Assembly: GCF_018448785.1 (NCBI RefSeq)
Contig: NZ_JAHCLU010000011.1
Location: forward strand, 1-64,000
Direction of reading: 5' to 3'
DNA: 64,000 nt
From: Halomonas jincaotanensis
GTDB taxonomy: Bacteria; Pseudomonadota; Gammaproteobacteria; Pseudomonadales; Halomonadaceae
Positions within the stretch are counted from its first letter, which is position 1. Every line of letters begins with the position of its first letter. The notes beneath the pieces are model-generated. The model did no database searches. It was not told the origin of the DNA and was given only the letters and a program-made list of their open reading frames with translations. Both the position numbers and the translations under genes were made by a program. Shown here piece by piece: positions 1 through 64,000 of the stretch.

Positions 1-154
1 TGCTTTCCATTTGCCTGTTCTACACGGCTGTTCGCCTCAGTACTTCGAGTCTATCTAAGACCACGAAAAGACTTGGCGCGTTTTTTCGCTGGAAGCGCCG
101 TGGCAACGGAGACATATCTTACCGGTATCGCTTAACTTTGCAAGCTCCGAGTGC
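1..154. other. left-edge non-coding sequence downstream of glpK
   Basis: No gene is supported here. The stretch holds the region after the glpK stop codon. No convincing intrinsic terminator was found; GGCGC and GCGCC arms around positions 83-108 are separated by a long T-rich loop. Confidence 0.5.
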
Positions 155-1645
155 TCAAAAGCGGTCACTCTTGACCCGCTCCACCGCCTCGAGCCATCCC
201 TGATAGAGCCGCTGACGCTCGCCTTCTTCCATGCTGGGAAAGAAACTGCGCTCGCACTGCCAGAAAGACGCGATTTCGTCGAGATCCTGATACCAACCCA
301 GACGCAATCCGGCCAGATACGCCGCGCCAAGGGCTGTGGTTTCGAGTACGGTGGGCCGGTCCACTTGAACGCCCAGCATGTCCGCGAGGAACTGCATGAC
401 CCAACTGTTGCAGACCATGCCCCCATCGACCCGCAAGGCACCGGGCGAGGCTGCCATATCATCAAGCATGCAGGCCTGGAGATCCCGTGTCTGATAACAC
501 ACCGCCTGCAGCCCGGCCGCCACGATCTCGGCGATGCCGGTATCCCGGGTCAACCCGAGTATCGCCCCTCTTGCCTTGGGGTCCCAGTGGGGAGCGCCAA
601 GCCCGGTAAACGCCGGCACCAGGTAGACGCTGTGGCCATCGCGCGTCTCGCTTGCAAGTGACTCCGTCTCGGAAGCATTGGCGAATAGCTGCAGCCCGTC
701 TCGCAACCACTGCACCGTGGCTCCGGCCACGAAGATACTGCCCTCCATCGCATATGTCGGCTTGCCGTTCAGGCGATAGGCCACCGTAGTCAGTAATCGG
801 TTGCGCGAGGTCTCGGCAACATCGCCTGTATTGACGATCATGAAACAGCCGGTGCCATAGGTGCTCTTGCCCATTCCCGGCGTAAAGCAGGCCTGACCGA
901 CCAGTGCGGCCTGCTGATCGCCGGCCACACCGGCAATGGGCAGCTCTACCCCAAGCCAGCCAGTCTCGACCTGACCGAAATCATCGCTGGAGTCCTTCAC
1001 TTCCGGCAGCAGGCTGGCCGGAATATTGAACAGCTCGAGAAGAGCCGGGTCCCATTGCTGTTCGTGGATATTGAAAAGCGCAGTGCGCGATGCATTGGTA
1101 GCGTCAGTGGCGTGAACCTTGCCGCCGGTAAGGCGCCAGATAAGGAAACTATCCACGGTGCCGAAGGCAAGCTCTCCCCTTTCGGCACGCTCACGAGCCC
1201 CCTCGACATGCTCGAGCAACCAGGCGAGCTTTGTGGCCGAGAAATACGGATCGATCAGGAGCCCGGTGCTAGCCTGCAACAATTCGGTATGTCCCTGCTC
1301 GCGCAATGCCTGACAGCTGTCCGCGGTCCGGCGATCCTGCCAGACGATCGCGTTGTACAACGGCTTACCGGTCGCCCTGTCCCACAACAAAGTGGTCTCG
1401 CGCTGATTGGTAATGCCCACCCCAACGATTCGGTCGACTCCTACCCCGGCCGTTTCAATCACCTCATGGCAGGTAGCAAGGACCGTTTCCCAGATCGCTT
1501 CAGGGTCGTGCTCGACCCACCCATCGTTGGGAAAATACTGGGTGAACTCTCGTTGCGACGTTGCCACATTACGCCCCGCCCGATCGAAGAGGATGGCGCG
1601 AGAACTCGTCGTACCCTGATCGATGGCAAGCAGATAGTCAGTCAT
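155..1645 (-). CDS. glpK: glycerol kinase
   Basis: Glycerol kinase phosphorylates glycerol with ATP to give sn-glycerol 3-phosphate, the first cytosolic step of glycerol use. The 496-residue product has the usual length and opens with the FGGY-family phosphate-binding sequence DQGTTSSRA. It also contains the family segments WQDRR, YGTGCF and the C-terminal DGGM stretch. The start is placed at 1645 ([11 protein letters not shown]) because AGGAG lies just upstream. The open frame extends 31 codons further, but that extension resembles no kinase N-terminus. The gene is divergent from glpR, and a GlpR-like operator lies about 20 bp upstream of the start, so repression by GlpR with relief by glycerol 3-phosphate is expected. 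No glpF or glpD is nearby. Confidence 0.97.
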
Positions 1646-1662
1646 GCGAGCTCCTGTGTTTA

Positions 1663-1682
1663 TATGTTCGATTATGATCATC
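1663..1682. promoter_or_regulatory. GlpR-like operator between glpK and glpR
   Basis: The 20-bp sequence TATGTTCGATTATGATCATC matches the palindromic GlpR operator as I recall it from E. coli (WATKYTCGWW followed by its complement) at about 17 of 20 positions, with a perfect left half. It lies in the divergent glpK/glpR gap, where autoregulation and glpK repression would be exerted. A second isolated half site (TGTGTTCG) lies at 1696-1703. Confidence 0.6.
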
Positions 1683-1798
1683 AAGAGTACTGCAGTGTGT
1701 TCGGAATTCTTTACTACCTTCGTCGCACGCGCCCCCACCTACACCTGCCGAAACCTGCCAAGATGCCCTACAATGGGACGATCGAGAAGGGAGCCGAC

Positions 1799-2557
1799 AT
1801 GAATCAGCAACAACGACAGAATGCGATCATCGATCTGGTCCGACATCAGGGCTATGCCAGTATCGAGCAGCTCACCGAACATTTCGTGGTCACCCCACAA
1901 ACGATTCGACGCGACCTGAATGCCCTGGCCGGTGAGGGGATGATCCGACGTGTTCACGGCGGCGCCGGGCTCGAATCGAGTACGGTCAATACCGCCTACA
2001 GCACCCGCAAGTCCCTGAACCTGGAAGCCAAGCAGCGCATCGCCGAGTTACTGGCCCAGCACATCCCCGACCATGCCTCCCTGTTCATCAATATCGGCAC
2101 CAGCAACGAAGTTATCGCTGAAGCGCTACTTGGGCATCAAGGGCTCGAAGTCATCACCAACAATCTCAAGGTGGCCGCCATCCTGCAGCCCAAGGAGGAT
2201 TTCAATGTCATCATCGCGGGTGGACAGGTCCGCTCCCGTGACGGTGGAATCATTGGCGAGGCAACCATCGACTTCATCAACCAGTTCAAGGTCGATTTCG
2301 GCATCATCGGCATCAGCGGGATCGACGAAGACGGCTCGCTGCTCGAATTCGATTATCAGGAAGTACGTGTCGCCCAGGCGATCATTCGCAATTCACGCCA
2401 GGTCTACCTGGCTGCCGATCACTCGAAGTTTCATCGCAACCCGGTGGTTCGCCAAGGCAATATCGCCCAGCTGAACGCACTTTTCACCGACCGTCAGCCT
2501 CCTGATACCGTGCTTCGCCTGCTTGAAATCCATGATGTCGCCCTGCATATCGCCTGA
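1799..2557 (+). CDS. glpR: DeoR-family glycerol-3-phosphate regulon repressor
   Basis: The product is a DeoR-family repressor of 252 residues. An N-terminal winged helix-turn-helix lies at about residues 1-57 ([23 protein letters not shown] is the recognition region), followed by a DeoR sugar-phosphate sensor domain with INIGTSNEV and DHSKF segments. In E. coli, GlpR binds operators of the glp regulon and releases them on binding glycerol 3-phosphate. Assignment as GlpR rests on the adjacent divergent glpK and the GlpR-like operators nearby. The start at 1799 ([14 protein letters not shown]) has AAGGGAG upstream. A frame extending back to 1055 is simply open antisense to glpK. Confidence 0.92.
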
Positions 2558-2855
2558 CTCGCCCACCGCTACTCCTCCGATGCTGCTGCCTTGCCGTTAT
2601 CGTCTCTCCCGAAGAGTCACGGCAGACTGTCCTTTATGTTCGTTTTTGTTGATAATTTTTCGATTCCAAACATTCAGATTTATCCGAGCACACTGATTGG
2701 CAGATCCCTGGCGGGCGTCTTACATGAGCCAACCTCCGGGGTGAGACCCCTGTGCGACGAAAAATCGGCTGATCTCCTAGCCTCAGCCGCCTGATTCCCT
2801 GGCCGGGTCGGGTATGTTATGAATGGTGTCTAACCCACTGGTAAAGAGCCCGACC
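2558..2855. other. 298-bp gap after glpR with operator-like and REP-like sequences
   Basis: No credible gene lies here. A 67-codon frame at 2591-2794 has no ribosome-binding site and an unremarkable composition. The gap contains two abutting GlpR-like operators (2635-2674) and the short palindrome GGGGTGAGACCCC at 2738-2750, which resembles the ends of the repeat element found in folC. Confidence 0.6.
2635..2674. promoter_or_regulatory. tandem GlpR-like operators with no glp gene downstream
   Basis: Two 20-bp sequences abut exactly. Positions 2635-2654 begin with a perfect half site, TATGTTCG. Positions 2655-2674, ATTTTTCGATTCCAAACATT, match the recalled E. coli consensus at about 17 of 20. 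Tandem operators are typical of GlpR-controlled promoters. The next gene is an EEP-family phosphodiesterase rather than glpD, so the sites may be a relic of a lost glpD promoter or may control the downstream gene. Confidence 0.5.
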
Positions 2856-3920
2856 ATGCTCGATTTGCTAATCTGCAGTGCGTCTACATTGCTGCTTGCC
2901 ATGACGCTGCTGGGCAGACTACCGACCCACTGGTGGTGGATACGCGCATGTGAATTTCCGCGCCTGCAGATCAGCTTTCTCGCTCTGGTCACCGCCGCGC
3001 TATCCCCTCTCGCCGAGTCTCCCTGGATCTGGTATGCGTTGGCCACGAGTCTGCTGACGGTGGCGCTGCAACTTCCTCGTATACTGCCCTGGACACGGAT
3101 CTGGCCCATCCAGGTCCAGACCGCCGAGCCGGGACAAGCGCCACGTTGCGTTACCTTACTGGTGGCCAACGTGCTTACCTCAAACCGTTGTTCCGAGAAG
3201 CTCATCAGCGTGATTCACCAACACGACCCAGATCTCGTGTTAACGCTGGAATCTGACGAATGGTGGCAGGAGCGTCTTGACGCAGCGTTGAACGACGGCT
3301 GGCCCCATAGCGTGAAGATTCCTCAGGACAACCTTTACGGCATGCACCTGTATTCGCGGCTCCCCTTGGAGCGTCCTGAAGTGAAGTGGCTCATTCAGGA
3401 CGACATCCCCTCGATCCATACCGGCGTCACGCTCCCCAGTGGCGACATCATCAGACTGCACGCCCTGCACCCGCGACCCCCAGCGCCCAATGAGAGTGAG
3501 GAGTCGCTTTGGCGTGATGCGGAACTGCTGCTCGTGGGCAAACGCATTCACGAGAATCCGCTACCCACCCTGGTGGCCGGAGATCTCAATGATGTGGCCT
3601 GGTCACGCTCCACACGTCTGTTTTGCCGCGTCAGCGGCATGCTCGATCCGCGCATTGGTCGCGGCATGTTCAGCACCTTCCATGCAGCCTACCCTTTCTT
3701 ACGCTGGCCACTGGATCATATCTTTGTCAGCGAGCATTTTACTCTCAACACCATGCGTCGCTTGCCCAAATTCGGCTCGGATCATTTTCCGATACTCGCC
3801 ACCCTATGCTTTCGTCCTTCGCGTGCCGATGAAACTTCCACACCCGAGGCCGACCATGAGGAATTTCGCGATGCTGATGAGACGATTTCTGAAGGCCGGG
3901 AGCGGGACCAGGAAACCTGA
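2856..3920 (+). CDS. membrane-anchored endonuclease/exonuclease/phosphatase-family protein
   Basis: The 354-residue product has two or three hydrophobic segments in its first 75 residues (MLDLLICSASTLLLAMTLL, then LVTAALSP to ALATSLLTVAL). An EEP domain follows. The catalytic landmarks of this metal-dependent fold are in order: ANVLTSN, the metal-binding Glu in TLESDEWW, GDLNDVAWS, WPLDHIF and the terminal GSDHFP. The architecture matches YafD-type inner-membrane EEP proteins, whose substrates are poorly known; the active domain probably faces the periplasm. The start at 2856 is preferred over an ATG at 2823 because the family begins with the hydrophobic segment, and AAAGAG lies upstream. The C-terminal 30 residues are acidic and not part of the domain. 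Confidence 0.85.
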   Translation: MLDLLICSASTLLLAMTLLGRLPTHWWWIRACEFPRLQISFLALVTAALSPLAESPWIWYALATSLLTVALQLPRILPWTRIWPIQVQTAEPGQAPRCVTLLVANVLTSNRCSEKLISVIHQHDPDLVLTLESDEWWQERLDAALNDGWPHSVKIPQDNLYGMHLYSRLPLERPEVKWLIQDDIPSIHTGVTLPSGDIIRLHALHPRPPAPNESEESLWRDAELLLVGKRIHENPLPTLVAGDLNDVAWSRSTRLFCRVSGMLDPRIGRGMFSTFHAAYPFLRWPLDHIFVSEHFTLNTMRRLPKFGSDHFPILATLCFRPSRADETSTPEADHEEFRDADETISEGRERDQET

Positions 3921-3987
3921 CCCGCGAGAGCTTCCCACCCGCTTCCAGCCGGGCCTGTCGTCCCGCTTGTCGTTATTCCAGAGTGGC

Positions 3988-5367
3988 TTATTGCGGTATT
4001 CCTCCTCGCGTCAGCGCAGTGGGATCCAGGAGTCGTTCGAGCTCCTCGCGGGAGAGTTCTGTCTGCTCCTGAGCTACTTCGATGATGGGGCGTCCGGCTT
4101 GATAGGCCTGCTTGGCGATCGCCGCCGCGGCGTTGTAGCCAATCACCGAATTGAGTGCCGTCACCAGAATGGGATTGCGCGACAAAGGTTCGGCCAGGTT
4201 TGCCTCACGAACCTTGAACGTGGCGATGGCACGGTCCGCCAGCAGCCAGGCGGTGTTGCTCATCAGGCCAATCGATGAGTGGAGGTTGTAAGCGATCAAG
4301 GGGAGCATCACGTTGAGCTGGAAGTTGCCACTCTGGCCGGCTACCGTTACGGCGGCATCGAGACCGATCACCTGAGCGGCGGCCTGGGCGGCGGACTCGG
4401 GAATCACCGGGTTGACCTTGCCGGGCATGATAGAACTGCCCGGCTGCAGTGCCTCGAGTTCGATCTCGCCCAGACCGGCCAGGGGGCCCGAGTTCATCCA
4501 GCGCAGGTCATTGGCGATCTTCATGACCACGCAGGCGAATCCCTTGAGCTGGCCGGAGAGTTCCACCGCCGCATCCTGGGAGGCGAGGCTGGCGAAGAAG
4601 CTGTCGTTGGGTGACAACGCCAGCCCTGTCTGGTCGCTCAAGTCGCGGGCCATGCGCTCGGCGAACTCGGGATGGGCATTGATGCCGGTGCCGACGGCCG
4701 TGCCGCCCTGCGCCAACCGGCAGAGGCGTACCATCGCGCTATCCAGCCGCTCGATGGCTTGCCCGACCTGACTCGACCAGCCGCCAAGCTCCTGGCCGAG
4801 TCGCAACGGCATGGCATCCATCAAGTGCGTACGACCCGTCTTGACCACACCGTCGAGTTCCACCGCGCGGGCATCGATGGTCTGCCGCAAGTGTACCAGG
4901 GCCGGGCGCAAGCGAGACTGAACCGCCAGTGCAGCCGACAGGTGAATCGCCGTGGGTACCACGTCGTTGCTCGACTGGCCCATGTTGACGTGATCGTTCG
5001 CACCGACGTCTTGCCCCTCCCGACTGGCCAGGTGGGCAATCACCTCATTGACATTCATGTTCGAGGAAGTGCCGGACCCGGTCTGGAAGATATCGACCGG
5101 GAACTGGTCATCATGTTGACCGGCGATCACTTGTTCTGCAGCGGCGACGATCGCCTCGGCACGCGGAGAATCGAGCAATCCCAGATCGCGATTGACCCGG
5201 GCGGCGGCCAGTTTGATACGCGCGATGGCGTGGATGAAAGCCGTGGGCATTGGTTGCCCGGATACCGGAAAATTGTTGACGGCCCGTTGTGTTTGAGCCC
5301 CATAAAGGGCCGATGCCGGCACTTCCAGCTCGCCCATGCTATCCCGTTCGATACGATATTCGCTCAT
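3988..5367 (-). CDS. fumC: class II fumarate hydratase
   Basis: Fumarase C interconverts fumarate and L-malate in the TCA cycle without an iron-sulfur cluster. The product of 459 residues has the normal length. It carries the superfamily signature GSSIMPGKVNP, the TGRTHLMDA segment and the SGTSSNMNVNEV substrate-binding region. The start at 5367 (MSEYRIERDSMG) is preceded by GGGAGGTAGAGAGC, a strong ribosome-binding site. The frame is open a further 35 codons upstream, but these do not resemble a fumarase. The gene converges on the EEP gene and is divergent from the lipoprotein gene. Confidence 0.97.
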   Translation of the reverse strand: MSEYRIERDSMGELEVPASALYGAQTQRAVNNFPVSGQPMPTAFIHAIARIKLAAARVNRDLGLLDSPRAEAIVAAAEQVIAGQHDDQFPVDIFQTGSGTSSNMNVNEVIAHLASREGQDVGANDHVNMGQSSNDVVPTAIHLSAALAVQSRLRPALVHLRQTIDARAVELDGVVKTGRTHLMDAMPLRLGQELGGWSSQVGQAIERLDSAMVRLCRLAQGGTAVGTGINAHPEFAERMARDLSDQTGLALSPNDSFFASLASQDAAVELSGQLKGFACVVMKIANDLRWMNSGPLAGLGEIELEALQPGSSIMPGKVNPVIPESAAQAAAQVIGLDAAVTVAGQSGNFQLNVMLPLIAYNLHSSIGLMSNTAWLLADRAIATFKVREANLAEPLSRNPILVTALNSVIGYNAAAAIAKQAYQAGRPIIEVAQEQTELSREELERLLDPTALTRGGIPQ

Positions 5368-5574
5368 GCTCTCTACCTCCCAGCCACGCTGAATAGATGA
5401 CTTAACCATGGTGGCCACTCTGCCGGCTTGCAAGGCAGAAGCGTCTTCTAACGGTCTAAACAACGTCTTCAATAGACCTTGAGCCTCGATGTCCCCCTCC
5501 TGACAATGATCGTCGACGGTTTTGCGTTATGCTCTCTGGACGAGCCATCCAATAGTCTCTCCGGGAGAGTCAAG

Positions 5575-6135
5575 ATGCCACGCTGGATCCTTCCCCTTCT
5601 GATCGTACTTCTACTTGCCGGGTGTCAGGTCATCGAGCCCCGCTATCCCGACAGAGAGCGCGAACGCATCGAGGTGATCGACAAGAGTGACGATTTGCCC
5701 GGAGTCGATGAACGCGAGCCATCGCCACCGCCCACTGCCTCCCGCCGCGTGCCCCGGCAGGTCGACTTTCCAGCGCAGGAGTATGCGGCGCTTGAAAAGA
5801 GCGGCAGCGGTGTCATCTCGGGACGGCTGACACTCAGCGGGCGTCCCATTCCTGATCGCCCCATCTCGGTGGCGCCGGTTACCACCTATTCGGCCGAAGC
5901 GGCTGAACAGGCGCTGGCGGGGCGCGCGGTGGAACCCGCCGACCCCAGAGCAAGGGACTATACCCATACCAGCCGGACCGACGGCAATGGGCGATTCCGC
6001 GTTAGCGGTCTACCCGCCGGCGAATTCTATGTCTCGAGCAGTGGGCGTGACCCCGCCAGCGGCGAAACCCGCGTGATCATCCACCAGATTAGTCTCGACA
6101 ATGGCCAGCAGCGCAACGTCGATCTCAGTCGATAA
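5575..6135 (+). CDS. predicted lipoprotein with carboxypeptidase-regulatory-like (Ig-type) domain
   Basis: The 186-residue product begins MPRWILPLLIVLLLAGCQ, a lipoprotein signal with lipobox LAGC, so Cys17 should be lipidated. After a charged, proline-rich linker there is a compact beta-rich region at about residues 75-185 (SGRLTLSGRPIPDRPISVAPVT, then TDGNGRFRVSGLPAGEFYV). Its pattern of 'DGNGRF...GLPAGEF' is typical of carboxypeptidase-regulatory-like or transthyretin-like folds. The start at 5575 follows GGGAGAG. The function is unknown; an envelope structural or binding role is an inference. It is divergent from fumC and converges on hda. Confidence 0.75.
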   Translation: MPRWILPLLIVLLLAGCQVIEPRYPDRERERIEVIDKSDDLPGVDEREPSPPPTASRRVPRQVDFPAQEYAALEKSGSGVISGRLTLSGRPIPDRPISVAPVTTYSAEAAEQALAGRAVEPADPRARDYTHTSRTDGNGRFRVSGLPAGEFYVSSSGRDPASGETRVIIHQISLDNGQQRNVDLSR

Positions 6136-6159
6136 CGTTGAGCTCAGCCGCCATGAAAG

Positions 6160-6861
6160 CTACCAGCCCAATGCCTGCTTGACGAACGGTATCGTCAATT
6201 TGCGCTGGGCAGAGAGTGACGCCACATCGAGGTGCCCAAGCAGAGAGAACAGGTCGACGAGGCGCCGCGGGCCACGATGCAGGATATAGCGGGCAACGTC
6301 GTCTGACAGCTCTATGCCGCGCTCCTTCGCCCGCAATTGCAGCGCCGCGAGGCGGTCGCTGTCATCGAGCCCTTGCAGGTGGAAAGTCATGCCCCAACTC
6401 AGACGAGAGCGTAGATCGGGGAGGGCCGCCGGAAGCTGGCGGGGAGGCGCTTCCGCAGACACAACCAGCTGTTTGCCGGCATCACGCAGGCGATTGAAGG
6501 CATGGAACAGGGCCTCCTCCCAACGTTGCCGGCCCACCACACGGTCGAGATCGTCGATGGCGACCAGGTCCAGGCGCTCTATCTCCTCCAGCATCAATGG
6601 AGGAAAGTGGCCCAGCTCCTTCAACGGCAGATAGAGCGCGCGCTTATCTCGCGCCGTTGCAGCATGGCAGACAGCCTGTAATAGATGGGTGCGGCCGGTG
6701 CCCGGTGCCCCCCAGACGTACAAGAAAGGCTCACCCCCGACATCGAACTGCTGCTTGAGCCATTCAACCAGGGTGGTATTAGGCCCTGGGTAAAAGTTGG
6801 CAAAAGTGGCGTCGTCGCGACGGCCCATTCCAAGCGGCAATTGTCCGGAGGCACCCTTCAT
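6160..6861 (-). CDS. hda: DnaA regulatory inactivator Hda
   Basis: Hda is a DnaA-related AAA+ protein. Together with the DNA-loaded beta clamp it stimulates ATP hydrolysis by DnaA, preventing re-initiation. The 233-residue product has the clamp-binding motif QLPLGM at residues 7-12. Its Walker A-like loop GAPGTGRTHL (51-60) has Arg where most AAA+ proteins have Lys, as is usual in Hda. Walker B (VAIDDLD) and the sensor region follow. The start codon overlaps the stop of the upstream permease gene (ATGA at 6858-6861), so the two are translationally coupled. Confidence 0.95.
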   Translation of the reverse strand: MKGASGQLPLGMGRRDDATFANFYPGPNTTLVEWLKQQFDVGGEPFLYVWGAPGTGRTHLLQAVCHAATARDKRALYLPLKELGHFPPLMLEEIERLDLVAIDDLDRVVGRQRWEEALFHAFNRLRDAGKQLVVSAEAPPRQLPAALPDLRSRLSWGMTFHLQGLDDSDRLAALQLRAKERGIELSDDVARYILHRGPRRLVDLFSLLGHLDVASLSAQRKLTIPFVKQALGW

Positions 6862-7943
6862 GGTGATTCCTCATCCTCGCGACGATGACGATGACGATCG
6901 GCATCATAGAGGGAACTGTTCTTGTAGTGCCCGTGCAGATAACGGAGCACCACCATGATCATCGCTGCCACCGGAAGCGCCAGCAGCACGCCCGTGAACC
7001 CGAACAGCTGCCCCCCGGCCAGTACCGCGAAAATCACGGCAACGGGATGCAGCCCGATCTTGTCGCCAAGCAGCTTGGGCTGCAGCAACACGGTCTCGAC
7101 AAACTGGCCGAAACCGAAGACCGCGGCAACACCCACCAATATCAGCCAGTCGCCGAACTGGAAGAAGGCCACGAGCCCAGCCACGCTGATGCCGACGATC
7201 ACGCCCAGATACGGCACGATGCTCGCCAGCCCCGCGAGCATGCCGATCAGCACCCCGAAGCTGACACCCAGCAGCGTCAGCCCCACGGCATAGATCGCCC
7301 CCAGGCACAGCATGACGATCAACTGACCGCGCAGGAAAGCGGACAGTACCTCATCGCACTCGCTTGCCAGTTGCACCAGTGAAGGCTCCCAGCTTCTCGG
7401 CAGCGAAGCGCGACACTTGGCCATGATGGAGTCCCAATCCAGCAAAAGGTAGAAAGTTACCACCGGAATCAGTGCCAGGTTGGCCAACCAGGCGATCAAT
7501 GCCAATCCCGAACGCGAGGCCTGTGCCAGCAGGCCAGCGGCGAAACTGCCGGTTTCCTTCCAGTTGTCCACGACCGTCTGGCGGATCTGATCAATATCGG
7601 TACTCAAGTCCATGCCGGTGAGCGACTGTATACGTGGCACCACCGTCCTCTGCGTCCAGTTGAGCACCATAGGCAATGCCTCGATCAGTTGTCCAAGCTG
7701 GCGACCCAGAATCGGAATTACCAGCAATAGCGTCAATCCGATAGCCAGGGTCAACAACAGAAACACCAGCGACACTGACAGGCGTCGGGTCAAGCCCACT
7801 TCCTCGAGACGGTCCGCCAGAGGGTCGCCCAGATACGCTAGGATCATACTGACAAAAAAAGGCGTCAGTACCGGCTCGATGCTGATAAAGAACCAGAGCA
7901 CCACCAGCGCCACGCCGGTGGCTACCCACCACTGCTTTTGCAT
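6858..7943 (-). CDS. perM: AI-2E-family (PerM-type) inner-membrane permease
   Basis: The 361-residue polytopic protein has about seven or eight hydrophobic segments (for example WVATGVALVVLWFFISI, then VSLVFLLLTLAIGLTLLLV). It shows the AI-2E transporter family layout, including the C-terminal PKLLGDKIGLHPVAVIFAVLAGGQLFG region. Members include PerM, TqsA and sodium/proton antiporters; the substrate of this subgroup is not established. Its linkage to hda and divergence from purM recurs in pseudomonads and halomonads. The C-terminus is short and rich in His, Arg and Asp. Translation is coupled to hda through a four-base overlap. Confidence 0.88.
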   Translation of the reverse strand: MQKQWWVATGVALVVLWFFISIEPVLTPFFVSMILAYLGDPLADRLEEVGLTRRLSVSLVFLLLTLAIGLTLLLVIPILGRQLGQLIEALPMVLNWTQRTVVPRIQSLTGMDLSTDIDQIRQTVVDNWKETGSFAAGLLAQASRSGLALIAWLANLALIPVVTFYLLLDWDSIMAKCRASLPRSWEPSLVQLASECDEVLSAFLRGQLIVMLCLGAIYAVGLTLLGVSFGVLIGMLAGLASIVPYLGVIVGISVAGLVAFFQFGDWLILVGVAAVFGFGQFVETVLLQPKLLGDKIGLHPVAVIFAVLAGGQLFGFTGVLLALPVAAMIMVVLRYLHGHYKNSSLYDADRHRHRREDEESP

Positions 7944-8076
7944 CGCTTGCTCCTAGGGACATGACGGGTCGCAGGCTGCCAGCCGTTCGCCGTGATGTTA
8001 CAATTTAGCTCCCAATCTTGCCTCATATGTCCCGCATTACCCTTTCACGACCGACACTTCATACTCAGGACAGGCC

Positions 8077-9150
8077 ATGACCGACTCCACTCAACGCCCG
8101 ACCAAGGCTTCGCTCAGCTACAAGGACGCCGGTGTCGACATCGATGCGGGCAATGCCCTTGTGGATCGCATAAAAGGCGTCGCCAAGCGCACCGCCCGTC
8201 CGGAAGTGATGGCCGGCCTGGGAGGGTTTGGCGCCCTTTGTGAGTTGCCCTCCGGCTACCGTGAGCCGGTGTTGGTCTCGGGTACCGACGGTGTAGGAAC
8301 CAAACTCAGGCTGGCCATGGATTTGGGCCGGCACGACACTATCGGAATCGACCTGGTGGCAATGTGTGTCAACGACCTGGTGGTGGCTGGAGCCGAACCG
8401 CTGTTCTTCCTCGACTACTATGCCACGGGCAAGCTAAACGTGGATATCGCCGCCGACGTGGTGACGGGCATCGGCAACGGCTGCGAACAGGCCGGTTGTG
8501 CGCTGGTTGGCGGCGAAACCGCCGAGATGCCGGGCATGTATGAAGGCAGCGATTACGACCTGGCCGGCTTCTGCGTTGGCGTGGTCGAAAAGTCCGAAAT
8601 ACTCGACGGCAGCAAGGTCGATAATGGCGATGTGATACTCGGACTGGCATCCTCGGGGCCCCATTCCAATGGCTACTCGTTGATCCGCAAGATCCTCGCC
8701 GTCAGCGAAGAATCGCTCGACACTCCCATCGGTGGCCTATCCCTTGGCAACGCCCTGCTGGCGCCGACGCGCATCTACGTCAAGCCGTTGCTGTCATTGA
8801 TCAAGCAAAGCGGTGTGCCTGTGCATGCCCTGTCGCACATTACCGGCGGTGGATTGTTGGAGAACATTCCCCGGGTCCTGCCGCAGGCTCTCGCCGCACG
8901 CATTGATACTCAGAGTTGGAACCGTCCCGCCGTCTTCAACTGGCTCCAGCGGCACGGCAACGTCGACGAGCAAGAGATGCTTCGTGTCCTCAACTGCGGT
9001 ATCGGCATGGTCGTGGTCGTGCCGGCGTCGCATGCCGACCGAGCCCGCGAGCATCTGCAAGCGCAGGGTGAAACGGTGTATCGCATCGGTGAGATTGTCA
9101 CCCGCCAGGGCGATGAACCGCACGTCCAGTTGGAGACTCGGAAGCCATGA
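8077..9150 (+). CDS. purM: phosphoribosylformylglycinamidine cyclo-ligase
   Basis: PurM (AIR synthetase) closes formylglycinamidine ribonucleotide to aminoimidazole ribonucleotide with ATP, step 5 of purine synthesis. The 357-residue product carries [13 protein letters not shown] at its N-terminus. The ATP-grasp-like PurM superfamily segments [35 protein letters not shown] and [11 protein letters not shown] follow, with HITGGGL further on. It starts at 8077 after AGGACAGG and overlaps purN by four bases (ATGA). The 133-bp divergent gap with perM must hold its promoter; TACAAT near 8000 is a possible -10, without a good -35. Confidence 0.97.
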
Positions 9151-9887
9151 GCGAAACGGACTATTACAGCGACACCCTGGGAGACTTCGCGCCGGACCCA
9201 AGCGAAGCGCGTCGCGTCGTGGTACTGATCTCGGGCAATGGCAGCAACCTTCAGGCACTGATCGACGCGCAACAACATGACCAGCTGGGGGGCGAGATCG
9301 TCGCGGTAATCTCCAATCAGCCTGATGCCTACGGCCTCAAGCGCGCCCGCGATGCAGGCATCGATGCCGTCGCCCTGCCGCATCGCGAATACGAAAGCCG
9401 AGACGCTTTCGATGGCGCCCTGATCAAGGTCATCGAGCGCCATGAACCGGACCTGGTGGTGCTCGCCGGCTTCATGCGTATTCTCACGCCCCGGTTTGTG
9501 CAGCGTTTCCTGGGTCGGATGCTCAATATCCATCCTTCGCTGCTGCCCGATTATCAGGGCCTACGCACTCACGCTCGAGCATTGGCCGATGGTGTCCAAG
9601 AGCATGGCTGTAGCGTGCACTTCGTCACCGAGGAACTCGACGGTGGCCCCGTCGCCCTGCAGGCAGCAGTGGCCGTCGCCGAAGGTGAGACCGAAGAGAG
9701 CCTCAAGTCAAAGGTGCAGGCCAGAGAACACCTGATCACGCCCATTGCCGTGAAATGGTGCCTCGAAGGGCGGCTGCGTTTCGGTACGAAAGGCGTCACC
9801 TTCGATGGCACGCCGCTGCCGCCCCAGGGAATGCGAATGTCCCATGCCGACGCCGCCGAGGAACTCGATGAGGCGTCCGGCGATTGA
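9147..9887 (+). CDS. purN: phosphoribosylglycinamide formyltransferase
   Basis: PurN transfers the formyl group of 10-formyltetrahydrofolate to glycinamide ribonucleotide. Catalytic residues are visible: Asn127 and His129 in [12 protein letters not shown], and Asp165 in EELDGGPVA. The phosphate loop GNGSNLQ lies at 30-36. At 246 residues it is longer than the roughly 212 of E. coli. About 20 extra acidic residues precede the Rossmann strand ([20 protein letters not shown]) and a tail of about 15 follows. The start codon overlaps the purM stop, so both steps are made from one message. Confidence 0.96.
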
Positions 9888-9909
9888 ATGCCGCGAAACG
9901 CGGTAGAGG

Positions 9910-11838
9910 CTAGAAACTGAAACCGGCACTCAGCTGGAAATACGGCTCCAGGTTGTCCCAGCCCTCAATGCCCGCACCAGCCTGAATGCGGGTATTGCCC
10001 AGCGCGAGGCGCAGGCCGGTATCGAGTCGCAGGTAGTGATCATCATCGCCCTCGCCGCCCTCTCCCGACCAGCGGTTGGTTGGCAGTGACGCCAGCCGGA
10101 CCTCGGCAGCGTCGTTTTCATCATTCAGATATTCGCCCCAGGCCAGCTCAGCGAAGACACCGATGCCGCCTTGCGGGGAACGATCCATCATCAGCCCGAC
10201 TTCCACCCGACGCTCATCAAGTTCCTGGTCGGAAACGATCAAGGCATTCGCCATGGAACCCGCTTCACGATAGCCATCGATATCGGCAGCGATGTGCCGA
10301 TACGCGATGAAGGGCGAGGTATACCAGGCTGACTCTTCGGCCGTCAGCCGATAGTCGAGTCGCAACTCGGCCGCCCAGCTGCGTGCCGAGGTTTCCCCTG
10401 ACAACGTGCGCTCGGCCATGCCCAGGCTAACCCGCCGGCGTAGCTCAAGATCGAAATCCCCCTGAGTGACAATCGCTTGCCCCCCGAGTCGCCCCAGATG
10501 CTGACGCGCAAATAGACTGAAGGCCAGCCCCTCGAGCTCGACATCCGCCGGTGCCTCAAGCTCGCCCTCGCGCTGAGTCACGGTGGCACCCAGCCACCCC
10601 TGACCAATCGGCACAACCGCCCCAATGCCTGCGCCACGTTGCTCAGCCTCGACGTTGTCAACATAGCTGACACCCTGGGCCTGATCGTCGCGATAATCCC
10701 CGTGCACGAAGATGCGCCATTCGTCGGATTGCTGACCGGGTCGCAATTCACTACCGACCAGTTGCTGCTGGGCATTCATGCTGCCGGTCACCAGGCCACC
10801 GGATAACGAGAGAATCCTCGGCGCCTCGATCATCGCGTAGGCATAGTCAGCCAGGATTTCTTGACCGATCGTCGTCGGGTGCACGGTATCGTTGAACAAC
10901 AACTTAGAGGGGTCCGGGGTGCCCGCTGCCAAGCCGAAGTTGGAAATGTCACAGGACTCAGCGCTAAAACAAACCTCAGATAACGGTATATTTTCAGCCA
11001 GACCAAAATCTCCTGGCGTGCTGATCACTTCGTCAAATAGCGCGCCGACATCGAGACGAATGATATTCACCTGACCATCGTATTGGGCCAGTCGCTCACC
11101 GAGTGCCTGATTGAAGACCTGCGTCAGTGCCGACAGCGATTCCCGCTGCCCACTCTGCGCACCAGCCGGTGTCGCCCCCACATCAGGAAGGTTGGCAACC
11201 ACGATGCTCTTAGCCCCCGCCGAAACCAATGCAGTAACGCCTTCAGCCAGCGTCGCTGCACTGGTTGTCGCCGTCGTGACATCGGTAGCGACACCATCGA
11301 GGAAATCGTTCCCCCCGCCATTGAGGTAGTAAAGGGCATCGGGGTCAGCTGTGTCCACTGTCACTAGATACCCATCGCGGCTGCGCACCGCTACCCCTAC
11401 ACCGCCGACCACCGATCCCTCCGGACGGGTAATCGAGCCAAGGATATCGTCGGTGATATAGCCACCGGTGGCATAATTGGTGCCATCCGGCAGGTTGAGC
11501 ACGTCGCGAACAATAGAGGTGGAGGGTAATAGCGGCTCCAGCCCCAGCGCCCTGGCCAGTCGTTGCGTGCTTACCTCACCATAAGGCGAAGGTGCCAGGA
11601 ATGTCGGGCCCAGTCGGTTGGTGAAGCGCAGGCTTTGTATTTCCCCTGAGGCGAGACTCTCCACGTCCGGAAACTGCCCCGAATCGCTCAGGCTGTCGCC
11701 GAAAACGATCATCCTCGAGTAAGCCGAGGCGCCAGCAGGCAAGATTGAGGCTCCCAGCAACACCGATACCATATAACGACGGATTAGCCGTCGACGGTCG
11801 AGGGAACGAACAATGCGACAAGAGAAGGGAAAGGGCAT
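9910..11838 (-). CDS. GDSL-family autotransporter esterase (EstA-like)
   Basis: The 642-residue secreted protein has a twin-arginine-containing basic N-region and a hydrophobic signal ending ASA near residue 39. A GDSL serine-hydrolase passenger follows: block I IVFGDSLSDSG with nucleophile Ser49, then GGGNDF, and the catalytic Asp/His pair in DTVHPTT. After about residue 360 comes a beta-barrel autotransporter domain that ends in Phe (LSAGFSF), the outer-membrane insertion signal. The organisation is that of Pseudomonas EstA, a surface-exposed esterase linked to rhamnolipid production and motility. The start at 11838 has GAGG upstream; a TTG at 11856 is possible but has no ribosome-binding site. 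It stands alone, convergent with purN. Confidence 0.92.
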   Translation of the reverse strand: MPFPFSCRIVRSLDRRRLIRRYMVSVLLGASILPAGASAYSRMIVFGDSLSDSGQFPDVESLASGEIQSLRFTNRLGPTFLAPSPYGEVSTQRLARALGLEPLLPSTSIVRDVLNLPDGTNYATGGYITDDILGSITRPEGSVVGGVGVAVRSRDGYLVTVDTADPDALYYLNGGGNDFLDGVATDVTTATTSAATLAEGVTALVSAGAKSIVVANLPDVGATPAGAQSGQRESLSALTQVFNQALGERLAQYDGQVNIIRLDVGALFDEVISTPGDFGLAENIPLSEVCFSAESCDISNFGLAAGTPDPSKLLFNDTVHPTTIGQEILADYAYAMIEAPRILSLSGGLVTGSMNAQQQLVGSELRPGQQSDEWRIFVHGDYRDDQAQGVSYVDNVEAEQRGAGIGAVVPIGQGWLGATVTQREGELEAPADVELEGLAFSLFARQHLGRLGGQAIVTQGDFDLELRRRVSLGMAERTLSGETSARSWAAELRLDYRLTAEESAWYTSPFIAYRHIAADIDGYREAGSMANALIVSDQELDERRVEVGLMMDRSPQGGIGVFAELAWGEYLNDENDAAEVRLASLPTNRWSGEGGEGDDDHYLRLDTGLRLALGNTRIQAGAGIEGWDNLEPYFQLSAGFSF

Positions 11839-11947
11839 GGCCAGGGCCTCATGCAAGTCAGGAAAACCATGACCATGTCTCGCCGGGTCATGGTCTTTCC
11901 AGCGTAGAGGAACCCCGTAATTTGGCCAGCCGAACGATGATGTGCAG

Positions 11948-12514
11948 CTAGGTTCTGGGCAGGGTTACCCCACGCTGGCCCATGTACTTCCCGCCACGAT
12001 CGCGATAGGACGTCTCACACTCCTCATCGGACTCCAGGAAAAGCATCTGTGCGACACCTTCATTGGCATAGATCTTGGCCGGCAGGTTGGTGGTATTGGA
12101 GAATTCCAGCGTGACGTGACCTTCCCATTCCGGCTCGAGCGGTGTGACGTTGACAATAATGCCGCAACGGGCATAGGTGGACTTGCCCAGGCAGATAGTC
12201 AGGACGCTGCGCGGGATACGAAAGTACTCCACGGTACTCGCCAAGGCAAAGGAGTTGGGAGGTATCACGCAGACCTCGCCCCTGATGTCCACGAAGCTCT
12301 TCTCGTCGAAGCCCTTGGGATCCACTATCGCCGAATGGATATTGGTGAAGACCTTGAAATGATCCGTACAGCGTACGTCGTAGCCATAGCTGGACGTGCC
12401 GTAGGAGATCACTCGCTTGTCGTTGACATAGCGGACCTGGTCAGGCTCGAAGGGCTCGATCATGCCTTCCCGCTCCGCCATACGGCGGATCCACTTATCA
12501 GACTTGATGCTCAT
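11948..12514 (-). CDS. dcd: dCTP deaminase
   Basis: Dcd deaminates dCTP to dUTP, supplying dUMP for thymidylate synthesis. The 188-residue product has the family length. It contains the conserved [11 protein letters not shown] region, [12 protein letters not shown], and the catalytic segment [20 protein letters not shown] with the essential Glu in TLEFSN. It ends in [14 protein letters not shown]. The gene lies downstream of mrp on the same strand. A strong intrinsic terminator (12541-12571) ends only about 26 bp before the start codon, so expression needs read-through or a promoter overlapping the hairpin. Confidence 0.97.
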
Positions 12515-12540
12515 CGAAACGTCCTGCTGAATGATCAGAG

Positions 12541-12571
12541 AAAACCGGGACCGTTATCATAGCGGTCCCGG
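12541..12571 (-). terminator. intrinsic terminator between mrp and dcd
   Basis: On the minus strand the stem CCGGGACCG / CGGTCCCGG (9 bp, 9-nt loop) is followed directly by TTTTCTCT. It lies after the mrp stop and immediately before dcd. Confidence 0.8.
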
Positions 12572-12613
12572 CCAGTAACGTCACAGCCACGCTGGATTCC
12601 TGAGCCAGCCTTG

Positions 12614-13417
12614 CTAGCTAAAGGATATCTCGGGGCCTTCATTGCCCCCCCGTTCGCGAATCTGTTCTGCCACCTGACGTGCCATGTCGAGGAACGTGCC
12701 GGTTACCTCACCATCCGGTTCAGCCACGACCGTGGGACGCCCGCCATCCACCTGCTCACGAATTGACATGGTAAGCGGCAAGCGGCCCAGCACGCGGGTA
12801 TCGTATTCGGCCGCAATGCGCTCACCACCGCCTTCACCGAAGATAGGCTCGCTGTGGCCACAATGGGAACACAGGTGCAGGCTCATGTTTTCCACCACAC
12901 CGAGTACCGGCACGTTGACCTTACGGAACATTTCGATGCCTTTGCGAGCATCCAACAGCGCAATATCCTGAGGCGTGGTCACGATCACCGCCCCGTCCAC
13001 GGGCACTTTCTGGGCCAGTGTCAGCTGAATATCGCCCGTTCCCGGTGGCATATCGATGAACAGATAGTCCACGTTGTCCCAGGCGGTCTGAGTCAGCATC
13101 TGCTGAAAGGCACCGGCGACCATCGGGCCGCGCCATACCATGGGCTCACGCGTATCGACCATGAAAGCCATGGACATGGCTTGAATGCCGTGGACCTGAA
13201 GCGGCAGAAAGCCGTTCCCGCTCGATGACTGTGGCCGCACGCCCTCACCAACGCCCAGCATCTGGGCCTGGCTAGGGCCATGAATGTCCGCATCCAGAAT
13301 ACCAACGCGATATCCCTCGGCGGCCATGGCCAGCGCCAGGTTCACGGTGACGGTAGATTTGCCGACGCCGCCTTTGCCGGAAGCCACGGCGACAATATGC
13401 TTGACCCCTTCAATCAC
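12614..13417 (-). CDS. apbC: Mrp/ApbC-family iron-sulfur cluster carrier ATPase
   Basis: The product is a P-loop ATPase of the Mrp/NBP35 family that carries and transfers Fe-S clusters in the cytosol. The 267-residue protein shows the deviant Walker A motif ASGKGGVGKST at residues 12-22 and DADIHGPSQ. It also has the Mrp signature MPPGTGD and the cluster-bridging CSHC near residue 178. It lacks the N-terminal DUF59 domain found in longer homologues. The start is a GTG at 13417 with AGGGAG upstream. It is followed by a terminator and then dcd. Confidence 0.93.
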   Translation of the reverse strand: MIEGVKHIVAVASGKGGVGKSTVTVNLALAMAAEGYRVGILDADIHGPSQAQMLGVGEGVRPQSSSGNGFLPLQVHGIQAMSMAFMVDTREPMVWRGPMVAGAFQQMLTQTAWDNVDYLFIDMPPGTGDIQLTLAQKVPVDGAVIVTTPQDIALLDARKGIEMFRKVNVPVLGVVENMSLHLCSHCGHSEPIFGEGGGERIAAEYDTRVLGRLPLTMSIREQVDGGRPTVVAEPDGEVTGTFLDMARQVAEQIRERGGNEGPEISFS

Positions 13418-13518
13418 GACTCACTCCCTAAAGAATATGGGGTTGCCACGCTTGCAGCATGAACCTTCAGTATACGCATCAAATCGCGACATCACGCAAT
13501 GGCATGGCCAGTACGCAG

Positions 13519-13545
13519 AACGGCGAGCCATCAAGGCTCGCCGTT
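13519..13545. terminator. perfect 11-bp hairpin after the coiled-coil gene
   Basis: AACGGCGAGCC and GGCTCGCCGTT flank a 5-nt loop about 30 bp past the stop of the minus-strand coiled-coil gene. There is no proper U tract on either side, so it may be a weak terminator or an mRNA-stabilising 3' structure. Confidence 0.4.
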
Positions 13546-13574
13546 CGGGTCATGCCGGATAAACCAATAACAGA

Positions 13575-14807
13575 TCAGTTCTGCTCGGTCTGCTCCTCAC
13601 TTTCGGAGTCTTCAGAAGACTCAGAGCCGTCATCTGACTCGGATGCAGAATCACCTTGCTCTTCGGACTCACTCGAGGACTCCTCGGAATCACCGGAGGA
13701 TTCGCTTGAAGAGGCAGAGTCGCCTTCAGACCCGGAGTTGGAGTCCCCTTCAGACTCAGAACCGGAGGCGCTATCTGTCTGTGACTCGGTGTCGGATTGT
13801 GAGGCTGACTCGCTATCCTCCTGACCAGACTGGCGCTGTTGCAGATCGGAGAGTTCGCGCTGCCAGTCGGCAAGCTGTGACTCCAATCCCGACAGCTGGC
13901 TCTGGCGGCGCTCGATCTGGGAATCGATCTCTGCAACCTCGTTGCGTCCTTCCTCAATGGCGGTCTCGAGCTGCTCGAAGTCGCTATGAGCCTGCTCGAC
14001 TTGTGCTCGTGCGTCTTCTTGTTGCTCGCTAATAGCTTGCAGCTCGGATTCAGCTGCCTCGCGCTGTTCGCGCAGCGTCTCGAGTTCGGCTTCCAGCGCC
14101 TCCTGGGTCTCTTCCTGCTCAGTTACGGCATTGTTGACACGCGCCAAGCTATCCTGAACTGCACTGATATCGTTCTGGAGTGAGGTCAGTTCCTCACGAG
14201 CTGCATCACGCTCTTCTTGCGCAGCATCACGCTCCTGTTGCGCCTCTTCAGTGCGAGCCTCAGCCTCGTCGCGGGCTGACTCAGCGGAATCGCGGGCCTC
14301 CATGGCCTGGTCGCGAGCCGCTTGGGCTTCCTCAAGAGCGCTTTGGGCTTCATCGCGCTGCTGGGCAACCTCGTCACGCTCTTCACGCAAGGAAGTCAGT
14401 TCCTCCTGTGCCTGGTCACGTTCTTGCTGGAGGGTGCTGATTTCCTCCTGCAATGACTCAATCGTCCCCTCCGCTTCCGTGATCTGATCACGTACCGAAG
14501 AAAGCTCTTCTTCCGCGTCAGCCAACTCCTGCTCGATGGCCTCTAGTTCCTGCTGTCGCTGTGCCTGGCTTTCCTCGACTGCCGCAAGGTCGCTCCCGGC
14601 ATCCTCGATTTCTGTGACTTGCTGATTCAGGGCTGCGTTCTCGCTCTCCAGAGCGGAAAGCTCATCCTGAAGAGCATTCGTCTGGTCCCGGTAATCGCCG
14701 GAATTTGAGGTGGCAATAATGGCCCAGATAAGAAACACAACCGCGACGGCACCAAGCACCCTGACGCGATTGTCTTTAAGCAATTCACTACTTGGGGTAT
14801 CCGACAT
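13575..14807 (-). CDS. single-pass membrane protein with long coiled coil and Ser/Glu/Asp-rich tail
   Basis: I do not recognise a family. The 410 residues divide cleanly into three parts. A short cytoplasmic N-terminus leads to one transmembrane segment (about residues 18-33, VLGAVAVVFLIWAIIA). A heptad-rich coiled coil runs from about residue 38 to 325, dominated by Glu, Gln, Ala, Arg and Asp with repeated 'RDxAxxxxDxA'-like units. A low-complexity tail of about 80 residues (330-410) consists almost wholly of Ser, Glu, Asp and Gly. Topology predicts the rod and acidic tail in the periplasm. The start at 14807 has AGAGGA upstream. A spacer or envelope-tethering role is conceivable, but no function is assigned. 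It is monocistronic as far as can be seen. Confidence 0.8.
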   Translation of the reverse strand: MSDTPSSELLKDNRVRVLGAVAVVFLIWAIIATSNSGDYRDQTNALQDELSALESENAALNQQVTEIEDAGSDLAAVEESQAQRQQELEAIEQELADAEEELSSVRDQITEAEGTIESLQEEISTLQQERDQAQEELTSLREERDEVAQQRDEAQSALEEAQAARDQAMEARDSAESARDEAEARTEEAQQERDAAQEERDAAREELTSLQNDISAVQDSLARVNNAVTEQEETQEALEAELETLREQREAAESELQAISEQQEDARAQVEQAHSDFEQLETAIEEGRNEVAEIDSQIERRQSQLSGLESQLADWQRELSDLQQRQSGQEDSESASQSDTESQTDSASGSESEGDSNSGSEGDSASSSESSGDSEESSSESEEQGDSASESDDGSESSEDSESEEQTEQN

Positions 14808-14970
14808 TTCCCGACGTCCTCTTGCTGGTCGATGGCTCCCGACACTTCATGCGCGGAAGATGGTGGTAACACTCAGGATACACAATTGTCGCTCACTGGC
14901 TACCTCGACAAGAGTCGCTGACACACGGTGACTCCACGGACAATCATAATATAAGGCTTCTGCATGACTA

Positions 14971-15648
14971 TCACCATGCAAGCCAGATCCAGTGCTTGGC
15001 TCCCTTGCCAGGCCGATGGGCCCGCACCATCACTTCTTCTACCAGAAAGCCGACTCGCTTGAGGCGTTCAGTAAAAGCCGGGTCCTGGCCTGCCGACCAC
15101 ACGGCCAGGATACCGTCCGGGCGCAGCGCTGCCTGGGCCGCCGCCAGGCCGTCAGGGGAGTAGAGCCAGTCGTTCTCGCGTCGAGTCAAACCTTCGGGAC
15201 CGTTGTCCACATCCAGCATGATGGCGTCGAAACCGCCGGGGCCCTTGCGTATCAACTCGCCGACATCACCAAGACTGACCTGCGTTCGCGGATCCTTGAG
15301 CGGATAACCCGCGGCCGCCCCGAGGGGACCACGGTTCCATTCCACCACGCCCGGCACCAATTCCGCGACAACCGCTGTGGCGTCATTGGCTAGACACACC
15401 AGGGCAGTCGCCAAGGTGAACCCCATGCCCAACCCACCAATCAGCACGCGCGCATCGGCTCGGTCGGCAACACGCCGGCAGGCCAACTCGGCCAGGGCCT
15501 CCTCCGAACCGTGCAGGCGAGTGTTCATTAGATCGCCACTCTTGCCGGCAATACGGATTGAGAATTCATCATTGCGCTGCAGGAGCCTGAGCTCTCCGCC
15601 TTGTCCGGGAATGCTCGCCGTGGCTATCTCTTCGAATTTGGCCATCAT
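14971..15648 (-). CDS. spermidine synthase-like methyltransferase-fold protein
   Basis: The 225-residue product has a Rossmann methyltransferase/spermidine-synthase fold. Glycine loop VLIGGLGMGFTLATAL is followed by an acidic residue at the end of strand 2 (VAELVPGVVEWNRG), and FDAIMLDVDNGPEGL forms the active-site strand. It is shorter than true polyamine synthases and lacks their N-terminal beta domain beyond about 60 residues, so the substrate is uncertain. The start is uncertain: tandem ATG codons at 15648 and 15645 have only a weak AAGCGAG upstream, and a GTG at 15693 extends the frame. It is divergent from the serine hydrolase gene. Confidence 0.8.
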   Translation of the reverse strand: MMAKFEEIATASIPGQGGELRLLQRNDEFSIRIAGKSGDLMNTRLHGSEEALAELACRRVADRADARVLIGGLGMGFTLATALVCLANDATAVVAELVPGVVEWNRGPLGAAAGYPLKDPRTQVSLGDVGELIRKGPGGFDAIMLDVDNGPEGLTRRENDWLYSPDGLAAAQAALRPDGILAVWSAGQDPAFTERLKRVGFLVEEVMVRAHRPGKGAKHWIWLAW

Positions 15649-15802
15649 GTCTCGCTTGTGAAACCGTGTGTTGTGTCGAATGGCGCACGCCACTCATCGC
15701 CATCATGCGCCGGGGCATGATGGCGACTCCCTCGACCGCCAGGGAACCTATCGGCCAAGATTCGCCTCGAACGCCCCGCCCTTACGTCAGGAGACATGCA
15801 GC

Positions 15803-16858
15803 ATGCACCGCCCACCAACACAACGAGGCATCAGGGAAAGAACGCTGTCTTGCGTGAGCATTATGCTGGCGCTTGCCATGATTTGCCATGCATCTAACGC
15901 CATGGCCTCCAATCAGAAAGGACCACTAGAAACTGATTTTCAGCGTTTCGAATCAGCCGCAGAGGCGCTCGACCGCCTGCATGCGCTGGTTGTGGCCAAA
16001 GACGGCGAGATCGTTTACGAACTTGCCTTCGCCGGCCCCGGCGTGGACCAGCCCGCCAACATCAAGTCACTCTCCAAGACCGTGCTGGCGGCCCTGGTGG
16101 GGGCGGCCATCGAGGCGGGCATCATCGACGGGGTCGACCAATCGGCCACCTCCCTGCTGGGCCCTCTGGTACCAGCGACCGCCGAGCCGCAGGTCAACGA
16201 GATCACCATGGGGCATCTGTTGTCCCTGCAAGCCGGGTTGGAGCGAACGTCGGGAGACAATTACGGCGCCTGGGTGGCCAGCCCCAACTGGGTCGAGTAC
16301 GCCTTGACGCGCCCCTTCGTCGATGTGCCAGGCGGGCGGATGCTCTACTCTACTGGCTCGAGTCATTTGGTCTCGGCGGCGCTGACCCAGGCCAGCGGCG
16401 AGACGACACTCGAACTGGCTCGGCGCCTGCTTGGCAAGCCCCTCGATATCGCCATCCCGCCCTGGCCCCGCGACCCTCAAGGCATCTACTTTGGCGGTAA
16501 CGACATGCAGCTGTCTCCGCGAGCGCTCGTGCAGATCGGCGAGTTGTATCGCCAGGACGGCATCATCAACGGTAACAGGATCCTGCCGGAAGGCTGGGTC
16601 GAGGCATCCTGGACGGCTCGCGGTCGCTCGCCCTGGACGGGGGATGGCTACGGGTACGGCTGGTTTGTCACCACCCTCGCTGGAGAGCGTGTCTACTACG
16701 GCCGCGGTTACGGTGGTCAGGCACTGTTCGTGGTGCCAGAGCGCGGGCTGACCGTCGCGATCACCTCAGACCCAACCCCTCCCTCCCCCGGCGGGCAATT
16801 CCAGGGCCGACTCAACCGGTTGATCGAGATTCTGCTGGGCAAAGATGAGGTCAAATGA
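15803..16858 (+). CDS. secreted serine hydrolase of the class C beta-lactamase family
   Basis: The 351-residue product has an N-terminal signal sequence (hydrophobic about residues 14-35, SIMLALAMICHASNAMA). The beta-lactamase/transpeptidase fold shows nucleophile motif SLSK (89-92), a tyrosine motif (YSTGSSH) in place of YxN, and a C-terminal GRGYGGQ box replacing KTG. It belongs with the EstB/AmpC-like hydrolases, whose members include esterases and D-amino-acid peptidases, so it should not be read as a resistance gene. The start at 15803 has AGGAG nine bases upstream. The 165 bp after it contain no recognisable signal. Confidence 0.85.
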   Translation: MHRPPTQRGIRERTLSCVSIMLALAMICHASNAMASNQKGPLETDFQRFESAAEALDRLHALVVAKDGEIVYELAFAGPGVDQPANIKSLSKTVLAALVGAAIEAGIIDGVDQSATSLLGPLVPATAEPQVNEITMGHLLSLQAGLERTSGDNYGAWVASPNWVEYALTRPFVDVPGGRMLYSTGSSHLVSAALTQASGETTLELARRLLGKPLDIAIPPWPRDPQGIYFGGNDMQLSPRALVQIGELYRQDGIINGNRILPEGWVEASWTARGRSPWTGDGYGYGWFVTTLAGERVYYGRGYGGQALFVVPERGLTVAITSDPTPPSPGGQFQGRLNRLIEILLGKDEVK

Positions 16859-17023
16859 CCGTGAATAGTTTCCCCGCTGGCCGCTGCGCTACAGGTCGCA
16901 GAAAAAACCACGCGTGGATGCTTCAATGCCGTCGTTCAAGACATCCGCCTTGCCACCGTTGTCCTTGTCACTGTTATTGACCTTAAATACTGCCAAGGGC
17001 GTATCATTGCCCCATGCCCATGG

Positions 17024-17971
17024 ATGGCCAGGTCAATGACGCTTTTCCGCGCTGAGCATTTCTCGCTCAAGACACTGAGCGCCCTACTGCCAAAGGTAGG
17101 GCGCTTCATGTGGCGTGTGCTTCTGGCTTTCCTGCGAAACCGAGGCATCCTGCTGGCGGGTGGCGTTGGCTACAACATTCTGCTGTCGATCGTGCCGCTA
17201 TTCGCCCTGCTGGTGGTGCTGCTTGCAGGCGTGGTCGATCAACAGCGGCTACTGGAAGTCCTGACGATCCAGGCGCGTCACCTGGCGCCTTCGCATGCCG
17301 AGGTACTGCTCGAGGCCGTGCGTACCCTGCTCGATTCCCGTGACGTCATTGGCATTCTGGGCTTCCCCATACTGCTGGTGTTCAGCTCCTTTGCCTTTCG
17401 CATGCTGGAGGATGCCCTGGCGCTCATCTTTCATGCCCATGAGACCCAGCACCACCATCGCAGCGTCTGGGTATCGGTGCTGATGCCCTATGCCTTCATG
17501 GTGGTGCTGGGGGCCGGCCTGCTGGCCTTGACCCTGCTGGTGACCTTAGTCAGCTCGATCAACGCCTTGTCTCTGGCCATATTCGATCGTGAGCTGCCGC
17601 TGGCCGGGCTCTCGGAGTCGATGCTGAACCTCTTCAGCTTTGTGGGCGTTTTCCTGCTTTTCAGCGCTATCTACAAGGTGTTGCCGGTGGTCAAGATCGC
17701 CATCCGGCGGGCCATCGTCGGCGGGTTCGTGGCAGCGCTGCTCTGGGAAGGGGTACGACTGTTGCTGGTGTTCTATTTCGCCAACCTGTCTTTCGTCAAT
17801 GTCGTTTACGGCTCGTTCGCCACCCTGATTGTGATGCTATTAAGCCTGGAGGTGGGCGCGATCATTCTGTTGCTGGGCGCCCAGGTGATCGCCGAACTCG
17901 AGCATAACGCGCGTCATGGACTTCCCTGGCATGTCGACCCCCGACGCCAGGCCATCACGCATGTCGATTGA
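17024..17971 (+). CDS. YihY/BrkB-family inner-membrane protein
   Basis: The 315-residue product has six predicted membrane segments and the YihY/BrkB layout. Landmarks are GGVGYNILLSIVPLFALLVVLLAG, then FPILLVFSSFAFRMLEDALALIF, and the late NVVYGSFATLIVMLLSLEVGAIILLLGAQ signature. Members are often annotated as ribonuclease BN in error; their role is unknown, possibly transport. The start is ambiguous between 17024 and an in-frame ATG at 17036; neither has a good ribosome-binding site. It ends just before a pseudogene remnant on the opposite strand. Confidence 0.88.
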   Translation: MARSMTLFRAEHFSLKTLSALLPKVGRFMWRVLLAFLRNRGILLAGGVGYNILLSIVPLFALLVVLLAGVVDQQRLLEVLTIQARHLAPSHAEVLLEAVRTLLDSRDVIGILGFPILLVFSSFAFRMLEDALALIFHAHETQHHHRSVWVSVLMPYAFMVVLGAGLLALTLLVTLVSSINALSLAIFDRELPLAGLSESMLNLFSFVGVFLLFSAIYKVLPVVKIAIRRAIVGGFVAALLWEGVRLLLVFYFANLSFVNVVYGSFATLIVMLLSLEVGAIILLLGAQVIAELEHNARHGLPWHVDPRRQAITHVD

Positions 17972-17984
17972 GTCGATGCACGAG

Positions 17985-18403
17985 TCAGAAGGTCGACAGC
18001 CCGTCGCCACCATGACCCGATAACGTAGGCGCTGCCAGGCCGTGGTCTCGTCGTGGGCTTCGAAGGGCTCGCTGGTGATCTGCTGCGGCGCTGACTGCCA
18101 GCGACGCTCAAAGGAGGCAGCAGCATCACGCAGGGCCGGAAATTCCGCTCGCCCCTGCAGACGCACGCCGGTTTCCAGGTTGAGATTATCGAGATTGCGA
18201 CGGGTAAAATTGGCCGATCCGACGATCATCTCGGTCTCGCCACCGTTAGCCGGTCTTCGCAGCAACAGCTTGCTATGGCACCGCTCGCCCCGCGTTACAC
18301 ACCGGCGCACCGCGATACCGGCATCGACCAGCTCCTGGGCGACCGGACGGTTAGGAATGCCGTCCTTACTTCCTCGCGCCACATGCCGCCGGGTCGGCCG
18401 ACG
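17985..18403 (-). pseudogene. remnant of a phospholipase-D-family gene (5' truncated, 3' frameshifted)
   Basis: The minus-strand frame encodes the C-terminal HKD half of a PLD-like protein: ERCHSKLLLRR (His-x-Lys), then EMIVGSANFTRRNLDNLNLETGVRL. The only start is a GTG at 18382 within the domain, and a stop at 18404 cuts off the N-terminal half. Near the end the frame reads VMVATGC and runs on into unrelated sequence antisense to yihY. Shifting by one base after GTG gives ...ATGLSTF-stop, with the stop at 17985-17987, a natural-looking C-terminus. Both ends therefore look broken. It follows the terminator of the urease operon and probably has no promoter. Confidence 0.7.
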
Positions 18404-18432
18404 TCAGCGGCCAGCATAGCGACAGGTGGGGC

Positions 18433-18468
18433 AAAAAACAGTGCGCCCGACAGAAGCCGGGCGCACTG
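18433..18468 (-). terminator. intrinsic terminator closing the urt-ure operon
   Basis: On the minus strand an 11-bp perfect stem, CAGTGCGCCCG / CGGGCGCACTG with an 8-nt loop, is followed by TTTTTT. It lies just beyond the small UreJ-like gene. Confidence 0.92.
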
Positions 18469-18483
18469 CATGCCGAATGTCGA

Positions 18484-18720
18484 TCAGGCTCGGGTCTGGC
18501 AGCGTAGCCGGCGGCGACGCAGCACTAGGCGCAATAACGGCACCAGCGCCGCGACTCCCAGGGCTGCGATCCCGAGCACCACCAGCATCGCCGGGCTGCC
18601 GGTATGGGCATGGACCGAGGGAGCCCCATGACCGGAATGGGCCAGGGCGGTGGTAGCAGGTAGCAGCAGGCAGGCACCAAGGACGGCGGGGCGAAGCGGT
18701 TCGAAAGGACGCGTCATCAT
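18484..18720 (-). CDS. small UreJ/HupE-like membrane protein at the end of the urease operon
   Basis: The 78-residue product has a signal-like N-terminus (RPAVLGACLLLPATTALA) ending before HSGHGAPSVHAH. One transmembrane helix (MLVVLGIAALGVAALVPLLRLVL) and an Arg-rich C-terminus follow. The motif after cleavage recalls the 'LAHPGH' start of HupE/UreJ nickel permeases, but those have about 190 residues and six helices. This one is far shorter: either a mini-protein or the end product of decay. The start at 18720 (tandem ATG) has AGGAG eight bases upstream. It sits 62 bp after ureG and before the operon terminator, so co-expression with urease and a nickel- or envelope-related role are plausible. 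Confidence 0.65.
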   Translation of the reverse strand: MMTRPFEPLRPAVLGACLLLPATTALAHSGHGAPSVHAHTGSPAMLVVLGIAALGVAALVPLLRLVLRRRRLRCQTRA

Positions 18721-18782
18721 GGAACGATCTCCTGGCAATGGCGAAGGATAGCAATAGCTAAATGGGGTGAGGCAAAAAGGCG

Positions 18783-19421
18783 TCAGGTGGTAGCGACAGC
18801 GGCCCGTGGGCGGCGCTCCGGCAGCATGCCGCGATCGAGGATGAAGCGGATGATCTCCTCGAGGCCTACGCCATCGTAGAGGTTGGTGAAGACAAAGGGT
18901 CGTTCGCCGCGCATCAGCTTGGCGTCGCGCGCCATGACCTCGAGCGAGGCGTGAACCTGTTCGGCGATGTCGATCTTGTTGATGATCAACAGGTCCGACT
19001 TGGTGATCCCCGGCCCGCCCTTGCGTGGGATCTTGTCGCCGGCGGAGACATCGATGACGTACAACGTGAGATCCGATAACTCGGGACTGAACGTCGCCGA
19101 GAGGTTATCGCCGCCGGATTCCACCAGCACCAACTCCAGGTTCGGGTGTCGCGCCAGGAGGTCGTCAATAGCGGCGAGGTTCATCGAAGCATCCTCGCGT
19201 ATGGCCGTGTGCGGGCAGCCGCCCGTTTCCACACCGAGGATACGGTCGGCCGCGAGCGCCTCGTGCTTGAGCAGGAAGTCGGCGTCCTCGCGGGTATAGA
19301 TGTCATTGGTGACCACCGCGATATCGTAGTGGTCGCGCAGCGCCAGGCAGAGCTGCTTGAGCAGTGCCGTCTTGCCGGAGCCCACCGGGCCGCCGACGCC
19401 GATACGCAGGCAATGGGTCAT
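18783..19421 (-). CDS. ureG: urease accessory GTPase UreG
   Basis: UreG is the SIMIBI GTPase that couples GTP hydrolysis to nickel delivery into apo-urease with UreD, UreF and UreE. The 212-residue product has P-loop [13 protein letters not shown] (residues 8-20) and the nickel-binding CPH motif in [14 protein letters not shown]. It also has the metal-linked [15 protein letters not shown] segment and NKID for guanine recognition. The N-terminus is short, without the His-rich extension seen where UreE is missing, which fits the presence of a His-rich UreE here. It starts 11 bp after the ureF stop. Confidence 0.98.
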
Positions 19422-19432
19422 GGTCTTTTCTC

Positions 19433-20209
19433 CTAGCTTCTGAACAGTCGCGAATACTGGGTCTCATGCAGGGCGCTGGCCAGCGCCAGGCCGGGCAGTG
19501 CCGGGCCGAGCTCGTCGTCGTCCAGGGACAACGCCTCGTCCACGGCCGTTACCAACAAGGGACGCAAGCGCTCGACCAGACGCTGGGCGGCGGTATGACC
19601 CAGCGGCAGCGCCTTGCAGGCTACGGCGAGCTGATTCTCGAGCCATGCCCAGGCGAAGCCCAGCAGTGCCTGGCGAAGCGGCACGCCCCGCATCTTCGCC
19701 GTCCAGGCGAACAGCGTCACATAGCCTGCACCGGGAGGCAGCATCGGGGCATCTGGTGAATCGCCATCTTGTAAAGGGCTATCTCGTGAAGGGCTTTCTT
19801 GTGAAGAATAAACTTGTGACGTGCTACCGGGTAGCCGGTCGAGGCTGCCCAGCAGGCGCGTCAGCGAAGCGCCCAGGCGCGCATCCTCGGCGGCGAGTTC
19901 GGCCGTCTCGCGGTTGGCGGCAAGCCAGGCATCCCATTCGCCGATCGCCTCGCCATCGCGCTCTGACCAGGCGACATGCAGGCGCGCGAGCACCGGCAAT
20001 TCACAGCGTGTCAGGCCATCGTCGAGCACGCCTTCCAGCCAGTCACCGAGGCTCGCCTCGTCACTGACCCAGCCCAGCTCGAAGGCACTCTCGAGCCCTT
20101 GAGAAAATGCAAAGGCGCCGATGGGCAGCGCCGGGCTGACAAGTTGCAGCAAGCCAAGCAACGCCAGATCACCACTCTGCCCTTCATGGCCGGGCGACTC
20201 AGTGCGCAT
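19433..20209 (-). CDS. ureF: urease accessory protein UreF
   Basis: UreF is the all-helical chaperone that bridges UreD-bound urease and UreG. The 258-residue product shows [21 protein letters not shown], the conserved UreF N-terminal signature, and ends with [13 protein letters not shown]. It is longer than the usual 220-230 residues because of a Ser/Pro/Asp-rich insertion of about 30 residues near residues 129-160, encoded by five degenerate 15-bp tandem repeats. The start at 20209 overlaps the ureE end by 11 bp. The frame is open much further upstream, but that part is antisense-like translation of ureE. Confidence 0.95.
19751..19825. repeat. five degenerate 15-bp tandem repeats inside ureF
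   Basis: Units at 19751, 19766, 19781, 19796 and 19811 share the pattern ATCTTGTGAAGGGCT. In the UreF frame they encode the pentads [20 protein letters not shown] and GDSPD. The unit is a multiple of three, so copy-number changes keep the frame. Confidence 0.8.
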
Positions 20210-20714
20210 GATCGTGCTCGTGGGCATGAGAATGATCCTGGCCATGGGTATGGTCATGGCCATGAGAATGCCCCACCTGGGAATAGGCACCGGATTCGGG
20301 ATCGAAAGGTACCTGATGATGCACCAGGGTTGCCCCCAGCAAGGTGGCGAGTTCCTCGAGCACATGGTCCGGCGGGAAGCGTACGAAGCCGCCCTCCTCG
20401 TCCTCGCCAAGGGCCAGTTGTACATGGCGGTTGCCCAGATGGTAGGCGAGCCGCGCCAGGGGCAGGCCCGCGGCGATACGGGCGGTAACGACCGGCTCAA
20501 CGGCGGCCTGGATACGCACCAGCTCGCCGCTCTCGGCACGCAATCCTTCGCCATCTTGCAGCACCGGGCCGCGGTCGAGGAAGAGGCCCAACTCGCGGCC
20601 AGCATCGCTCATCGCCTTGAGCCGGCCGCGGATCCGCAGCTCATAGGGCAGCGTCAGGGTGTCACTCGCCTGGCTCGCCTCGATGGGACCAAGTCGTTCG
20701 GTCAGTTTCAGCAT
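20199..20714 (-). CDS. ureE: urease accessory nickel metallochaperone UreE
   Basis: UreE dimers bind nickel and hand it to UreG for urease activation. The 171-residue product has the conserved YHLGNRHVQLAL stretch, and a central His in FPPDHVLEEL that corresponds to the dimer-interface nickel site. The C-terminal tail alternates His with Gly, Asp or Ala (HSHGHDHTHGQDHSHAHEHD), a nickel-storage tail like that of Klebsiella. The gene overlaps ureF by 11 bp and starts 43 bp after ureC. Confidence 0.97.
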   Translation of the reverse strand: MLKLTERLGPIEASQASDTLTLPYELRIRGRLKAMSDAGRELGLFLDRGPVLQDGEGLRAESGELVRIQAAVEPVVTARIAAGLPLARLAYHLGNRHVQLALGEDEEGGFVRFPPDHVLEELATLLGATLVHHQVPFDPESGAYSQVGHSHGHDHTHGQDHSHAHEHDHAH

Positions 20715-20757
20715 CGTTTACCTCAATCTCGAGCGTCGTGCCGTTCTCATACATAGC

Positions 20758-22461
20758 TCAAAACAAATGATACCGTTGAGCCAGCGGCAGCTCGGTCGCC
20801 GGTTCACAGGTCAGCAGTTCGCCATCGGCATGAACCTCGTAGGTCTGCGGGTCCACGGTCAGCTCGGGGCAGGCGTCGTTGAGCTTCATGTCGGATTTGC
20901 GCACGCCTCGCACGTTCTTGCAGGCGGTCAGTTCACTGCGCAGGCCCAGCCGCTCGCCGATGCCGGCGTCCAGCGCCGCATGGCTGACGAAGGTCAGGCG
21001 GGTCTGGCTCGCCGCCCGGCCGAAGGCACCGAACATGTAGCGATAGTGGACCGGCTGGGGCGTGGGGATCGAGGCATTGGGGTCGCCCATCGGCGCGGCG
21101 GCAATCATGCCACCCTTGATGATCATGGCCGGCTTGGTGCCGAAGAAGGCCGGTTTCCAGAGCACCAAGTCAGCCAGCTTGCCGACTTCGACCGAGCCCA
21201 CCTCATGTCCGATGCCATGGGTGATGGCTTGATTGATGGTGGTCTTGGCGATATAGCGCTTGGCACGAAAATTGTCGGCGCCCAACGCCTCGTCTTCGGG
21301 CAGCAGGCCGCGCTGCACCTTCATCTTGTGGGCGGTCTGCCAGGTACGGCACACCGACTCACCGACGCGGCCCATCGCCTGCGAATCCGAGGCGATCATC
21401 GAGATCACCCCCAGGTCATGGAGAATATCCTCGGCGGCGATCGTCTCGCGGCGGATGCGCGAATCGGCGAAGGCCACATCCTCGGGTATCTTCGGGTCGA
21501 GGTGATGGCAGACCATCAGCATGTCGAGGTGCTCGTCGATGGTGTTAACGGTATAAGGTCGCGTCGGGTTGGTCGACGACGGCAGCACATAGGGCCTTGC
21601 ACAGGCGGTGATGATGTCCGGCGCATGGCCGCCGCCGGCCCCTTCGGTATGGTAGGTATGGATGCAGCGTTCCTTGAAGGCCGCCAGGGTATCTTCGACG
21701 AAGCCCGACTCATTGAGGGTATCGGTATGGATCGCCACCTGGACATCGTAGCGGTCGGCCACACCCAGGCAGTTGTCGATGGCCGCCGGTGTTGTACCCC
21801 AGTCCTCGTGGAGCTTGAGACCCATGGCACCGGCCTCGAGCTGCGCCTCCAGCGCCTCGGGCAGGCTGGCATTGCCCTTGCCCAGAAAACCGATGTTCAT
21901 GGGCATGTCGTCCACCGCCTGGAGCATCTTGCCGATATGCCACTCGCCGGGCGTGCAGGTGGTCGCATTGGTGCCGGTGGCCGGCCCGGTGCCGCCGCCC
22001 AGCATGGTGGTGATGCCGCTCATCAGCGCCTCCTCCACCAGCTGCGGGCAGACGAAGTGAATGTGGGCATCCAGTGCGCCGGCGGTGAGAATCTTGCCTT
22101 CGCCGGCGATGATCTCGGTGCCGGGACCAATGACGATCTCCACATCGGGCTGGGTATCGGGATTGCCGGCCTTGCCGATCGCGGCGATGCGCCCGCCCTG
22201 GATGCCCACGTCGGCCTTGACGATGCCCCACCAGTCGAGGATCAAGGCGTTGGTGATCACGGTGTCCATCACCGTACCGTCGGCGCGCTGGCTCTGGCCC
22301 ATGCCGTCGCGGATGACCTTGCCGCCGCCGAACTTCACCTCGTCGCCGTAGTGAGTCGCATCGCGCTCCACTTCAATCCACAGATCCGTGTCGGCCAGGC
22401 GCACTCGGTCGCCCACCGTGGGTCCGTACATATCGGCGTAGGCCTGCCGACTGATCTTCAT
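20758..22461 (-). CDS. ureC: urease alpha subunit
   Basis: UreC carries the dinickel active site that hydrolyses urea to ammonia and carbamate. The 567-residue product is full length. Expected ligands are all present: His133 and His135 (DAHIHF), the carbamylated Lys216 (GLKLHEDWG), His245, His271 and Asp359. The flap region is also present (MVCHHLD, His319 acting as base). Numbering runs one lower than Klebsiella. The start codon overlaps the ureB stop (ATGA). A long frame on the opposite strand (20659-22560) is an antisense shadow. No missing residue was seen, so the enzyme should be active. Confidence 0.99.
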
Positions 22462-22844
22462 GATTGCTCACCCTTGCCGTCGAGGTTGGAAGTAGAGGAG
22501 GTTCGCGCGTCACCGGGCGCGGTAGAGAGCGAACCCATCACGTCACCGCGGAAGCCGTAGATACGACGCTGCCCTGCATAGGGAATCAGCGTGACCTCGC
22601 GGCGCTGGCCGGGCTCGAAGCGGATCGCCGTGCCCGCGGCCACATCGAGACGGTAGCCGCGGGCCTTGGCACGATCGAAGGTCAGCGCCGGGTTAGCCTC
22701 GGCAAAATGGTAATGCGACCCGACCTGGATGGGGCGATCGCCGGTATTGGCCACCTCGACGGTGATTCTTTCGCGCCCTTCACAGAGCTCGATGTCGCCG
22801 TCCCGTAATTTGTACTGTCCTGGGATCATCGATTCGGAAATCAT
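22458..22844 (-). CDS. ureB: urease beta subunit
   Basis: UreB is a structural subunit of the (UreABC)3 trimer and helps hold the active-site flap. The 128-residue product begins [11 protein letters not shown] with MIPGQY as the usual family start region. It contains [22 protein letters not shown] and [20 protein letters not shown]-type conserved stretches. Its C-terminus has about 20 non-conserved Ser/Thr/Gly-rich residues. AAGGAG lies eight bases before the start. Overlap with ureC (four bases) couples translation. Confidence 0.98.
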
Positions 22845-22854
22845 CGCGCGCTCC

Positions 22855-23157
<303 letters not shown>

Positions 23158-23182
23158 GGCGGCGTCTCCATTGGCAGAAGAA

Positions 23183-24091
23183 TCAGGTCAGCCAGATACG
23201 GGGCACATGCGCGTCCCGGCCGATAAGCAGGGGCCTGAGGTTTTCCCAGGCACGCTGACAGAGCGCCCAGGCCTCGTTGCGCTCATGGCCCAGATAGCGC
23301 AGCAGCAGCACACCCTGGCGCACCGTCACCGCCCAGCGGATGCTGGCGGTGACGGTCGCGCGCAGCGCCTCGATGGCGGCGGGTTCGTCGTCGAGCCCCA
23401 CGGCCCATAGCGTCGCCTGTACGGTGGCGCCGCCCTGTCCCCAGCGTCCGCTGAAACGCGAATGCAGCGGGTCGAGGGGCTGTCGCTCCACCCAGAGCGG
23501 CTTGCCGTCTCGGCAAAGGCGAAAATGCTGGTCGATGCGCCCCGTGGCGAACGGCAAGTCACTGGCGGGGCGGCCCAGGGCCATGATTTCCCAACCGAGA
23601 CAACGCGCACTGCCCTCAAGGTCGATCGAGGTTTGCTGCCGGCCTCTCGACCCATCGAAGGCGAGAGTTTCCTGGGGCAGCCATTCGAGCACTCCGCCAT
23701 CGGCAACTTCGAGACGGGTCTGCTGAGACCATGCCACGCCATGGGCATCGGCCTTGTAGAGTCTATTGGCCGCGGGCGTGGTCAGAAGCGCATGGGCGCC
23801 CGGGCCGGCGCTGGCATGAATCGACAGCGCGTCGCCACTGACCAGCCCTCCCGGGGGATGCAGCAGGTAGGCATGGCAGGGGCCGCTCTTGTCTTCCGGA
23901 TTCTTGGCTTCCGGGTGAAAGGTGCGCTGCACCCGCAGTGGGCCCTGGTGTCGTGACCGAACCAGACGCGTCACGCCGTCGCGCACGCCGAAGTCGAGCT
24001 CGATCGACGCCGCCCAGTGACGCTTGGCATCGAAACGATGCCCTGAGGCCGGTGAATGCATCGCGGCCGGTGGAGGCGTGAATGCCGTCAT
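23183..24091 (-). CDS. ureD: urease accessory protein UreD
   Basis: UreD (UreH) binds apo-urease first and recruits UreF and UreG; a tunnel through it is thought to guide nickel. The 302-residue product shows the family stretches [27 protein letters not shown] and [14 protein letters not shown]. Its start overlaps the stop of urtE (ATGA at 24088-24091), physically joining urea uptake and urease genes into one transcript. Confidence 0.96.
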
Positions 24092-24792
24092 ACCGTCAGA
24101 TGCTCCTTTATGAGGGCATCGCTCAACTCGGCGATCTCTCCACCGGCCACCGGAGAGCCACGATCCATGATCACGAAGTTATCGGCGTATTTACGGGCGA
24201 ACGGCAGTTTCTGCTCGACGAGCAGAACCGTCAGCCCATCCTCCCGCATCAGCCTGCGGATGACCTCGCCGATCTGGGCGATGATATTGGGCTGAATGCC
24301 CTCGCCTGGCTCATCGAGGATCAGCAGGCGCGGCTCGAGTACCAGGGCACGACCGATGGCTAGTTGTTGCTGCTGCCCGCCAGACAGGTCTCCACCGCGT
24401 CGATGCTTCATCTCGTCGAGCACCGGGAAGAGCTCGAAGACCCGCTCGGGAATCGTCCTGCTGCCGTCGCTCCTCGCGGCAAGACCGGTGCGCAGGTTCT
24501 CCTCCACCGTCAACAAGGGGAATATCTGTCGTCCCTGAGGGACATAACCGATGCCCAGCCGGGAACGCTCCTCGACATGGCGCCGAGTCAGTTCGACTTC
24601 ATCTTCGTCGGCGTAGCGGATGCTGCCCGAGGCCACGGCCACCTCGCCCATGATCGTCTTCATCAGGGTGGTCTTGCCCACTCCGTTGCGCCCCATCACG
24701 CAGGTGCAAGCCCCTGTGGGCACACGCAAGTCGAGATCCCAGAGGGTATGGCTTTCTCCGTAGTACTGGTTGAGCTTATCGATGGTCAGCAT
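24088..24792 (-). CDS. urtE: urea ABC transporter ATP-binding protein UrtE
   Basis: UrtE is one of two LivF/LivG-type ATPases that drive the urea ABC importer. The 234-residue product has Walker A GRNGVGKTTL (about 34-43), signature LSGGQQQQLAIGRAL, Walker B LLILDEPGEGIQPNI and the switch His near its C-terminus region. The GEGIQPN variant is typical of UrtE. The start ATG shares one base with the urtD stop (TGATG). Confidence 0.97.
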   Translation of the reverse strand: MLTIDKLNQYYGESHTLWDLDLRVPTGACTCVMGRNGVGKTTLMKTIMGEVAVASGSIRYADEDEVELTRRHVEERSRLGIGYVPQGRQIFPLLTVEENLRTGLAARSDGSRTIPERVFELFPVLDEMKHRRGGDLSGGQQQQLAIGRALVLEPRLLILDEPGEGIQPNIIAQIGEVIRRLMREDGLTVLLVEQKLPFARKYADNFVIMDRGSPVAGGEIAELSDALIKEHLTV

Positions 24793-25637
24793 CAGGCCAC
24801 CTCCTCGTCGGGATCGGCACCAAGGTAGACCTCGATCACCTTCGGGTCGCTTGCGACCTGATCCATGCTGCCCTCGGCCAGTACGCGGCCCTGATGCAGT
24901 ACCGTCACGGTGCGCGCAATCGAGCGCACGAAGCCCATGTCATGCTCTACCACCACCACCGACTGCTTGCCCTTGCCGGCAAGGCCAGTGAGGAGTTCGG
25001 CGGTACGCTCCATCTCCTGCCCGGTCATCCCGGCTACTGGTTCGTCCACCAGCAGCAGACGCGGGCGCTGCATCAGCAGCATGCCGATCTCCAGCCACTG
25101 TTTCTGACCGTGCGAGAGGATACCCGCCGGGCCATGACGCAGTTCGGTGAGCCCGATGGTCTCGAGCACTTCCTCGATGCGATCGCGAATCTCGCCGGTC
25201 ATGCGTGCCGTCAGGGTGGGCAGGATGCGCTTGTCGGCGGCCATGGCCAGTTCGAGGTTCTCGAACACGCTCAATGCCTCGAACACCGTGGGCTTCTGGA
25301 ACTTGCGGCCGATCCCGAGACTGGCGATATCGGGCTCGTTCATGGCCAGCAGGTTATGCCGGCTGCCGAACCACACCGAGCCGGTATCCGGCCGAGTCTT
25401 GCCGGTAATAATATCCATCATGGTGGTCTTCCCGGCCCCATTGGGGCCGATGATGCAACGCAACTCACCGTCATCGATGGTCAGGTTGAGGTTGTCGATG
25501 GCCCGGAAGCCATCGAAGGTCACCGTCACATCATCGAGGTAGAGGATGGGCCCGTGGCGAACGTCGACCGGGGACGTCGCCGGAACCAGAAAATCGAAGA
25601 CGCGATCGCGATCGGCCAGTGAGCTCAGGAAACTCAT
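24792..25637 (-). CDS. urtD: urea ABC transporter ATP-binding protein UrtD
   Basis: The product is the LivG-type ATPase of the urea importer, 281 residues. Walker A is GPNGAGKTTMMD, the signature is ILSHGQKQWLEIGMLL (a Ser-His-Gly-Gln variant usual in UrtD), and Walker B is LLLVDEPVAGM. The N-terminal 25 residues precede the nucleotide-binding domain. The start at 25637 (MSFLSSLADRDR) overlaps the urtC end by four bases. The longer open frame to 25877 is antisense-like translation of urtC. Confidence 0.96.
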   Translation of the reverse strand: MSFLSSLADRDRVFDFLVPATSPVDVRHGPILYLDDVTVTFDGFRAIDNLNLTIDDGELRCIIGPNGAGKTTMMDIITGKTRPDTGSVWFGSRHNLLAMNEPDIASLGIGRKFQKPTVFEALSVFENLELAMAADKRILPTLTARMTGEIRDRIEEVLETIGLTELRHGPAGILSHGQKQWLEIGMLLMQRPRLLLVDEPVAGMTGQEMERTAELLTGLAGKGKQSVVVVEHDMGFVRSIARTVTVLHQGRVLAEGSMDQVASDPKVIEVYLGADPDEEVA

Positions 25638-26764
25638 GCTGCGGCCTCCTTGGGGGAATCGTGGGACCGGGATGCCTGGCGGTCGCGTTTGAATCGGTAC
25701 GCCAACAGGCCGGCAATGCCCTTCGGCAGGAACACCGTGACCAAAACGAACAGACCCCCCAGCGCGAACAGCCAGGCATCGGGCATGGCGCCGGTAAACA
25801 CGGTCTTGGCGTAGTTGACCAGTATGGCCCCGATCACCGCGCCATAGAGCGTGCCCCGGCCACCGAGGGCCACCCACAGTACGATCTCGATGGAGAAGAT
25901 CGGCGAAAATTCGCTGGGGTTGATGATCCCCACTTGCGGCACGTAAAGCGCGCCGGCCACCCCGGCAAGCATCGCCGAGACGACGAAGACAAACAGCTGG
26001 AAGCGCTCCACCCGATATCCCAGGAAGCGCGTGCGTGCTTCGGCATCGCGGGTGGCGACACTGACGCGGCCCAGCTTGCTGGCAACGATCGCCCGACAGA
26101 TGACGTAACCCAGCGCCAGCGCTATCCCGGTGGCGATGAACAGCCCCAGCCGCGTGGCATCGCTCCGCAGGTCGAAATTCAGCAGCTCGCGAAAATCGGT
26201 GAGGCCGTTGTTGCCGCCGAAGCCCATCTCGTTGCGGAAGAAGGCCAGCATCAGCGCAAAGGTCATCGCCTGGGTGATGATCGACAGATACACCCCGGTC
26301 ACCCGTGAGCGAAACGCCAGGAAACCGAACACCAGCGCCAACAGCCCGGGCGCCAGCATCACCATGAGAAAGGCGAACCAGGGCATGTCGAAGCCGAGCC
26401 AGTACCAGGGCAGCGAGTCCCAGTCGAGAAACACCATGAAGTCCGGCAGGACCGGGTCGCCGTAGGTGCCGCGATCGCCGATCTGGCGCATCAGGTACAT
26501 GCCCATGGCGTAGCCGCCCAGGGCGAAGAAGGCGCCATGGCCGAGGCTCAGGATGCCCAGATAGCCCCAGACCAGATCCACCGCCACCGCGAGCAGCGCA
26601 TAGCTCAGATACTTGCCGAGCAGCGTCACCGTATAGGTGGACACGTGCAGGGGGTTGTCGGCAGGCAGCGCCAGATTGAGAAAAGTGACTATCGCCAGAG
26701 CAGCCAGCAGCACACCGAGAAAGAGCTGGGTCGAGCGTTCACGAAACGGTCTTGTTAACCACAT
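25634..26764 (-). CDS. urtC: urea ABC transporter permease UrtC
   Basis: The product is a LivM-type inner-membrane permease of 376 residues with about ten hydrophobic segments. Family landmarks include DLVWGYLGILSLGHGAFFALGGYAMGMYL near the N-terminus and the cytoplasmic coupling segment SVATRDAEARTRFLGY. VALGGRGTLYGAVIGAILVNY lies near the C-terminus. It pairs with UrtB to form the urea translocation path. It starts 7 bp after the urtB stop and overlaps urtD by four bases. Confidence 0.96.
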   Translation of the reverse strand: MWLTRPFRERSTQLFLGVLLAALAIVTFLNLALPADNPLHVSTYTVTLLGKYLSYALLAVAVDLVWGYLGILSLGHGAFFALGGYAMGMYLMRQIGDRGTYGDPVLPDFMVFLDWDSLPWYWLGFDMPWFAFLMVMLAPGLLALVFGFLAFRSRVTGVYLSIITQAMTFALMLAFFRNEMGFGGNNGLTDFRELLNFDLRSDATRLGLFIATGIALALGYVICRAIVASKLGRVSVATRDAEARTRFLGYRVERFQLFVFVVSAMLAGVAGALYVPQVGIINPSEFSPIFSIEIVLWVALGGRGTLYGAVIGAILVNYAKTVFTGAMPDAWLFALGGLFVLVTVFLPKGIAGLLAYRFKRDRQASRSHDSPKEAAA

Positions 26765-26770
26765 GTCGAA

Positions 26771-28378
26771 TCAGCCCTCCGCCGCACGGCCCTTCTGCGG
26801 AAAGAGTCCGCGGGGGCGTTTCTGAATAAACAGGATAATGAAGACGAGCACCACGATCTTGGCCAGTACCGCGCCCACCCAGGGTTCGAGAACCTGGTTG
26901 ATGACGCCCAGCGACAACCCGGCTACCAGTGTTCCCCAGAGATTCCCGACGCCACCGAACACCACCACCATGAACGAATCGATGATGTAGTTCTGGCCGA
27001 GGTTGGGGCCGACGTTAGTGAGCTGGGAGAGCGCCACACCCGCCAAGCCGGCCACGCCGGATCCCAGCGCGAAGGTCATGATGTCGACGCGGGTGGCGCG
27101 GATGCCCATGGCGCGTGCCATGGCGCGATTCTGGGTGACCGCGCGCACTTCGAGACCCAGCCGGGTGCGGCGCATCACCAGCATCAGGCAGGCGAACACC
27201 ACCAGCGCGAAGCCGAGCACGAAGAGACGATTCAGCGTCAGCGACAGCCCTTCGTTGATCATCAGCGAGCCGCTCATCCACTCGGGCGACACCACGGTGC
27301 GATTCAGCGGTGAAATGACCGTGCGCACCAGCTGCTGCAGGATCAGGCTGACACCGAAGGTCGCCAGCAGGGTTTCCAGCGGCCGTCCCTTGAGAAACTG
27401 GATGACGCCGCGCTCGATGGCGATCCCGGCGAGTGCCGACACCACGAACCCGGCGGGAATCGCCAGCACCAGTGCCAATCCCGGCTGACCGGGCAGCATC
27501 TGCTGCATGCCCCAGGTGGTGTAGGCGCCGAGCATGATTAGCTCACCATGGGCCATATTAATCACGCCCATCACGCCGAAGGTGATGGCCAGCCCGATGG
27601 CCGCCAGCACCAGCACCGAGCCCAGCGACAAGCCAAAGTACAGCGTCTCGAGACCACTATTGATGCGAAGCTTCTGTTCGATATCGAGCAGCGCCGCCGA
27701 GGCGGCATCGGCTACCAACGGATTATCGCTTCGCGTTGCCGAGTTGAGGGCCGCCCGAACACGACTGTTCAGGCTGCCCTCGAGCTCTGCGATAGCATCG
27801 ATGTCGCCTTCATTGAGACGGTGAATCGCCAGGCCCTGCTCGAGCAGACGGCGAACCTCGGCATCGTCTTCACTGCCCACGAGCTCGCGAAGTGGCTCAA
27901 CCATCGCGGCATCCACGCTGCCCAACAACTCGCGGGCCGCATCGCGCCGGTCATCGACATCGTCGGTGTAGAGATCGAGTACCGCCAGGGCGCTCTGCAA
28001 TTGCCCGCGTAGGGCATTGTTGATGCCGATACGGTCGAGATCGCGCCGCGACATCTCGCCAGCATCCTCGAAGCTCAAGGCGTCGATGACCGGCCAGTTC
28101 CGTCCACGATTCTCGAGCACGATCACGAAGCGTCCGGTTTCCTTGTGACGCTGTAACTTGCCACCGAGCAATTCTTCGAGCCAACGACGACTGCGCTCAT
28201 CACCACTGGTGATGATGGATTCGATGGCCTCGCTCTTCGCCTCGTATGACGAAACGGCCAGTGCCTCGAGCAGCGCTTGGCCTGCAGCTTCGTCCTCCTG
28301 GGCCTGTACAACCGGTACTAGCCCGAACAGCAGACAGAGGAGCAACAGCCCAGGCACGAAGGATCGGATCATCCTCAT
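26771..28378 (-). CDS. urtB: urea ABC transporter permease UrtB
   Basis: The 535-residue product has a cleavable-looking signal sequence (MRMIRSFVPGLLLLCLLFGLVPVVQA). A periplasmic helical N-terminal domain of about 205 residues rich in Glu, Leu and Asp follows, then a LivH-type permease from about residue 240 (ITFGVMGVINMAHGELIMLGAY). The long extracellular domain is usual for UrtB but absent from LivH; its role is not settled. The start at 28378 has AGGA upstream. A hairpin with T tract lies in the 81-bp gap from urtA, so permease levels may be lower than those of the binding protein. Confidence 0.96.
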   Translation of the reverse strand: MRMIRSFVPGLLLLCLLFGLVPVVQAQEDEAAGQALLEALAVSSYEAKSEAIESIITSGDERSRRWLEELLGGKLQRHKETGRFVIVLENRGRNWPVIDALSFEDAGEMSRRDLDRIGINNALRGQLQSALAVLDLYTDDVDDRRDAARELLGSVDAAMVEPLRELVGSEDDAEVRRLLEQGLAIHRLNEGDIDAIAELEGSLNSRVRAALNSATRSDNPLVADAASAALLDIEQKLRINSGLETLYFGLSLGSVLVLAAIGLAITFGVMGVINMAHGELIMLGAYTTWGMQQMLPGQPGLALVLAIPAGFVVSALAGIAIERGVIQFLKGRPLETLLATFGVSLILQQLVRTVISPLNRTVVSPEWMSGSLMINEGLSLTLNRLFVLGFALVVFACLMLVMRRTRLGLEVRAVTQNRAMARAMGIRATRVDIMTFALGSGVAGLAGVALSQLTNVGPNLGQNYIIDSFMVVVFGGVGNLWGTLVAGLSLGVINQVLEPWVGAVLAKIVVLVFIILFIQKRPRGLFPQKGRAAEG

Positions 28379-28422
28379 GGGTGAGTCCTGTGGGTTATGG
28401 GGAAAATATCGAGCGGCGTGAT

Positions 28423-28449
28423 AAAAGGGCCAGCCATCGCGGCCGGCCC
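28423..28449 (-). terminator. partial terminator/attenuator between urtA and urtB
   Basis: On the minus strand GGGCCGGCC and GGCTGGCCC form a 9-bp stem (one G-U pair, 5-nt loop) followed by TTTTATC. Such structures after a binding-protein gene commonly reduce downstream transcription and protect the 3' end of the upstream message. Confidence 0.7.
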
Positions 28450-28459
28450 GTAGCGCTTG

Positions 28460-29788
28460 TTAATCGGTTTCTGCTTCGGCTGCTTCGGCCTGACCACCGC
28501 CACAGCTTCCCTCGACCACATTGAAATTGCCGCATTCCAGCGGTTTGCGCCAATCGCTGATCAGATCACGCGAACCTTCAAGATAATCCGACCAGGCATC
28601 GCCGGCGACCGTCGAGGGAGTTTCCCAGACGATGGAGAACTGGCCGTTGTCCTGGATTTCGCCAATGAGCACTGGCTTGGTGATGTGGTGGTTGGGCATC
28701 ATCGCCGCATAGCCACCGGAGAGATTGGGCACGCTGACGCCGATGATGGCGTCCTTGACCTCATCAACCTCGGTGGTGCCGGCCTTGCGCACCGCCTCGG
28801 CCCACATGTTGAAGCCGATGTAGTGCGCTTCCATGGGGTCGTTGGTCACCGACATCTCGTCGCCGGTATGCTCGATCCAGGCATCGATGAAGTCGTAGTT
28901 GGCGTCGGTATCGACGCTCATGAAGTAGTTCCATGCCGCCAGGTGGCCCACCAGCGGAGCGGTGTCGATACCCGAGAGCTCCTGCTCGCCCACCGAGAAC
29001 GCCACGACCGGGATGTCGGCGGCGTTGATGCCCTGGTTGCCGAGCTCGCGATAGAAGGGCACGTTGGCATCACCATTGATGGTCGAGACCACGGCGGTCT
29101 TCTTGCCCTCGCTACCGAATTGCTTTATCTCGGAGACGATATTCTGCCAATCAGAATGCCCAAAGGGCGTGTAGTTGACCATGATGTCTTCTTCTGCGAC
29201 ACCGAACTCATCCCGGAGATAGGCCTCAAGGATCTTGTTGGTGGTGCGAGGATAGACGTAATCGGTGCCGGCGAGCACCCAGCGCTCCACACCAACGTTG
29301 TTCATCAGGTAATTGACGGCGGGAATCGCCTGCTGGTTGGGCGCCGCCCCCGTATAGAAAACGTTCTCGGAGGACTCCTCACCCTCGTACTGCACCGGGT
29401 AGAAAAGCAGACCATTGAGCTCTTCGACCACCGGCAATACCGACTTGCGCGACACTGAGGTCCAGTTGCCGAAAATCACATCGACCTCTTCCTGGGAAAG
29501 CAGCTCGCGAGCCTTCTCGGCGAATAGCGGCCAGTCGGATGCCGGGTCGACGACCACCGCTTCCAGCTGACGCCCCAGCAGACCGCCCTTTTCGTTCTGT
29601 TGTTCGATCAACATCTCGACGGTGTCCTTGAGCGTCGATTCGCTGATTGCCATGGTGCCAGAGAGCGAATGCAGGATACCGACCTTGATCGGATCATCCT
29701 CTTGGGCCAGTGCTGGCGCCGCGACGCCAAGACTCAGCAGCGAAGCGGCCAGCCAACGGTAAGAGAGGGCAGGAATTGTCGGGATCAT
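28460..29788 (-). CDS. urtA: urea ABC transporter substrate-binding protein UrtA
   Basis: The periplasmic urea-binding component has 442 residues. A signal peptide (hydrophobic 12-26, cleavage after ALA) is followed by DPIKVGILHSLSGTMAISE, the standard opening of UrtA/AmiC-type binding proteins. FGNWTSVSRKSVLPVVE, LLFYPVQYEGEESS and GFNMWAEAV segments also fit UrtA. The start at 29788 has AAGGAG immediately upstream. It is the first gene of the urt-ure run and lies about 37 bp after the predicted sigma-54 start point. Confidence 0.97.
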   Translation of the reverse strand: MIPTIPALSYRWLAASLLSLGVAAPALAQEDDPIKVGILHSLSGTMAISESTLKDTVEMLIEQQNEKGGLLGRQLEAVVVDPASDWPLFAEKARELLSQEEVDVIFGNWTSVSRKSVLPVVEELNGLLFYPVQYEGEESSENVFYTGAAPNQQAIPAVNYLMNNVGVERWVLAGTDYVYPRTTNKILEAYLRDEFGVAEEDIMVNYTPFGHSDWQNIVSEIKQFGSEGKKTAVVSTINGDANVPFYRELGNQGINAADIPVVAFSVGEQELSGIDTAPLVGHLAAWNYFMSVDTDANYDFIDAWIEHTGDEMSVTNDPMEAHYIGFNMWAEAVRKAGTTEVDEVKDAIIGVSVPNLSGGYAAMMPNHHITKPVLIGEIQDNGQFSIVWETPSTVAGDAWSDYLEGSRDLISDWRKPLECGNFNVVEGSCGGGQAEAAEAETD

Positions 29789-29835
29789 GGGATCTCCTTG
29801 CGTTCGATGTTGTTGTGATGTCTGTCTCAAAGGTT

Positions 29836-29851
29836 ATGGCAAGGGATGTGC
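29836..29851 (-). promoter_or_regulatory. sigma-54 (RpoN) promoter of the urt-ure operon
   Basis: The minus strand reads TGGCACATCCCTTGCC, matching the -24/-12 consensus TGGCAC-N5-TTGCW at all but the last base. The spacing is exact. Transcription would start near 29825, leaving a leader of about 37 nt before urtA. Confidence 0.85.
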
Positions 29852-29929
29852 CAAAATGGTTAAATATCTATTTAATACTTAATTTTCAGAAACTTGAAAA
29901 ACAGTATCATTGATAACCGTTAGTAAAAA

Positions 29930-29946
29930 TGCCGCTTCTTGGTGCA
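29930..29946. promoter_or_regulatory. NtrC-like site 1
   Basis: TGCCGCTTCTTGGTGCA matches TGCACC-N5-GGTGCA at 10 of 12 defined positions, with a perfect right half. It is centred about 113 bp upstream of the predicted sigma-54 start. Confidence 0.55.
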
Positions 29947-29992
29947 TGCCAATTTCTTTACCGCTCTATTCTTGTGCTTTCTGCTCGTCAAG

Positions 29993-30009
29993 AGCACATT
30001 TTTGGTGCG
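29993..30009. promoter_or_regulatory. NtrC-like site 2
   Basis: AGCACATTTTTGGTGCG contains the NtrC core GCAC-N7-GTGC without mismatch. It is centred about 176 bp upstream of the predicted start and 63 bp from site 1, six turns of the helix. Confidence 0.6.
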
Positions 30010-30036
30010 GCGCACAGGAAAACCCCAACCAGACAT

Positions 30037-30065
30037 AAAAAAGGGCGCCGAATCCATCGGCGCCC
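30037..30065 (-). terminator. intrinsic terminator of the tctCBA operon
   Basis: On the minus strand GGGCGCCGA / TCGGCGCCC form a perfect 9-bp stem with a 5-nt loop followed by TTTTTT, 25 bp after the tctA stop. Confidence 0.92.
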
Positions 30066-30090
30066 TTCGGCTACGTAAAGCGTCAGCAGG

Positions 30091-31617
30091 TCAGTCGCTT
30101 TCAGGACCACCCGAGTCGGGGGCGGCTTTCATGCGGCTGCGCAGCATGGGGCCGACGATATACGGCAGGATCAACCCCAGCCCGGCGAACACCCAAAGGC
30201 CGATGGCCAGCCCGCTGTTCCATAGGATGGTCCAGTCACCGTCGGAGATATCCATGGCGTGGCGCAGGTTCTTCTCCATTTCCGGCCCCAGCAACAGACC
30301 GAGGATGATCGGTACCAAGGGGATCTCCAACTTGCGGAAGATGTAGCCGGCGACGCCGAACGCCACCATGAAGTAGAGATCGAAGGTCGTGTTACTGATC
30401 GAGTAGATGCCCACGAAGGCGATCATGGTGACGATCGGCAGCAAGAACATCGGCGGTACCGACAGCAGCTTGACGAAGATGCCCACCATCGGGATGTTCA
30501 GGATCAGCAGCAGAAAGTTGCCGATCAGCAGCGCGGCGATCACGCCCCAGACGATGTCGGCATTCTGCGTGAACATTAGCGGCCCGGGGGTGATGTTCAG
30601 CGAGATCAGCAGCGCCAGCAGCACCGCGGTGGTGCCGCTGCCTGGCACGCCCAGCGTCAGCATGGGCACCAAGGCCCCGCTGGAGGCACCGTTGTTGCCG
30701 GCTTCAGGGCCGGCCACGCCACGCGGGTCGCCTTTTCCGAAATAGCCCTTCTTGCCGATCACTTTCTTCTCTAGTGTATAGCCGATGAAACTGCCCAACG
30801 ACGCCCCTGCGCCCGGCAACACGCCGGCAATGAAGCCGAGCACGCCGCCGCGGAAACTGGACGGAAGGATGTCGCGGATGTCCTTCCATTTCAGCGTGAG
30901 CTTGTTGACCTTCATCTTTTCCTTGCCACCCCCCGCCTTCTCCTCAATGAAGAACAGCAGCTCCGAGATGGCGAAGAGACCGACGATGGCGATGATGAAA
31001 TCCACGCCCTCGTAGAGCTCTAGCACCCCGAAGGTGAAGCGCTGCACGCCGGTGGAATCGATGCCGACCGTGGCGATCATCAGGCCGATGGCGGCGGCTA
31101 CCACCGTCTTCATGGGGTTCTTGCCGGTTATCCCGCCGAGAGTGGCGAAGGCCAGCAGGAACAGCGCGAAGTACTCGGCCGGGCCGAAGGTCAAGGCGAA
31201 CTTCGCTAGCAACGGCGCCAGCAGGATCAGGCCGATCGTGGCGACCAGGCTGCCGATGAAGGAAGCCACGGCGGAGATCGCCAGCGCCTCGGAGGCCTTG
31301 CCCTGTTGCGCCATCGGATAGCCATCGAGACAGGTCATCATCGCCGGCTCATCGCCGGGAATATTAAGCAGTATCGAGGAAATGCGCCCGCCATACATGG
31401 CCCCGGCATAGACCGAGGTCAGCATGATCATGGCGGTTTCCGGGGCCAGCCCGAGGGTGAAGGCCAGCGGAATCAGGATCGCCACCCCATTGGCCGGGCC
31501 AAGTCCTGGCAGCGCGCCGATCAGGGTCCCGAGAAAGGCCCCGATCAGCGCGAACATCAGGTTATGCGGTTGCAGCGCGACACCAAATCCATCCATCAGA
31601 AAGCCGAGAGTTTCCAT
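30091..31617 (-). CDS. tctA: tripartite tricarboxylate transporter large permease (TctA family)
   Basis: The 508-residue protein has about twelve hydrophobic segments. The TctA signatures are present: GTLIGALPGLGPANGVAILIP near the N-terminus and GGVLGFIAGVLPGAGASLGSFIGY in the middle. It forms the main transport channel of a secondary carrier for citrate or related carboxylates; the actual substrate cannot be read from sequence. The start at 31617 shares a base with the tctB stop (TGATG). The longer open frame to 31869 is an out-of-frame shadow of tctB. Confidence 0.95.
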   Translation of the reverse strand: METLGFLMDGFGVALQPHNLMFALIGAFLGTLIGALPGLGPANGVAILIPLAFTLGLAPETAMIMLTSVYAGAMYGGRISSILLNIPGDEPAMMTCLDGYPMAQQGKASEALAISAVASFIGSLVATIGLILLAPLLAKFALTFGPAEYFALFLLAFATLGGITGKNPMKTVVAAAIGLMIATVGIDSTGVQRFTFGVLELYEGVDFIIAIVGLFAISELLFFIEEKAGGGKEKMKVNKLTLKWKDIRDILPSSFRGGVLGFIAGVLPGAGASLGSFIGYTLEKKVIGKKGYFGKGDPRGVAGPEAGNNGASSGALVPMLTLGVPGSGTTAVLLALLISLNITPGPLMFTQNADIVWGVIAALLIGNFLLLILNIPMVGIFVKLLSVPPMFLLPIVTMIAFVGIYSISNTTFDLYFMVAFGVAGYIFRKLEIPLVPIILGLLLGPEMEKNLRHAMDISDGDWTILWNSGLAIGLWVFAGLGLILPYIVGPMLRSRMKAAPDSGGPESD

Positions 31618-32069
31618 CAGCCCACCTCCAGGAAAGACAGCACGCCTAGCGGTAGCGCAAGGTCGAGGGCGAAATTGAACACCAAATACACCACCACACC
31701 GGAAATCGCCCCGGTGACATAGGCCTTGACCGGTCGCGAGCCCATTCGCCAACAGAGGGTACCCACGGCCAGAGTGGTGCTGATGATGAAGCCTAGCGGC
31801 TGCAGTAACATCGAATAGAGCACCAATACCACCACGGCAATGATCAGCTCGATGCCCGTACGACTCCATGGCCAGGCATTATCCGGGTCCGGGCGCACGA
31901 CCATATACAGGCTGGAAAGCCCCAGCACGATAGCCAGTAAACGAGGAAAGGTTTCGGGTCCGACAGCCTCGGTCCCACCGAAAGATTCGGGAAACTGGGT
32001 GGTGCCCCAGCCGTACGCGACGGCCAGGACGATCATCAGTATTCCGAAGATACGGTCGTTGTAAGTCAT
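31617..32069 (-). CDS. tctB: tripartite tricarboxylate transporter small permease (TctB family)
   Basis: The 150-residue product has four hydrophobic helices, the usual size and layout of TctB subunits. These include IFGILMIVLAVAYGWGT, LIIAVVVLVLYSMLLQPLGFIISTTLAVG, and a terminal GVVVYLVFNFALDLALPLG. PLGFIISTTL is a recognisable family feature. Its start shares one base with the tctC stop and its stop with the tctA start, so all three subunits are translationally coupled. Confidence 0.93.
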   Translation of the reverse strand: MTYNDRIFGILMIVLAVAYGWGTTQFPESFGGTEAVGPETFPRLLAIVLGLSSLYMVVRPDPDNAWPWSRTGIELIIAVVVLVLYSMLLQPLGFIISTTLAVGTLCWRMGSRPVKAYVTGAISGVVVYLVFNFALDLALPLGVLSFLEVG

Positions 32070-33055
32070 TATTGAATCAGCCCGATATCTTTGGAGAGCT
32101 GTTCGATATCTTCGATCTGGTCGAGGACGAACTGCTCGAATTCACCGGCGGTCATGTGGAAGGGCATCAGACCGTTCTGTTTCATGACGCTCTTCCACTC
32201 GTCGCTGGCATAGACGGTGTCCATGGCATCGGTCCAGTATTGCTTGGCTTCGTCGGAGATGTCCGCCGGCATATAGAAGCCACGCCAGTTGGGGCCCACG
32301 GCATCGATACCCTGCTCCATGGCAGTGGGAATATCCTCGTACTCACCGGGCAAGCGCTCTTCGGAAAGCACAGCGAGCACCTTCAGGTCACCGGACTCCA
32401 TGAAGCCCTGAGCCTCGGTGATATCGCCGGTGAATGCTTCAACGTGCCCCCCGATCACCTGGGTCAGCGCTTCGCCACCGTTGTTGTACGACAGGTAAGC
32501 GATACGTGGCAGGTTCTCGATCCCCGCATCCTGTGCCGCGATCAACACCTTGAGATGATCCCAGCCGCCTTTGGCGCTGCCGCCGGCGAACTTCACGCTG
32601 CGCGGGTCTTCCTTGAGGGCGTCCATCACATCATTCAGATCCTCGTACTCGGAATCGGCCGACACGGCGATGATCCCATAGTCGGCGCCCAGCGCCCCGA
32701 TCCAGTTGACCATGTCGGCGGTCATGTCAGGGAACTGGCCCTGGGCCAGGCGGGTCGTGGTGGCGGTAGACGCCGCCACCAGCAGATGATCGTCGCCGGC
32801 ACGCTTGCTGATGGTATGACCGAAGGCCACACCGCCACCGGCACCGGCCATATTGATGGTCTGCACATTGCCGGGGACCAGATCGAGATCCTGGAGCACG
32901 TTGCCGACACTGCGGCAGGTAAAGTCCCAACCGCCACCGGGATCAGACGGCGCGATGCACTCCACCTTGCCCTCCGGTTCAAAGGCCATGGCGCTTCCCG
33001 CGCTCACGGTTAACGCGGCAACGGCGAGCAGTTTGAGTGGCGTTCTAGTGGACAT
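32069..33055 (-). CDS. tctC: tripartite tricarboxylate transporter substrate-binding protein (TctC family)
   Basis: The 328-residue periplasmic binding protein has a signal peptide (LLAVAALTVSAGSAMA, cleavage near residue 24). The TctC/BUG fold is recognised by CIAPSDPGGGWDFTCR, GAGGGVAFGHT and KFAGGSAKGGWDHL; the GGGWD loop normally contacts the ligand carboxylate. AGGGGA lies upstream of the start. It leads the tctCBA operon, divergent from the regulatory operon that includes TctDE, as in the Salmonella tctI locus. Confidence 0.95.
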   Translation of the reverse strand: MSTRTPLKLLAVAALTVSAGSAMAFEPEGKVECIAPSDPGGGWDFTCRSVGNVLQDLDLVPGNVQTINMAGAGGGVAFGHTISKRAGDDHLLVAASTATTTRLAQGQFPDMTADMVNWIGALGADYGIIAVSADSEYEDLNDVMDALKEDPRSVKFAGGSAKGGWDHLKVLIAAQDAGIENLPRIAYLSYNNGGEALTQVIGGHVEAFTGDITEAQGFMESGDLKVLAVLSEERLPGEYEDIPTAMEQGIDAVGPNWRGFYMPADISDEAKQYWTDAMDTVYASDEWKSVMKQNGLMPFHMTAGEFEQFVLDQIEDIEQLSKDIGLIQ

Positions 33056-33298
33056 TGTTATATTCCCCTAACGGAATGGATCAGAGACGGATCGATGGTT
33101 TGACTTGTCAAGGTTCATCGCTTACCTTACAGTTCTGTAAGGCAGAACTACGTTCCTCAGAATGGAAAGTTAGGCGTCTCGCCAAGCGAGGTCAACGGCT
33201 GTCTGACCAATTTCGACTAAAGTGTAATCTGGGCCGCATCACGCTTTCTGATTTTCTACCGGCCGCCATCAACGCGGCGTCACATAGAGGTATAGCTC
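33056..33298. promoter_or_regulatory. divergent tctC/iclR control region with inverted repeats
   Basis: Four perfect or near-perfect inverted repeats lie here: TTGACTTGTCAA (33100-33111); CCTTACAG-TT-CTGTAAGG (33125-33142); GTTCTG-TAAGG-CAGAAC (33132-33148), overlapping the previous one; and TTCC-N7-GGAA (33153-33167), which resembles IclR-type operators. They are candidate sites for the IclR protein and for TctD. No confident -35/-10 pair was assigned. Confidence 0.6.
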
Positions 33299-33910
33299 AT
33301 GGCACAGGATCGCGTGGAGGCCGTCGAGCGGGCGCTCACAGTGCTCGAAGCGTTCGATTCTGCCCAAGAAACCCTAAGCCTAGCCGAGCTTGCTCAAGTC
33401 ACGGGGTATTACAAGAGTACCCTGTTGCGGTTGCTCGGCTCGCTTGAACGCTTCGATTATGTCAAACGCGGAGAGAATGGCCGCTGGGGCCTGGGACACA
33501 CTCCTGTCCGTCTGGCGCGACGCCACACGCCCAGTCGCCACCTGGCAGCCCGTATCCAGCCGTTGCTCGACCGCTTGGCATCGGAGAGCGGTGAGACGGC
33601 CGCGTTGCTGGAGGGTCGGGGTCGTTACATCGAATGCCGGCTTGCCGCCCTTCCCGATGCCAGCCTACTCCACGACCTGCGACCCGGTGCGCGCTGGCGA
33701 CGTACCCATGGTCACGACCCGCGATCGGTTGTAGCCGGCGGTGTCATGGTGTGTCGACCGCTACCCACCCCACCTGATGAGCCGCCCTTGTGGCTGTCGC
33801 TGTCGGGTCCGGCAGGTCGACTTGACCCAGCGCTTGCCGCCACCCGCCTGGATAACGCCTTGACAACGCTGGAGCAACCACGGGACGCCTCAATGGAGGC
33901 TACCCCATGA
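33299..33910 (+). CDS. IclR-family transcriptional regulator
   Basis: The 203-residue product begins with an IclR winged helix domain (residues 1-70: VEAVERALTVLEAFDSAQETLSLAELAQVTGYYKSTLLRLLGSL). The effector domain is shorter than normal (whole protein 203 against about 250-265), and the usual C-terminal ligand-binding stretch is degenerate. It may bind a ligand poorly or act with the co-encoded two-component system. The start at 33299 has AGAGG upstream. Its stop overlaps the start of tctD (ATGA at 33907-33910), so the one-component and two-component regulators come from the same message. Confidence 0.85.
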   Translation: MAQDRVEAVERALTVLEAFDSAQETLSLAELAQVTGYYKSTLLRLLGSLERFDYVKRGENGRWGLGHTPVRLARRHTPSRHLAARIQPLLDRLASESGETAALLEGRGRYIECRLAALPDASLLHDLRPGARWRRTHGHDPRSVVAGGVMVCRPLPTPPDEPPLWLSLSGPAGRLDPALAATRLDNALTTLEQPRDASMEATP

Positions 33911-34569
33911 CGCTGTTGCTGGTGGAAGATGATCGCCTACTGGCAGAGACTCTGGTCGACACTCTGCAGCTGGGAGGGCACGAGGTGGACCACCTGGCAG
34001 ACGGCGAAGCGGCGCGCATGCGCCTCTCGACAGTGGATCATGGGTATACTCTGGTGCTGCTGGATCTCAATCTTCCCGGTTGCGGCGGTCTCGACGTGCT
34101 GGCGTCGCTGCGCCGCCAGGACAGTGACACGCCTGTACTGATTCTGACCGCACGCGGTACCGTCGAAGATCGCGTCTACGGCCTCGATTTGGGCGCTGAT
34201 GACTATCTGGCCAAACCCTTTGCCCTTGACGAACTCGAGGCTCGGGTCAGGGCATTGATGCGTCGTCGAGGCAGTGAACGGCAACTCAAGGTAGGGGCAT
34301 TGGTGCTCGATGTCATGGCCCAGCGTTTCACGCTTCAAGGCGAGCCGTTCGGCCTTCCCCCTCGCGAACAGCGCTTGTTGACCTGCCTGATGCGTCATGC
34401 CGGGGAGCCAGTGGAGAAGACGCGGCTGGTGGGGGAAGCCTTTCAGGACCAACCCATGGGCGATAACGCCATCGAAGTGTATGTCCACCGTTTGCGCAAG
34501 CGACTCGACGGTCGTGGGGTGGAACTGCGCACCGTGCGCGGCCTGGGCTACCTGCTGGAGTCGACGTGA
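33907..34569 (+). CDS. tctD: OmpR-family response regulator TctD
   Basis: The 220-residue regulator has an N-terminal receiver with acidic pair Glu7/Asp8/Asp9, phosphoacceptor Asp53 (LLDLNLPG), Thr81 (LILTAR) and Lys103 (AKPF). A C-terminal OmpR winged helix follows (REQRLLTCLMRHAGEPV, then DNAIEVYVHRLRKRL and TVRGLGYLLE). TctD activates tctCBA in Salmonella in response to tricarboxylates; the same role is inferred from the divergent tctCBA. It overlaps the genes on both sides by four bases. Confidence 0.93.
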   Translation: MTLLLVEDDRLLAETLVDTLQLGGHEVDHLADGEAARMRLSTVDHGYTLVLLDLNLPGCGGLDVLASLRRQDSDTPVLILTARGTVEDRVYGLDLGADDYLAKPFALDELEARVRALMRRRGSERQLKVGALVLDVMAQRFTLQGEPFGLPPREQRLLTCLMRHAGEPVEKTRLVGEAFQDQPMGDNAIEVYVHRLRKRLDGRGVELRTVRGLGYLLEST

Positions 34570-35945
34570 CGCTTCCCGACAGCCTCTACCGACGCCTGCT
34601 CGTTTGGCTGCTGCTGCCGCTGCTCGCCCTGGGTGGATTAATGCTGTTGCTGGCCTGGAGTGAGGCGCGCCGTACCGCCGATCGCGCCTTCGATCGTTTG
34701 CTCGAGGCGGCAACTCTGGCCATTGCCGAGCAGGTGCAGCGGCAGGACAACAAACTGTGGCTTGACCTGCCGCCTGCGGCGCTGAAAATGCTCGCGACCG
34801 ACGCCGAGGAGCGTGTTTTCTACAGCCTGGTCGACCAGGACGGCAGCCTCGTCACTGGTAACGCCGAACTGCCGGGTGACCCGCGTGGCGATACCGAGTC
34901 GGACGACATTCACCTTTTCAACGACATCGAGTGGCGCGGACTCCCGCTACGCCAGGGCGTGCGTCGCTCGCGGCTCGAAGACTGGCGCCAGAGGGAGCAT
35001 TTCGAGGTGCGGGTCGCCCATACCCGCGAGGGTCGCGATGCACTGACGAGAGAATTACTGCGCGGCAATCTCGCCTATATCCTGGCCATGGCGGCCGTAG
35101 CGATTACTGTGCTGCTGCTGGCGATCCGCGCCGCCCTCGCCCCGTTGACCCGGCTGCGGCGTGCGATTCGCACCCGCGACCCACGCACTCTGGAACCTTT
35201 GACATTGCCACTGCCACGGGAGCTTGCCGAGCTGCGCGAGACCCTCAATGACCTGCTCGCCAGGATGCGCCGCGTGCATGCCAACCAGGAGCGCTTCATT
35301 GGCGATGCCTCCCATCAGCTACGCACCCCGTTGGCGGGACTCTCCGCACGTGCCGAACTGGCCCTGCGCCAGGAAGACCCCGCTCGCTGGCGCGAAGCCC
35401 TTTTCGCTATGCAAACGACCAGTGCCAGAACCGCGCGGTTGGCAATGCAGCTTCTGTCGCTGACTCGACTTAACAATCCCGAATACCATCCAGACCTCGC
35501 CCCGCTCGACCTCAATGTCATCGCCCGACAAGCGGTTCGCGACCACTGGAGTCAATGCCAACGCAGCGACATTGACCTGGGACTCGAGGAGCCGCCCGAC
35601 CCCGACCCCTTGATCATCAGTGGTGTCGATTGGCAACTCACCGAGGCACTTAACAACCTGATCGACAATGCGCGTCGCTATGGCGCTCGCTGCATCACAG
35701 TACGCACCCGGGCGACGCCTCCTACCCTGGAGGTCGAGGATGATGGCCCCGGGATACCCGCCGAGCTACGCCGCGGGATGTTGCGCCCCTTTCATCGTGG
35801 AAACGAGGCCCTGGAGGGGTCGGGGCTCGGCTTGGCCATTGTCGAGGGCATCGCCCGCAGCCACCATGCCACGCTGACCCTCGACACGGATCAGGACGGT
35901 CGCGGCTTGTGCGTGCGATTGGTATTTCCGGAGGAAGCGCAATGA
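34566..35945 (+). CDS. tctE: sensor histidine kinase TctE
   Basis: The 459-residue inner-membrane kinase starts with GTG overlapping the tctD stop. Membrane segment 1 (LLVWLLLPLLALGGLMLLLAW, about 10-30) is followed by a periplasmic TctE-N domain of about 130 residues. Segment 2 is YILAMAAVAITVLLLAIRAAL. A HAMP-like linker leads to HisKA with the phosphorylated His in GDASHQLRTPLAGL, and the ATPase boxes are N (LNNLIDNARRYG), G1 (DDGPGIP) and G2 (GSGLGLAIV). It overlaps the downstream binding-protein gene by four bases. Confidence 0.93.
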   Translation: MTLPDSLYRRLLVWLLLPLLALGGLMLLLAWSEARRTADRAFDRLLEAATLAIAEQVQRQDNKLWLDLPPAALKMLATDAEERVFYSLVDQDGSLVTGNAELPGDPRGDTESDDIHLFNDIEWRGLPLRQGVRRSRLEDWRQREHFEVRVAHTREGRDALTRELLRGNLAYILAMAAVAITVLLLAIRAALAPLTRLRRAIRTRDPRTLEPLTLPLPRELAELRETLNDLLARMRRVHANQERFIGDASHQLRTPLAGLSARAELALRQEDPARWREALFAMQTTSARTARLAMQLLSLTRLNNPEYHPDLAPLDLNVIARQAVRDHWSQCQRSDIDLGLEEPPDPDPLIISGVDWQLTEALNNLIDNARRYGARCITVRTRATPPTLEVEDDGPGIPAELRRGMLRPFHRGNEALEGSGLGLAIVEGIARSHHATLTLDTDQDGRGLCVRLVFPEEAQ

Positions 35946-37021
35946 GCACGCTATGTCATTGGCTGTCGCTGATGCTCGGTCTCTGGTCGTTGGCCTCCCT
36001 CGCCGATGAGTCCCTGCACTACCCAGCCGACCCCAGCGCTGGCCCTCCCCACACCCTGGTGATAAATGCGGCCCTCGACCTTCCCCAGGCCGAACCGGTC
36101 CTGCAGGCCTTCCACCGCCTGCATCCCGAGGTCGAACTGACCTACCACAACTTCACGACCCTTGACCTGCATCAACACTTTCTCGATGCGCCGGACGCAG
36201 CCGACGTCATGATCTCCTCTGCTATGCCTTGGCAGTATCAATTGGCCAACGATGGTCACGCGCGCGAGCAGCTCAGTGCCAATGCACTCGACTGGCCCGC
36301 CTGGGCTCGATGGCGCCATGAACTTTTTGCCTTCACCTTCGAGCCCATCGTCATGGTAGTCCGCCGAGAGCTGGATGAGCGCTATGGCGCGCTCCAGGGC
36401 CATGCCGACCTTCTGGCACTGCTCGAGCGTCACAGTCGTGAACTGTCAGGTCGGGTCGTAACCTACGATCCCGCCCGCAGTGGGGCGGGCTACACCTATG
36501 CCATCGAGGAGTCGCGTCTCTCGCCACGCTACTGGGAACTGGTGGCCGCGCTCGGCCAAACTAGAGCAAAGCTAGTCGACACCACCGGCGAAATGCTGGA
36601 TGGCCTGGTGGAGGGGCGCTACCTAGTAGGTTACAACCTGCTGGGCAGCTACGCTCGTGAGGTGGTCGCCGCGAACCCCGAGTTGAGACTGGTCGTGCCC
36701 GATGACTACACCCTGGTGATACGCCGCCTGGCCTTCGTTCCCCAACATGCGCCGCATCCCGAGACCGCGGGGCGTTTTCTCGACTTCTTGATCAGCGAGA
36801 CGGGCCAGCGAATCCTCGCCGAGCAGACCGCCCTGGGCGCCATCCATCCGGTGCTGAATGGCCCAGGCACCGCAGAGGCGTTGCGACAGGAACTCGGTGA
36901 CGCCTTGCGACCAATCGATCTGGGGCCGGGATTGTTGGCCACCCTCGATGATCTGAAACGCCAGACCCTGCTGATGCGGTGGAAGCGCGAGTTCAGCCGC
37001 TACAACGCTTTGATGCCTTGA
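35942..37021 (+). CDS. PgtC-like periplasmic substrate-binding protein linked to TctDE
   Basis: The 359-residue product has a signal peptide (LSLMLGLWSLASLA) and a type 2 periplasmic binding fold similar to iron/polyamine-type binding proteins and to PgtC of the phosphoglycerate regulatory system. TLVINAALDLPQAEPVLQAFHRLHPEVELTYHNF is the typical opening. No ABC permease or ATPase is nearby. Its start overlaps the tctE stop (ATGA). The simplest reading is a ligand-binding accessory that presents substrate to the TctE sensor, as PgtC does for PgtB; this is inference. It converges on cobA with a 3-bp gap. Confidence 0.82.
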   Translation: MSTLCHWLSLMLGLWSLASLADESLHYPADPSAGPPHTLVINAALDLPQAEPVLQAFHRLHPEVELTYHNFTTLDLHQHFLDAPDAADVMISSAMPWQYQLANDGHAREQLSANALDWPAWARWRHELFAFTFEPIVMVVRRELDERYGALQGHADLLALLERHSRELSGRVVTYDPARSGAGYTYAIEESRLSPRYWELVAALGQTRAKLVDTTGEMLDGLVEGRYLVGYNLLGSYAREVVAANPELRLVVPDDYTLVIRRLAFVPQHAPHPETAGRFLDFLISETGQRILAEQTALGAIHPVLNGPGTAEALRQELGDALRPIDLGPGLLATLDDLKRQTLLMRWKREFSRYNALMP

Positions 37022-37024
37022 TCG

Positions 37025-37888
37025 TTAACCGTCACGCTGGCCTTGCCCGGTTTCCCAACCGACCGCCAGGGCATGCTCGGGAGAGAACCAGCCGAGCCGC
37101 TCATGCAACCCCACGACCCCGCCGACGATGATCAGGGTGGGCGGACGAATGCAATCACGCTCAAGAGAGTCAGGCATTCTGGCCAGGGTACCGCAATGCA
37201 CGCGCTGCCGTGCCGTGGTCCCCTGTTCGATAAGGGCCAGCCGCGTGTCGGCACTCAGACCATATTGCATTAGTTGGCGGCGTATCTCATCGAGTCCCTG
37301 CAGGCCCATATAGAAGACCAGCGTCTGCCCGGGGCTTGCCAATGCGGCCCAGTCCAGATCACAGCTGCCATTTTTCAAGTGTCCGGTAATCAATCGCACC
37401 GACTGGGCATGGTCGCGATGGGTCAGCGGAATGCCAGCATAGGCCGCGCAGCCAGAAGCCGCAGTGATCCCGGGGATCACTTCCACCTCGATGCCGGCTG
37501 CCACCAACGCCTCGAGCTCCTCCCCTCCGCGCCCGAAAATGAAGGGATCGCCGCCCTTCAATCTGACGACGCGCTTGCCGGCATTGGCCCAGTCGACCAA
37601 TGCCTGATTGATCCCATCCTGGGGAACACTGTGTCGGGAGCGCGCCTTGCCGACATAACGGCGCTCAGCGTCGGTGGCGGCTAGCGCCAGGATTTCCGCA
37701 CTGACCAGGCGGTCATGGAGAATGACCTCGGCGTCCTGGAGTCGACGCAGCGCCTTCAGCGTTAATAGCTCTGGATCACCCGGACCGGCGCCGACCAGGC
37801 TGACGCGTCCTGTCGTACTCTTCGCGGTTCCCTGCATGGCGTAGCGATGCTCGACGGAGTGGTCAGCGCGGCCGTCAGCATTTTCCAT
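37025..37888 (-). CDS. cobA: uroporphyrinogen-III C-methyltransferase
   Basis: SUMT methylates uroporphyrinogen III at C2 and C7 to precorrin-2, the branch to siroheme and cobalamin. The 287-residue product contains [17 protein letters not shown], the FGRGGEE motif within [18 protein letters not shown], and [21 protein letters not shown]. It lacks the CysG dehydrogenase/ferrochelatase domain. The first ATG at 37888 has GAGG ten bases upstream; MQGTAKS at 37837 is a possible internal start nearer the conserved core. Confidence 0.94.
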
Positions 37889-38188
37889 ATTCCAGAAACC
37901 TCAATTTTCATTTATCGGATATACCCTACGCTAAGCAATCTCTCCTCAATACGCTGTCTAGACGAGCAGGCTACGAGCAAGACCCAACACACATGCCGCC
38001 GTTTTTTCATTTCTCCAAGGCTCCTGATTACGATATGGGCACCTGAATCGATAGCCAAACTGTAAGACGAAGTTTCTCGCGAGTTTTCGAGCTGGTCTAT
38101 GCTCATGGTAACCGGAGAAGGCCATGAGAGCACTGCCCTGTTATGCCGCCAGTTAGGACGCAATTTTACAGTGAATCAGGAGGATTCC
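37889..38188. other. 300-bp gap between cobA and cfa
   Basis: No gene is evident. It must contain the promoters of both divergent genes. CTATGCT at 38097-38103 resembles a stationary-phase sigma-S -10 element about 85 bp before cfa, which would suit cfa, but the -35 side is not informative. Confidence 0.35.
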
Positions 38189-39340
38189 ATGACCAGTAAC
38201 CTTCGTATCAGCCCGATTTCACTCCCCGACAATCGTGCCCGACGCATCATCGAGCAGCTACTGGACGGCTCCGGCATCACCTTGAATGGCTCCGCAACTC
38301 AGGATATCCGCATCTTTCACCCAGACCTTTTCTCGCGAGTGCTGCGCCAAGGAACGCTGGGTCTCGGTGAGTCTTACATGGACGGCTGGTGGGAATGCGA
38401 ACGTATCGACGATCTTGCCTGCCGGCTGATCCGCCATGGCCTGGGTGATCGGGCACACCCAGCCTCCAAGCGCCTGTTATATCGTCTGCAGTCCGGCCTT
38501 ATCAACCTGCAGAGTCGGGCCAGGGCGTATATCGTCGGTAAGGCCCACTATGATCTCGGCAACGACCTCTTCGAGGAAATGCTCGACCCCACCATGTGCT
38601 ATTCGTGCGGCTACTGGAAACAGGCTGAAAACTTGCATGAAGCCCAGCACCAGAAGCTGGAACTGGCCTGCCGCAAGCTACAATTGACCCCTGGGATGCG
38701 TGTGCTCGACATCGGGTGTGGGTGGGGCAGTTTCGCTGATCATGCGGCTCGCCATCATGGTGTCGAGGTCACCGGCATCACGATTTCCAAGGAACAGGCC
38801 AACCTCGCGCGCCAACGTTGCGCCGGGCTGCCGGTGGATATCCGACTACAGGATTACCGGGAGCTGAAAGGCAGTTTCGACCGCATCGTCTCCATCGGCA
38901 TGTTCGAGCATGTAGGCCATCGCAACTACGACACCTACTTTCGCACCGTCAAGCAACGACTAGTGCCAGACGGCCTATTTCTGCTGCACACCATTGGCGC
39001 CAACATTTCCCGGATCAGGGCCGATCCGTGGATCCATCGCTACATCTTTCCCAATGGAGTATTGCCCTCTGCCATGCAAGTGGCAAAGGCCAGTGAAGGC
39101 CATCTGCTGATGGAAGACTGGCAGAACTTCGGCCCTGATTACGACCACACGCTAATGGCCTGGCTCGCCAACTTTGATGCCCATTGGCATAAGTTGACCA
39201 ACCGTTACGACGAGCGCACCCGACGCATGTTCCGTTACTATCTGGCAATTTGTGCGGGCGCCTTTCGTGCCCGCCACCTGCAACTCTGGCAGGTGGTGTA
39301 CTCCCGCCATCGCCAGGGACGCTATGACGCCCCACGCTGA
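38189..39340 (+). CDS. cfa: cyclopropane-fatty-acyl-phospholipid synthase
   Basis: Cfa methylenates cis-unsaturated acyl chains in membrane phospholipids using S-adenosylmethionine, usually on entry to stationary phase or under stress. The 383-residue product contains an N-terminal lipid-binding domain with LGESYMDGWWECERID and the dimer/active-site region KAHYDLGNDLFEEMLDPTMCYSCGYW. The SAM-binding loop VLDIGCGWGSFADHAA follows, then SIGMFEHVGHRNYDTYF. AGGAGG immediately precedes the start at 38189, which fixes it over the longer frame. Confidence 0.97.
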   Translation: MTSNLRISPISLPDNRARRIIEQLLDGSGITLNGSATQDIRIFHPDLFSRVLRQGTLGLGESYMDGWWECERIDDLACRLIRHGLGDRAHPASKRLLYRLQSGLINLQSRARAYIVGKAHYDLGNDLFEEMLDPTMCYSCGYWKQAENLHEAQHQKLELACRKLQLTPGMRVLDIGCGWGSFADHAARHHGVEVTGITISKEQANLARQRCAGLPVDIRLQDYRELKGSFDRIVSIGMFEHVGHRNYDTYFRTVKQRLVPDGLFLLHTIGANISRIRADPWIHRYIFPNGVLPSAMQVAKASEGHLLMEDWQNFGPDYDHTLMAWLANFDAHWHKLTNRYDERTRRMFRYYLAICAGAFRARHLQLWQVVYSRHRQGRYDAPR

Positions 39341-39454
39341 AGACTGCTATGGGAGTCCAGGTTGCCGTGACATAAAGACGGGAGGCTGATCGCGGCAATC
39401 AGCAATTCCAGTGATATGCTTTACGCCCTGATTCCTGCAGAGCGGCACCCTCCC

Positions 39455-41416
39455 ATGATCCAGCAGACGCTCGAACAGGTCTTCGGCTATGCCACGTTAC
39501 GCCCGGGCCAGCGCCAAGTGATCGACACGGTGATCGCCGGAAGATCGGCGGCGGCAATCTTTCCGACAGGATCTGGAAAGTCGCTCTGTTATCAGCTGCC
39601 GGCGCTGCACCTGCCCCACCTGACGCTAGTAATATCGCCGCTGCTGGCCCTGATGCAGGACCAGTTGGCCTTCCTGGCCCAGCACGGCATCAGTGCCGCC
39701 AGCCTCGATTCCGGCCAGAGCCGCGAAGCAGCAGCGGCGGTGATGGAAGGCGCCAAGCGTGGCGATATCCGCATCCTGATGGTCTCGGTTGAGCGGCTCA
39801 AGAACGAGCGCTTCCGTGCCTTCATCCGCCAAGTACCGATCTCACTGATGGTAGTGGACGAGGCCCACTGCCTTTCCGAATGGGGGCACAACTTCCGACC
39901 GGACTACCTGAAGCTGCCGGCCTACCGCCACGAGTTTGGCGTCCCTCAAGTACTGCTGCTCACCGCCACAGCCACCCCGCGGGTGATCGACGACATGCGC
40001 TCGCGCTTCGACATCGCCCCGGGGGATGTGACCAGTACCGGCTTCTACCGTGAAAACCTCGATCTTCAGGTGACGCCGGTAGCCGCCGCCGAACGTCCCC
40101 GTCGCCTGGTCGACTGGCTGCGCCCCAGGCTCGAGGCCAGACCGCCCGAGCCGACCATCGTCTATGTCACCCTGCAGCAGACCGCCGAGCGCGTTGCCGC
40201 TTACCTGAGCAAGGCGGGCCTTCCCGCCGTGGCCTATCATGCTGGGCTCGACGGCGAGCGGCGCGAAGCGATCCAGCGGGACTTCATGGCCGGTCAGCTA
40301 CCCTGTATTGTTGCCACCATCGCCTTTGGCATGGGCATCGACAAGGCCGATATCCGTAATCTGGTACATTTCGACCTGCCGAAATCCATCGAGAACTACA
40401 GCCAGGAGATAGGCCGTGCTGGTCGTGACGACCTTCCCTCCAGCTGCCTGATGCTGGCCGGGCGCGACCACCTCGGTGTGCTGGAGAACTTCATCTACGG
40501 CGACACCCCGGAGCATCACGGCATTCGCCGGGTGATCGACGATCTCCGCGCCGCCGGCAGCCAGTGGGAGCTGATGCTCAATACGCTGTCGCGGCACAGC
40601 AATATCCGCCCCCTGCCGCTGAAGACCTTGCTGGTTCAGCTCGAGCTCCGCGGCATCATCGCCCCACGCTACAGCTATTTCGCTGATTACCGTTTCAGAC
40701 TGGACGACGATTCCAATGCCCTTGCCGAGCGTTTCCAAGGCGAGCGACGCGCCTTCGTTCAGGCGATTCTCGACGCCGCCCAGCGCGCCCGCACCTGGTA
40801 CAGTCTGGATTTCGCCGCCCTGGAGGCACTGGGGGCGGAGCGCGGCCTCGATACGCGCAGGAGCCGGGTCATCGCCGCCCTCGACTACTTCGTCGCGAAA
40901 GGCTGGATGACACTCGAGAGCAAGCAGATGACTGACGTCTACGAGGTACGGGCGACCGACATTGACCCGTTGGCGCTGACCGACGAGATCTCGGCCTATT
41001 TTCGCGACAAGGAACGGACCGAGATCGAGCGTTTGCACGCCATGTTAGCCCTGTTCGAGTCAAGCACCTGCCTCAGCCGACGACTGGCCGACTGGTTTGG
41101 CGACAGTCAGGCTCCAACACGATGTGGGCACTGTTCAGCCTGCCGGGGCCAGGTAGCACAACTCCCGTCGGCCGAGCCGACAGCGCCGCTGTCTTCGAGC
41201 GACCTCAGGGCCCTGTGCCGCCCTTTCCTGAAGCGACTGGCCGAGGTCGACGAGGGCCATCCCGCCACTCCGGATCTGCTGACGCGCTTTTTATGCGGCA
41301 TCACTACCCCGCTGTTCACCCCGATGAAAGCGCGCAAGTTCGATGGCTTCGCCGCCCTGGAGGACTGTTCCTATGCCGAGGTTCGACGTTGCCTTTCCGA
41401 ACACCTGGCCGGCTGA
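39455..41416 (+). CDS. recQ: RecQ-family ATP-dependent DNA helicase
   Basis: The 653-residue protein is a 3'-5' DNA helicase. Motif 0 YATLRPGQRQVID, Walker A FPTGSGKS (37-43), DEAH box VVDEAHCLSEWGHNFRPDY, the aromatic-rich loop within it, and motif VI QEIGRAGRD are present. A zinc-binding cluster follows late (CGHCSAC, with an earlier Cys). No recognisable HRDC domain follows; the C-terminus is a short divergent helical region. The start at 39455 (MIQQTLEQVFGYATLRPG) fits the family better than 39416, though neither has a clear ribosome-binding site. Confidence 0.9.
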   Translation: MIQQTLEQVFGYATLRPGQRQVIDTVIAGRSAAAIFPTGSGKSLCYQLPALHLPHLTLVISPLLALMQDQLAFLAQHGISAASLDSGQSREAAAAVMEGAKRGDIRILMVSVERLKNERFRAFIRQVPISLMVVDEAHCLSEWGHNFRPDYLKLPAYRHEFGVPQVLLLTATATPRVIDDMRSRFDIAPGDVTSTGFYRENLDLQVTPVAAAERPRRLVDWLRPRLEARPPEPTIVYVTLQQTAERVAAYLSKAGLPAVAYHAGLDGERREAIQRDFMAGQLPCIVATIAFGMGIDKADIRNLVHFDLPKSIENYSQEIGRAGRDDLPSSCLMLAGRDHLGVLENFIYGDTPEHHGIRRVIDDLRAAGSQWELMLNTLSRHSNIRPLPLKTLLVQLELRGIIAPRYSYFADYRFRLDDDSNALAERFQGERRAFVQAILDAAQRARTWYSLDFAALEALGAERGLDTRRSRVIAALDYFVAKGWMTLESKQMTDVYEVRATDIDPLALTDEISAYFRDKERTEIERLHAMLALFESSTCLSRRLADWFGDSQAPTRCGHCSACRGQVAQLPSAEPTAPLSSSDLRALCRPFLKRLAEVDEGHPATPDLLTRFLCGITTPLFTPMKARKFDGFAALEDCSYAEVRRCLSEHLAG

Positions 41417-41427
41417 CCGAATCCCGG

Positions 41428-42060
41428 TCAGCCACGACGGCGACGCAACAGGACGAGGGTCAGCCAGTGCACCGGCAGGTATAGCACCAGCGGCCAGAGC
41501 ATCATCAGCACGCCGACGTAAAGCAGCGGGTCCACCACCGACTGAGGCTGACCGAAGGGCCCATGGACCCAGTTGATGTTGCGTTCGGGCTCGGTGAAGA
41601 GATAGCTGCCGGGGATCAATATCCAGGTGAGTACGCTCTGCCAGAGGAGAGCCCGGCGATCATAACCGATCCGCCAGATCGCGAATCCCGCCACCAGCGG
41701 CAGGGCCAGGTGGTAGAGCGACATCGCCCGTGTCAGTGGGGGGTGCTCAGCATCGAACATGTATTCGGTGCCGCCGATGGGGTGCCAGCCTGTCAGCGAG
41801 GCCGTACCCACATCCACCGCCCAGAAGGTGCCCACCAGGGCCACCGCCAGCCACTGCATGGAAACCAGCCGACGGCTCTCGAGCCAGAGAGCCGCCAGGA
41901 GCAAGAAGTTGGCAAGATTGCACAGCCAGAAATAGTTCTGCGGGCCCAACAGCACCCAGTAGGACGGCGCCCAGACAATGACCCAAAGGCTCAGCACCAG
42001 CTTGAGCCACCGCGGCAGCCCTTTACGCGGCAGAGATTTTCCGGTCGTATTACTCAGCAT
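41428..42060 (-). CDS. uncharacterised polytopic membrane protein
   Basis: I do not recognise the family with confidence. The 210-residue product has six or seven hydrophobic segments (for example LKLVLSLWVIVWAPSYWVLL, FLLLAALWL, WLAVALVGTFWAVDVG, LYHLALPLVAGFAIW). Polar loops contain the likely conserved GWHPIGGTEYMFD and TEPERNINWVHGPFG. The aromatic-rich loops suggest a membrane-embedded ligand site, but no function is claimed. It converges on recQ with an 11-bp gap and is divergent from phhB. Confidence 0.7.
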   Translation of the reverse strand: MLSNTTGKSLPRKGLPRWLKLVLSLWVIVWAPSYWVLLGPQNYFWLCNLANFLLLAALWLESRRLVSMQWLAVALVGTFWAVDVGTASLTGWHPIGGTEYMFDAEHPPLTRAMSLYHLALPLVAGFAIWRIGYDRRALLWQSVLTWILIPGSYLFTEPERNINWVHGPFGQPQSVVDPLLYVGVLMMLWPLVLYLPVHWLTLVLLRRRRG

Positions 42061-42251
42061 TCCCCCTCCCTGTCGGCCCCAAGCGCCTGCACCTGACGGC
42101 GATGGCGGTTTGGGACCCTGCTGTGCTGCTTACCCATCTTCCCGCCGATCTACGACGTGCTTGACGATTCTATCAGCCTGCACGACCTTTCCCGGCAGGG
42201 CATCATGCACACGATGCACCGTGCGACCCATCGAGATGACAAGGAGTGACC

Positions 42252-42590
42252 ATGAGCCAGCTTTCCAAGCAGCAGTGCGAGGCCTGCAGCGCTGATGCGC
42301 CCCGCGTGACCGAAGCCGAGATCGAGCAATACAAGGCCGGAATCCCCGAGTGGCAGATCATCGAGCGTGATGGCATCATGAAGCTTGAACGCACTTTTAC
42401 TTTCAAGAATTTCGTGCAGGCGCTCGACTTCACTCAACGTGTCGGCGAGCTCGCCGAACAGGCCGACCACCATCCTGCAATTTTGACCGAATATGGCAAG
42501 GCGACCGTGACCTGGTGGTCGCACAAGATCAAGGGCCTGCACAAGAACGACTTCATTCTTGCGGCCAGAACCGATGAGGTAGCGACATAA
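42252..42590 (+). CDS. phhB: pterin-4a-carbinolamine dehydratase
   Basis: PhhB dehydrates the 4a-carbinolamine formed by phenylalanine hydroxylase, allowing recycling of tetrahydropterin. The 112-residue product has the family length and the active-site pattern EQADHHPAI (two adjacent His) and a downstream [18 protein letters not shown] segment. AAGGAG lies six bases before the ATG at 42252. phhC starts directly after its stop codon with no gap, the phh order of Pseudomonas minus phhA. Confidence 0.94.
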
Positions 42591-43778
42591 ATGTTCGAAC
42601 ACATTGAGCGGGTTCCCGGGGATGCCATCCTCGGTCTGATCGAGGCCTTCAAGAAGGATACCAATCCGCAGAAGGTTGATTTGGGCGTGGGCGTCTACAA
42701 GGACGACCAGGGCAAGACCCCGGTGATGCGCGCCGTGAAAGAGGCTGAGGCCCTGCTGCTCAAGAACGAGACGACAAAGACCTATATCGGCTCTCATGGC
42801 GCACCCAGCTACGGCGAGGTAATCCTGCCTATGGTGCTGGGCGAAGACTCCCCGGTACTCGACGCCAAACGTGCCAGTGCTACCCAGTCACCGGGTGGCA
42901 CCGGCGCCCTGCGACTGGCAGGAGACTTCATCGCCAAGCACTTGCCCGGCAAGGCGTTATGGGTCAGCGACCCCACCTGGCCCAATCACTTGGGGCTCTT
43001 TCCGGCCGCCGGCCTGACTTTGAAGAAGTACCCCTACGTTGACGCCGACAACCGGCTGGACTTCGACGGCATGCTCGCCGCCATCAAGGAAATTCCCGAA
43101 GGGGATGTGGTACTGCTGCATGCCTGCTGCCACAACCCCACCGGCTTCGACCTTTCCCATGAGCAATGGCAAAAAGTCCTGGAAGTGGTTCGCGAACGCG
43201 GCCTACTGCCGTTGATCGACTTCGCCTATCAGGGTTTCGGTGAGGGGCTGATCGAGGACGCCTATGGGGTACGCCTGATGGCCGAGAGCCTCGATGAGGT
43301 CATCATCACGAGTTCCTGCTCGAAAAATTTCGGTATCTACTGTGAACGGACTGGCTGCCTGATCATGGTGGCGAAAGACCATGAGCAGATGGAAAACGTG
43401 CGCTCACAGATCGCGATCGTGGCAAGGGAAAACTACTCTAACCCCCCTGCCCATGGCAGTGCCATTGTCAGCGAGATCCTGCAGTCTGCTGAGCTTGCTG
43501 CCCTCTGGCGTGAGGAACTTACCGAGATGCGCGATCGCATCAATTCCTTGCGTCGCGATTTCGTCGATGCCTTGAAGCCCTTCGGTCTCGATCAGAAATT
43601 CGCCTGCGTGGCAGAACAGCGCGGCATGTTTTCCTATACCGGTCTGCAACCTGAACAGGTCGATCGCCTGCGCGACGAGTTTGGCATCTATATGGTGCGC
43701 TCTGGGCGCGCGAACGTGGCGGGCTTCTCCCATGAGAAGCTGCCTTATCTGGCCGAGGCGATCGCCGCGGTCAACTAA
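42591..43778 (+). CDS. phhC: aromatic amino acid aminotransferase (class I)
   Basis: A pyridoxal-phosphate enzyme of the AspC/TyrB subfamily, 395 residues, interconverting aromatic amino acids (and probably aspartate) with their 2-oxo acids. The Schiff-base lysine is Lys245 in SSCSKNFGIYCERTG. ACCHNPTGFD carries the cofactor-contacting Asn, and the C-terminal Arg in VRSGRANVAGF binds the substrate carboxylate. Being immediately downstream of phhB favours a role in phenylalanine/tyrosine metabolism. A terminator follows. Confidence 0.93.
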   Translation: MFEHIERVPGDAILGLIEAFKKDTNPQKVDLGVGVYKDDQGKTPVMRAVKEAEALLLKNETTKTYIGSHGAPSYGEVILPMVLGEDSPVLDAKRASATQSPGGTGALRLAGDFIAKHLPGKALWVSDPTWPNHLGLFPAAGLTLKKYPYVDADNRLDFDGMLAAIKEIPEGDVVLLHACCHNPTGFDLSHEQWQKVLEVVRERGLLPLIDFAYQGFGEGLIEDAYGVRLMAESLDEVIITSSCSKNFGIYCERTGCLIMVAKDHEQMENVRSQIAIVARENYSNPPAHGSAIVSEILQSAELAALWREELTEMRDRINSLRRDFVDALKPFGLDQKFACVAEQRGMFSYTGLQPEQVDRLRDEFGIYMVRSGRANVAGFSHEKLPYLAEAIAAVN

Positions 43779-43806
43779 AGCCACCGCGCTTAACACGATC
43801 GAGATA

Positions 43807-43841
43807 CGCCCGGGCCCGTACAGACCCGGGCGTTCTTGTTT
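43807..43841 (+). terminator. intrinsic terminator of phhBC
   Basis: CGCCCGGG and CCCGGGCG form an 8-bp stem with a 10-nt loop followed by TTCTTGTTT, 28 bp after the phhC stop. Confidence 0.8.
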
Positions 43842-43908
43842 GTGACTTTTCACCAGCCACTCAGTGAAGCAAGACACTGCCAAAAAGACATCCCAGCCTG
43901 GGCATAGC

Positions 43909-44655
43909 TTATTCTGCCTTTAACAGCGGCCTCAAGTTATCGATGAGATAGCGGTCGTCGAACTCCGCTTCGCCTACCAGCGCCTCGAGATTCGGTATTA
44001 CCACGTCGTGGCGTTCACGATGCACCAGACCTTCACGGCTCAGAGTAGTGAAGGTGCGGCTGACATGTACCGAACTAAGCCCCAGCAGATCGGCGAGAAG
44101 CTCCTGCGACAACGGCAGACGCAGATTGCAACCGCTTTCGATTCCGGTTCCGGTTTGTCGCAGCCGCTGGTGCATTTCAAGCAGAAAGTGCGCCATTTTC
44201 TTTCTGGCACTGCGCCGCGCAATGTTCACCAGCCTTTCGGTCATCAGCACCTGCTGGCGACTGGCAATGGCAAACATCACGGCTGTCAGGGTAAGAGATT
44301 GTCGGAATAACGCCATGATCCTGTGATGAGGAAAACAACAGATAACGCCATCCTCGATCATTCGCACGCCGGCCAAACGCCTGGAAAACGCGAACTCCCT
44401 GAGACCGATAATATCCCCAGGCAGGAATACCTCGAGGATCTGTCGAGAGCCATTTTCGAGGTGTCGATAGGAGTAGGCCCAGCCAGTGCGAAGCGTATAG
44501 AAGTCCTCAGCAGCATCGTTTTCTTCCCAAAGGGACTCCCCCGCCTTAACCTCAGTAGGACTCTGCTCGAGCTCGTCGAGCAGGGCTTTTTCTTCCTTCG
44601 TCAGAACGCAGTAATGGCTGAAATGACGAATGATACAACTGTCTTGATCTTCCAC
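43909..44655 (-). CDS. Crp/Fnr-family transcriptional regulator
   Basis: The 248-residue product has an N-terminal cyclic-nucleotide-binding-like beta roll (about residues 25-140; LRTGWAYSYRHLENGSRQILEVFLPGDIIGL). A C-terminal Crp-type winged helix follows with recognition region LSQELLADLLGLSSVHVSRTFTTLSREGLV. Only two N-terminal cysteines are present (in SCIIRHFSHYC), not the four-cysteine pattern of FNR/Anr, and the cAMP-contact residues of CRP are not evident, so the signal is unknown. I place the start at the GTG at 44655 because AGAGGAAGG precedes it; ATG codons at 44679 and 44736 lack such a site. It lies downstream of the predicted sRNA. Confidence 0.85.
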   Translation of the reverse strand: MEDQDSCIIRHFSHYCVLTKEEKALLDELEQSPTEVKAGESLWEENDAAEDFYTLRTGWAYSYRHLENGSRQILEVFLPGDIIGLREFAFSRRLAGVRMIEDGVICCFPHHRIMALFRQSLTLTAVMFAIASRQQVLMTERLVNIARRSARKKMAHFLLEMHQRLRQTGTGIESGCNLRLPLSQELLADLLGLSSVHVSRTFTTLSREGLVHRERHDVVIPNLEALVGEAEFDDRYLIDNLRPLLKAE

Positions 44656-44859
44656 GGTGGCCTTCCTCTGGTAAGCCATAGGCGACACATTCGACTGGGA
44701 ACCCACTGCATACTGCCTAGAGGCTAACTTTAGCATTTCTTATTCAGTAAAAGAAAAATACAGTATTCCTCCCTACCATCGTGTTTACCGACTGCCCCGC
44801 TCACCGCTGCTTGACGACTTTCATGCTAGGAACACCAGGCACCTGAACACCTGCAGACG

Positions 44860-44887
44860 AAAAAAGCCCGGCCTTTCGGCCGGGCTT
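44860..44887 (-). terminator. intrinsic terminator of the predicted sRNA
   Basis: On the minus strand AAGCCCGGCC / GGCCGGGCTT form a 10-bp perfect stem with a GAAA tetraloop followed by TTTTTTCG. No coding gene ends within 450 bp upstream on this strand, so it probably ends a short RNA. Confidence 0.9.
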
Positions 44888-45029
44888 GAACACCGCTTTC
44901 CTTGGCAGTTCTCAACGAGCGTCTTGCTCGGGCATCCCTTGGTCAATGGGCGTCCCTGCCCGGCATTCCCTTTGGAGCCACTCCCTTGCTCGATATGATC
45001 AGTATCCCACCTTTCCAGCAGTTTTCTAC
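44860..45029 (-). ncRNA. predicted CsrB/RsmZ-like CsrA-sequestering small RNA
   Basis: The minus strand from about 45029 to 44860 has no open frame but seven GGA motifs in about 150 nt, most as ARGGA or AGGGA. Several sit in hairpin loops: GGGC-AGGGAC-GCCC, GAGC-AAGGGAGTG-GCTC and ACTGC-CAAGGAAA-GCGGT. It ends in a strong intrinsic terminator. TAACAT (45036-45041) is a possible -10, giving the approximate 5' end. This is the build of CsrB/RsmY/RsmZ RNAs, which titrate the translational regulator CsrA/RsmA. No canonical GacA box (TGTAAG-N6-CTTACA) was found upstream. The exact ends are estimates. Confidence 0.65.
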
Positions 45030-45290
45030 TAACGCATGTTATGAAAATAAAAATAATTTAGGGTTATTGTAATCCATGTTAATCCGTACTCGCTAGGTAA
45101 TCGACGCCAGACTTTCGAAATGAAAATAACACTACACTTCATTCTCAAATCAGTAAATTTTTAACAGTTGACACATAGTTTCTTTCATAACATTAGGCGT
45201 TTTTAACCCTTTTTATTCGTAGCGACATGGACGAAGAATTATCGCAAATTCAGTTCGTTGTCACGATGACTTCCAGCTACCTCAAACCAC

Positions 45291-45361
45291 TATCCTGCCA
45301 CTACTTATCCTGCCACTACTATCTTGCCACTACTATCTTGCCACTACTATCTTGTGACTAC
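45291..45361. repeat. 14-bp tandem repeat, five units, at the 3' end of the MATE gene
   Basis: Units TATCYTGCCACTAC start at 45291 (15 bp, one extra T), 45306, 45320, 45334 and 45348. The last unit runs through the MATE stop codon and its final codons, so the repeat array begins inside the gene and continues downstream. Confidence 0.9.
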
Positions 45362-46666
45362 GGCAGGCTTGCGCCGTGGGCTTGCCAGGATAAGTCTCAA
45401 TAGTTGCCAGGCCGCGAGACCCGCCAGCAAGTTGCCTATCGCCGCCCCGATTGCCAGACCCACCAAACCATCCGACAGCCATGCCCCTGCCCAGAGGCAG
45501 GGGAGATAAAAGACGAACAATCGCGCCCCGGACATCAGCATGGCGCGCAAGGGCCAACCCAGCGCGTTACCTGCCGAAACGATCAGCATGCAGATACCCA
45601 GTGCCGCATAACTCGGCAGAAGAAAGCGAATCAATGTCGCCAGGTCGTCTCGCACCTCGGGATTGCCCGACAGTGCCAATGCCACCCAAGGAGATAAGGC
45701 CGCCATGAGGATACCAAGTGAAAGCTGCCAGACCACCACCACCTTGAGTGCCAATTGCAACAGCCGGCTTATCTGATCCCAGTCGCCAGTACCATAGCAA
45801 CGACCCAGCCAGGGAGGTAACGACATGGTCATGGCCAACACCACCATAAGCGACAACGTCTCTAACCGACTGGCAAGCCCCCAGGCCGCCACCTGCGTCT
45901 CGCCCAGGGTCGCCACCACCGAGATCGCCAGCATGGCCGCCAAGGGCGGCATCAGTTGGCTGATCATGGCCGGGCCGGCAATACCGAAAAAGGCACCGGC
46001 CGACTGGCGCATCTCACTAATCAGGCCCGTTCGCGATAGCCAGTCGGTGCCCATCAAACGCTTGGCCAGTACCACCAGCCCGGTAGAAAACGCCGCTACC
46101 GTTGCCCAGGCCGCTCCCGGCAGCCCCATGCCGCCCCAGGGGCCTACACCAAAGATCAACAAGGGATCCAATACCACATTGATCAAACTGGTGATTACCA
46201 TCATCTTTCCTGGCAGCCAGGTATCGCCATGCGCACGGAAAAGGCTATAACCGAAATAGAGCACCGCTCCCGACCAGGCCGCCAGCAGCTGGGGTGCCCA
46301 GTAGGCGCGAATCAATTCCAGGCTCGTCGCATTGGCCCCCAGTAGGGTGAATATCCGCTCTTGAGCTAACCAAAGGCCTATCGCCAGTAGCGCAATGATT
46401 GCGCCGCCAGCCAACAACACCAGGCTGCCCAACCGGTGGGCCCTAGCGTGTTGATCGGCACCGAGGGCACGCGAGATCAGGGCGGCGATGGCGATCCCTA
46501 ATCCCACCTGAATCCCGATGACCAGAAACGACAAGGGAAAGGTGAATGACTGCGCTGCCAACGGGGCGGTGCCCAACCGGGCAATAAAGGCACTATCGAC
46601 CAGTTGAAAACCGAGCAGCGCCAGCACGCCAATCGCCATTGGCCATGTCTGGCGCCAAAGCGTCAT
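45347..46666 (-). CDS. MATE-family efflux transporter
   Basis: The product is a MATE (DinF/NorM-type) antiporter of 439 residues from the chosen start, with twelve hydrophobic segments. It opens MTLWRQTWPMAIGVLALLGFQLVDSAFIARLG, the usual MATE helix 1 with a Gln/Asp pair. FGYSLFRAHGDTW and NVVLDPLLIFGVGPWGGMGLPGAAWATV are the internal family signatures. Substrates (cationic drugs, metabolites) cannot be predicted. The start is uncertain: ATG 46666 has only a weak site, and a GTG at 46699 has GGAG upstream. The open frame to 46789 overlaps the neighbouring gene and is unlikely to be used. The C-terminal codons lie in the tandem repeat. Confidence 0.88.
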   Translation of the reverse strand: MTLWRQTWPMAIGVLALLGFQLVDSAFIARLGTAPLAAQSFTFPLSFLVIGIQVGLGIAIAALISRALGADQHARAHRLGSLVLLAGGAIIALLAIGLWLAQERIFTLLGANATSLELIRAYWAPQLLAAWSGAVLYFGYSLFRAHGDTWLPGKMMVITSLINVVLDPLLIFGVGPWGGMGLPGAAWATVAAFSTGLVVLAKRLMGTDWLSRTGLISEMRQSAGAFFGIAGPAMISQLMPPLAAMLAISVVATLGETQVAAWGLASRLETLSLMVVLAMTMSLPPWLGRCYGTGDWDQISRLLQLALKVVVVWQLSLGILMAALSPWVALALSGNPEVRDDLATLIRFLLPSYAALGICMLIVSAGNALGWPLRAMLMSGARLFVFYLPCLWAGAWLSDGLVGLAIGAAIGNLLAGLAAWQLLRLILASPRRKPAVVTR

Positions 46667-46754
46667 CCCCAGCGAGTCATGGGCTCCGGCTCGAATCACG
46701 ACGGCTCCGACGTCGATAAACAGAGGGGTATGGTAAGCGAAACCACGAGAAAAC

Positions 46755-48581
46755 TCAGCTCGACAAGCCTGACTGTGCCGGCACGACACCCTCGATGAGA
46801 CGCTCGATGCAATCTGCCGTCATCGGGCGGAAGAAATAGAACCCTTGCACCAGATCACAATGAATTTCACGGACCAAGTTGAGCTGCTCGATACTCTCCA
46901 CGCCTTCCGCGACGACCTCGAGCCCCAGGCGGTGACCGATGAAGACGGATGCCTCCATTATCGCCCGATCCTTGGGCTGCAAGGGTGCATCCCGCACGAA
47001 ACTTCGATCGATCTTGAGCGCCGTAACCGGGAAATACTTTAAGTAGCTGAGTGAGGAATAGCCGGTACCGAAGTCATCGATCGCAATGCGAACCCCTTGG
47101 TCGTGCAACGAGCGAAGGCCAGTGAGTATTCGACCATCGGCTTCGATCAGAACATTCTCGGTGAGCTCGATGCCAATATGTCGAGGCCCCAGCCGGTGAC
47201 GATCGAGGCACGACTCGAAACGCTGAAACACATCGAGTCGGTTGATCTGCCGACCGGAGAAGTTGATGTCGATACGTTCGATTGGCAGACCGATATCCCG
47301 CCAGCGGGCTCGCTGCCGGCAGGCCTCCTCCATCACCCAGTCACCGATGCGGTGAATCAGGTCGGAGCGTTCGGCAACCGGAATGAATTCCGCGGGTGAG
47401 ACCGCTGGCCCTATAGAAGGCTCCCAACGCAACAACGCTTCAAGATTTTCGATCCGACCACTGACCGCTGACACTTGCGGCTGGTAGTGCAGACAAAACT
47501 CGCCCTCATCAAGGGCACGTTCCAGGCGATCGACCAGGCGATGTTTATTCAGTAGTTCGTCATGCAATTGCTGGTTGAAAAACAATACACTACCGCGGCC
47601 AACGAGCTTGGCACGATTCTTGGCCAGATCGGCATTGTGCATCATCTCTCTTGCCGATTCGCCGTTAGCAGGAAACACGCTGATGCCCAGACATGCTGTC
47701 ACCTTGCGCCTGTGGTTATCCAACGCGAAGGGCTCGCGCAGGATCTCCTGAATCTTTTTCACCAGACGGTTGATGGCCTTTTCATCGTGCTTGCCGGGAA
47801 AGGCCATCACGAACTCATCGCTGGAGACTCGCGAGAGCATGTCGGTGGCTCGCTGGCCGTTACGCAGTCGACGCGAAAGCTCCACCAGCAACTGATCTCC
47901 CTGCTCATACCCCAATGCATCGTTGATCTCGACGAAGTGATCGACATCCAGATAGATCAGTACCAGAGACCGCTCGTGCCAACGGCATTCCTCAAGGGTT
48001 TCATCGAGGCGCTCTTCGAAGGTCTGGCGATTGGGCAGACGTGTCAGGCTATCGAAACGAGTGGCGAAATCCAGTTCGCGGCGGGCCCGCTTCTGATCAG
48101 AGAGATCCACATCGACGCAGAACATCAGCGGCTCGTCGGTATGCTCGTTGAGCATCACATGATGAGAGAAAACGGGCACCAGCTCACCACTGCGATGAAG
48201 CAACTCAAGTTCATCAGCAGGTATTTCAAGCCCTTCCCGCATCCAGTCAAGATGGGCCTGAATCACGGGTTCGCGCATCGCTGGTGGAATGATCAGGTCT
48301 TCAAGCGGGCGTCCGAACGCCTCATCGGCTGAATAGCCATAGAGACGAGCACTCGCCTCGTTCCAGTAGATGACCCGCCGTTCGCGATCGTATCCCTGCA
48401 CGGCCACCTTGGGCAGGCTTTCCAGCAAAGCTCGAAAACGCTGCTCGCTCTCAAGATACTGGCGTCGAACGAGCTCCACCTCCCCCCGCGTCGATCTCTC
48501 GAAAGGGTAAAGGTGCTTTATGCTCCCACGCCGCGGTAGCTTTCTCAGCCACCTCCGCAGACGAGTGTCACCACCAAGCAC
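46755..48581 (-). CDS. PAS-GGDEF-EAL protein, probable cyclic-di-GMP phosphodiesterase
   Basis: The 608-residue cytosolic protein has a PAS domain (about 45-165, FRALLESLPKVAVQGYDRERRVIYWNEAS), a GGDEF domain (170-335) and an EAL domain (350-600). The diguanylate cyclase motif is degenerate: SSDEF at 253-257 in place of GGDEF. The EAL domain is intact: ENLEALLRW (EAL 381-383), the DDFGTGYSSLSYLK loop with metal-binding acids, and EGVES. Net activity is therefore predicted to be c-di-GMP hydrolysis, with the GGDEF domain perhaps regulatory. No membrane segment is seen. The start is a GTG at 48581 with GAGG upstream. Confidence 0.92.
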   Translation of the reverse strand: MLGGDTRLRRWLRKLPRRGSIKHLYPFERSTRGEVELVRRQYLESEQRFRALLESLPKVAVQGYDRERRVIYWNEASARLYGYSADEAFGRPLEDLIIPPAMREPVIQAHLDWMREGLEIPADELELLHRSGELVPVFSHHVMLNEHTDEPLMFCVDVDLSDQKRARRELDFATRFDSLTRLPNRQTFEERLDETLEECRWHERSLVLIYLDVDHFVEINDALGYEQGDQLLVELSRRLRNGQRATDMLSRVSSDEFVMAFPGKHDEKAINRLVKKIQEILREPFALDNHRRKVTACLGISVFPANGESAREMMHNADLAKNRAKLVGRGSVLFFNQQLHDELLNKHRLVDRLERALDEGEFCLHYQPQVSAVSGRIENLEALLRWEPSIGPAVSPAEFIPVAERSDLIHRIGDWVMEEACRQRARWRDIGLPIERIDINFSGRQINRLDVFQRFESCLDRHRLGPRHIGIELTENVLIEADGRILTGLRSLHDQGVRIAIDDFGTGYSSLSYLKYFPVTALKIDRSFVRDAPLQPKDRAIMEASVFIGHRLGLEVVAEGVESIEQLNLVREIHCDLVQGFYFFRPMTADCIERLIEGVVPAQSGLSS

Positions 48582-48870
48582 TGGGTGCCTCGTCGTTCAG
48601 GAAGAGTGCAGTCATCTAATAGCATTAGCCTCTTTATTCATGACGTCGTACATCCTACACGCCTGAGTCACGGATCTCCTAGCCGGAACCTCTAGCGTCT
48701 GCATTGCTTTCTCCCTTCTTTTATCCCGTTCTGCGTCAGCCTTTGGTATGAGATTTAAACCATCATTTTTTTGACATCCCGTTTCATTTCTTTTCATTTC
48801 ATGAGTGTTGACCGAGCCAAGGCTCGTCAACCCACGGGCAATATCGCCCAAAACACAGGAGAAAGTGAAC
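48582..48870. other. 289-bp divergent gap upstream of the dioxygenase gene
   Basis: No gene is evident. TTGACA at 48771-48776 is a perfect -35 hexamer for the plus strand with TCATTT 17 bp later as a weak -10. A T/C-rich direct repeat (TTTCATTTC twice) overlaps it. Confidence 0.35.
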
Positions 48871-49665
48871 ATGAAACTCGACAATCTCAAGCATGGCTTC
48901 GATGTTTCCACCATGCCGATGGACCCGCTGGCGGATTATTGGTCGCCCGGCGTGGTCAAGGCTCTTAATACCGAGCACTGGAGCCTGACCGACGTTCGTA
49001 GCCGGATCGACTTGGAGGCCTGGCAGGGCTTCATTGGCGACCTTCCCCGCGACCCCTACGTCAACCAGCGATGGAAGCGGATGTCCTGGTTGACACTCAA
49101 TGGCCAAGGAGACGTGGAGGAAATGGGGAACTGCCCGATGGCTCAGGGCGGCGCCTTCAACGACGCCGAGAGCATGGCGGATCGCCTGCGTTACTACGAT
49201 CCGCTGACGTCGGAATTCCTCTCACGCCCTGACGTCAAGGCCTTCGTTCGCGCCTGGGCAAGGCTCTGGTCGATCGTACCTCAAGAACCCATCCTGATGC
49301 AGATTACCGGCGTGCGTGGCGAGGGCCAGGTCGACCCCTTGCAGGGCCAAGGCATCCATGCCGATGGTTGTAAGGCGCTAAGCATCATGGTGGTGAACCG
49401 CAAAAATGTCTCGGGGGCAAAGAATCACCTGTATGCCGACAAGGCCGGAAGTCAGCCGCTGACCACCACCACCATGGCGCCGGGTGACATCCTTCACTTG
49501 CGTGATGACAAGGTGTTTCACAGCGTGGAGGGAATCGAACAGCAAGAGCCGAATACGCCTTTCGAGCGCTTCATCATCATTATCAATAGTCGCTTCGTGG
49601 ATGAGTTCCAGAATCGCATCCTGCGTCGCCATTTCCCCGACGCGGTACTCAACGAGACCCGCTGA
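48871..49665 (+). CDS. 2-oxoglutarate-Fe(II) dioxygenase of the amino-acid hydroxylase (2OG-Fe_Oxy_2) type
   Basis: The 264-residue product resembles the 2OG-Fe dioxygenase family that includes bacterial L-isoleucine 4-hydroxylase (IDO). The double-stranded beta helix shows the iron triad: His163 and Asp165 in GIHADGCKALSIMVVN, and His217 in DDKVFHSVEG. NRKNVSGAKNHLY is typical of the family. A distal Arg at 233 (PFERFIII) probably binds 2-oxoglutarate. The expected reaction is hydroxylation of a free aliphatic amino acid; the substrate is unknown. It is not EctD, which belongs to another family. AGGAGAAAG precedes the ATG at 48871. It stands alone between two terminating structures, with no biosynthetic neighbour. 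Confidence 0.85.
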   Translation: MKLDNLKHGFDVSTMPMDPLADYWSPGVVKALNTEHWSLTDVRSRIDLEAWQGFIGDLPRDPYVNQRWKRMSWLTLNGQGDVEEMGNCPMAQGGAFNDAESMADRLRYYDPLTSEFLSRPDVKAFVRAWARLWSIVPQEPILMQITGVRGEGQVDPLQGQGIHADGCKALSIMVVNRKNVSGAKNHLYADKAGSQPLTTTTMAPGDILHLRDDKVFHSVEGIEQQEPNTPFERFIIIINSRFVDEFQNRILRRHFPDAVLNETR

Positions 49666-49712
49666 CGATCGAACCGGGGAAAGGAACTCCCCGGCATGTC
49701 CTACTTAACGAC

Positions 49713-49744
49713 AACACCCCCCGGGCCGGAGCCCGGGGGGTGTT
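49713..49744. terminator. bidirectional terminator between dioxygenase gene and yceI
   Basis: AACACCCCCCGGGC and GCCCGGGGGGTGTT form a perfect 14-bp stem with a 4-nt loop. It lies 47 bp after the dioxygenase stop and 19 bp beyond the convergent yceI stop. Confidence 0.85.
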
Positions 49745-49763
49745 CGTATTGCTCGGTCCGATG

Positions 49764-50348
49764 TTACTGGCGAACACCCTCGAAGGTCACGTAGAGCTCG
49801 AGTTCGTGCATCATTTCGGGAAAGTCGCTCATGTCGATACCAAAATCGGCAAGCGTCAACATGGTCGAGCCCTCGAAACCGGCACGATAGCCACCCCAGG
49901 GATCTTCCCCCTCGCCTACTAGCGTCACCGGCATCTCGATCTCGACGGTCTCGCCGTGCAGCGTCAGATCGCCGGTCATTACACCTTCATCTTCGCCGCT
50001 GGACTCGAAACCCGTAGAGGCGAAGGTGGCCGTCGGGTACTCGCCGGCATCCAGGAAATCATCACTCAGGATGTGTTTGTCGCGTTCGGCTTGGTTGCTG
50101 TTCAGACTCGCCACATCAACGTCGACATTGACCGATGAAGCACTCGGATCCTCGGCGTCATAGCTGAACTCGCCACTGAAGTCCTCGAAACTACCCAGGA
50201 TATAGGAATAGCCCAAGTGGCTGATCTTGAACTGCACGAAAGCATGTTGCCCTTCGGTGTCGATGGTGTAATCAGCGGCCTGGGCCTGAGTCAGGGGGAT
50301 GGAGGCAACCGCCAGGGTTGCAGCCATTACGGTTTTCTTGAACATCAT
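49764..50348 (-). CDS. yceI: YceI-family periplasmic lipid-binding protein
   Basis: The 194-residue product has a signal peptide (MFKKTVMAATLAVASIPLTQAQA, cleavage before ADYTID) and the YceI lipocalin-like beta barrel. It begins TIDTEGQHAFVQFKISHLGYSYILGSFEDFSGEF and contains the family segments VDVASLNSNQAERDKHILSDDFLDAGEYPTATF and DLTLHGETVEIEMPVTL. Members bind polyprenoid lipids such as ubiquinone precursors. AAGGAG precedes the tandem ATG at 50348/50345. It lies 40 bp downstream of a cytochrome b561 gene, the usual yceJ-yceI pair. Confidence 0.95.
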   Translation of the reverse strand: MMFKKTVMAATLAVASIPLTQAQAADYTIDTEGQHAFVQFKISHLGYSYILGSFEDFSGEFSYDAEDPSASSVNVDVDVASLNSNQAERDKHILSDDFLDAGEYPTATFASTGFESSGEDEGVMTGDLTLHGETVEIEMPVTLVGEGEDPWGGYRAGFEGSTMLTLADFGIDMSDFPEMMHELELYVTFEGVRQ

Positions 50349-50388
50349 GGAAATCTCCTTGAGGGGAACATGTCGGTCGGGCGGCGTT

Positions 50389-50943
50389 TCAGCGACGACG
50401 TGACCGGGTCGGATCGAGCATTCGCAACAGAACATCGTTGCGGTCGACCAGATGATGCTTGAGGGCCGCCAGGGCATGGCCCACGGCCAGGATGATCAGC
50501 GCCAGCGCACTGTACCAATGGATAGTTCCCGCCAGCGTGGCTTGGTTGGGCAGATCGCTGATGAGCGCTGGCGCCTCAAACCAGCCGAACACGTCGATAC
50601 CTCGTCCGTCGGCGGTGGAAATCAGGTAGCCACTGACCAATACCACCAGCATCAGCACGTACAAACCAATGTGGCCGAGATGGGCCGCGATGCGCTCGAG
50701 GCGAGGACCGCGGGCGACCGGGACCGGCAACACCAGTCGCCAAACTACCCTTAACAGGGTGGCAACGAGTAACAGCACGCCGACGGAACGGTGCCACCAG
50801 GGCGCCAAGTTGTACCAGCCATCGTAGTAACCCAGATCCGTCATCCACCACCCCAAGGCGAACAGCCCGACAATCGCCAGGGCACTCAGCCAGTGCAGGG
50901 CGATACTGACGAGCCCCCAGCCGGAGCGAGTGTTACGCCACAT
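50389..50943 (-). CDS. yceJ: cytochrome b561 family protein
   Basis: The 184-residue, four-helix membrane cytochrome has heme-ligand histidines in the pattern of bacterial b561. The His candidates are in SIALHWLSALAIV (helix 1), WWHRSVGVLLL (helix 2), LGHIGLYVLMLVVLVSGYL (helix 3) and IHWYSALALIILAVGHALAALKHHLVDR (helix 4). Electron donor and acceptor are unknown; a link to quinone redox is inferred from pairing with YceI. It heads the two-gene operon. Confidence 0.93.
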   Translation of the reverse strand: MWRNTRSGWGLVSIALHWLSALAIVGLFALGWWMTDLGYYDGWYNLAPWWHRSVGVLLLVATLLRVVWRLVLPVPVARGPRLERIAAHLGHIGLYVLMLVVLVSGYLISTADGRGIDVFGWFEAPALISDLPNQATLAGTIHWYSALALIILAVGHALAALKHHLVDRNDVLLRMLDPTRSRRR

Positions 50944-51026
50944 GTCCTTCGCCTTTTCAGTGATGTGATATGTCGCTGGTGTTATAGGGCGTTCAGCATA
51001 CCGTAGCGCAGCATGACCATCCGCTG

Positions 51027-51091
51027 AAAAAAGCCGAATGCATCATTCGGAAAAAACGATGCCGCCCGTCACAGCAATGGTGGCGGGCGGC
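51027..51091 (-). terminator. two tandem terminators after metZ
   Basis: Reading the minus strand, GCCGCCCG / CGGGCGGC (51061-51091) is followed four bases later by TTTTTT. A second stem CCGAATG-ATG-CATTCGG (51034-51050) follows with its own CTTTTTT. They close the long fimV-to-metZ block. Confidence 0.85.
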
Positions 51092-51119
51092 AAGTAAAAC
51101 ACAGGCCGAGGTTCAACCC

Positions 51120-52316
51120 TCAGGCCAGGGCGTCCAGCCCGCGCGCCAGATCTCCGCGAATGTCGTCCATCGACTCCAGCCCCACCGAGACGCGAATCAG
51201 GTTCTCGCTGATGCCGGCAATGGCCTTCTGCTCATCCGAGAGCCTCCCATGGGTAGTGGTGCCCGGATGGGTGATCGTCGACTTGACGTCGCCCAGGTTG
51301 CCGGTGATGGAGAGCATTTGTGTCGCATCGATCACCGACCAGGCCGCCTCACGCCCTCCCTTGACCTCGAACCCCAGCACCGCGCCGAAGCCATTCTGCT
51401 GACGAGCGGCGAGAGAATGCTGCGGATGGTCTTCCAGCCCACTGAAGTGCACTCGCGTCACGGCGGGATGCTGATCGAGCCAGCGTGCCAGCGTCAGGGC
51501 GTTATCGCAGTGGGCGCGCATGCGCAGGTTCAGAGTCTCGAGCCCCTTGGTAAATATCCAGGCGTTGAAGGGGCTCATGCACGGTCCGCAGGTGCGCACC
51601 ACCCCGAACAGCTCTTCGAGCTCCTTGTCGCGCCCCACGACCGCCCCGCCGATGGCGCGTCCTTGGCCGTCCAGGTACTTGGTCGCCGAGTGGATGACCA
51701 GGTCCGCCCCCAGCGTCAGCGGCGTCTGCAGGGCCGGGGTCAGAAAGCAGTTGTCGATCGCCAGCAGCGCATCGTATCGATGGGCGATCTCGGCCAAGGC
51801 CGCGATGTCGACGATCTCTGATAGGGGGTTGGAAGGTGTCTCGGCGAACAGCAGCTTGGTTGCCGGGGTGATCGCCGCCTCCCAAGCGTCGAGATTGGAC
51901 AACTCCACGTAGCGCGTGGTGATGCCGAGCTTGCCCAGATACTTGTCGAAGAGGCTGACCGTGGAGCCGAACAGCGAGCGGGAGGCCACGATCTCATCAC
52001 CAGCCTTTAGCAGCGCCAACGCAGTCGAAAGGATCGCCGACATGCCCGAGCTGGTCGCCACGCAGCGTTCGCCGCCTTCCATCGCCGCAAGGCGCTGTTC
52101 GAACGTGCGTACCGTGGGATTGGTGAAGCGGGAATAGATGTTACCGGGCTCCTCGCCGCCGAACTTGCGGGCCGCCTCGGCAGCACTGCCGTAAACGAAG
52201 CTCGAGGTGGGAAAGATCGGCTCACCGTGCTCCTGCTCATGGCTGCGCTGGTGACCGGCGCGAATCGCCAGCGTCTCCAGGTCCCAGTCAGCCTGCGGTG
52301 AATGCTCATCGTGCAT
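51120..52316 (-). CDS. metZ: O-succinylhomoserine sulfhydrylase
   Basis: MetZ uses sulfide to convert O-succinylhomoserine directly to homocysteine in methionine synthesis. The 398-residue PLP enzyme carries the Cys/Met-metabolism signature DLVIHSATKYLDGQGRAIGG with Schiff-base Lys213. It also carries YSRFTNPTVRTFEQRLAAMEGGE and the ATSSGMSAI phosphate-binding loop. The start at 52316 has GAGGGG upstream, and purF ends 10 bp earlier. Adjacent purF-metZ is the arrangement in Pseudomonas, which supports MetZ over cystathionine gamma-synthase. Confidence 0.94.
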   Translation of the reverse strand: MHDEHSPQADWDLETLAIRAGHQRSHEQEHGEPIFPTSSFVYGSAAEAARKFGGEEPGNIYSRFTNPTVRTFEQRLAAMEGGERCVATSSGMSAILSTALALLKAGDEIVASRSLFGSTVSLFDKYLGKLGITTRYVELSNLDAWEAAITPATKLLFAETPSNPLSEIVDIAALAEIAHRYDALLAIDNCFLTPALQTPLTLGADLVIHSATKYLDGQGRAIGGAVVGRDKELEELFGVVRTCGPCMSPFNAWIFTKGLETLNLRMRAHCDNALTLARWLDQHPAVTRVHFSGLEDHPQHSLAARQQNGFGAVLGFEVKGGREAAWSVIDATQMLSITGNLGDVKSTITHPGTTTHGRLSDEQKAIAGISENLIRVSVGLESMDDIRGDLARGLDALA

Positions 52317-52326
52317 GATCGTCCCC

Positions 52327-53850
52327 TCAGTCGTCGATTCCATCTTCCTGATTGTGCATTCCCACCAGGGCATGGTGACCGGCACTCTGCTCCTGCTTCG
52401 CTACGTCATTGCGTGAAGCCTCGAGGTCACTCAGGTAACGAGCGTCGATGTCGCCGGTGACATAGTTGCCGTCGAACACCGAGCAATCGAAAGATGTCAG
52501 CGCTGGATTGACATCGCGGCAGGCGGCCTTCAGGTCGTCGAGATTCTGATAGAAGATCCGATCGGCGCCGATCAGCTCACCCACCTCCGCTTCGCTGCGA
52601 CCATGAGCGATCAACTCGTCGGCCGCCGGCATGTCGATACCGTAGACATTGGGGTAGCGCACCGGTGGGGCTGCCGAAGCGAAATAGACCTTACGAGCGC
52701 CGGCCTCGCGTGCCATCTGAATGATCTGCTTGCAGGTCGTGCCACGCACGATGGAATCGTCCACCAACAGCACGTTCTTGTCCTTGAACTCGATGTCGAT
52801 GGCGTTGAGCTTCTGGCGCACCGATTTCTTGCGCTGGGTCTGCCCTGGCATGATGAAGGTCCGTCCGATATAGCGATTCTTCATGAAGCCTTCGCGGTAG
52901 GTCACACCCAGGTGTTGCGCGAGCTCAAGCGCCGAGGTGCGCGAGGTGTCGGGAATGGGAATGACCACGTCGATGTCGTGCTCGGGCCAGTCGCTTTGGA
53001 TGCGATCCCCCAGCTTGCGGCCCATCTGCATGCGCGTGCCATAGACATAGGCACCATCGAGAATGGAATCCGGACGCGACAAGTAGACGTGCTCGAAGAT
53101 GCAGGACGTCAGCTGCGGGTGATCGGCACACTGTTGGGTATGAATCTCGCCTGCCATATCGACGAAAATGGCCTCGCCCGGCCCGAGGTCCCGATGCAAC
53201 TCGAAACCGCCAACGTCCAGCGCCACCGACTCGGAGGCGATCATCACATCCTGACCGTTGACATCGTCACGAGTACCGAACACCACGGGGCGAATACCGT
53301 GGGGATCACGAAAAGCCACCAGCCCGACGCCGTTGATCATCGCGACGGCAGCGTAACCCCCTCGACAGCGGCGATGTACCCGACGCACCGCGTCGAAGAT
53401 GTCGCCGGGTGCAAGATGCGGTCCTTGCTTGCCCAATTCATGGGCGAAAACGTTGAGCAGCACCTCGGAATCGGAGCTGGTATTGATATGCCGCAGATCG
53501 GAGGAAAACAGCTCCTGCTTGAGCTGCTCGGAATTGGTCAGGTTGCCGTTGTGGGCCAGGCAGATCCCATAGGGGGAATTGACATAGAAGGGCTGAGACT
53601 CCGCTTCGCTGGAGGAGCCTGCCGTGGGGTAGCGCACATGGCCGATGCCCAAATTTCCCTTCAAGCGAGACATGTGACGAGTGTGAAAGACGTCCCGCAC
53701 CAGGCCGTTGCTCTTGCGCAGCAGGAAGCGGCCTTCGTTCCAAGTCATCATGCCAGCGGCGTCCTGTCCGCGATGCTGAAGCACCGTCAGAGCATCATAG
53801 ATGCCCTGGTTAACCGCCTGCTTGGCCATCAGGCCCACGATTCCGCACAT
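52327..53850 (-). CDS. purF: amidophosphoribosyltransferase
   Basis: PurF commits PRPP to purine synthesis by making 5-phosphoribosylamine with glutamine as nitrogen donor. The 507-residue enzyme starts MCGIVGLMA, with Cys2 as the N-terminal nucleophile after Met removal. The glutaminase domain has [11 protein letters not shown] and HNGNLTN; the C-terminal PRPP motif is [13 protein letters not shown]. The start at 53850 has GAGGAAAGG upstream. The open frame upstream to 54105 is a shadow of cvpA. It lies between cvpA and metZ. Confidence 0.98.
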
Positions 53851-53914
53851 GTTGCCTTTCCTCACTTGCCTTGATCGGTAAGCCGCCAAATGCGGCCCGC
53901 CCGGGATTTCTGTT

Positions 53915-54499
53915 TCAGGGCTGATCGGTGGTCCTGATCGTTTTCTCGATGGAGGCACGGGTCCCCTGCTCCTCGTAGGGCATCGAGATATCCGGCAATG
54001 ATTCGGCTGTACCGGGTAGCTCGCCTTCCCAGGCTTCCAATTGGCTGACCGCCCAGTGGCGCAATTCTTCGAAGGTCGGTCGCAACTGCGCACCCTGCCA
54101 GGCATCCAACTGGGCCAGTGGCGTAAGGGAAATGAGAATGGTCACCAATACCAGGATGGCCGCCCCCTTGGCACCGCCGAAGGCGGCGCCCATCACGCGA
54201 TTGAATAACCCCATCCCGACCCATTCCACGGCGGCGTGGACCAGGCGAATGACAATGCCGCAAAGCAGTACCACCGCAAAAATCACCAGCACGAACGCCA
54301 GCACCAGGCGACCATCAGGGTTATCGATCACGCCGGCCAACAGGTCCGCCACCGGCTCGGCGAGCAGGCGTGCGGCCAACAAGGCGATGATCCATGCGGC
54401 CAGGCCCAAGGCTTCGCGGATCAGGCCGCGCAGAAACCCGGTAAGGGTGGTGACGGTCAGCACCACAATAAATAGCCAGTCGAGCCAGGTCAGCAGCAT
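53915..54499 (-). CDS. cvpA: CvpA-family membrane protein
   Basis: The 194-residue product has four or five transmembrane helices ([41 protein letters not shown] and [23 protein letters not shown]). It shows the CvpA family hallmark GFxRGLIREAxGLxAWI. Named for colicin V production in E. coli, it influences purF expression there and envelope function elsewhere; the mechanism is not defined. The C-terminal 60 residues are soluble and acidic. One base separates it from dedD, and purF follows after 64 bp. Confidence 0.93.
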
Positions 54500-54500
54500 A

Positions 54501-55202
54501 TCAATCCCTAACGCGCACTAGCAGGCCCTGGAGGTTCGCCTGCTCCTTGAGCTCGCCCATGGCTTGCTCGCCGGCCTCCGATGACTCGAAGGGTCCGACA
54601 TAGACAGTCGTCAGATCATTGTCACGAGGCCGACTGAAGGCGCTGAACCCCTGCTCGTTAAGCTGGGACTGCAGGCGCTCGGCATTGTCCGGCTGGCCGA
54701 AACTGCCCACCTGAACGGCCCAGCCTCCCGAGGCAGTGGCCGCCGTCGTGTTCGCCGCCTCGCTCTCATCGGCACCTGGCTCGTCCTGCGACAGCCGTTG
54801 GTCGGCGGCTCTTGCCAATTCGGCGATTGGATCGTTGGCTGGCGGATCGCTGTCAGGTGCCTCATCACTCGGCGGTGGTGTGATTGACGGCGAATCAGGC
54901 GCGGATGCCGCGGACTCGCCGCTAGTCACCGTCACACTCGCCTGCGTGGCGGCCTCTTCAACGACGAGCTCGGGCGTTTGCGACGCCGTCCCGCTGGGAA
55001 AGCGAATTTCGCCGAGGCTCGACGGAGGCTCGGGGTCGGGCACGTCCTGGCGTTCGACTTCCACCGGTTCCTCGATTGTCAACGCCGGCTCCGGGGGTTC
55101 GTCACGCGGGGCTGGCTCATCGAACAACATCGGCACGAAGATTACCCCCAGGGCAATCAGGATCACGGCACCGCTCAGGCGCTCGCGCATTCCATATTTC
55201 AT
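54501..55202 (-). CDS. dedD: DedD-like SPOR-domain protein
   Basis: The 233-residue product has one N-terminal transmembrane helix (LSGAVILIALGVIFVPMLF, about 9-27) and a Pro/Glu/Ser-rich periplasmic linker of about 120 residues. A C-terminal SPOR domain follows (GGWAVQVGSFGQPDNAERLQSQL to TVYVGPFESSEAGEQ). SPOR domains bind denuded glycan strands at the division site, and DedD stimulates septal peptidoglycan synthesis in E. coli. It overlaps folC by four bases. Confidence 0.93.
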   Translation of the reverse strand: MKYGMRERLSGAVILIALGVIFVPMLFDEPAPRDEPPEPALTIEEPVEVERQDVPDPEPPSSLGEIRFPSGTASQTPELVVEEAATQASVTVTSGESAASAPDSPSITPPPSDEAPDSDPPANDPIAELARAADQRLSQDEPGADESEAANTTAATASGGWAVQVGSFGQPDNAERLQSQLNEQGFSAFSRPRDNDLTTVYVGPFESSEAGEQAMGELKEQANLQGLLVRVRD

Positions 55203-56629
55203 GGTGCTCCCTCCGTGGCCGAATCATTAACGTCAGTGTGTTCCGAGGCGCGCCACCCAGCCAGCACGGCTGCCACGGTAAAGAAGGAACCGCATACCAG
55301 CACCCTGTCCTCGGGTGCCAGGCGAGTCGCCAACCAAGCGGCACCGGCAACAGGCGAATCGGCGCAGTGCCACACAGCGTCGCCTCGGGCTGTCACCCGG
55401 GCCGCCAGATCAGCGGCCGTGCGTGCCCTGTCACCCTCCAGACTTACCGACACCCAGGCATCCACGGCCGGCTGGAGGGCCTCGATGACCCCATCGGCGT
55501 CCTTGTCGACGAGCATTCCCAGCAGGGCGATCGTTCGGCCAGCGCTGGGTCGTGCCATCAGACGAGACGCCACATAGGCGGCAGCGTGAGGATTGTGTCC
55601 AACATCTAGACACCACTGCCCCCGCCACTGCATGCGGCCGGGCAAACGGACCGCCGCCAGCGCGCGACGACAATCCGCGGCGTTCAATTCAACACCCGCC
55701 AGCGCCAGCGCCTGCAGCGCCGTGGCAGCGTTGTCCAGCGGCAAGCCGGGATCGGGCAGATCGGGCACGGTGATGGAGCCAGCGACGCCAGAGTAGCCTT
55801 TGGGGTCTGACCCCATGGCTTCTGACGCCCTCATGGATGATCCATGTTGCGGGCCTCGATTATCGAGGGGGTCAGACCCCAAGGGCGCCACCTCGGCAAC
55901 ACTTCCAAAGAATCTCCAGCCGTCGCCCTCCCCTTCACGGGAGAAATCCTCGTCCAGGGCGTAGACCCGAGCGCCGAGCTCGGCGGCGACCTCCCGCACG
56001 CTCTCCGGCAGCGTCGTGCTGCCCAGCACCACCGGACGACCTGACCGCATGATGCCCGCCTTTTCGCGGCCAATACCCTCGATATCATTCCCCAGGTAGG
56101 CGGCGTGATCCTGCGCCACCGTGGTAACGACGGCGACATCGGGGTCAACGATGTTGACAGCATCGAGTCGTCCACCCAGCCCCACCTCGAGTATCGCCAG
56201 GTCGGGGCGTTGCCGTGCAATGGCCCAGAGCGCGCCCAGGGTGCCGACTTCAAAATAGCTCAGACTTATTGGCGGGCCGTCGATGCGCGCCCTTTCCACC
56301 GTGGCAAAGCCATCGATCAGCAGGCTATCAGAGGCCTCGGCGCCCGACAGCCGCAGACGCTCGTTGTAACGCAGGAGATGCGGCGAGGTGTACGCCGCCG
56401 TCGACCGGCCATGGGCCTGGGCCAGCGCGTCGAGCATGGCCACCGTGGATCCCTTGCCGTTGGTGCCAGCCACCGTGATGAGCCGCCCGGCCACGGGAGT
56501 GTCCAGCAGGCCCATGCGCCGGGCGACCCGGGCCACGCGTTCGAGCCCCAGGTCGATCCCCATTGGGTGAGCAACTTCCAGACGTTCCAGCCAGGCATCC
56601 AGTGCGGTTGACGAAGCCACGGTGTGCAT
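55199..56629 (-). CDS. folC: bifunctional dihydrofolate synthase/folylpolyglutamate synthase, with inserted repeat
   Basis: FolC adds glutamate to dihydropteroate and extends folate polyglutamates. The 476-residue Mur-ligase-type enzyme has P-loop VAGTNGKGSTVAM (53-65), YTSPHLLRYNERLRL and LEVGLGGRLDAVN. LDVGHNPHAA lies in the C-terminal domain. It is about 50 residues longer than usual. Residues about 249-278 (including the arms LGSDPLDN and GSDPKGYS) are encoded by a palindromic REP/MITE-like element at 55797-55885 that keeps the frame. Whether the enzyme tolerates the insertion is unknown, but folC is normally essential, so it probably does. It overlaps dedD by four bases and starts 11 bp after accD. 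Confidence 0.95.
   Translation of the reverse strand: MHTVASSTALDAWLERLEVAHPMGIDLGLERVARVARRMGLLDTPVAGRLITVAGTNGKGSTVAMLDALAQAHGRSTAAYTSPHLLRYNERLRLSGAEASDSLLIDGFATVERARIDGPPISLSYFEVGTLGALWAIARQRPDLAILEVGLGGRLDAVNIVDPDVAVVTTVAQDHAAYLGNDIEGIGREKAGIMRSGRPVVLGSTTLPESVREVAAELGARVYALDEDFSREGEGDGWRFFGSVAEVAPLGSDPLDNRGPQHGSSMRASEAMGSDPKGYSGVAGSITVPDLPDPGLPLDNAATALQALALAGVELNAADCRRALAAVRLPGRMQWRGQWCLDVGHNPHAAAYVASRLMARPSAGRTIALLGMLVDKDADGVIEALQPAVDAWVSVSLEGDRARTAADLAARVTARGDAVWHCADSPVAGAAWLATRLAPEDRVLVCGSFFTVAAVLAGWRASEHTDVNDSATEGAP
55797..55885. mobile_element. REP/MITE-like palindromic element inserted in folC
   Basis: Terminal inverted repeats CCTTTGGGGTCTGACCCC (55797-55814) and GGGGTCAGACCCCAAGG (55868-55884) bound about 53 bp. 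The interior contains two further palindromes, CATGGATGATCCATG and CCTCGATTATCGAGG. Short elements ending in GGGGTCTGACCCC are, to my knowledge, common in gammaproteobacteria and linked to REP-associated tyrosine transposases. No transposase is encoded here. Confidence 0.75.
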
Positions 56630-56640
56630 TGAGATACCGA

Positions 56641-57660
56641 TCAGCGCAAGCCGTCAGCGCGTCCGTCGCGATCATCTTCCTCGCGTTCGGCAGCAGGCAG
56701 GGCTTCTGGCTCGGGGTGTGTTCCTTCGACGCTAGCATCGTCCTGCTCGGCAACATCAACCAGATCGGGCTGCCATTCTGGTTCCTCCGGCGGCGCGCCA
56801 TTGGCAGGATGATGCGTCAACTTGCGCAAAAGGCTGCCGAGACGCCTACGCATCTCGCGGCGATGCACGATCATGTCAACGGTGCCGTGCTCGAGCAGGA
56901 ATTCGCTGCGCTGAAAACCCTCGGGAAGCTGCTCACGCACCGTCTGCTCGATGACTCGGGGACCCGCGAAACCGATCAGAGCGTTGGGTTCGGCCACGTT
57001 GATATCGCCGAGCATGGCAAGCGAGGCCGAGACACCGCCGAAGACCGGATCGGTGAGTACCGAAATATACGGAACACCCTGCTGCTTGAGCCTCTCGAGC
57101 GCCGCCGAGGTCTTCGCCATCTGCATCAGCGAGAAGAGCGCTTCCTGCATCCGCGCGCCACCGGAGGCGGAAAAACAGATCAGTGGAATTCGTTCTTGCA
57201 GGGCAAGAGTGGCAGCGCGTATGAATTTCTCGCCCACCACACTTCCCATCGAGCCGCCCATGAAGGTGAACTCAAAGGACACCACGACGACCGGCAGCCC
57301 ATCGAGCGTACCCCTCATGGCGATCAGCGCATCCCTTTCCCCGGTCTCCTTCTGCGCCGCTGCCAGGCGGTCCTTGTATTTCTTGGAATCGCGAAACTTG
57401 AGTCGATCGATCGGTTCTACCTCGGTGGCCAGCTCCTCGCGGCCCTCCTTGTCGAGAAACCAGTCAAGCCGCTTGCGCGCCGTCAGCCGCAGATGATGGT
57501 CGCACTTGGGGCAGACGTTATGGTGTTTCTCGAGTTCGGGGAGATAGAGTACCGCCTCGCACTTGGGACACTTTCGCCAGAGACCATCCGGCACACTCGC
57601 CCGGCGATCATTGCGCTGAATGCGACCCATGGAGGGCACGATCTTGTCTAGCCAGCTCAT
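56641..57660 (-). CDS. accD: acetyl-CoA carboxylase carboxyltransferase beta subunit
   Basis: AccD forms with AccA the carboxyltransferase that makes malonyl-CoA for fatty acid synthesis. The 339-residue product has an N-terminal Cys4 zinc ribbon (Cys31, Cys34, Cys50, Cys53 in CPKC...CPKC). The crotonase-like core includes [24 protein letters not shown] and [22 protein letters not shown] charged, Glu/Asp-rich C-terminal extension of about 50 residues goes beyond the usual end. It sits between trpA and folC, as in Pseudomonas. Confidence 0.97.
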
Positions 57661-57742
57661 GTCAGAAGAGGTTCCGTAACGTGGTTGGCGCCCGGGAGCA
57701 CCGGGCGACGAAACAAATCAGGGGGTCAGGTCAAGACGGCCT
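57661..57742. other. trpA-accD gap with hairpin and REP-like motif
   Basis: The 82-bp gap contains the hairpin CGCCCGG-GAGCA-CCGGGCG (57689-57707) without a T tract. It also contains GGGGGTCAGGTCAAG (57721-57735), similar to repeat motifs near REP-associated transposases. accD may have its own promoter or be read through from trpA. Confidence 0.4.
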
Positions 57743-58561
57743 TCAGCCGACGCTCAGTGCATCGATCGCCTGACGCATCTCGCCAAGCACGGCCTTGAGT
57801 TCTCCACTGATACGATCAGGTGTCTGGACATTTTCTGCAATACGATTGACCAGCGCGCTGCCGACGATTACGCCATCGGCTACCTTGGCGACTTCGGCCG
57901 CCGAGGCACCATCGCGAATACCGAATCCGACGCACAGCGGCAGATCGGACATTTCACGCAGCGGCGCCAGATGTTGTGCCACATCACCGGCATCGAGAAT
58001 GGCAGACCCGGTGACGCCCTTGAGCGAGACGTAATACAGGTAGCCTTCGCCATGGTCACATATTGTAGCGGCCCGAGCGTTGGAAGTGGTAGGGGCCACG
58101 AGGAAGATCGAGGCAAGCCCTCGCGACTTCAACACGGGGCCGAACTCACTGGCCTCCTCCGGCGGCATATCGACGGTCAGCACACCATCCACCCCCGCTG
58201 CTGCTGCCTGCTCGGCGAAGGCCGCCAGCCCGATACGCTCGATGGGATTGAGATAGCCCATCAACACGATCGGCGTATGCGTGTCGAGCTGGCGAAACTC
58301 GCTTACCATGGCGAAGAGGTGCGAAAGGCGAACTCCGTGCGTCAATGCACGCTCGCAGGCCTTCTGGATCACCGGGCCATCGGCCATGGGATCTGAAAAC
58401 GGGACACCCAACTCGATGATGTCGGCGCCCGCCTCCACCAGAGCATGCATGAAGCTAACGGTGTGCTCGGGGGCCGGGTCGCCGGCGGTGATGTAGGGAA
58501 TCAACGCCTTGCGGCCCTGGGCCTTGAGGTCGGCGAAACGCTGGTCGATTCGATTCATCAT
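57743..58561 (-). CDS. trpA: tryptophan synthase alpha subunit
   Basis: TrpA cleaves indole-3-glycerol phosphate to indole and glyceraldehyde 3-phosphate and channels indole to TrpB. The 272-residue TIM barrel has catalytic Glu50 ([13 protein letters not shown]) and Asp61 (MADGPVIQ), and the signature [18 protein letters not shown]-type stretch. Phosphate-binding GFGIRDGA and GSALV follow. It lies 6 bp after trpB, so the two subunits are co-translated. Confidence 0.98.
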
Positions 58562-58567
58562 GGTCCC

Positions 58568-59791
58568 TTAGATCTCGATACCGTCGAGCTTGGCGACGGT
58601 CAGGATGTCCTTGTCGCCCCGTCCGGAAAGATTGATGATGATGTTCTGTTCGGGGCGCATGGTCGGAGCCAGCACCTTGGCATAGGCCAGCGCATGGGCG
58701 GTTTCCAACGCCGGCATGATGCCCTCGACGTGGGTCAGTTCACGAAATGCTTCGAGCACATCGCTGTCGTTGGCGGCCACGTACTGGACCCTGCCGACGT
58801 CCTTCCATAGCGCGTGCTCAGGCCCGACGCCCGGATAATCCAGGCCAGCCGAGATCGAATGGGTAGTGGATACCTGTCCTCCCTCGTCGGACATCAGATA
58901 GGTGCGGTTGCCGTGGAGCACGCCACGCGGCGCATTGGACGCCAGCGGTGCCGCATGCCGACCCGTCTCGACCCCATCACCACCGGCCTCCACGCCGTAC
59001 ATGACGACATCGTCGTCTTCCACGAACGGGTAGAATAGCCCCATGGCATTCGAGCCACCGCCGACACAGGCGATCAGCGCATCCGGCAACTGGCCGAATT
59101 CCTCGAACGACTGACGGCGTGCTTCGCGCCCCGCCACTGCATTGAAGTCGCGCACCAGCATGGGGTAGGGGTGCGGCCCCGCCACGGTACCAATGATGTA
59201 GAAGGTGTCGTCGACGTTGGTGACCCAGTCGCGCAGCGCCTCGTTCATGGCATCCTTGAGCGTACGGGTCCCGGACTCGACAGGAATCACGTTGGCGCCC
59301 AGTAGACGCATCCGGTAGACATTGAGCTTCTGTCGCTGCACGTCCTCGGCGCCCATGTAGACTTCACACTTGAGTCCCAGGCGCGCCGCCACGGTGGCAG
59401 TCGCCACACCGTGCTGGCCGGCGCCGGTCTCGGCGATCACTCGCGGCTTGCCGCTCTTCTTGGCCAGCAACGCCTGGCCGATCGTGTTGTTGACCTTGTG
59501 GGCGCCGGTGTGATTGAGATCTTCACGCTTGAGCCAGATCTGTGCCCCGCCGAGTTGCCTTGACCATCGCTCGGCATGATAGAGGGGCGATGGCCGACCC
59601 ACGAAGTGGGCCAGGTCATAATCGAATTCGGCCTGGAAATCCGGATCGTCGCGAAGACTCAGATACGTCTTGGTCAGATCGTCCAGGGCGAAGCTCAGGG
59701 TCTCCGAGACGAACCGACCACCATAGGCGCCGTAATGGCCAAGGGCGTCCGGTAGTCGGGTCAGGTCGCTGAACTTGCTCACGAAAGACAC
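58568..59791 (-). CDS. trpB: tryptophan synthase beta subunit
   Basis: TrpB condenses indole with serine using PLP. The 407-residue product has Schiff-base Lys99 in [17 protein letters not shown] and catalytic Glu in AETGAGQHG. The phosphate-binding loop is [10 protein letters not shown]. It is of the standard TrpB1 type that pairs with TrpA. trpF precedes it by 44 bp and trpA follows by 6 bp; trpC, trpD and trpE are not in this window. Confidence 0.98.
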
Positions 59792-59835
59792 CTCACAGGG
59801 TCAAGGGCATTGAGGGAAATACGAAAACGGCGTAG

Positions 59836-60495
59836 TCATCGGTCGTTCAGGTTCGCGTGGTCTGCGCGTCGTACGGCGTCCATGAAGGCCAGCATCCGCT
59901 CTGGGTCCTTGATGCCAGCATCGGCTTCGACACCGCCGGAAACATCCACCGCAAAGGGCCGGACCGTGGTGACGGCGCCCGCTACATTGTCTGGCGTCAA
60001 GCCTCCGGCGAGAATAACAGGTTTTGCCAGACTTGCGGGGATTCGCGACCAGTCGAAGGTCTCGCCTGTGCCGCCCGGCACCCCGGGGCGATAGGCATCG
60101 AGCAACACGGCCCGGGCGCCGCCGTGCGCCTCGATAGCCGCGTGCAGGTCCAGGCCTTCTCGCATGCGCAGTGCCTTGATCCACGGGCGGGAAAAGGACG
60201 AACAGAACGCGGGTGGCTCATCGCCGTGAAACTGCAGCAGGTCCAGGGATTCGGCGCACCGTGCAACGAGGGCCGGCGACGGGTCGACAAAGAGCCCCAC
60301 CCGTGTAACGAAGGCCGGTACGCGGGCACTCAGCTTGGCCAGTCGCGACTCGTCGATACCACGCTTGCTTCCCGGCCATAGCACGAAGCCCAGCGCATCG
60401 GCACCGGCCGCGACAGCGGCGTCGACATCCTGTTCCCGCGTCAGTCCGCAGTACTTGATGCGCGTACGCATCAACGGTAACCGGCGCTCACTCAC
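59836..60495 (-). CDS. trpF: phosphoribosylanthranilate isomerase
   Basis: TrpF performs the Amadori rearrangement of phosphoribosylanthranilate. The 219-residue TIM barrel begins TRIKYCGLTREQDVDAAVAAGADALGFV, with the catalytic Cys in KYCGLT. The catalytic Asp is in the LLDAYRPGVPGGTGETFDW region, and the phosphate-binding LAGGLTPDNV and DVSGGVE follow. The start is taken as the GTG at 60495 because GGAGG lies seven bases upstream; ATG at 60471 has no site. It overlaps the truA end by 8 bp. Confidence 0.95.
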   Translation of the reverse strand: MSERRLPLMRTRIKYCGLTREQDVDAAVAAGADALGFVLWPGSKRGIDESRLAKLSARVPAFVTRVGLFVDPSPALVARCAESLDLLQFHGDEPPAFCSSFSRPWIKALRMREGLDLHAAIEAHGGARAVLLDAYRPGVPGGTGETFDWSRIPASLAKPVILAGGLTPDNVAGAVTTVRPFAVDVSGGVEADAGIKDPERMLAFMDAVRRADHANLNDR

Positions 60496-61435
60496 TGCAG
60501 CCCTCCTCTACCGCTGGACCTGGCATCCGGAGCGTGGCTCCAGGCTTGCCACGGCGAAAGTCGATCATCGGACAGTCAGGCAGTTCTCGCTCACCGGTCC
60601 ACTCGCCCAGAAAGGCGAGCAGGTTGGGACCGAGCGGCTCCCGTGGCAAGCCCCAGGCCTCATCATACAGCGAGTCTACGAAATGAAGGCCACATCCCGG
60701 CGCCGTGACATCGCCCAACTTACGATCCTGGTGCGCCAGCAGGCCGGTAAGGTAATCGGCTCCGCCACCACCGCGCCCGACAGTTACCAGTGCCCCGACG
60801 ATATTACGCACCATGTGCTTAAGGAAGGCATTGCCCTGGACATCGATCACCACCAGCGGGCCATGTCGGTGGACCTCGATGAAATGCAGGTGGCGCCAAG
60901 GCGTGTTCGACTGACAGCCGGCGGCGCGGAAGCTAGAGAAATCATGCTCGCCGACCAGCGCCTGCGCGGCCAGGTGCATGGCGCCTTCATCCAGGGGGTC
61001 ACGACACCAGGTAGTATTGGCACGCTCCAGCACCGGCCGGCTGGGCTGATTGAGAATGACATACCGGTAGCGCCGCGCCAGCGCCTTGAAACGGGAATGG
61101 AAGTCAGCCGGCACCGGTCTGACCCAACGCACGGCAATGTCGCGGGGCAGGTTGGCGTTGGCACCAAAGACCCAGCCCTTTTCCGACCGCAACACGGGAG
61201 GGTCGAAATGGATGATCTGGCGAGTTGCGTGGACCCCGGAGTCCGTTCGCCCACTGGCATGGACTGTGATCGCCTGGGCAGCCACTCGGGAAAGCGCTTT
61301 CTCGACTTCGGCCTGGACCGAGGCGGCGTGCTTGAGACGCTGCCAGCCACAGTAGGCGCTGCCGTCATACTCCACCCCCATGGCCAGACGTCCATGAAGG
61401 GGAAGATGTTCATCGAGTTGTCGAAATAGCGTCAT
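60488..61435 (-). CDS. truA: tRNA pseudouridine(38-40) synthase
   Basis: TruA converts uridines 38-40 in the anticodon stem of tRNAs to pseudouridine. The 315-residue product has catalytic Asp65 in ASGRTDSGVHA, and MGVEYDGSAYCGWQRL as the first strand region. RRYRYVI, GEHDFSSFRA and AFLKHMVRNIVGALV are family segments. At 315 residues it has about 45 extra beyond E. coli, mostly at both termini. It lies 7 bp after fimV and overlaps trpF by 8 bp. Confidence 0.96.
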   Translation of the reverse strand: MTLFRQLDEHLPLHGRLAMGVEYDGSAYCGWQRLKHAASVQAEVEKALSRVAAQAITVHASGRTDSGVHATRQIIHFDPPVLRSEKGWVFGANANLPRDIAVRWVRPVPADFHSRFKALARRYRYVILNQPSRPVLERANTTWCRDPLDEGAMHLAAQALVGEHDFSSFRAAGCQSNTPWRHLHFIEVHRHGPLVVIDVQGNAFLKHMVRNIVGALVTVGRGGGGADYLTGLLAHQDRKLGDVTAPGCGLHFVDSLYDEAWGLPREPLGPNLLAFLGEWTGERELPDCPMIDFRRGKPGATLRMPGPAVEEGCSE

Positions 61436-61442
61436 GCGGCCT

Positions 61443-64000
61443 TCAGAGGTCGTGGCGAGTAAGCAGCGATTGCGCCTCCTCCCGCGTCGTCGCGTCGTCG
61501 GCGGCGGCCAGATCCGTCAACAGCGAGCGTGCCTGCCTGGCATCACCCGCCTGCAACAGTTCTCGAGCCTCGTCGAGTGCGTCAGAAGAAGAGTCATCAG
61601 CGGCAGGGGGTACATTATCCTGATCGAGAGACGGGAAGGCCACCTCCTCGACCTCCCAATCTTTCGAGAGGTCATTGCCGAAAAAGCTCTCGGTCGCTGA
61701 AGAGGCTGCCTCCGTCGGCTCGGGGGCGGGGGCTGGCGACTTGACGGAAGACGTAAATTCGATGCTGGGCTGCATCGGTGTCTCCTGCCGAGCCGCCGGT
61801 GCCGGGTCCAGTGTCGGCGGCTGGTAATCGATGATATCACTGTCCTGTTGGTCTTCCCGAGAAGGCAGCTCAGGCGTCACCGCAGACGGCTCGTTCGTGT
61901 CCGAGGCAACCTCGGCTGCTTCTGTCGCGTCTGTGGGTTGAGGCCATGACGTCGACGGCCTCACCATCTCGGTATCCTCCTGAGCCTCGTCAGCTTTCTT
62001 CTTGATATCTTCTCCTGTGTTGACAGGCGTCGCTTGAGCTTTGGTATCGGTGCTTCGGCCGTCTTCTTCGGCGAGTCGGTCGCTGTTGTCGGCAGTGAGC
62101 GTCGAGGATTCACCGAGCCTGTTCATCACTCTGGCGACTTCCGCCTGGATGGTCGGGTCTGTGCTTGCTTCCAAATGCTCGGCCTGGCGGATGGCGTCTT
62201 GCCGGTTACCCTGTTCTAGATTCACCATCAGCAGCTTGAGACGCAGGTCGTCCCGTTCCGGCTCCTTTTCGAGACTGGCATCCAGCAGCTCTCGCGCCTG
62301 GTCGAAACGCCCATAGGCGATGAAGATATCTGCCTCATTGATCGCTTCTGCCTGGGGCATGGACGCTCGCACCGGCGCCGTCTGATGCTCCTGACGACCG
62401 GTCGTACTGGGACTGACGACGCCGTCACCTTGCGGCCCGACAGCCTGAACACTATCGAAGGTATACGCCTCAGCCTGATCACCCCGACGCCGGTGACGCA
62501 CTAACGCCCAGAGTGCCAACAGAGCCGCCAGTCCGGCGACTCCAAATATCAGCGAGCGATCCGTCTTCGCCTGGTGGAGGGCTCCCCACCAAGGCGCATC
62601 TGCTGCTTGGTCGGTATCGTCCATTGGGGACACGACGCCACCGACCCCAGGGCCAGTGTCGCCCTGTCCACCGGCGCTCAAGGCGGCCAGCATCGATCGC
62701 ATGGTATCGATTTCGGCACGCATGTCGTCGAGCGATGCCTGAAGCGTGTCGCGTTCGTCACGCACGTTTTCCAGCGCATCCCGGCTTTTAGCCCATTGGC
62801 TCTCGAGACGCAGCAGGCGCGCGTCACGAGTCATTTCCCCGTCGCCGTAAAGCGCCTGCAACACGTCAGGCGAGATTTTCACCTGTCGGTCACCGGCAAC
62901 GAGTCCTGTCTCGTCCGGCCCGGCCGCCCGATTTCGTCCATCCGCCCTTACGCCGCCACCGTCAGCTTCCGTGACGTTGGCGCTGACACGCGAGGCAGCC
63001 GCTTGCGCATCGGTCAACAGCGTCAGGCGGGCGCCCTGGGCATCCGACGCGGCGGGCTCTGTTGTCGACTCGGCCACACCGGAGGCGCCGGTATCACCGC
63101 TACCTACGGACGCCTCAGTCCTCGCTGGCGCATCGGCAATGGGCGACTCCTCCGAGGTAATGGCCGCTGCCACCTCACCCATTGCTTGAGGGTCACCCAG
63201 AGGCACGCTTACCGGTGTCCCGCTACCGCGGCTGGCCCAAGCCTGATTCATCGATTGCACGATACGCTGCGCGTCAGCGGTGGAGCGTGCTGCAATGGCA
63301 TCGCGGGGCGGTACCACCAGTTCAAATCCGGCACGCATGGCATTGATATTGCCTGAGGGAAAGACGTCAGGGTTGGCTTCGACCAGCGCCACCATCATCT
63401 GCTCCATGCTGATGCCACTGTCGGGGCGCAGACGATCAGCAACCGACCAGAGGGTGTCGCCACTGCTGACACGAGTCGACGACGAGGACACCTCTTCCGT
63501 CGAAGTGCGCGGCGCTGAACGGGGTGACGATTCGGTATCACGGCGCGCTGAGGGAGAACCCGCAAATCGCCCCGCATTCGCGCCACCTACCAGTGCCGGC
63601 ATGCTGTCGTAGCCCGGCGGATCCAACAGGAGCGTGACCTCGCGCAGTTGCTGACCGCCGGGCCATTCGAAGCGCAGCAACAAGTCCAGCCAGGGCTCGC
63701 GAATAGCTCTCTCACTGGTCATGTCGAGTATCAGCCTGTCCCCACGCTCCGAGACAGTCAGACGAACGCTCGCCGCCAGCGGGGTTCGATCCAGACCGGC
63801 GGCCGCGTAGGCCCGAGCGTCGGCAATCGACGCCTTGATCCGGCTGGGCTCAAGGCCCGCCACATCGGTCAGAGGAATACTGGCTCGAAGCGGGGCATTG
63901 AGGGTCGAACGCACCTCGACGTCTCCCACCCCCAAGGCCATCGCCAAGTGGCTGGTCGCGGATAGCGAAATCAGCATCGCGAGAGTCAGCTTGCGTTTCA
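61443..64000 (-). CDS. fimV: FimV-family polar hub/peptidoglycan-binding protein (start just outside window)
   Basis: The gene is partial only by one base: reading back from the window edge gives the codons after ATG (KRKLTLAM...), and the A of ATG would be at 64001. The product of about 852 residues has a signal peptide (LTLAMLISLSATSHLAMA) and an N-terminal FimV domain (LGVGDVEVRSTLNAPLRASIPL). A LysM-type domain follows (SSGDTLWSVADRLRP, roughly residue 180), then a coiled coil, one transmembrane helix (SLIFGVAGLAALLALWALV, about 490) and TPR-like repeats (DIFIAYGRFDQARELLDASLEKEPERDDLRLKLL). The acidic cytoplasmic region ends in the FimV C-terminal helix pair. In Pseudomonas it positions type IV pili and polar signalling proteins. 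Confidence 0.94.
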   Translation of the reverse strand, partial: KRKLTLAMLISLSATSHLAMALGVGDVEVRSTLNAPLRASIPLTDVAGLEPSRIKASIADARAYAAAGLDRTPLAASVRLTVSERGDRLILDMTSERAIREPWLDLLLRFEWPGGQQLREVTLLLDPPGYDSMPALVGGANAGRFAGSPSARRDTESSPRSAPRTSTEEVSSSSTRVSSGDTLWSVADRLRPDSGISMEQMMVALVEANPDVFPSGNINAMRAGFELVVPPRDAIAARSTADAQRIVQSMNQAWASRGSGTPVSVPLGDPQAMGEVAAAITSEESPIADAPARTEASVGSGDTGASGVAESTTEPAASDAQGARLTLLTDAQAAASRVSANVTEADGGGVRADGRNRAAGPDETGLVAGDRQVKISPDVLQALYGDGEMTRDARLLRLESQWAKSRDALENVRDERDTLQASLDDMRAEIDTMRSMLAALSAGGQGDTGPGVGGVVSPMDDTDQAADAPWWGALHQAKTDRSLIFGVAGLAALLALWALVRHRRRGDQAEAYTFDSVQAVGPQGDGVVSPSTTGRQEHQTAPVRASMPQAEAINEADIFIAYGRFDQARELLDASLEKEPERDDLRLKLLMVNLEQGNRQDAIRQAEHLEASTDPTIQAEVARVMNRLGESSTLTADNSDRLAEEDGRSTDTKAQATPVNTGEDIKKKADEAQEDTEMVRPSTSWPQPTDATEAAEVASDTNEPSAVTPELPSREDQQDSDIIDYQPPTLDPAPAARQETPMQPSIEFTSSVKSPAPAPEPTEAASSATESFFGNDLSKDWEVEEVAFPSLDQDNVPPAADDSSSDALDEARELLQAGDARQARSLLTDLAAADDATTREEAQSLLTRHDL

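Follow-up and report, generated by a model that had tools for sequence, protein, structure and literature searches.

The locus at positions 44861 to 44994 on the minus strand of the window (the whole stretch of 64,000 nt analysed here) is very probably a gene for a CsrA-decoy RNA, judging from homology and architecture. The original prediction of a CsrA/RsmA-titrating RNA is strongly supported by its homology to a covarying family of terminator-ended RNAs with multiple GGA motifs, about half of which carry a strict GacA box. The sequence family, its covariation, the register of the GGA motifs, the terminator, the presence of csrA and gacA in the genome and the presence or absence of boxes upstream of the copies are established. 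The features of the locus are given below, where R1 is a covariance model built from 12 relatives with the window excluded, and the counts of GGA refer to 150 aligned copies of the family.

44861..44994, minus strand: predicted Rsm/Csr-type RNA, conserved body of 134 nt (R1 match and identity to Halomonas korlensis)
44975..44991, minus strand: hairpin 1, GAGC-AAGGGAGTG-GCTC, GGA at 44984 (GGA column in 140 of 150 copies; helix 1 covaries)
44967..44969, minus strand: linker GGA 1 (AAAGGGAA), GGA in 148 of 150 copies
44948..44961, minus strand: hairpin 2, GGGC-AGGGAC-GCCC, GGA at 44955 (GGA in 130 of 150 copies; helix 2 covaries)
44935..44937, minus strand: linker GGA 2 (CCAAGGGATG), GGA in 148 of 150 copies
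44916..44930, minus strand: hairpin 3, CGAGC-AAGAC-GCTCG (family loop GGA in 140 of 150 copies)
44892..44909, minus strand: hairpin 4, ACTGC-CAAGGAAA-GCGGT, GGA at 44901 (GGA column in 145 of 150 copies)
44887-44864, minus strand: intrinsic terminator, 10-bp GAAA-loop stem and T-run (44861-44887 identical at 27 of 27 positions in H. korlensis)
45053..45082, minus strand: weak candidate sigma-70-like promoter, TTAACA / TAAATT or AATTAT (consensus scan)
45347..46789, minus strand: MatE-family transporter gene, upstream on the same strand (Pfam MatE, E 9.4e-37)
43909..44736, minus strand: Crp/Fnr-family gene, downstream on the same strand (Pfam HTH_Crp_2 and cNMP_binding; 89% identical in H. korlensis)

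The seven GGA motifs on which the prediction was founded are present on the minus strand (45016, 45007, 44984, 44969, 44955, 44937 and 44901), five of them as ARGGA, and the 10-bp GAAA-loop terminator with its T-run was found where it had been described. Within the proposed stretch of about 170 nt, the conserved RNA runs from 44994 to 44861, and the H. korlensis orthologue lacks the GGA at 45016 and 45007. The number of GGA alone is unremarkable, seven or more being reached in 617 of 2000 dinucleotide shuffles and in 38 of 2902 segments of the window. The five ARGGA are rare (9 of 2000 shuffles and 2 of 2902 segments), a density per 150 nt that is reached nowhere else in the 64,000 nt. A chance cluster of GGA, against which the count by itself would not suffice, is ruled out by homology and covariation.

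A DNA search of 58 genomes, own genome included, matched nine of them, again own genome included, and most matches share one order of elements: GGA-loop hairpin, linker GGA, hairpin, linker GGA, hairpin, linker GGA and terminator. Three sequences were kept out of R1: L009 and L016, which have a terminator-only look, and L007, which has the same RNA as L006. R1 matches the window at 44994-44861 (minus strand) over model positions 1-130 of 130, with 71.1 bits and E 7e-16. It finds eight full-length copies in the genome, all at E <= 1.2e-11, among which the window copy ranks seventh by score, while the next match has an E of 0.08. Across 90 genomes of the genus, R1 gave matches in at least 28 at E <= 0.001, and a second model, R2, built from 150 copies including that of the window, matched 33 of the 90 at E <= 0.01; 22 of these have four or more copies and three have 13. 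Searches of more than 40 genomes were run with stricter filters; repeating the search under laxer ones on 38 of the 57 unmatched genomes gave weak matches in 4. Of 194 genomes sampled from the order, 17 have a match at E <= 0.001, scores above 60 bits being confined to the same taxonomic family. An origin as mobile or phage cargo was set aside, there being no match in plasmids, phages or (with one exact pattern) viral contigs.

The Rfam models recover none of the copies scanned. PrrB_RsmZ (RF00166) has no match in the genome at E <= 0.001, and the locus itself stays without one up to E 10; no Csr/Rsm model reaches its gathering score in twelve loci holding 25 copies, and none matches at a lax threshold in five loci, four of which repeat RNAs already covered. 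At the window locus there are weak sub-threshold matches only, most of them to the terminator. The covariance-model search proposed as a check returned no Csr/Rsm family for any copy scanned.

The set of copies compared comprises 142 places among the genus R1 matches listed, with those of own genome and of the window entered separately; the 159 copies are 163 matches minus the four weakest (25.2-27.2 bits), and nine of the 159 are absent from the alignment (A3) and the tree. At least five GGA are found in 158 of the 159, and the six GGA columns lie in register in hairpin loops and linkers, each occupied in 130 to 148 of the 150 aligned copies. The four helices of the R1 structure show changes on both sides at 20 of 25 pairs. 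Among the 150 copies, 95.3% of helix cells are paired, against 80.1% in shuffled controls, and two-sided changes are seen in 565 cells (149.5 after shuffling, with none of 500 shuffles reaching 565), although these counts lean towards the R1 structure because the alignment was fitted to it. When the partner is slid by one to three columns, pairing falls from 95% to 51% or less. The terminator helix is 97.9% paired across the family.

At least three GGA hairpins had been proposed, three of them with sequences. The inverted repeats of these three are all present, but the first two loops are absent from the minimum free energy (MFE) fold of the single sequence (-55.1 kcal/mol), where the 5' arm of hairpin 1 pairs with the 3' arm of hairpin 3; the best fold with all family hairpins has -50.7 kcal/mol, a cost of about 4.4 kcal/mol. 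Those two loops are nevertheless supported by the family covariation and by the H. korlensis orthologue, whose predicted fold is the family fold. Hairpin 4 is formed only by the window and H. korlensis copies among four copies folded. The window RNA is a multi-GGA RNA with part of its GGA in hairpin loops, the loops being taken from the covariation of 150 copies and not from the single-sequence fold. Five of the six family GGA sites are present in it. The sixth, in the loop of hairpin 3, has been lost (CAAGAC), where the orthologue has GGGA.

This loss, together with an MFE fold unlike that of the family and the lack of a GacA box (see below), could indicate a decaying, non-functional copy. 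We regard such decay as quite improbable given what has been conserved in H. korlensis, the nearest named relative found, which has seven strong RNA copies and a Crp/Fnr protein 89% identical to that of the window. The RNA is 94% identical between the two genomes and the terminator 100%, whereas identity in the flanking DNA is 81% upstream in the direction of the MATE gene, 87% in the 70 nt before the RNA and 89% downstream in the direction of the Crp/Fnr gene. The five GGA of the window body, whose conservation in a close relative had been suggested as a check, are all kept in the orthologue, which has eight GGA including that of hairpin 3.

Regarding its surroundings, it had been stated that no gene ends nearby that would need the terminator, which needs some qualification, as the same-strand MatE-family gene ends about 350 nt before the RNA. 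With one terminator-like site only between 44600 and 45500 and no GacA box at this copy, the RNA could derive from the MATE transcript, by processing or by a 3' UTR-like origin. A precedent would be RsmW, with 7 GGA, 3 of them in loops, for which descent from a 3' UTR has been suggested (PMC4950607). We consider this origin rather unlikely, since about half of the paralogues have upstream boxes at fixed distances, that is, promoters of their own, and the window RNA is preceded, some 60 nt before it, by a weak promoter-like sequence whose TTAACA and TAAATT are both kept in H. korlensis. The consensus scan that gave this candidate found 3 sites over both strands, against 0.7 expected. Directly after the MATE stop there are also several imperfect tandem units of GATAGTAGTGGCA type (window about 45290-45360, minus strand, by eye).

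Downstream, the RNA lies about 125 nt upstream of the Crp/Fnr gene, in agreement with the location originally described. A second copy in this genome, C23, also precedes a Crp/Fnr-family gene, the two genes being 26% identical, and within the branch of the tree that holds the window copy (see below) 16 of 20 copies share their strand with the closest gene called downstream. These arrangements would suit a cis-acting leader or attenuator of the Crp/Fnr gene in place of a trans-acting decoy. That role is, however, very hard to reconcile with the strong terminator between RNA and gene and with the restricted occurrence of the Crp/Fnr neighbourhood, which heuristic gene calls place at 4 of 159 copies, all of them in H. 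korlensis or this genome. In L018-L021, four other named genomes, R1 finds nothing alongside the Crp/Fnr homologue, although clear matches lie elsewhere in three of them. Adjacency to Crp/Fnr as a rule for the genus was likewise abandoned, the heuristic gene calls giving it for 2 of 24 genomes.

The control of the decoy RNAs has been approached through the GacA box, TGTAAG-N6-CTTACA, which in Pseudomonas is placed at -75 and -196 for rsmY and rsmZ (PMC4950607). Under this strict consensus, 81 of 159 copies score at least 10 of 12, compared with 1 of 159 after shuffling, with starts concentrated at two distances before the conserved body (41 of 81 at -93 to -99 and 38 of 81 at -70 to -74). All eight copies of own genome score 7 to 9 of 12, within the shuffled range, and near the window locus there is no box at up to 3 mismatches. 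A 15-position consensus was then loosened after viewing the family copies, and it is only under it that the degenerate boxes of own genome stand out: five copies reach 14 with boxes of TATCGGCAATTTCCTACA type at -65 to -74, another has 11, and the window and C23 copies have 10, which is no better than shuffled DNA (mostly 8 to 10). H. korlensis shows the same pattern, the orthologues of the window and C23 copies scoring 8 and 9, and the other five copies 14 or 15 in four cases and 9 in one. In the raw scans, positions are counted from 40 nt before the body for the loosened box and from 10 nt for the palindrome described below; the box distances given here are true ones. The shuffles for the strict box, the loosened box and the palindrome preserve base composition only.

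In a FastTree tree the window copy, C23 and their two H. korlensis orthologues fall within a branch of 20 copies with a local support of 0.84, in a tree that rests on about 130 columns and has some nearby nodes without support. At a loosened score of at least 12 of 15, a box is found in 2 of the 20 copies of this branch, 106 of the 138 others and 1 of 158 shuffled sequences (L134, with too little upstream DNA, is omitted, and the nine copies outside the tree are counted among the others). As the window copy lacks a GacA box, likewise its H. korlensis orthologue and 18 of the 20 copies of the branch, the window RNA is probably not a direct output of Gac. The claim that it would be the Gac/Rsm output RNA of this organism is not supported: the genome has eight copies, and a GacA-like box, missing here, is kept in degenerate form by five sisters, which are likelier candidates for direct GacS/GacA outputs.

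Two other elements were seen upstream of the copies. A 14-bp palindrome, TTAAY-N4-RTTAA, scores at least 9 of 10 in 12 of 15 upstream regions of this genome and H. korlensis and in 3.3% of shuffles, starting about 48 nt before the body in 10 of the 12 and about 40 nt further out in the window copy and its orthologue. Its spacing is one that we take to resemble a Crp/Fnr-type site. Binding by Crp/Fnr was not carried beyond an idea, the element being enriched and nothing tying it to that protein. Some box-less copies of the branch of 20 (L122, L157 and L128 among them) have in common, some 80 nt upstream of the body, a TTGACA/TTGTCA-AAAGCTTT element that is possibly a plain promoter element.

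The genome encodes both partner proteins examined, CsrA and GacA. There is a single match to csrA at E <= 0.001 (121 bits, 65 aa), located after an aspartokinase-like ORF (neighbour by eye), and one gacA, followed by a UvrC-like ORF (by eye), which scores 270 bits against the UvrY/SirA/GacA family (curated cut-off 280), the next response regulator having 63 bits. The idea that presence of the RNA family follows gacA was not borne out, since a gacA orthologue is found in 89 of the 90 genomes of the genus, including most of those without a recognisable copy, and a model match in 33. In the mechanism that we propose, an RNA of 134 nt or more with a Rho-independent terminator would be transcribed from the window locus, its five ARGGA sites in hairpin loops and linkers would bind CsrA dimers, and this titration would free CsrA-repressed mRNAs. 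The five paralogues whose body is preceded, at about 65-74 nt, by a degenerate box of the GacA type would be the likelier direct responders to GacS/GacA, and the window copy, from its membership with the H. korlensis orthologue in a mostly box-less branch, would probably be an extra decoy under a control other than direct GacA.

In size class, GGA in loops and linkers, intrinsic terminator and multicopy habit, the family resembles RsmX, RsmY and RsmZ of Pseudomonas and RsmZ1-7 and RsmY1-2 of Azotobacter vinelandii, and it shares with the Gac/Rsm RNAs the GacA boxes (TGTAAG-N6-CTTACA; PMC4950607) in about half of its members. It differs from RsmX/Y/Z in having no PrrB_RsmZ match in this genome and, for the window copy, no GacA box. 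With CsrB and CsrC of Enterobacteria and Vibrio it has in common the logic of a multi-GGA decoy, although at about 135 nt with six family sites it is unlike those of E. coli, to which 18 and 11 CsrA sites are assigned (PMC7366521). The different regulation predicted for sibling copies has a reported parallel in csrB1-4 of Vibrio tasmaniensis (PMC6262261). RsmW of P. aeruginosa, also with 7 GGA and downstream of a same-strand gene, has only a weak and distant GacA site (PMC4950607); the likeness is one of description, and a point of difference is that about half of the relatives of the window RNA in its family are GacA-boxed.

As for copy number, up to 13 model matches per genome in Halomonas compare with nine RNAs in A. 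vinelandii (RsmZ1-7 and RsmY1-2) and seven in P. syringae DC3000 (RsmX1-5, RsmY and RsmZ), as listed in PMC7366521. From these sources we infer that 13 exceeds all known cases, the figure being one of model matches at E <= 0.01 and not of proven genes. The same comparative-genomics paper of 2020 lists the sRNA partners of GacS-GacA of Halomonas anticariensis as 'Unknown' (PMC7366521), and no such Halomonas RNA is described in the literature covered on CsrA, Gac and Rsm/Csr RNAs of Halomonas and Chromohalobacter, in which subscription journals are thinly represented. The family gives concrete candidates for the sRNA partners of the Halomonas Gac system and shows why Rfam scans miss them, and a genome with eight copies, two promoter classes and one csrA is a natural system for asking why decoy RNAs multiply. 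It is tempting, if speculative and on balance doubtful, to see in Halomonas the largest CsrA-decoy family so far, with up to 13 genes per genome, one group of them having GacA boxes and another branch being mostly without. This second branch, including the window RNA, would wire the same decoy to other inputs, perhaps the Crp/Fnr regulators preceded by two copies in this genome, so that one CsrA would integrate many signals through promoter diversity alone.

Other neighbours of the copies deserve mention. A gene for an SOS-associated peptidase (SRAP) and a convergent umuC-like gene flank 10 of the 159 copies (L066, L067, L069 and relatives), and umuC lies downstream of 21 copies in 16 of 24 genomes, both by heuristic gene calls. 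In the SRAP genes beside two copies of own genome (L067 1585-3774 and L069 8242-9980), ORFs of mobile elements appear to interrupt the coding sequence; judged by eye, they comprise an IS110-type transposase and an ORF of group II intron type. For nine copies in four genomes the nearest neighbour is a SugE-like gene of the small multidrug resistance type, and a Guanidine-II riboswitch is located just downstream of an RNA copy (L102 7130-7180, minus strand). Within the window, the sole RNA match at gathering level is that of 5_ureB_sRNA (RF02514, 87.7 bits) at 22029-22315 on the plus strand, which may come from conserved ureB coding sequence only.
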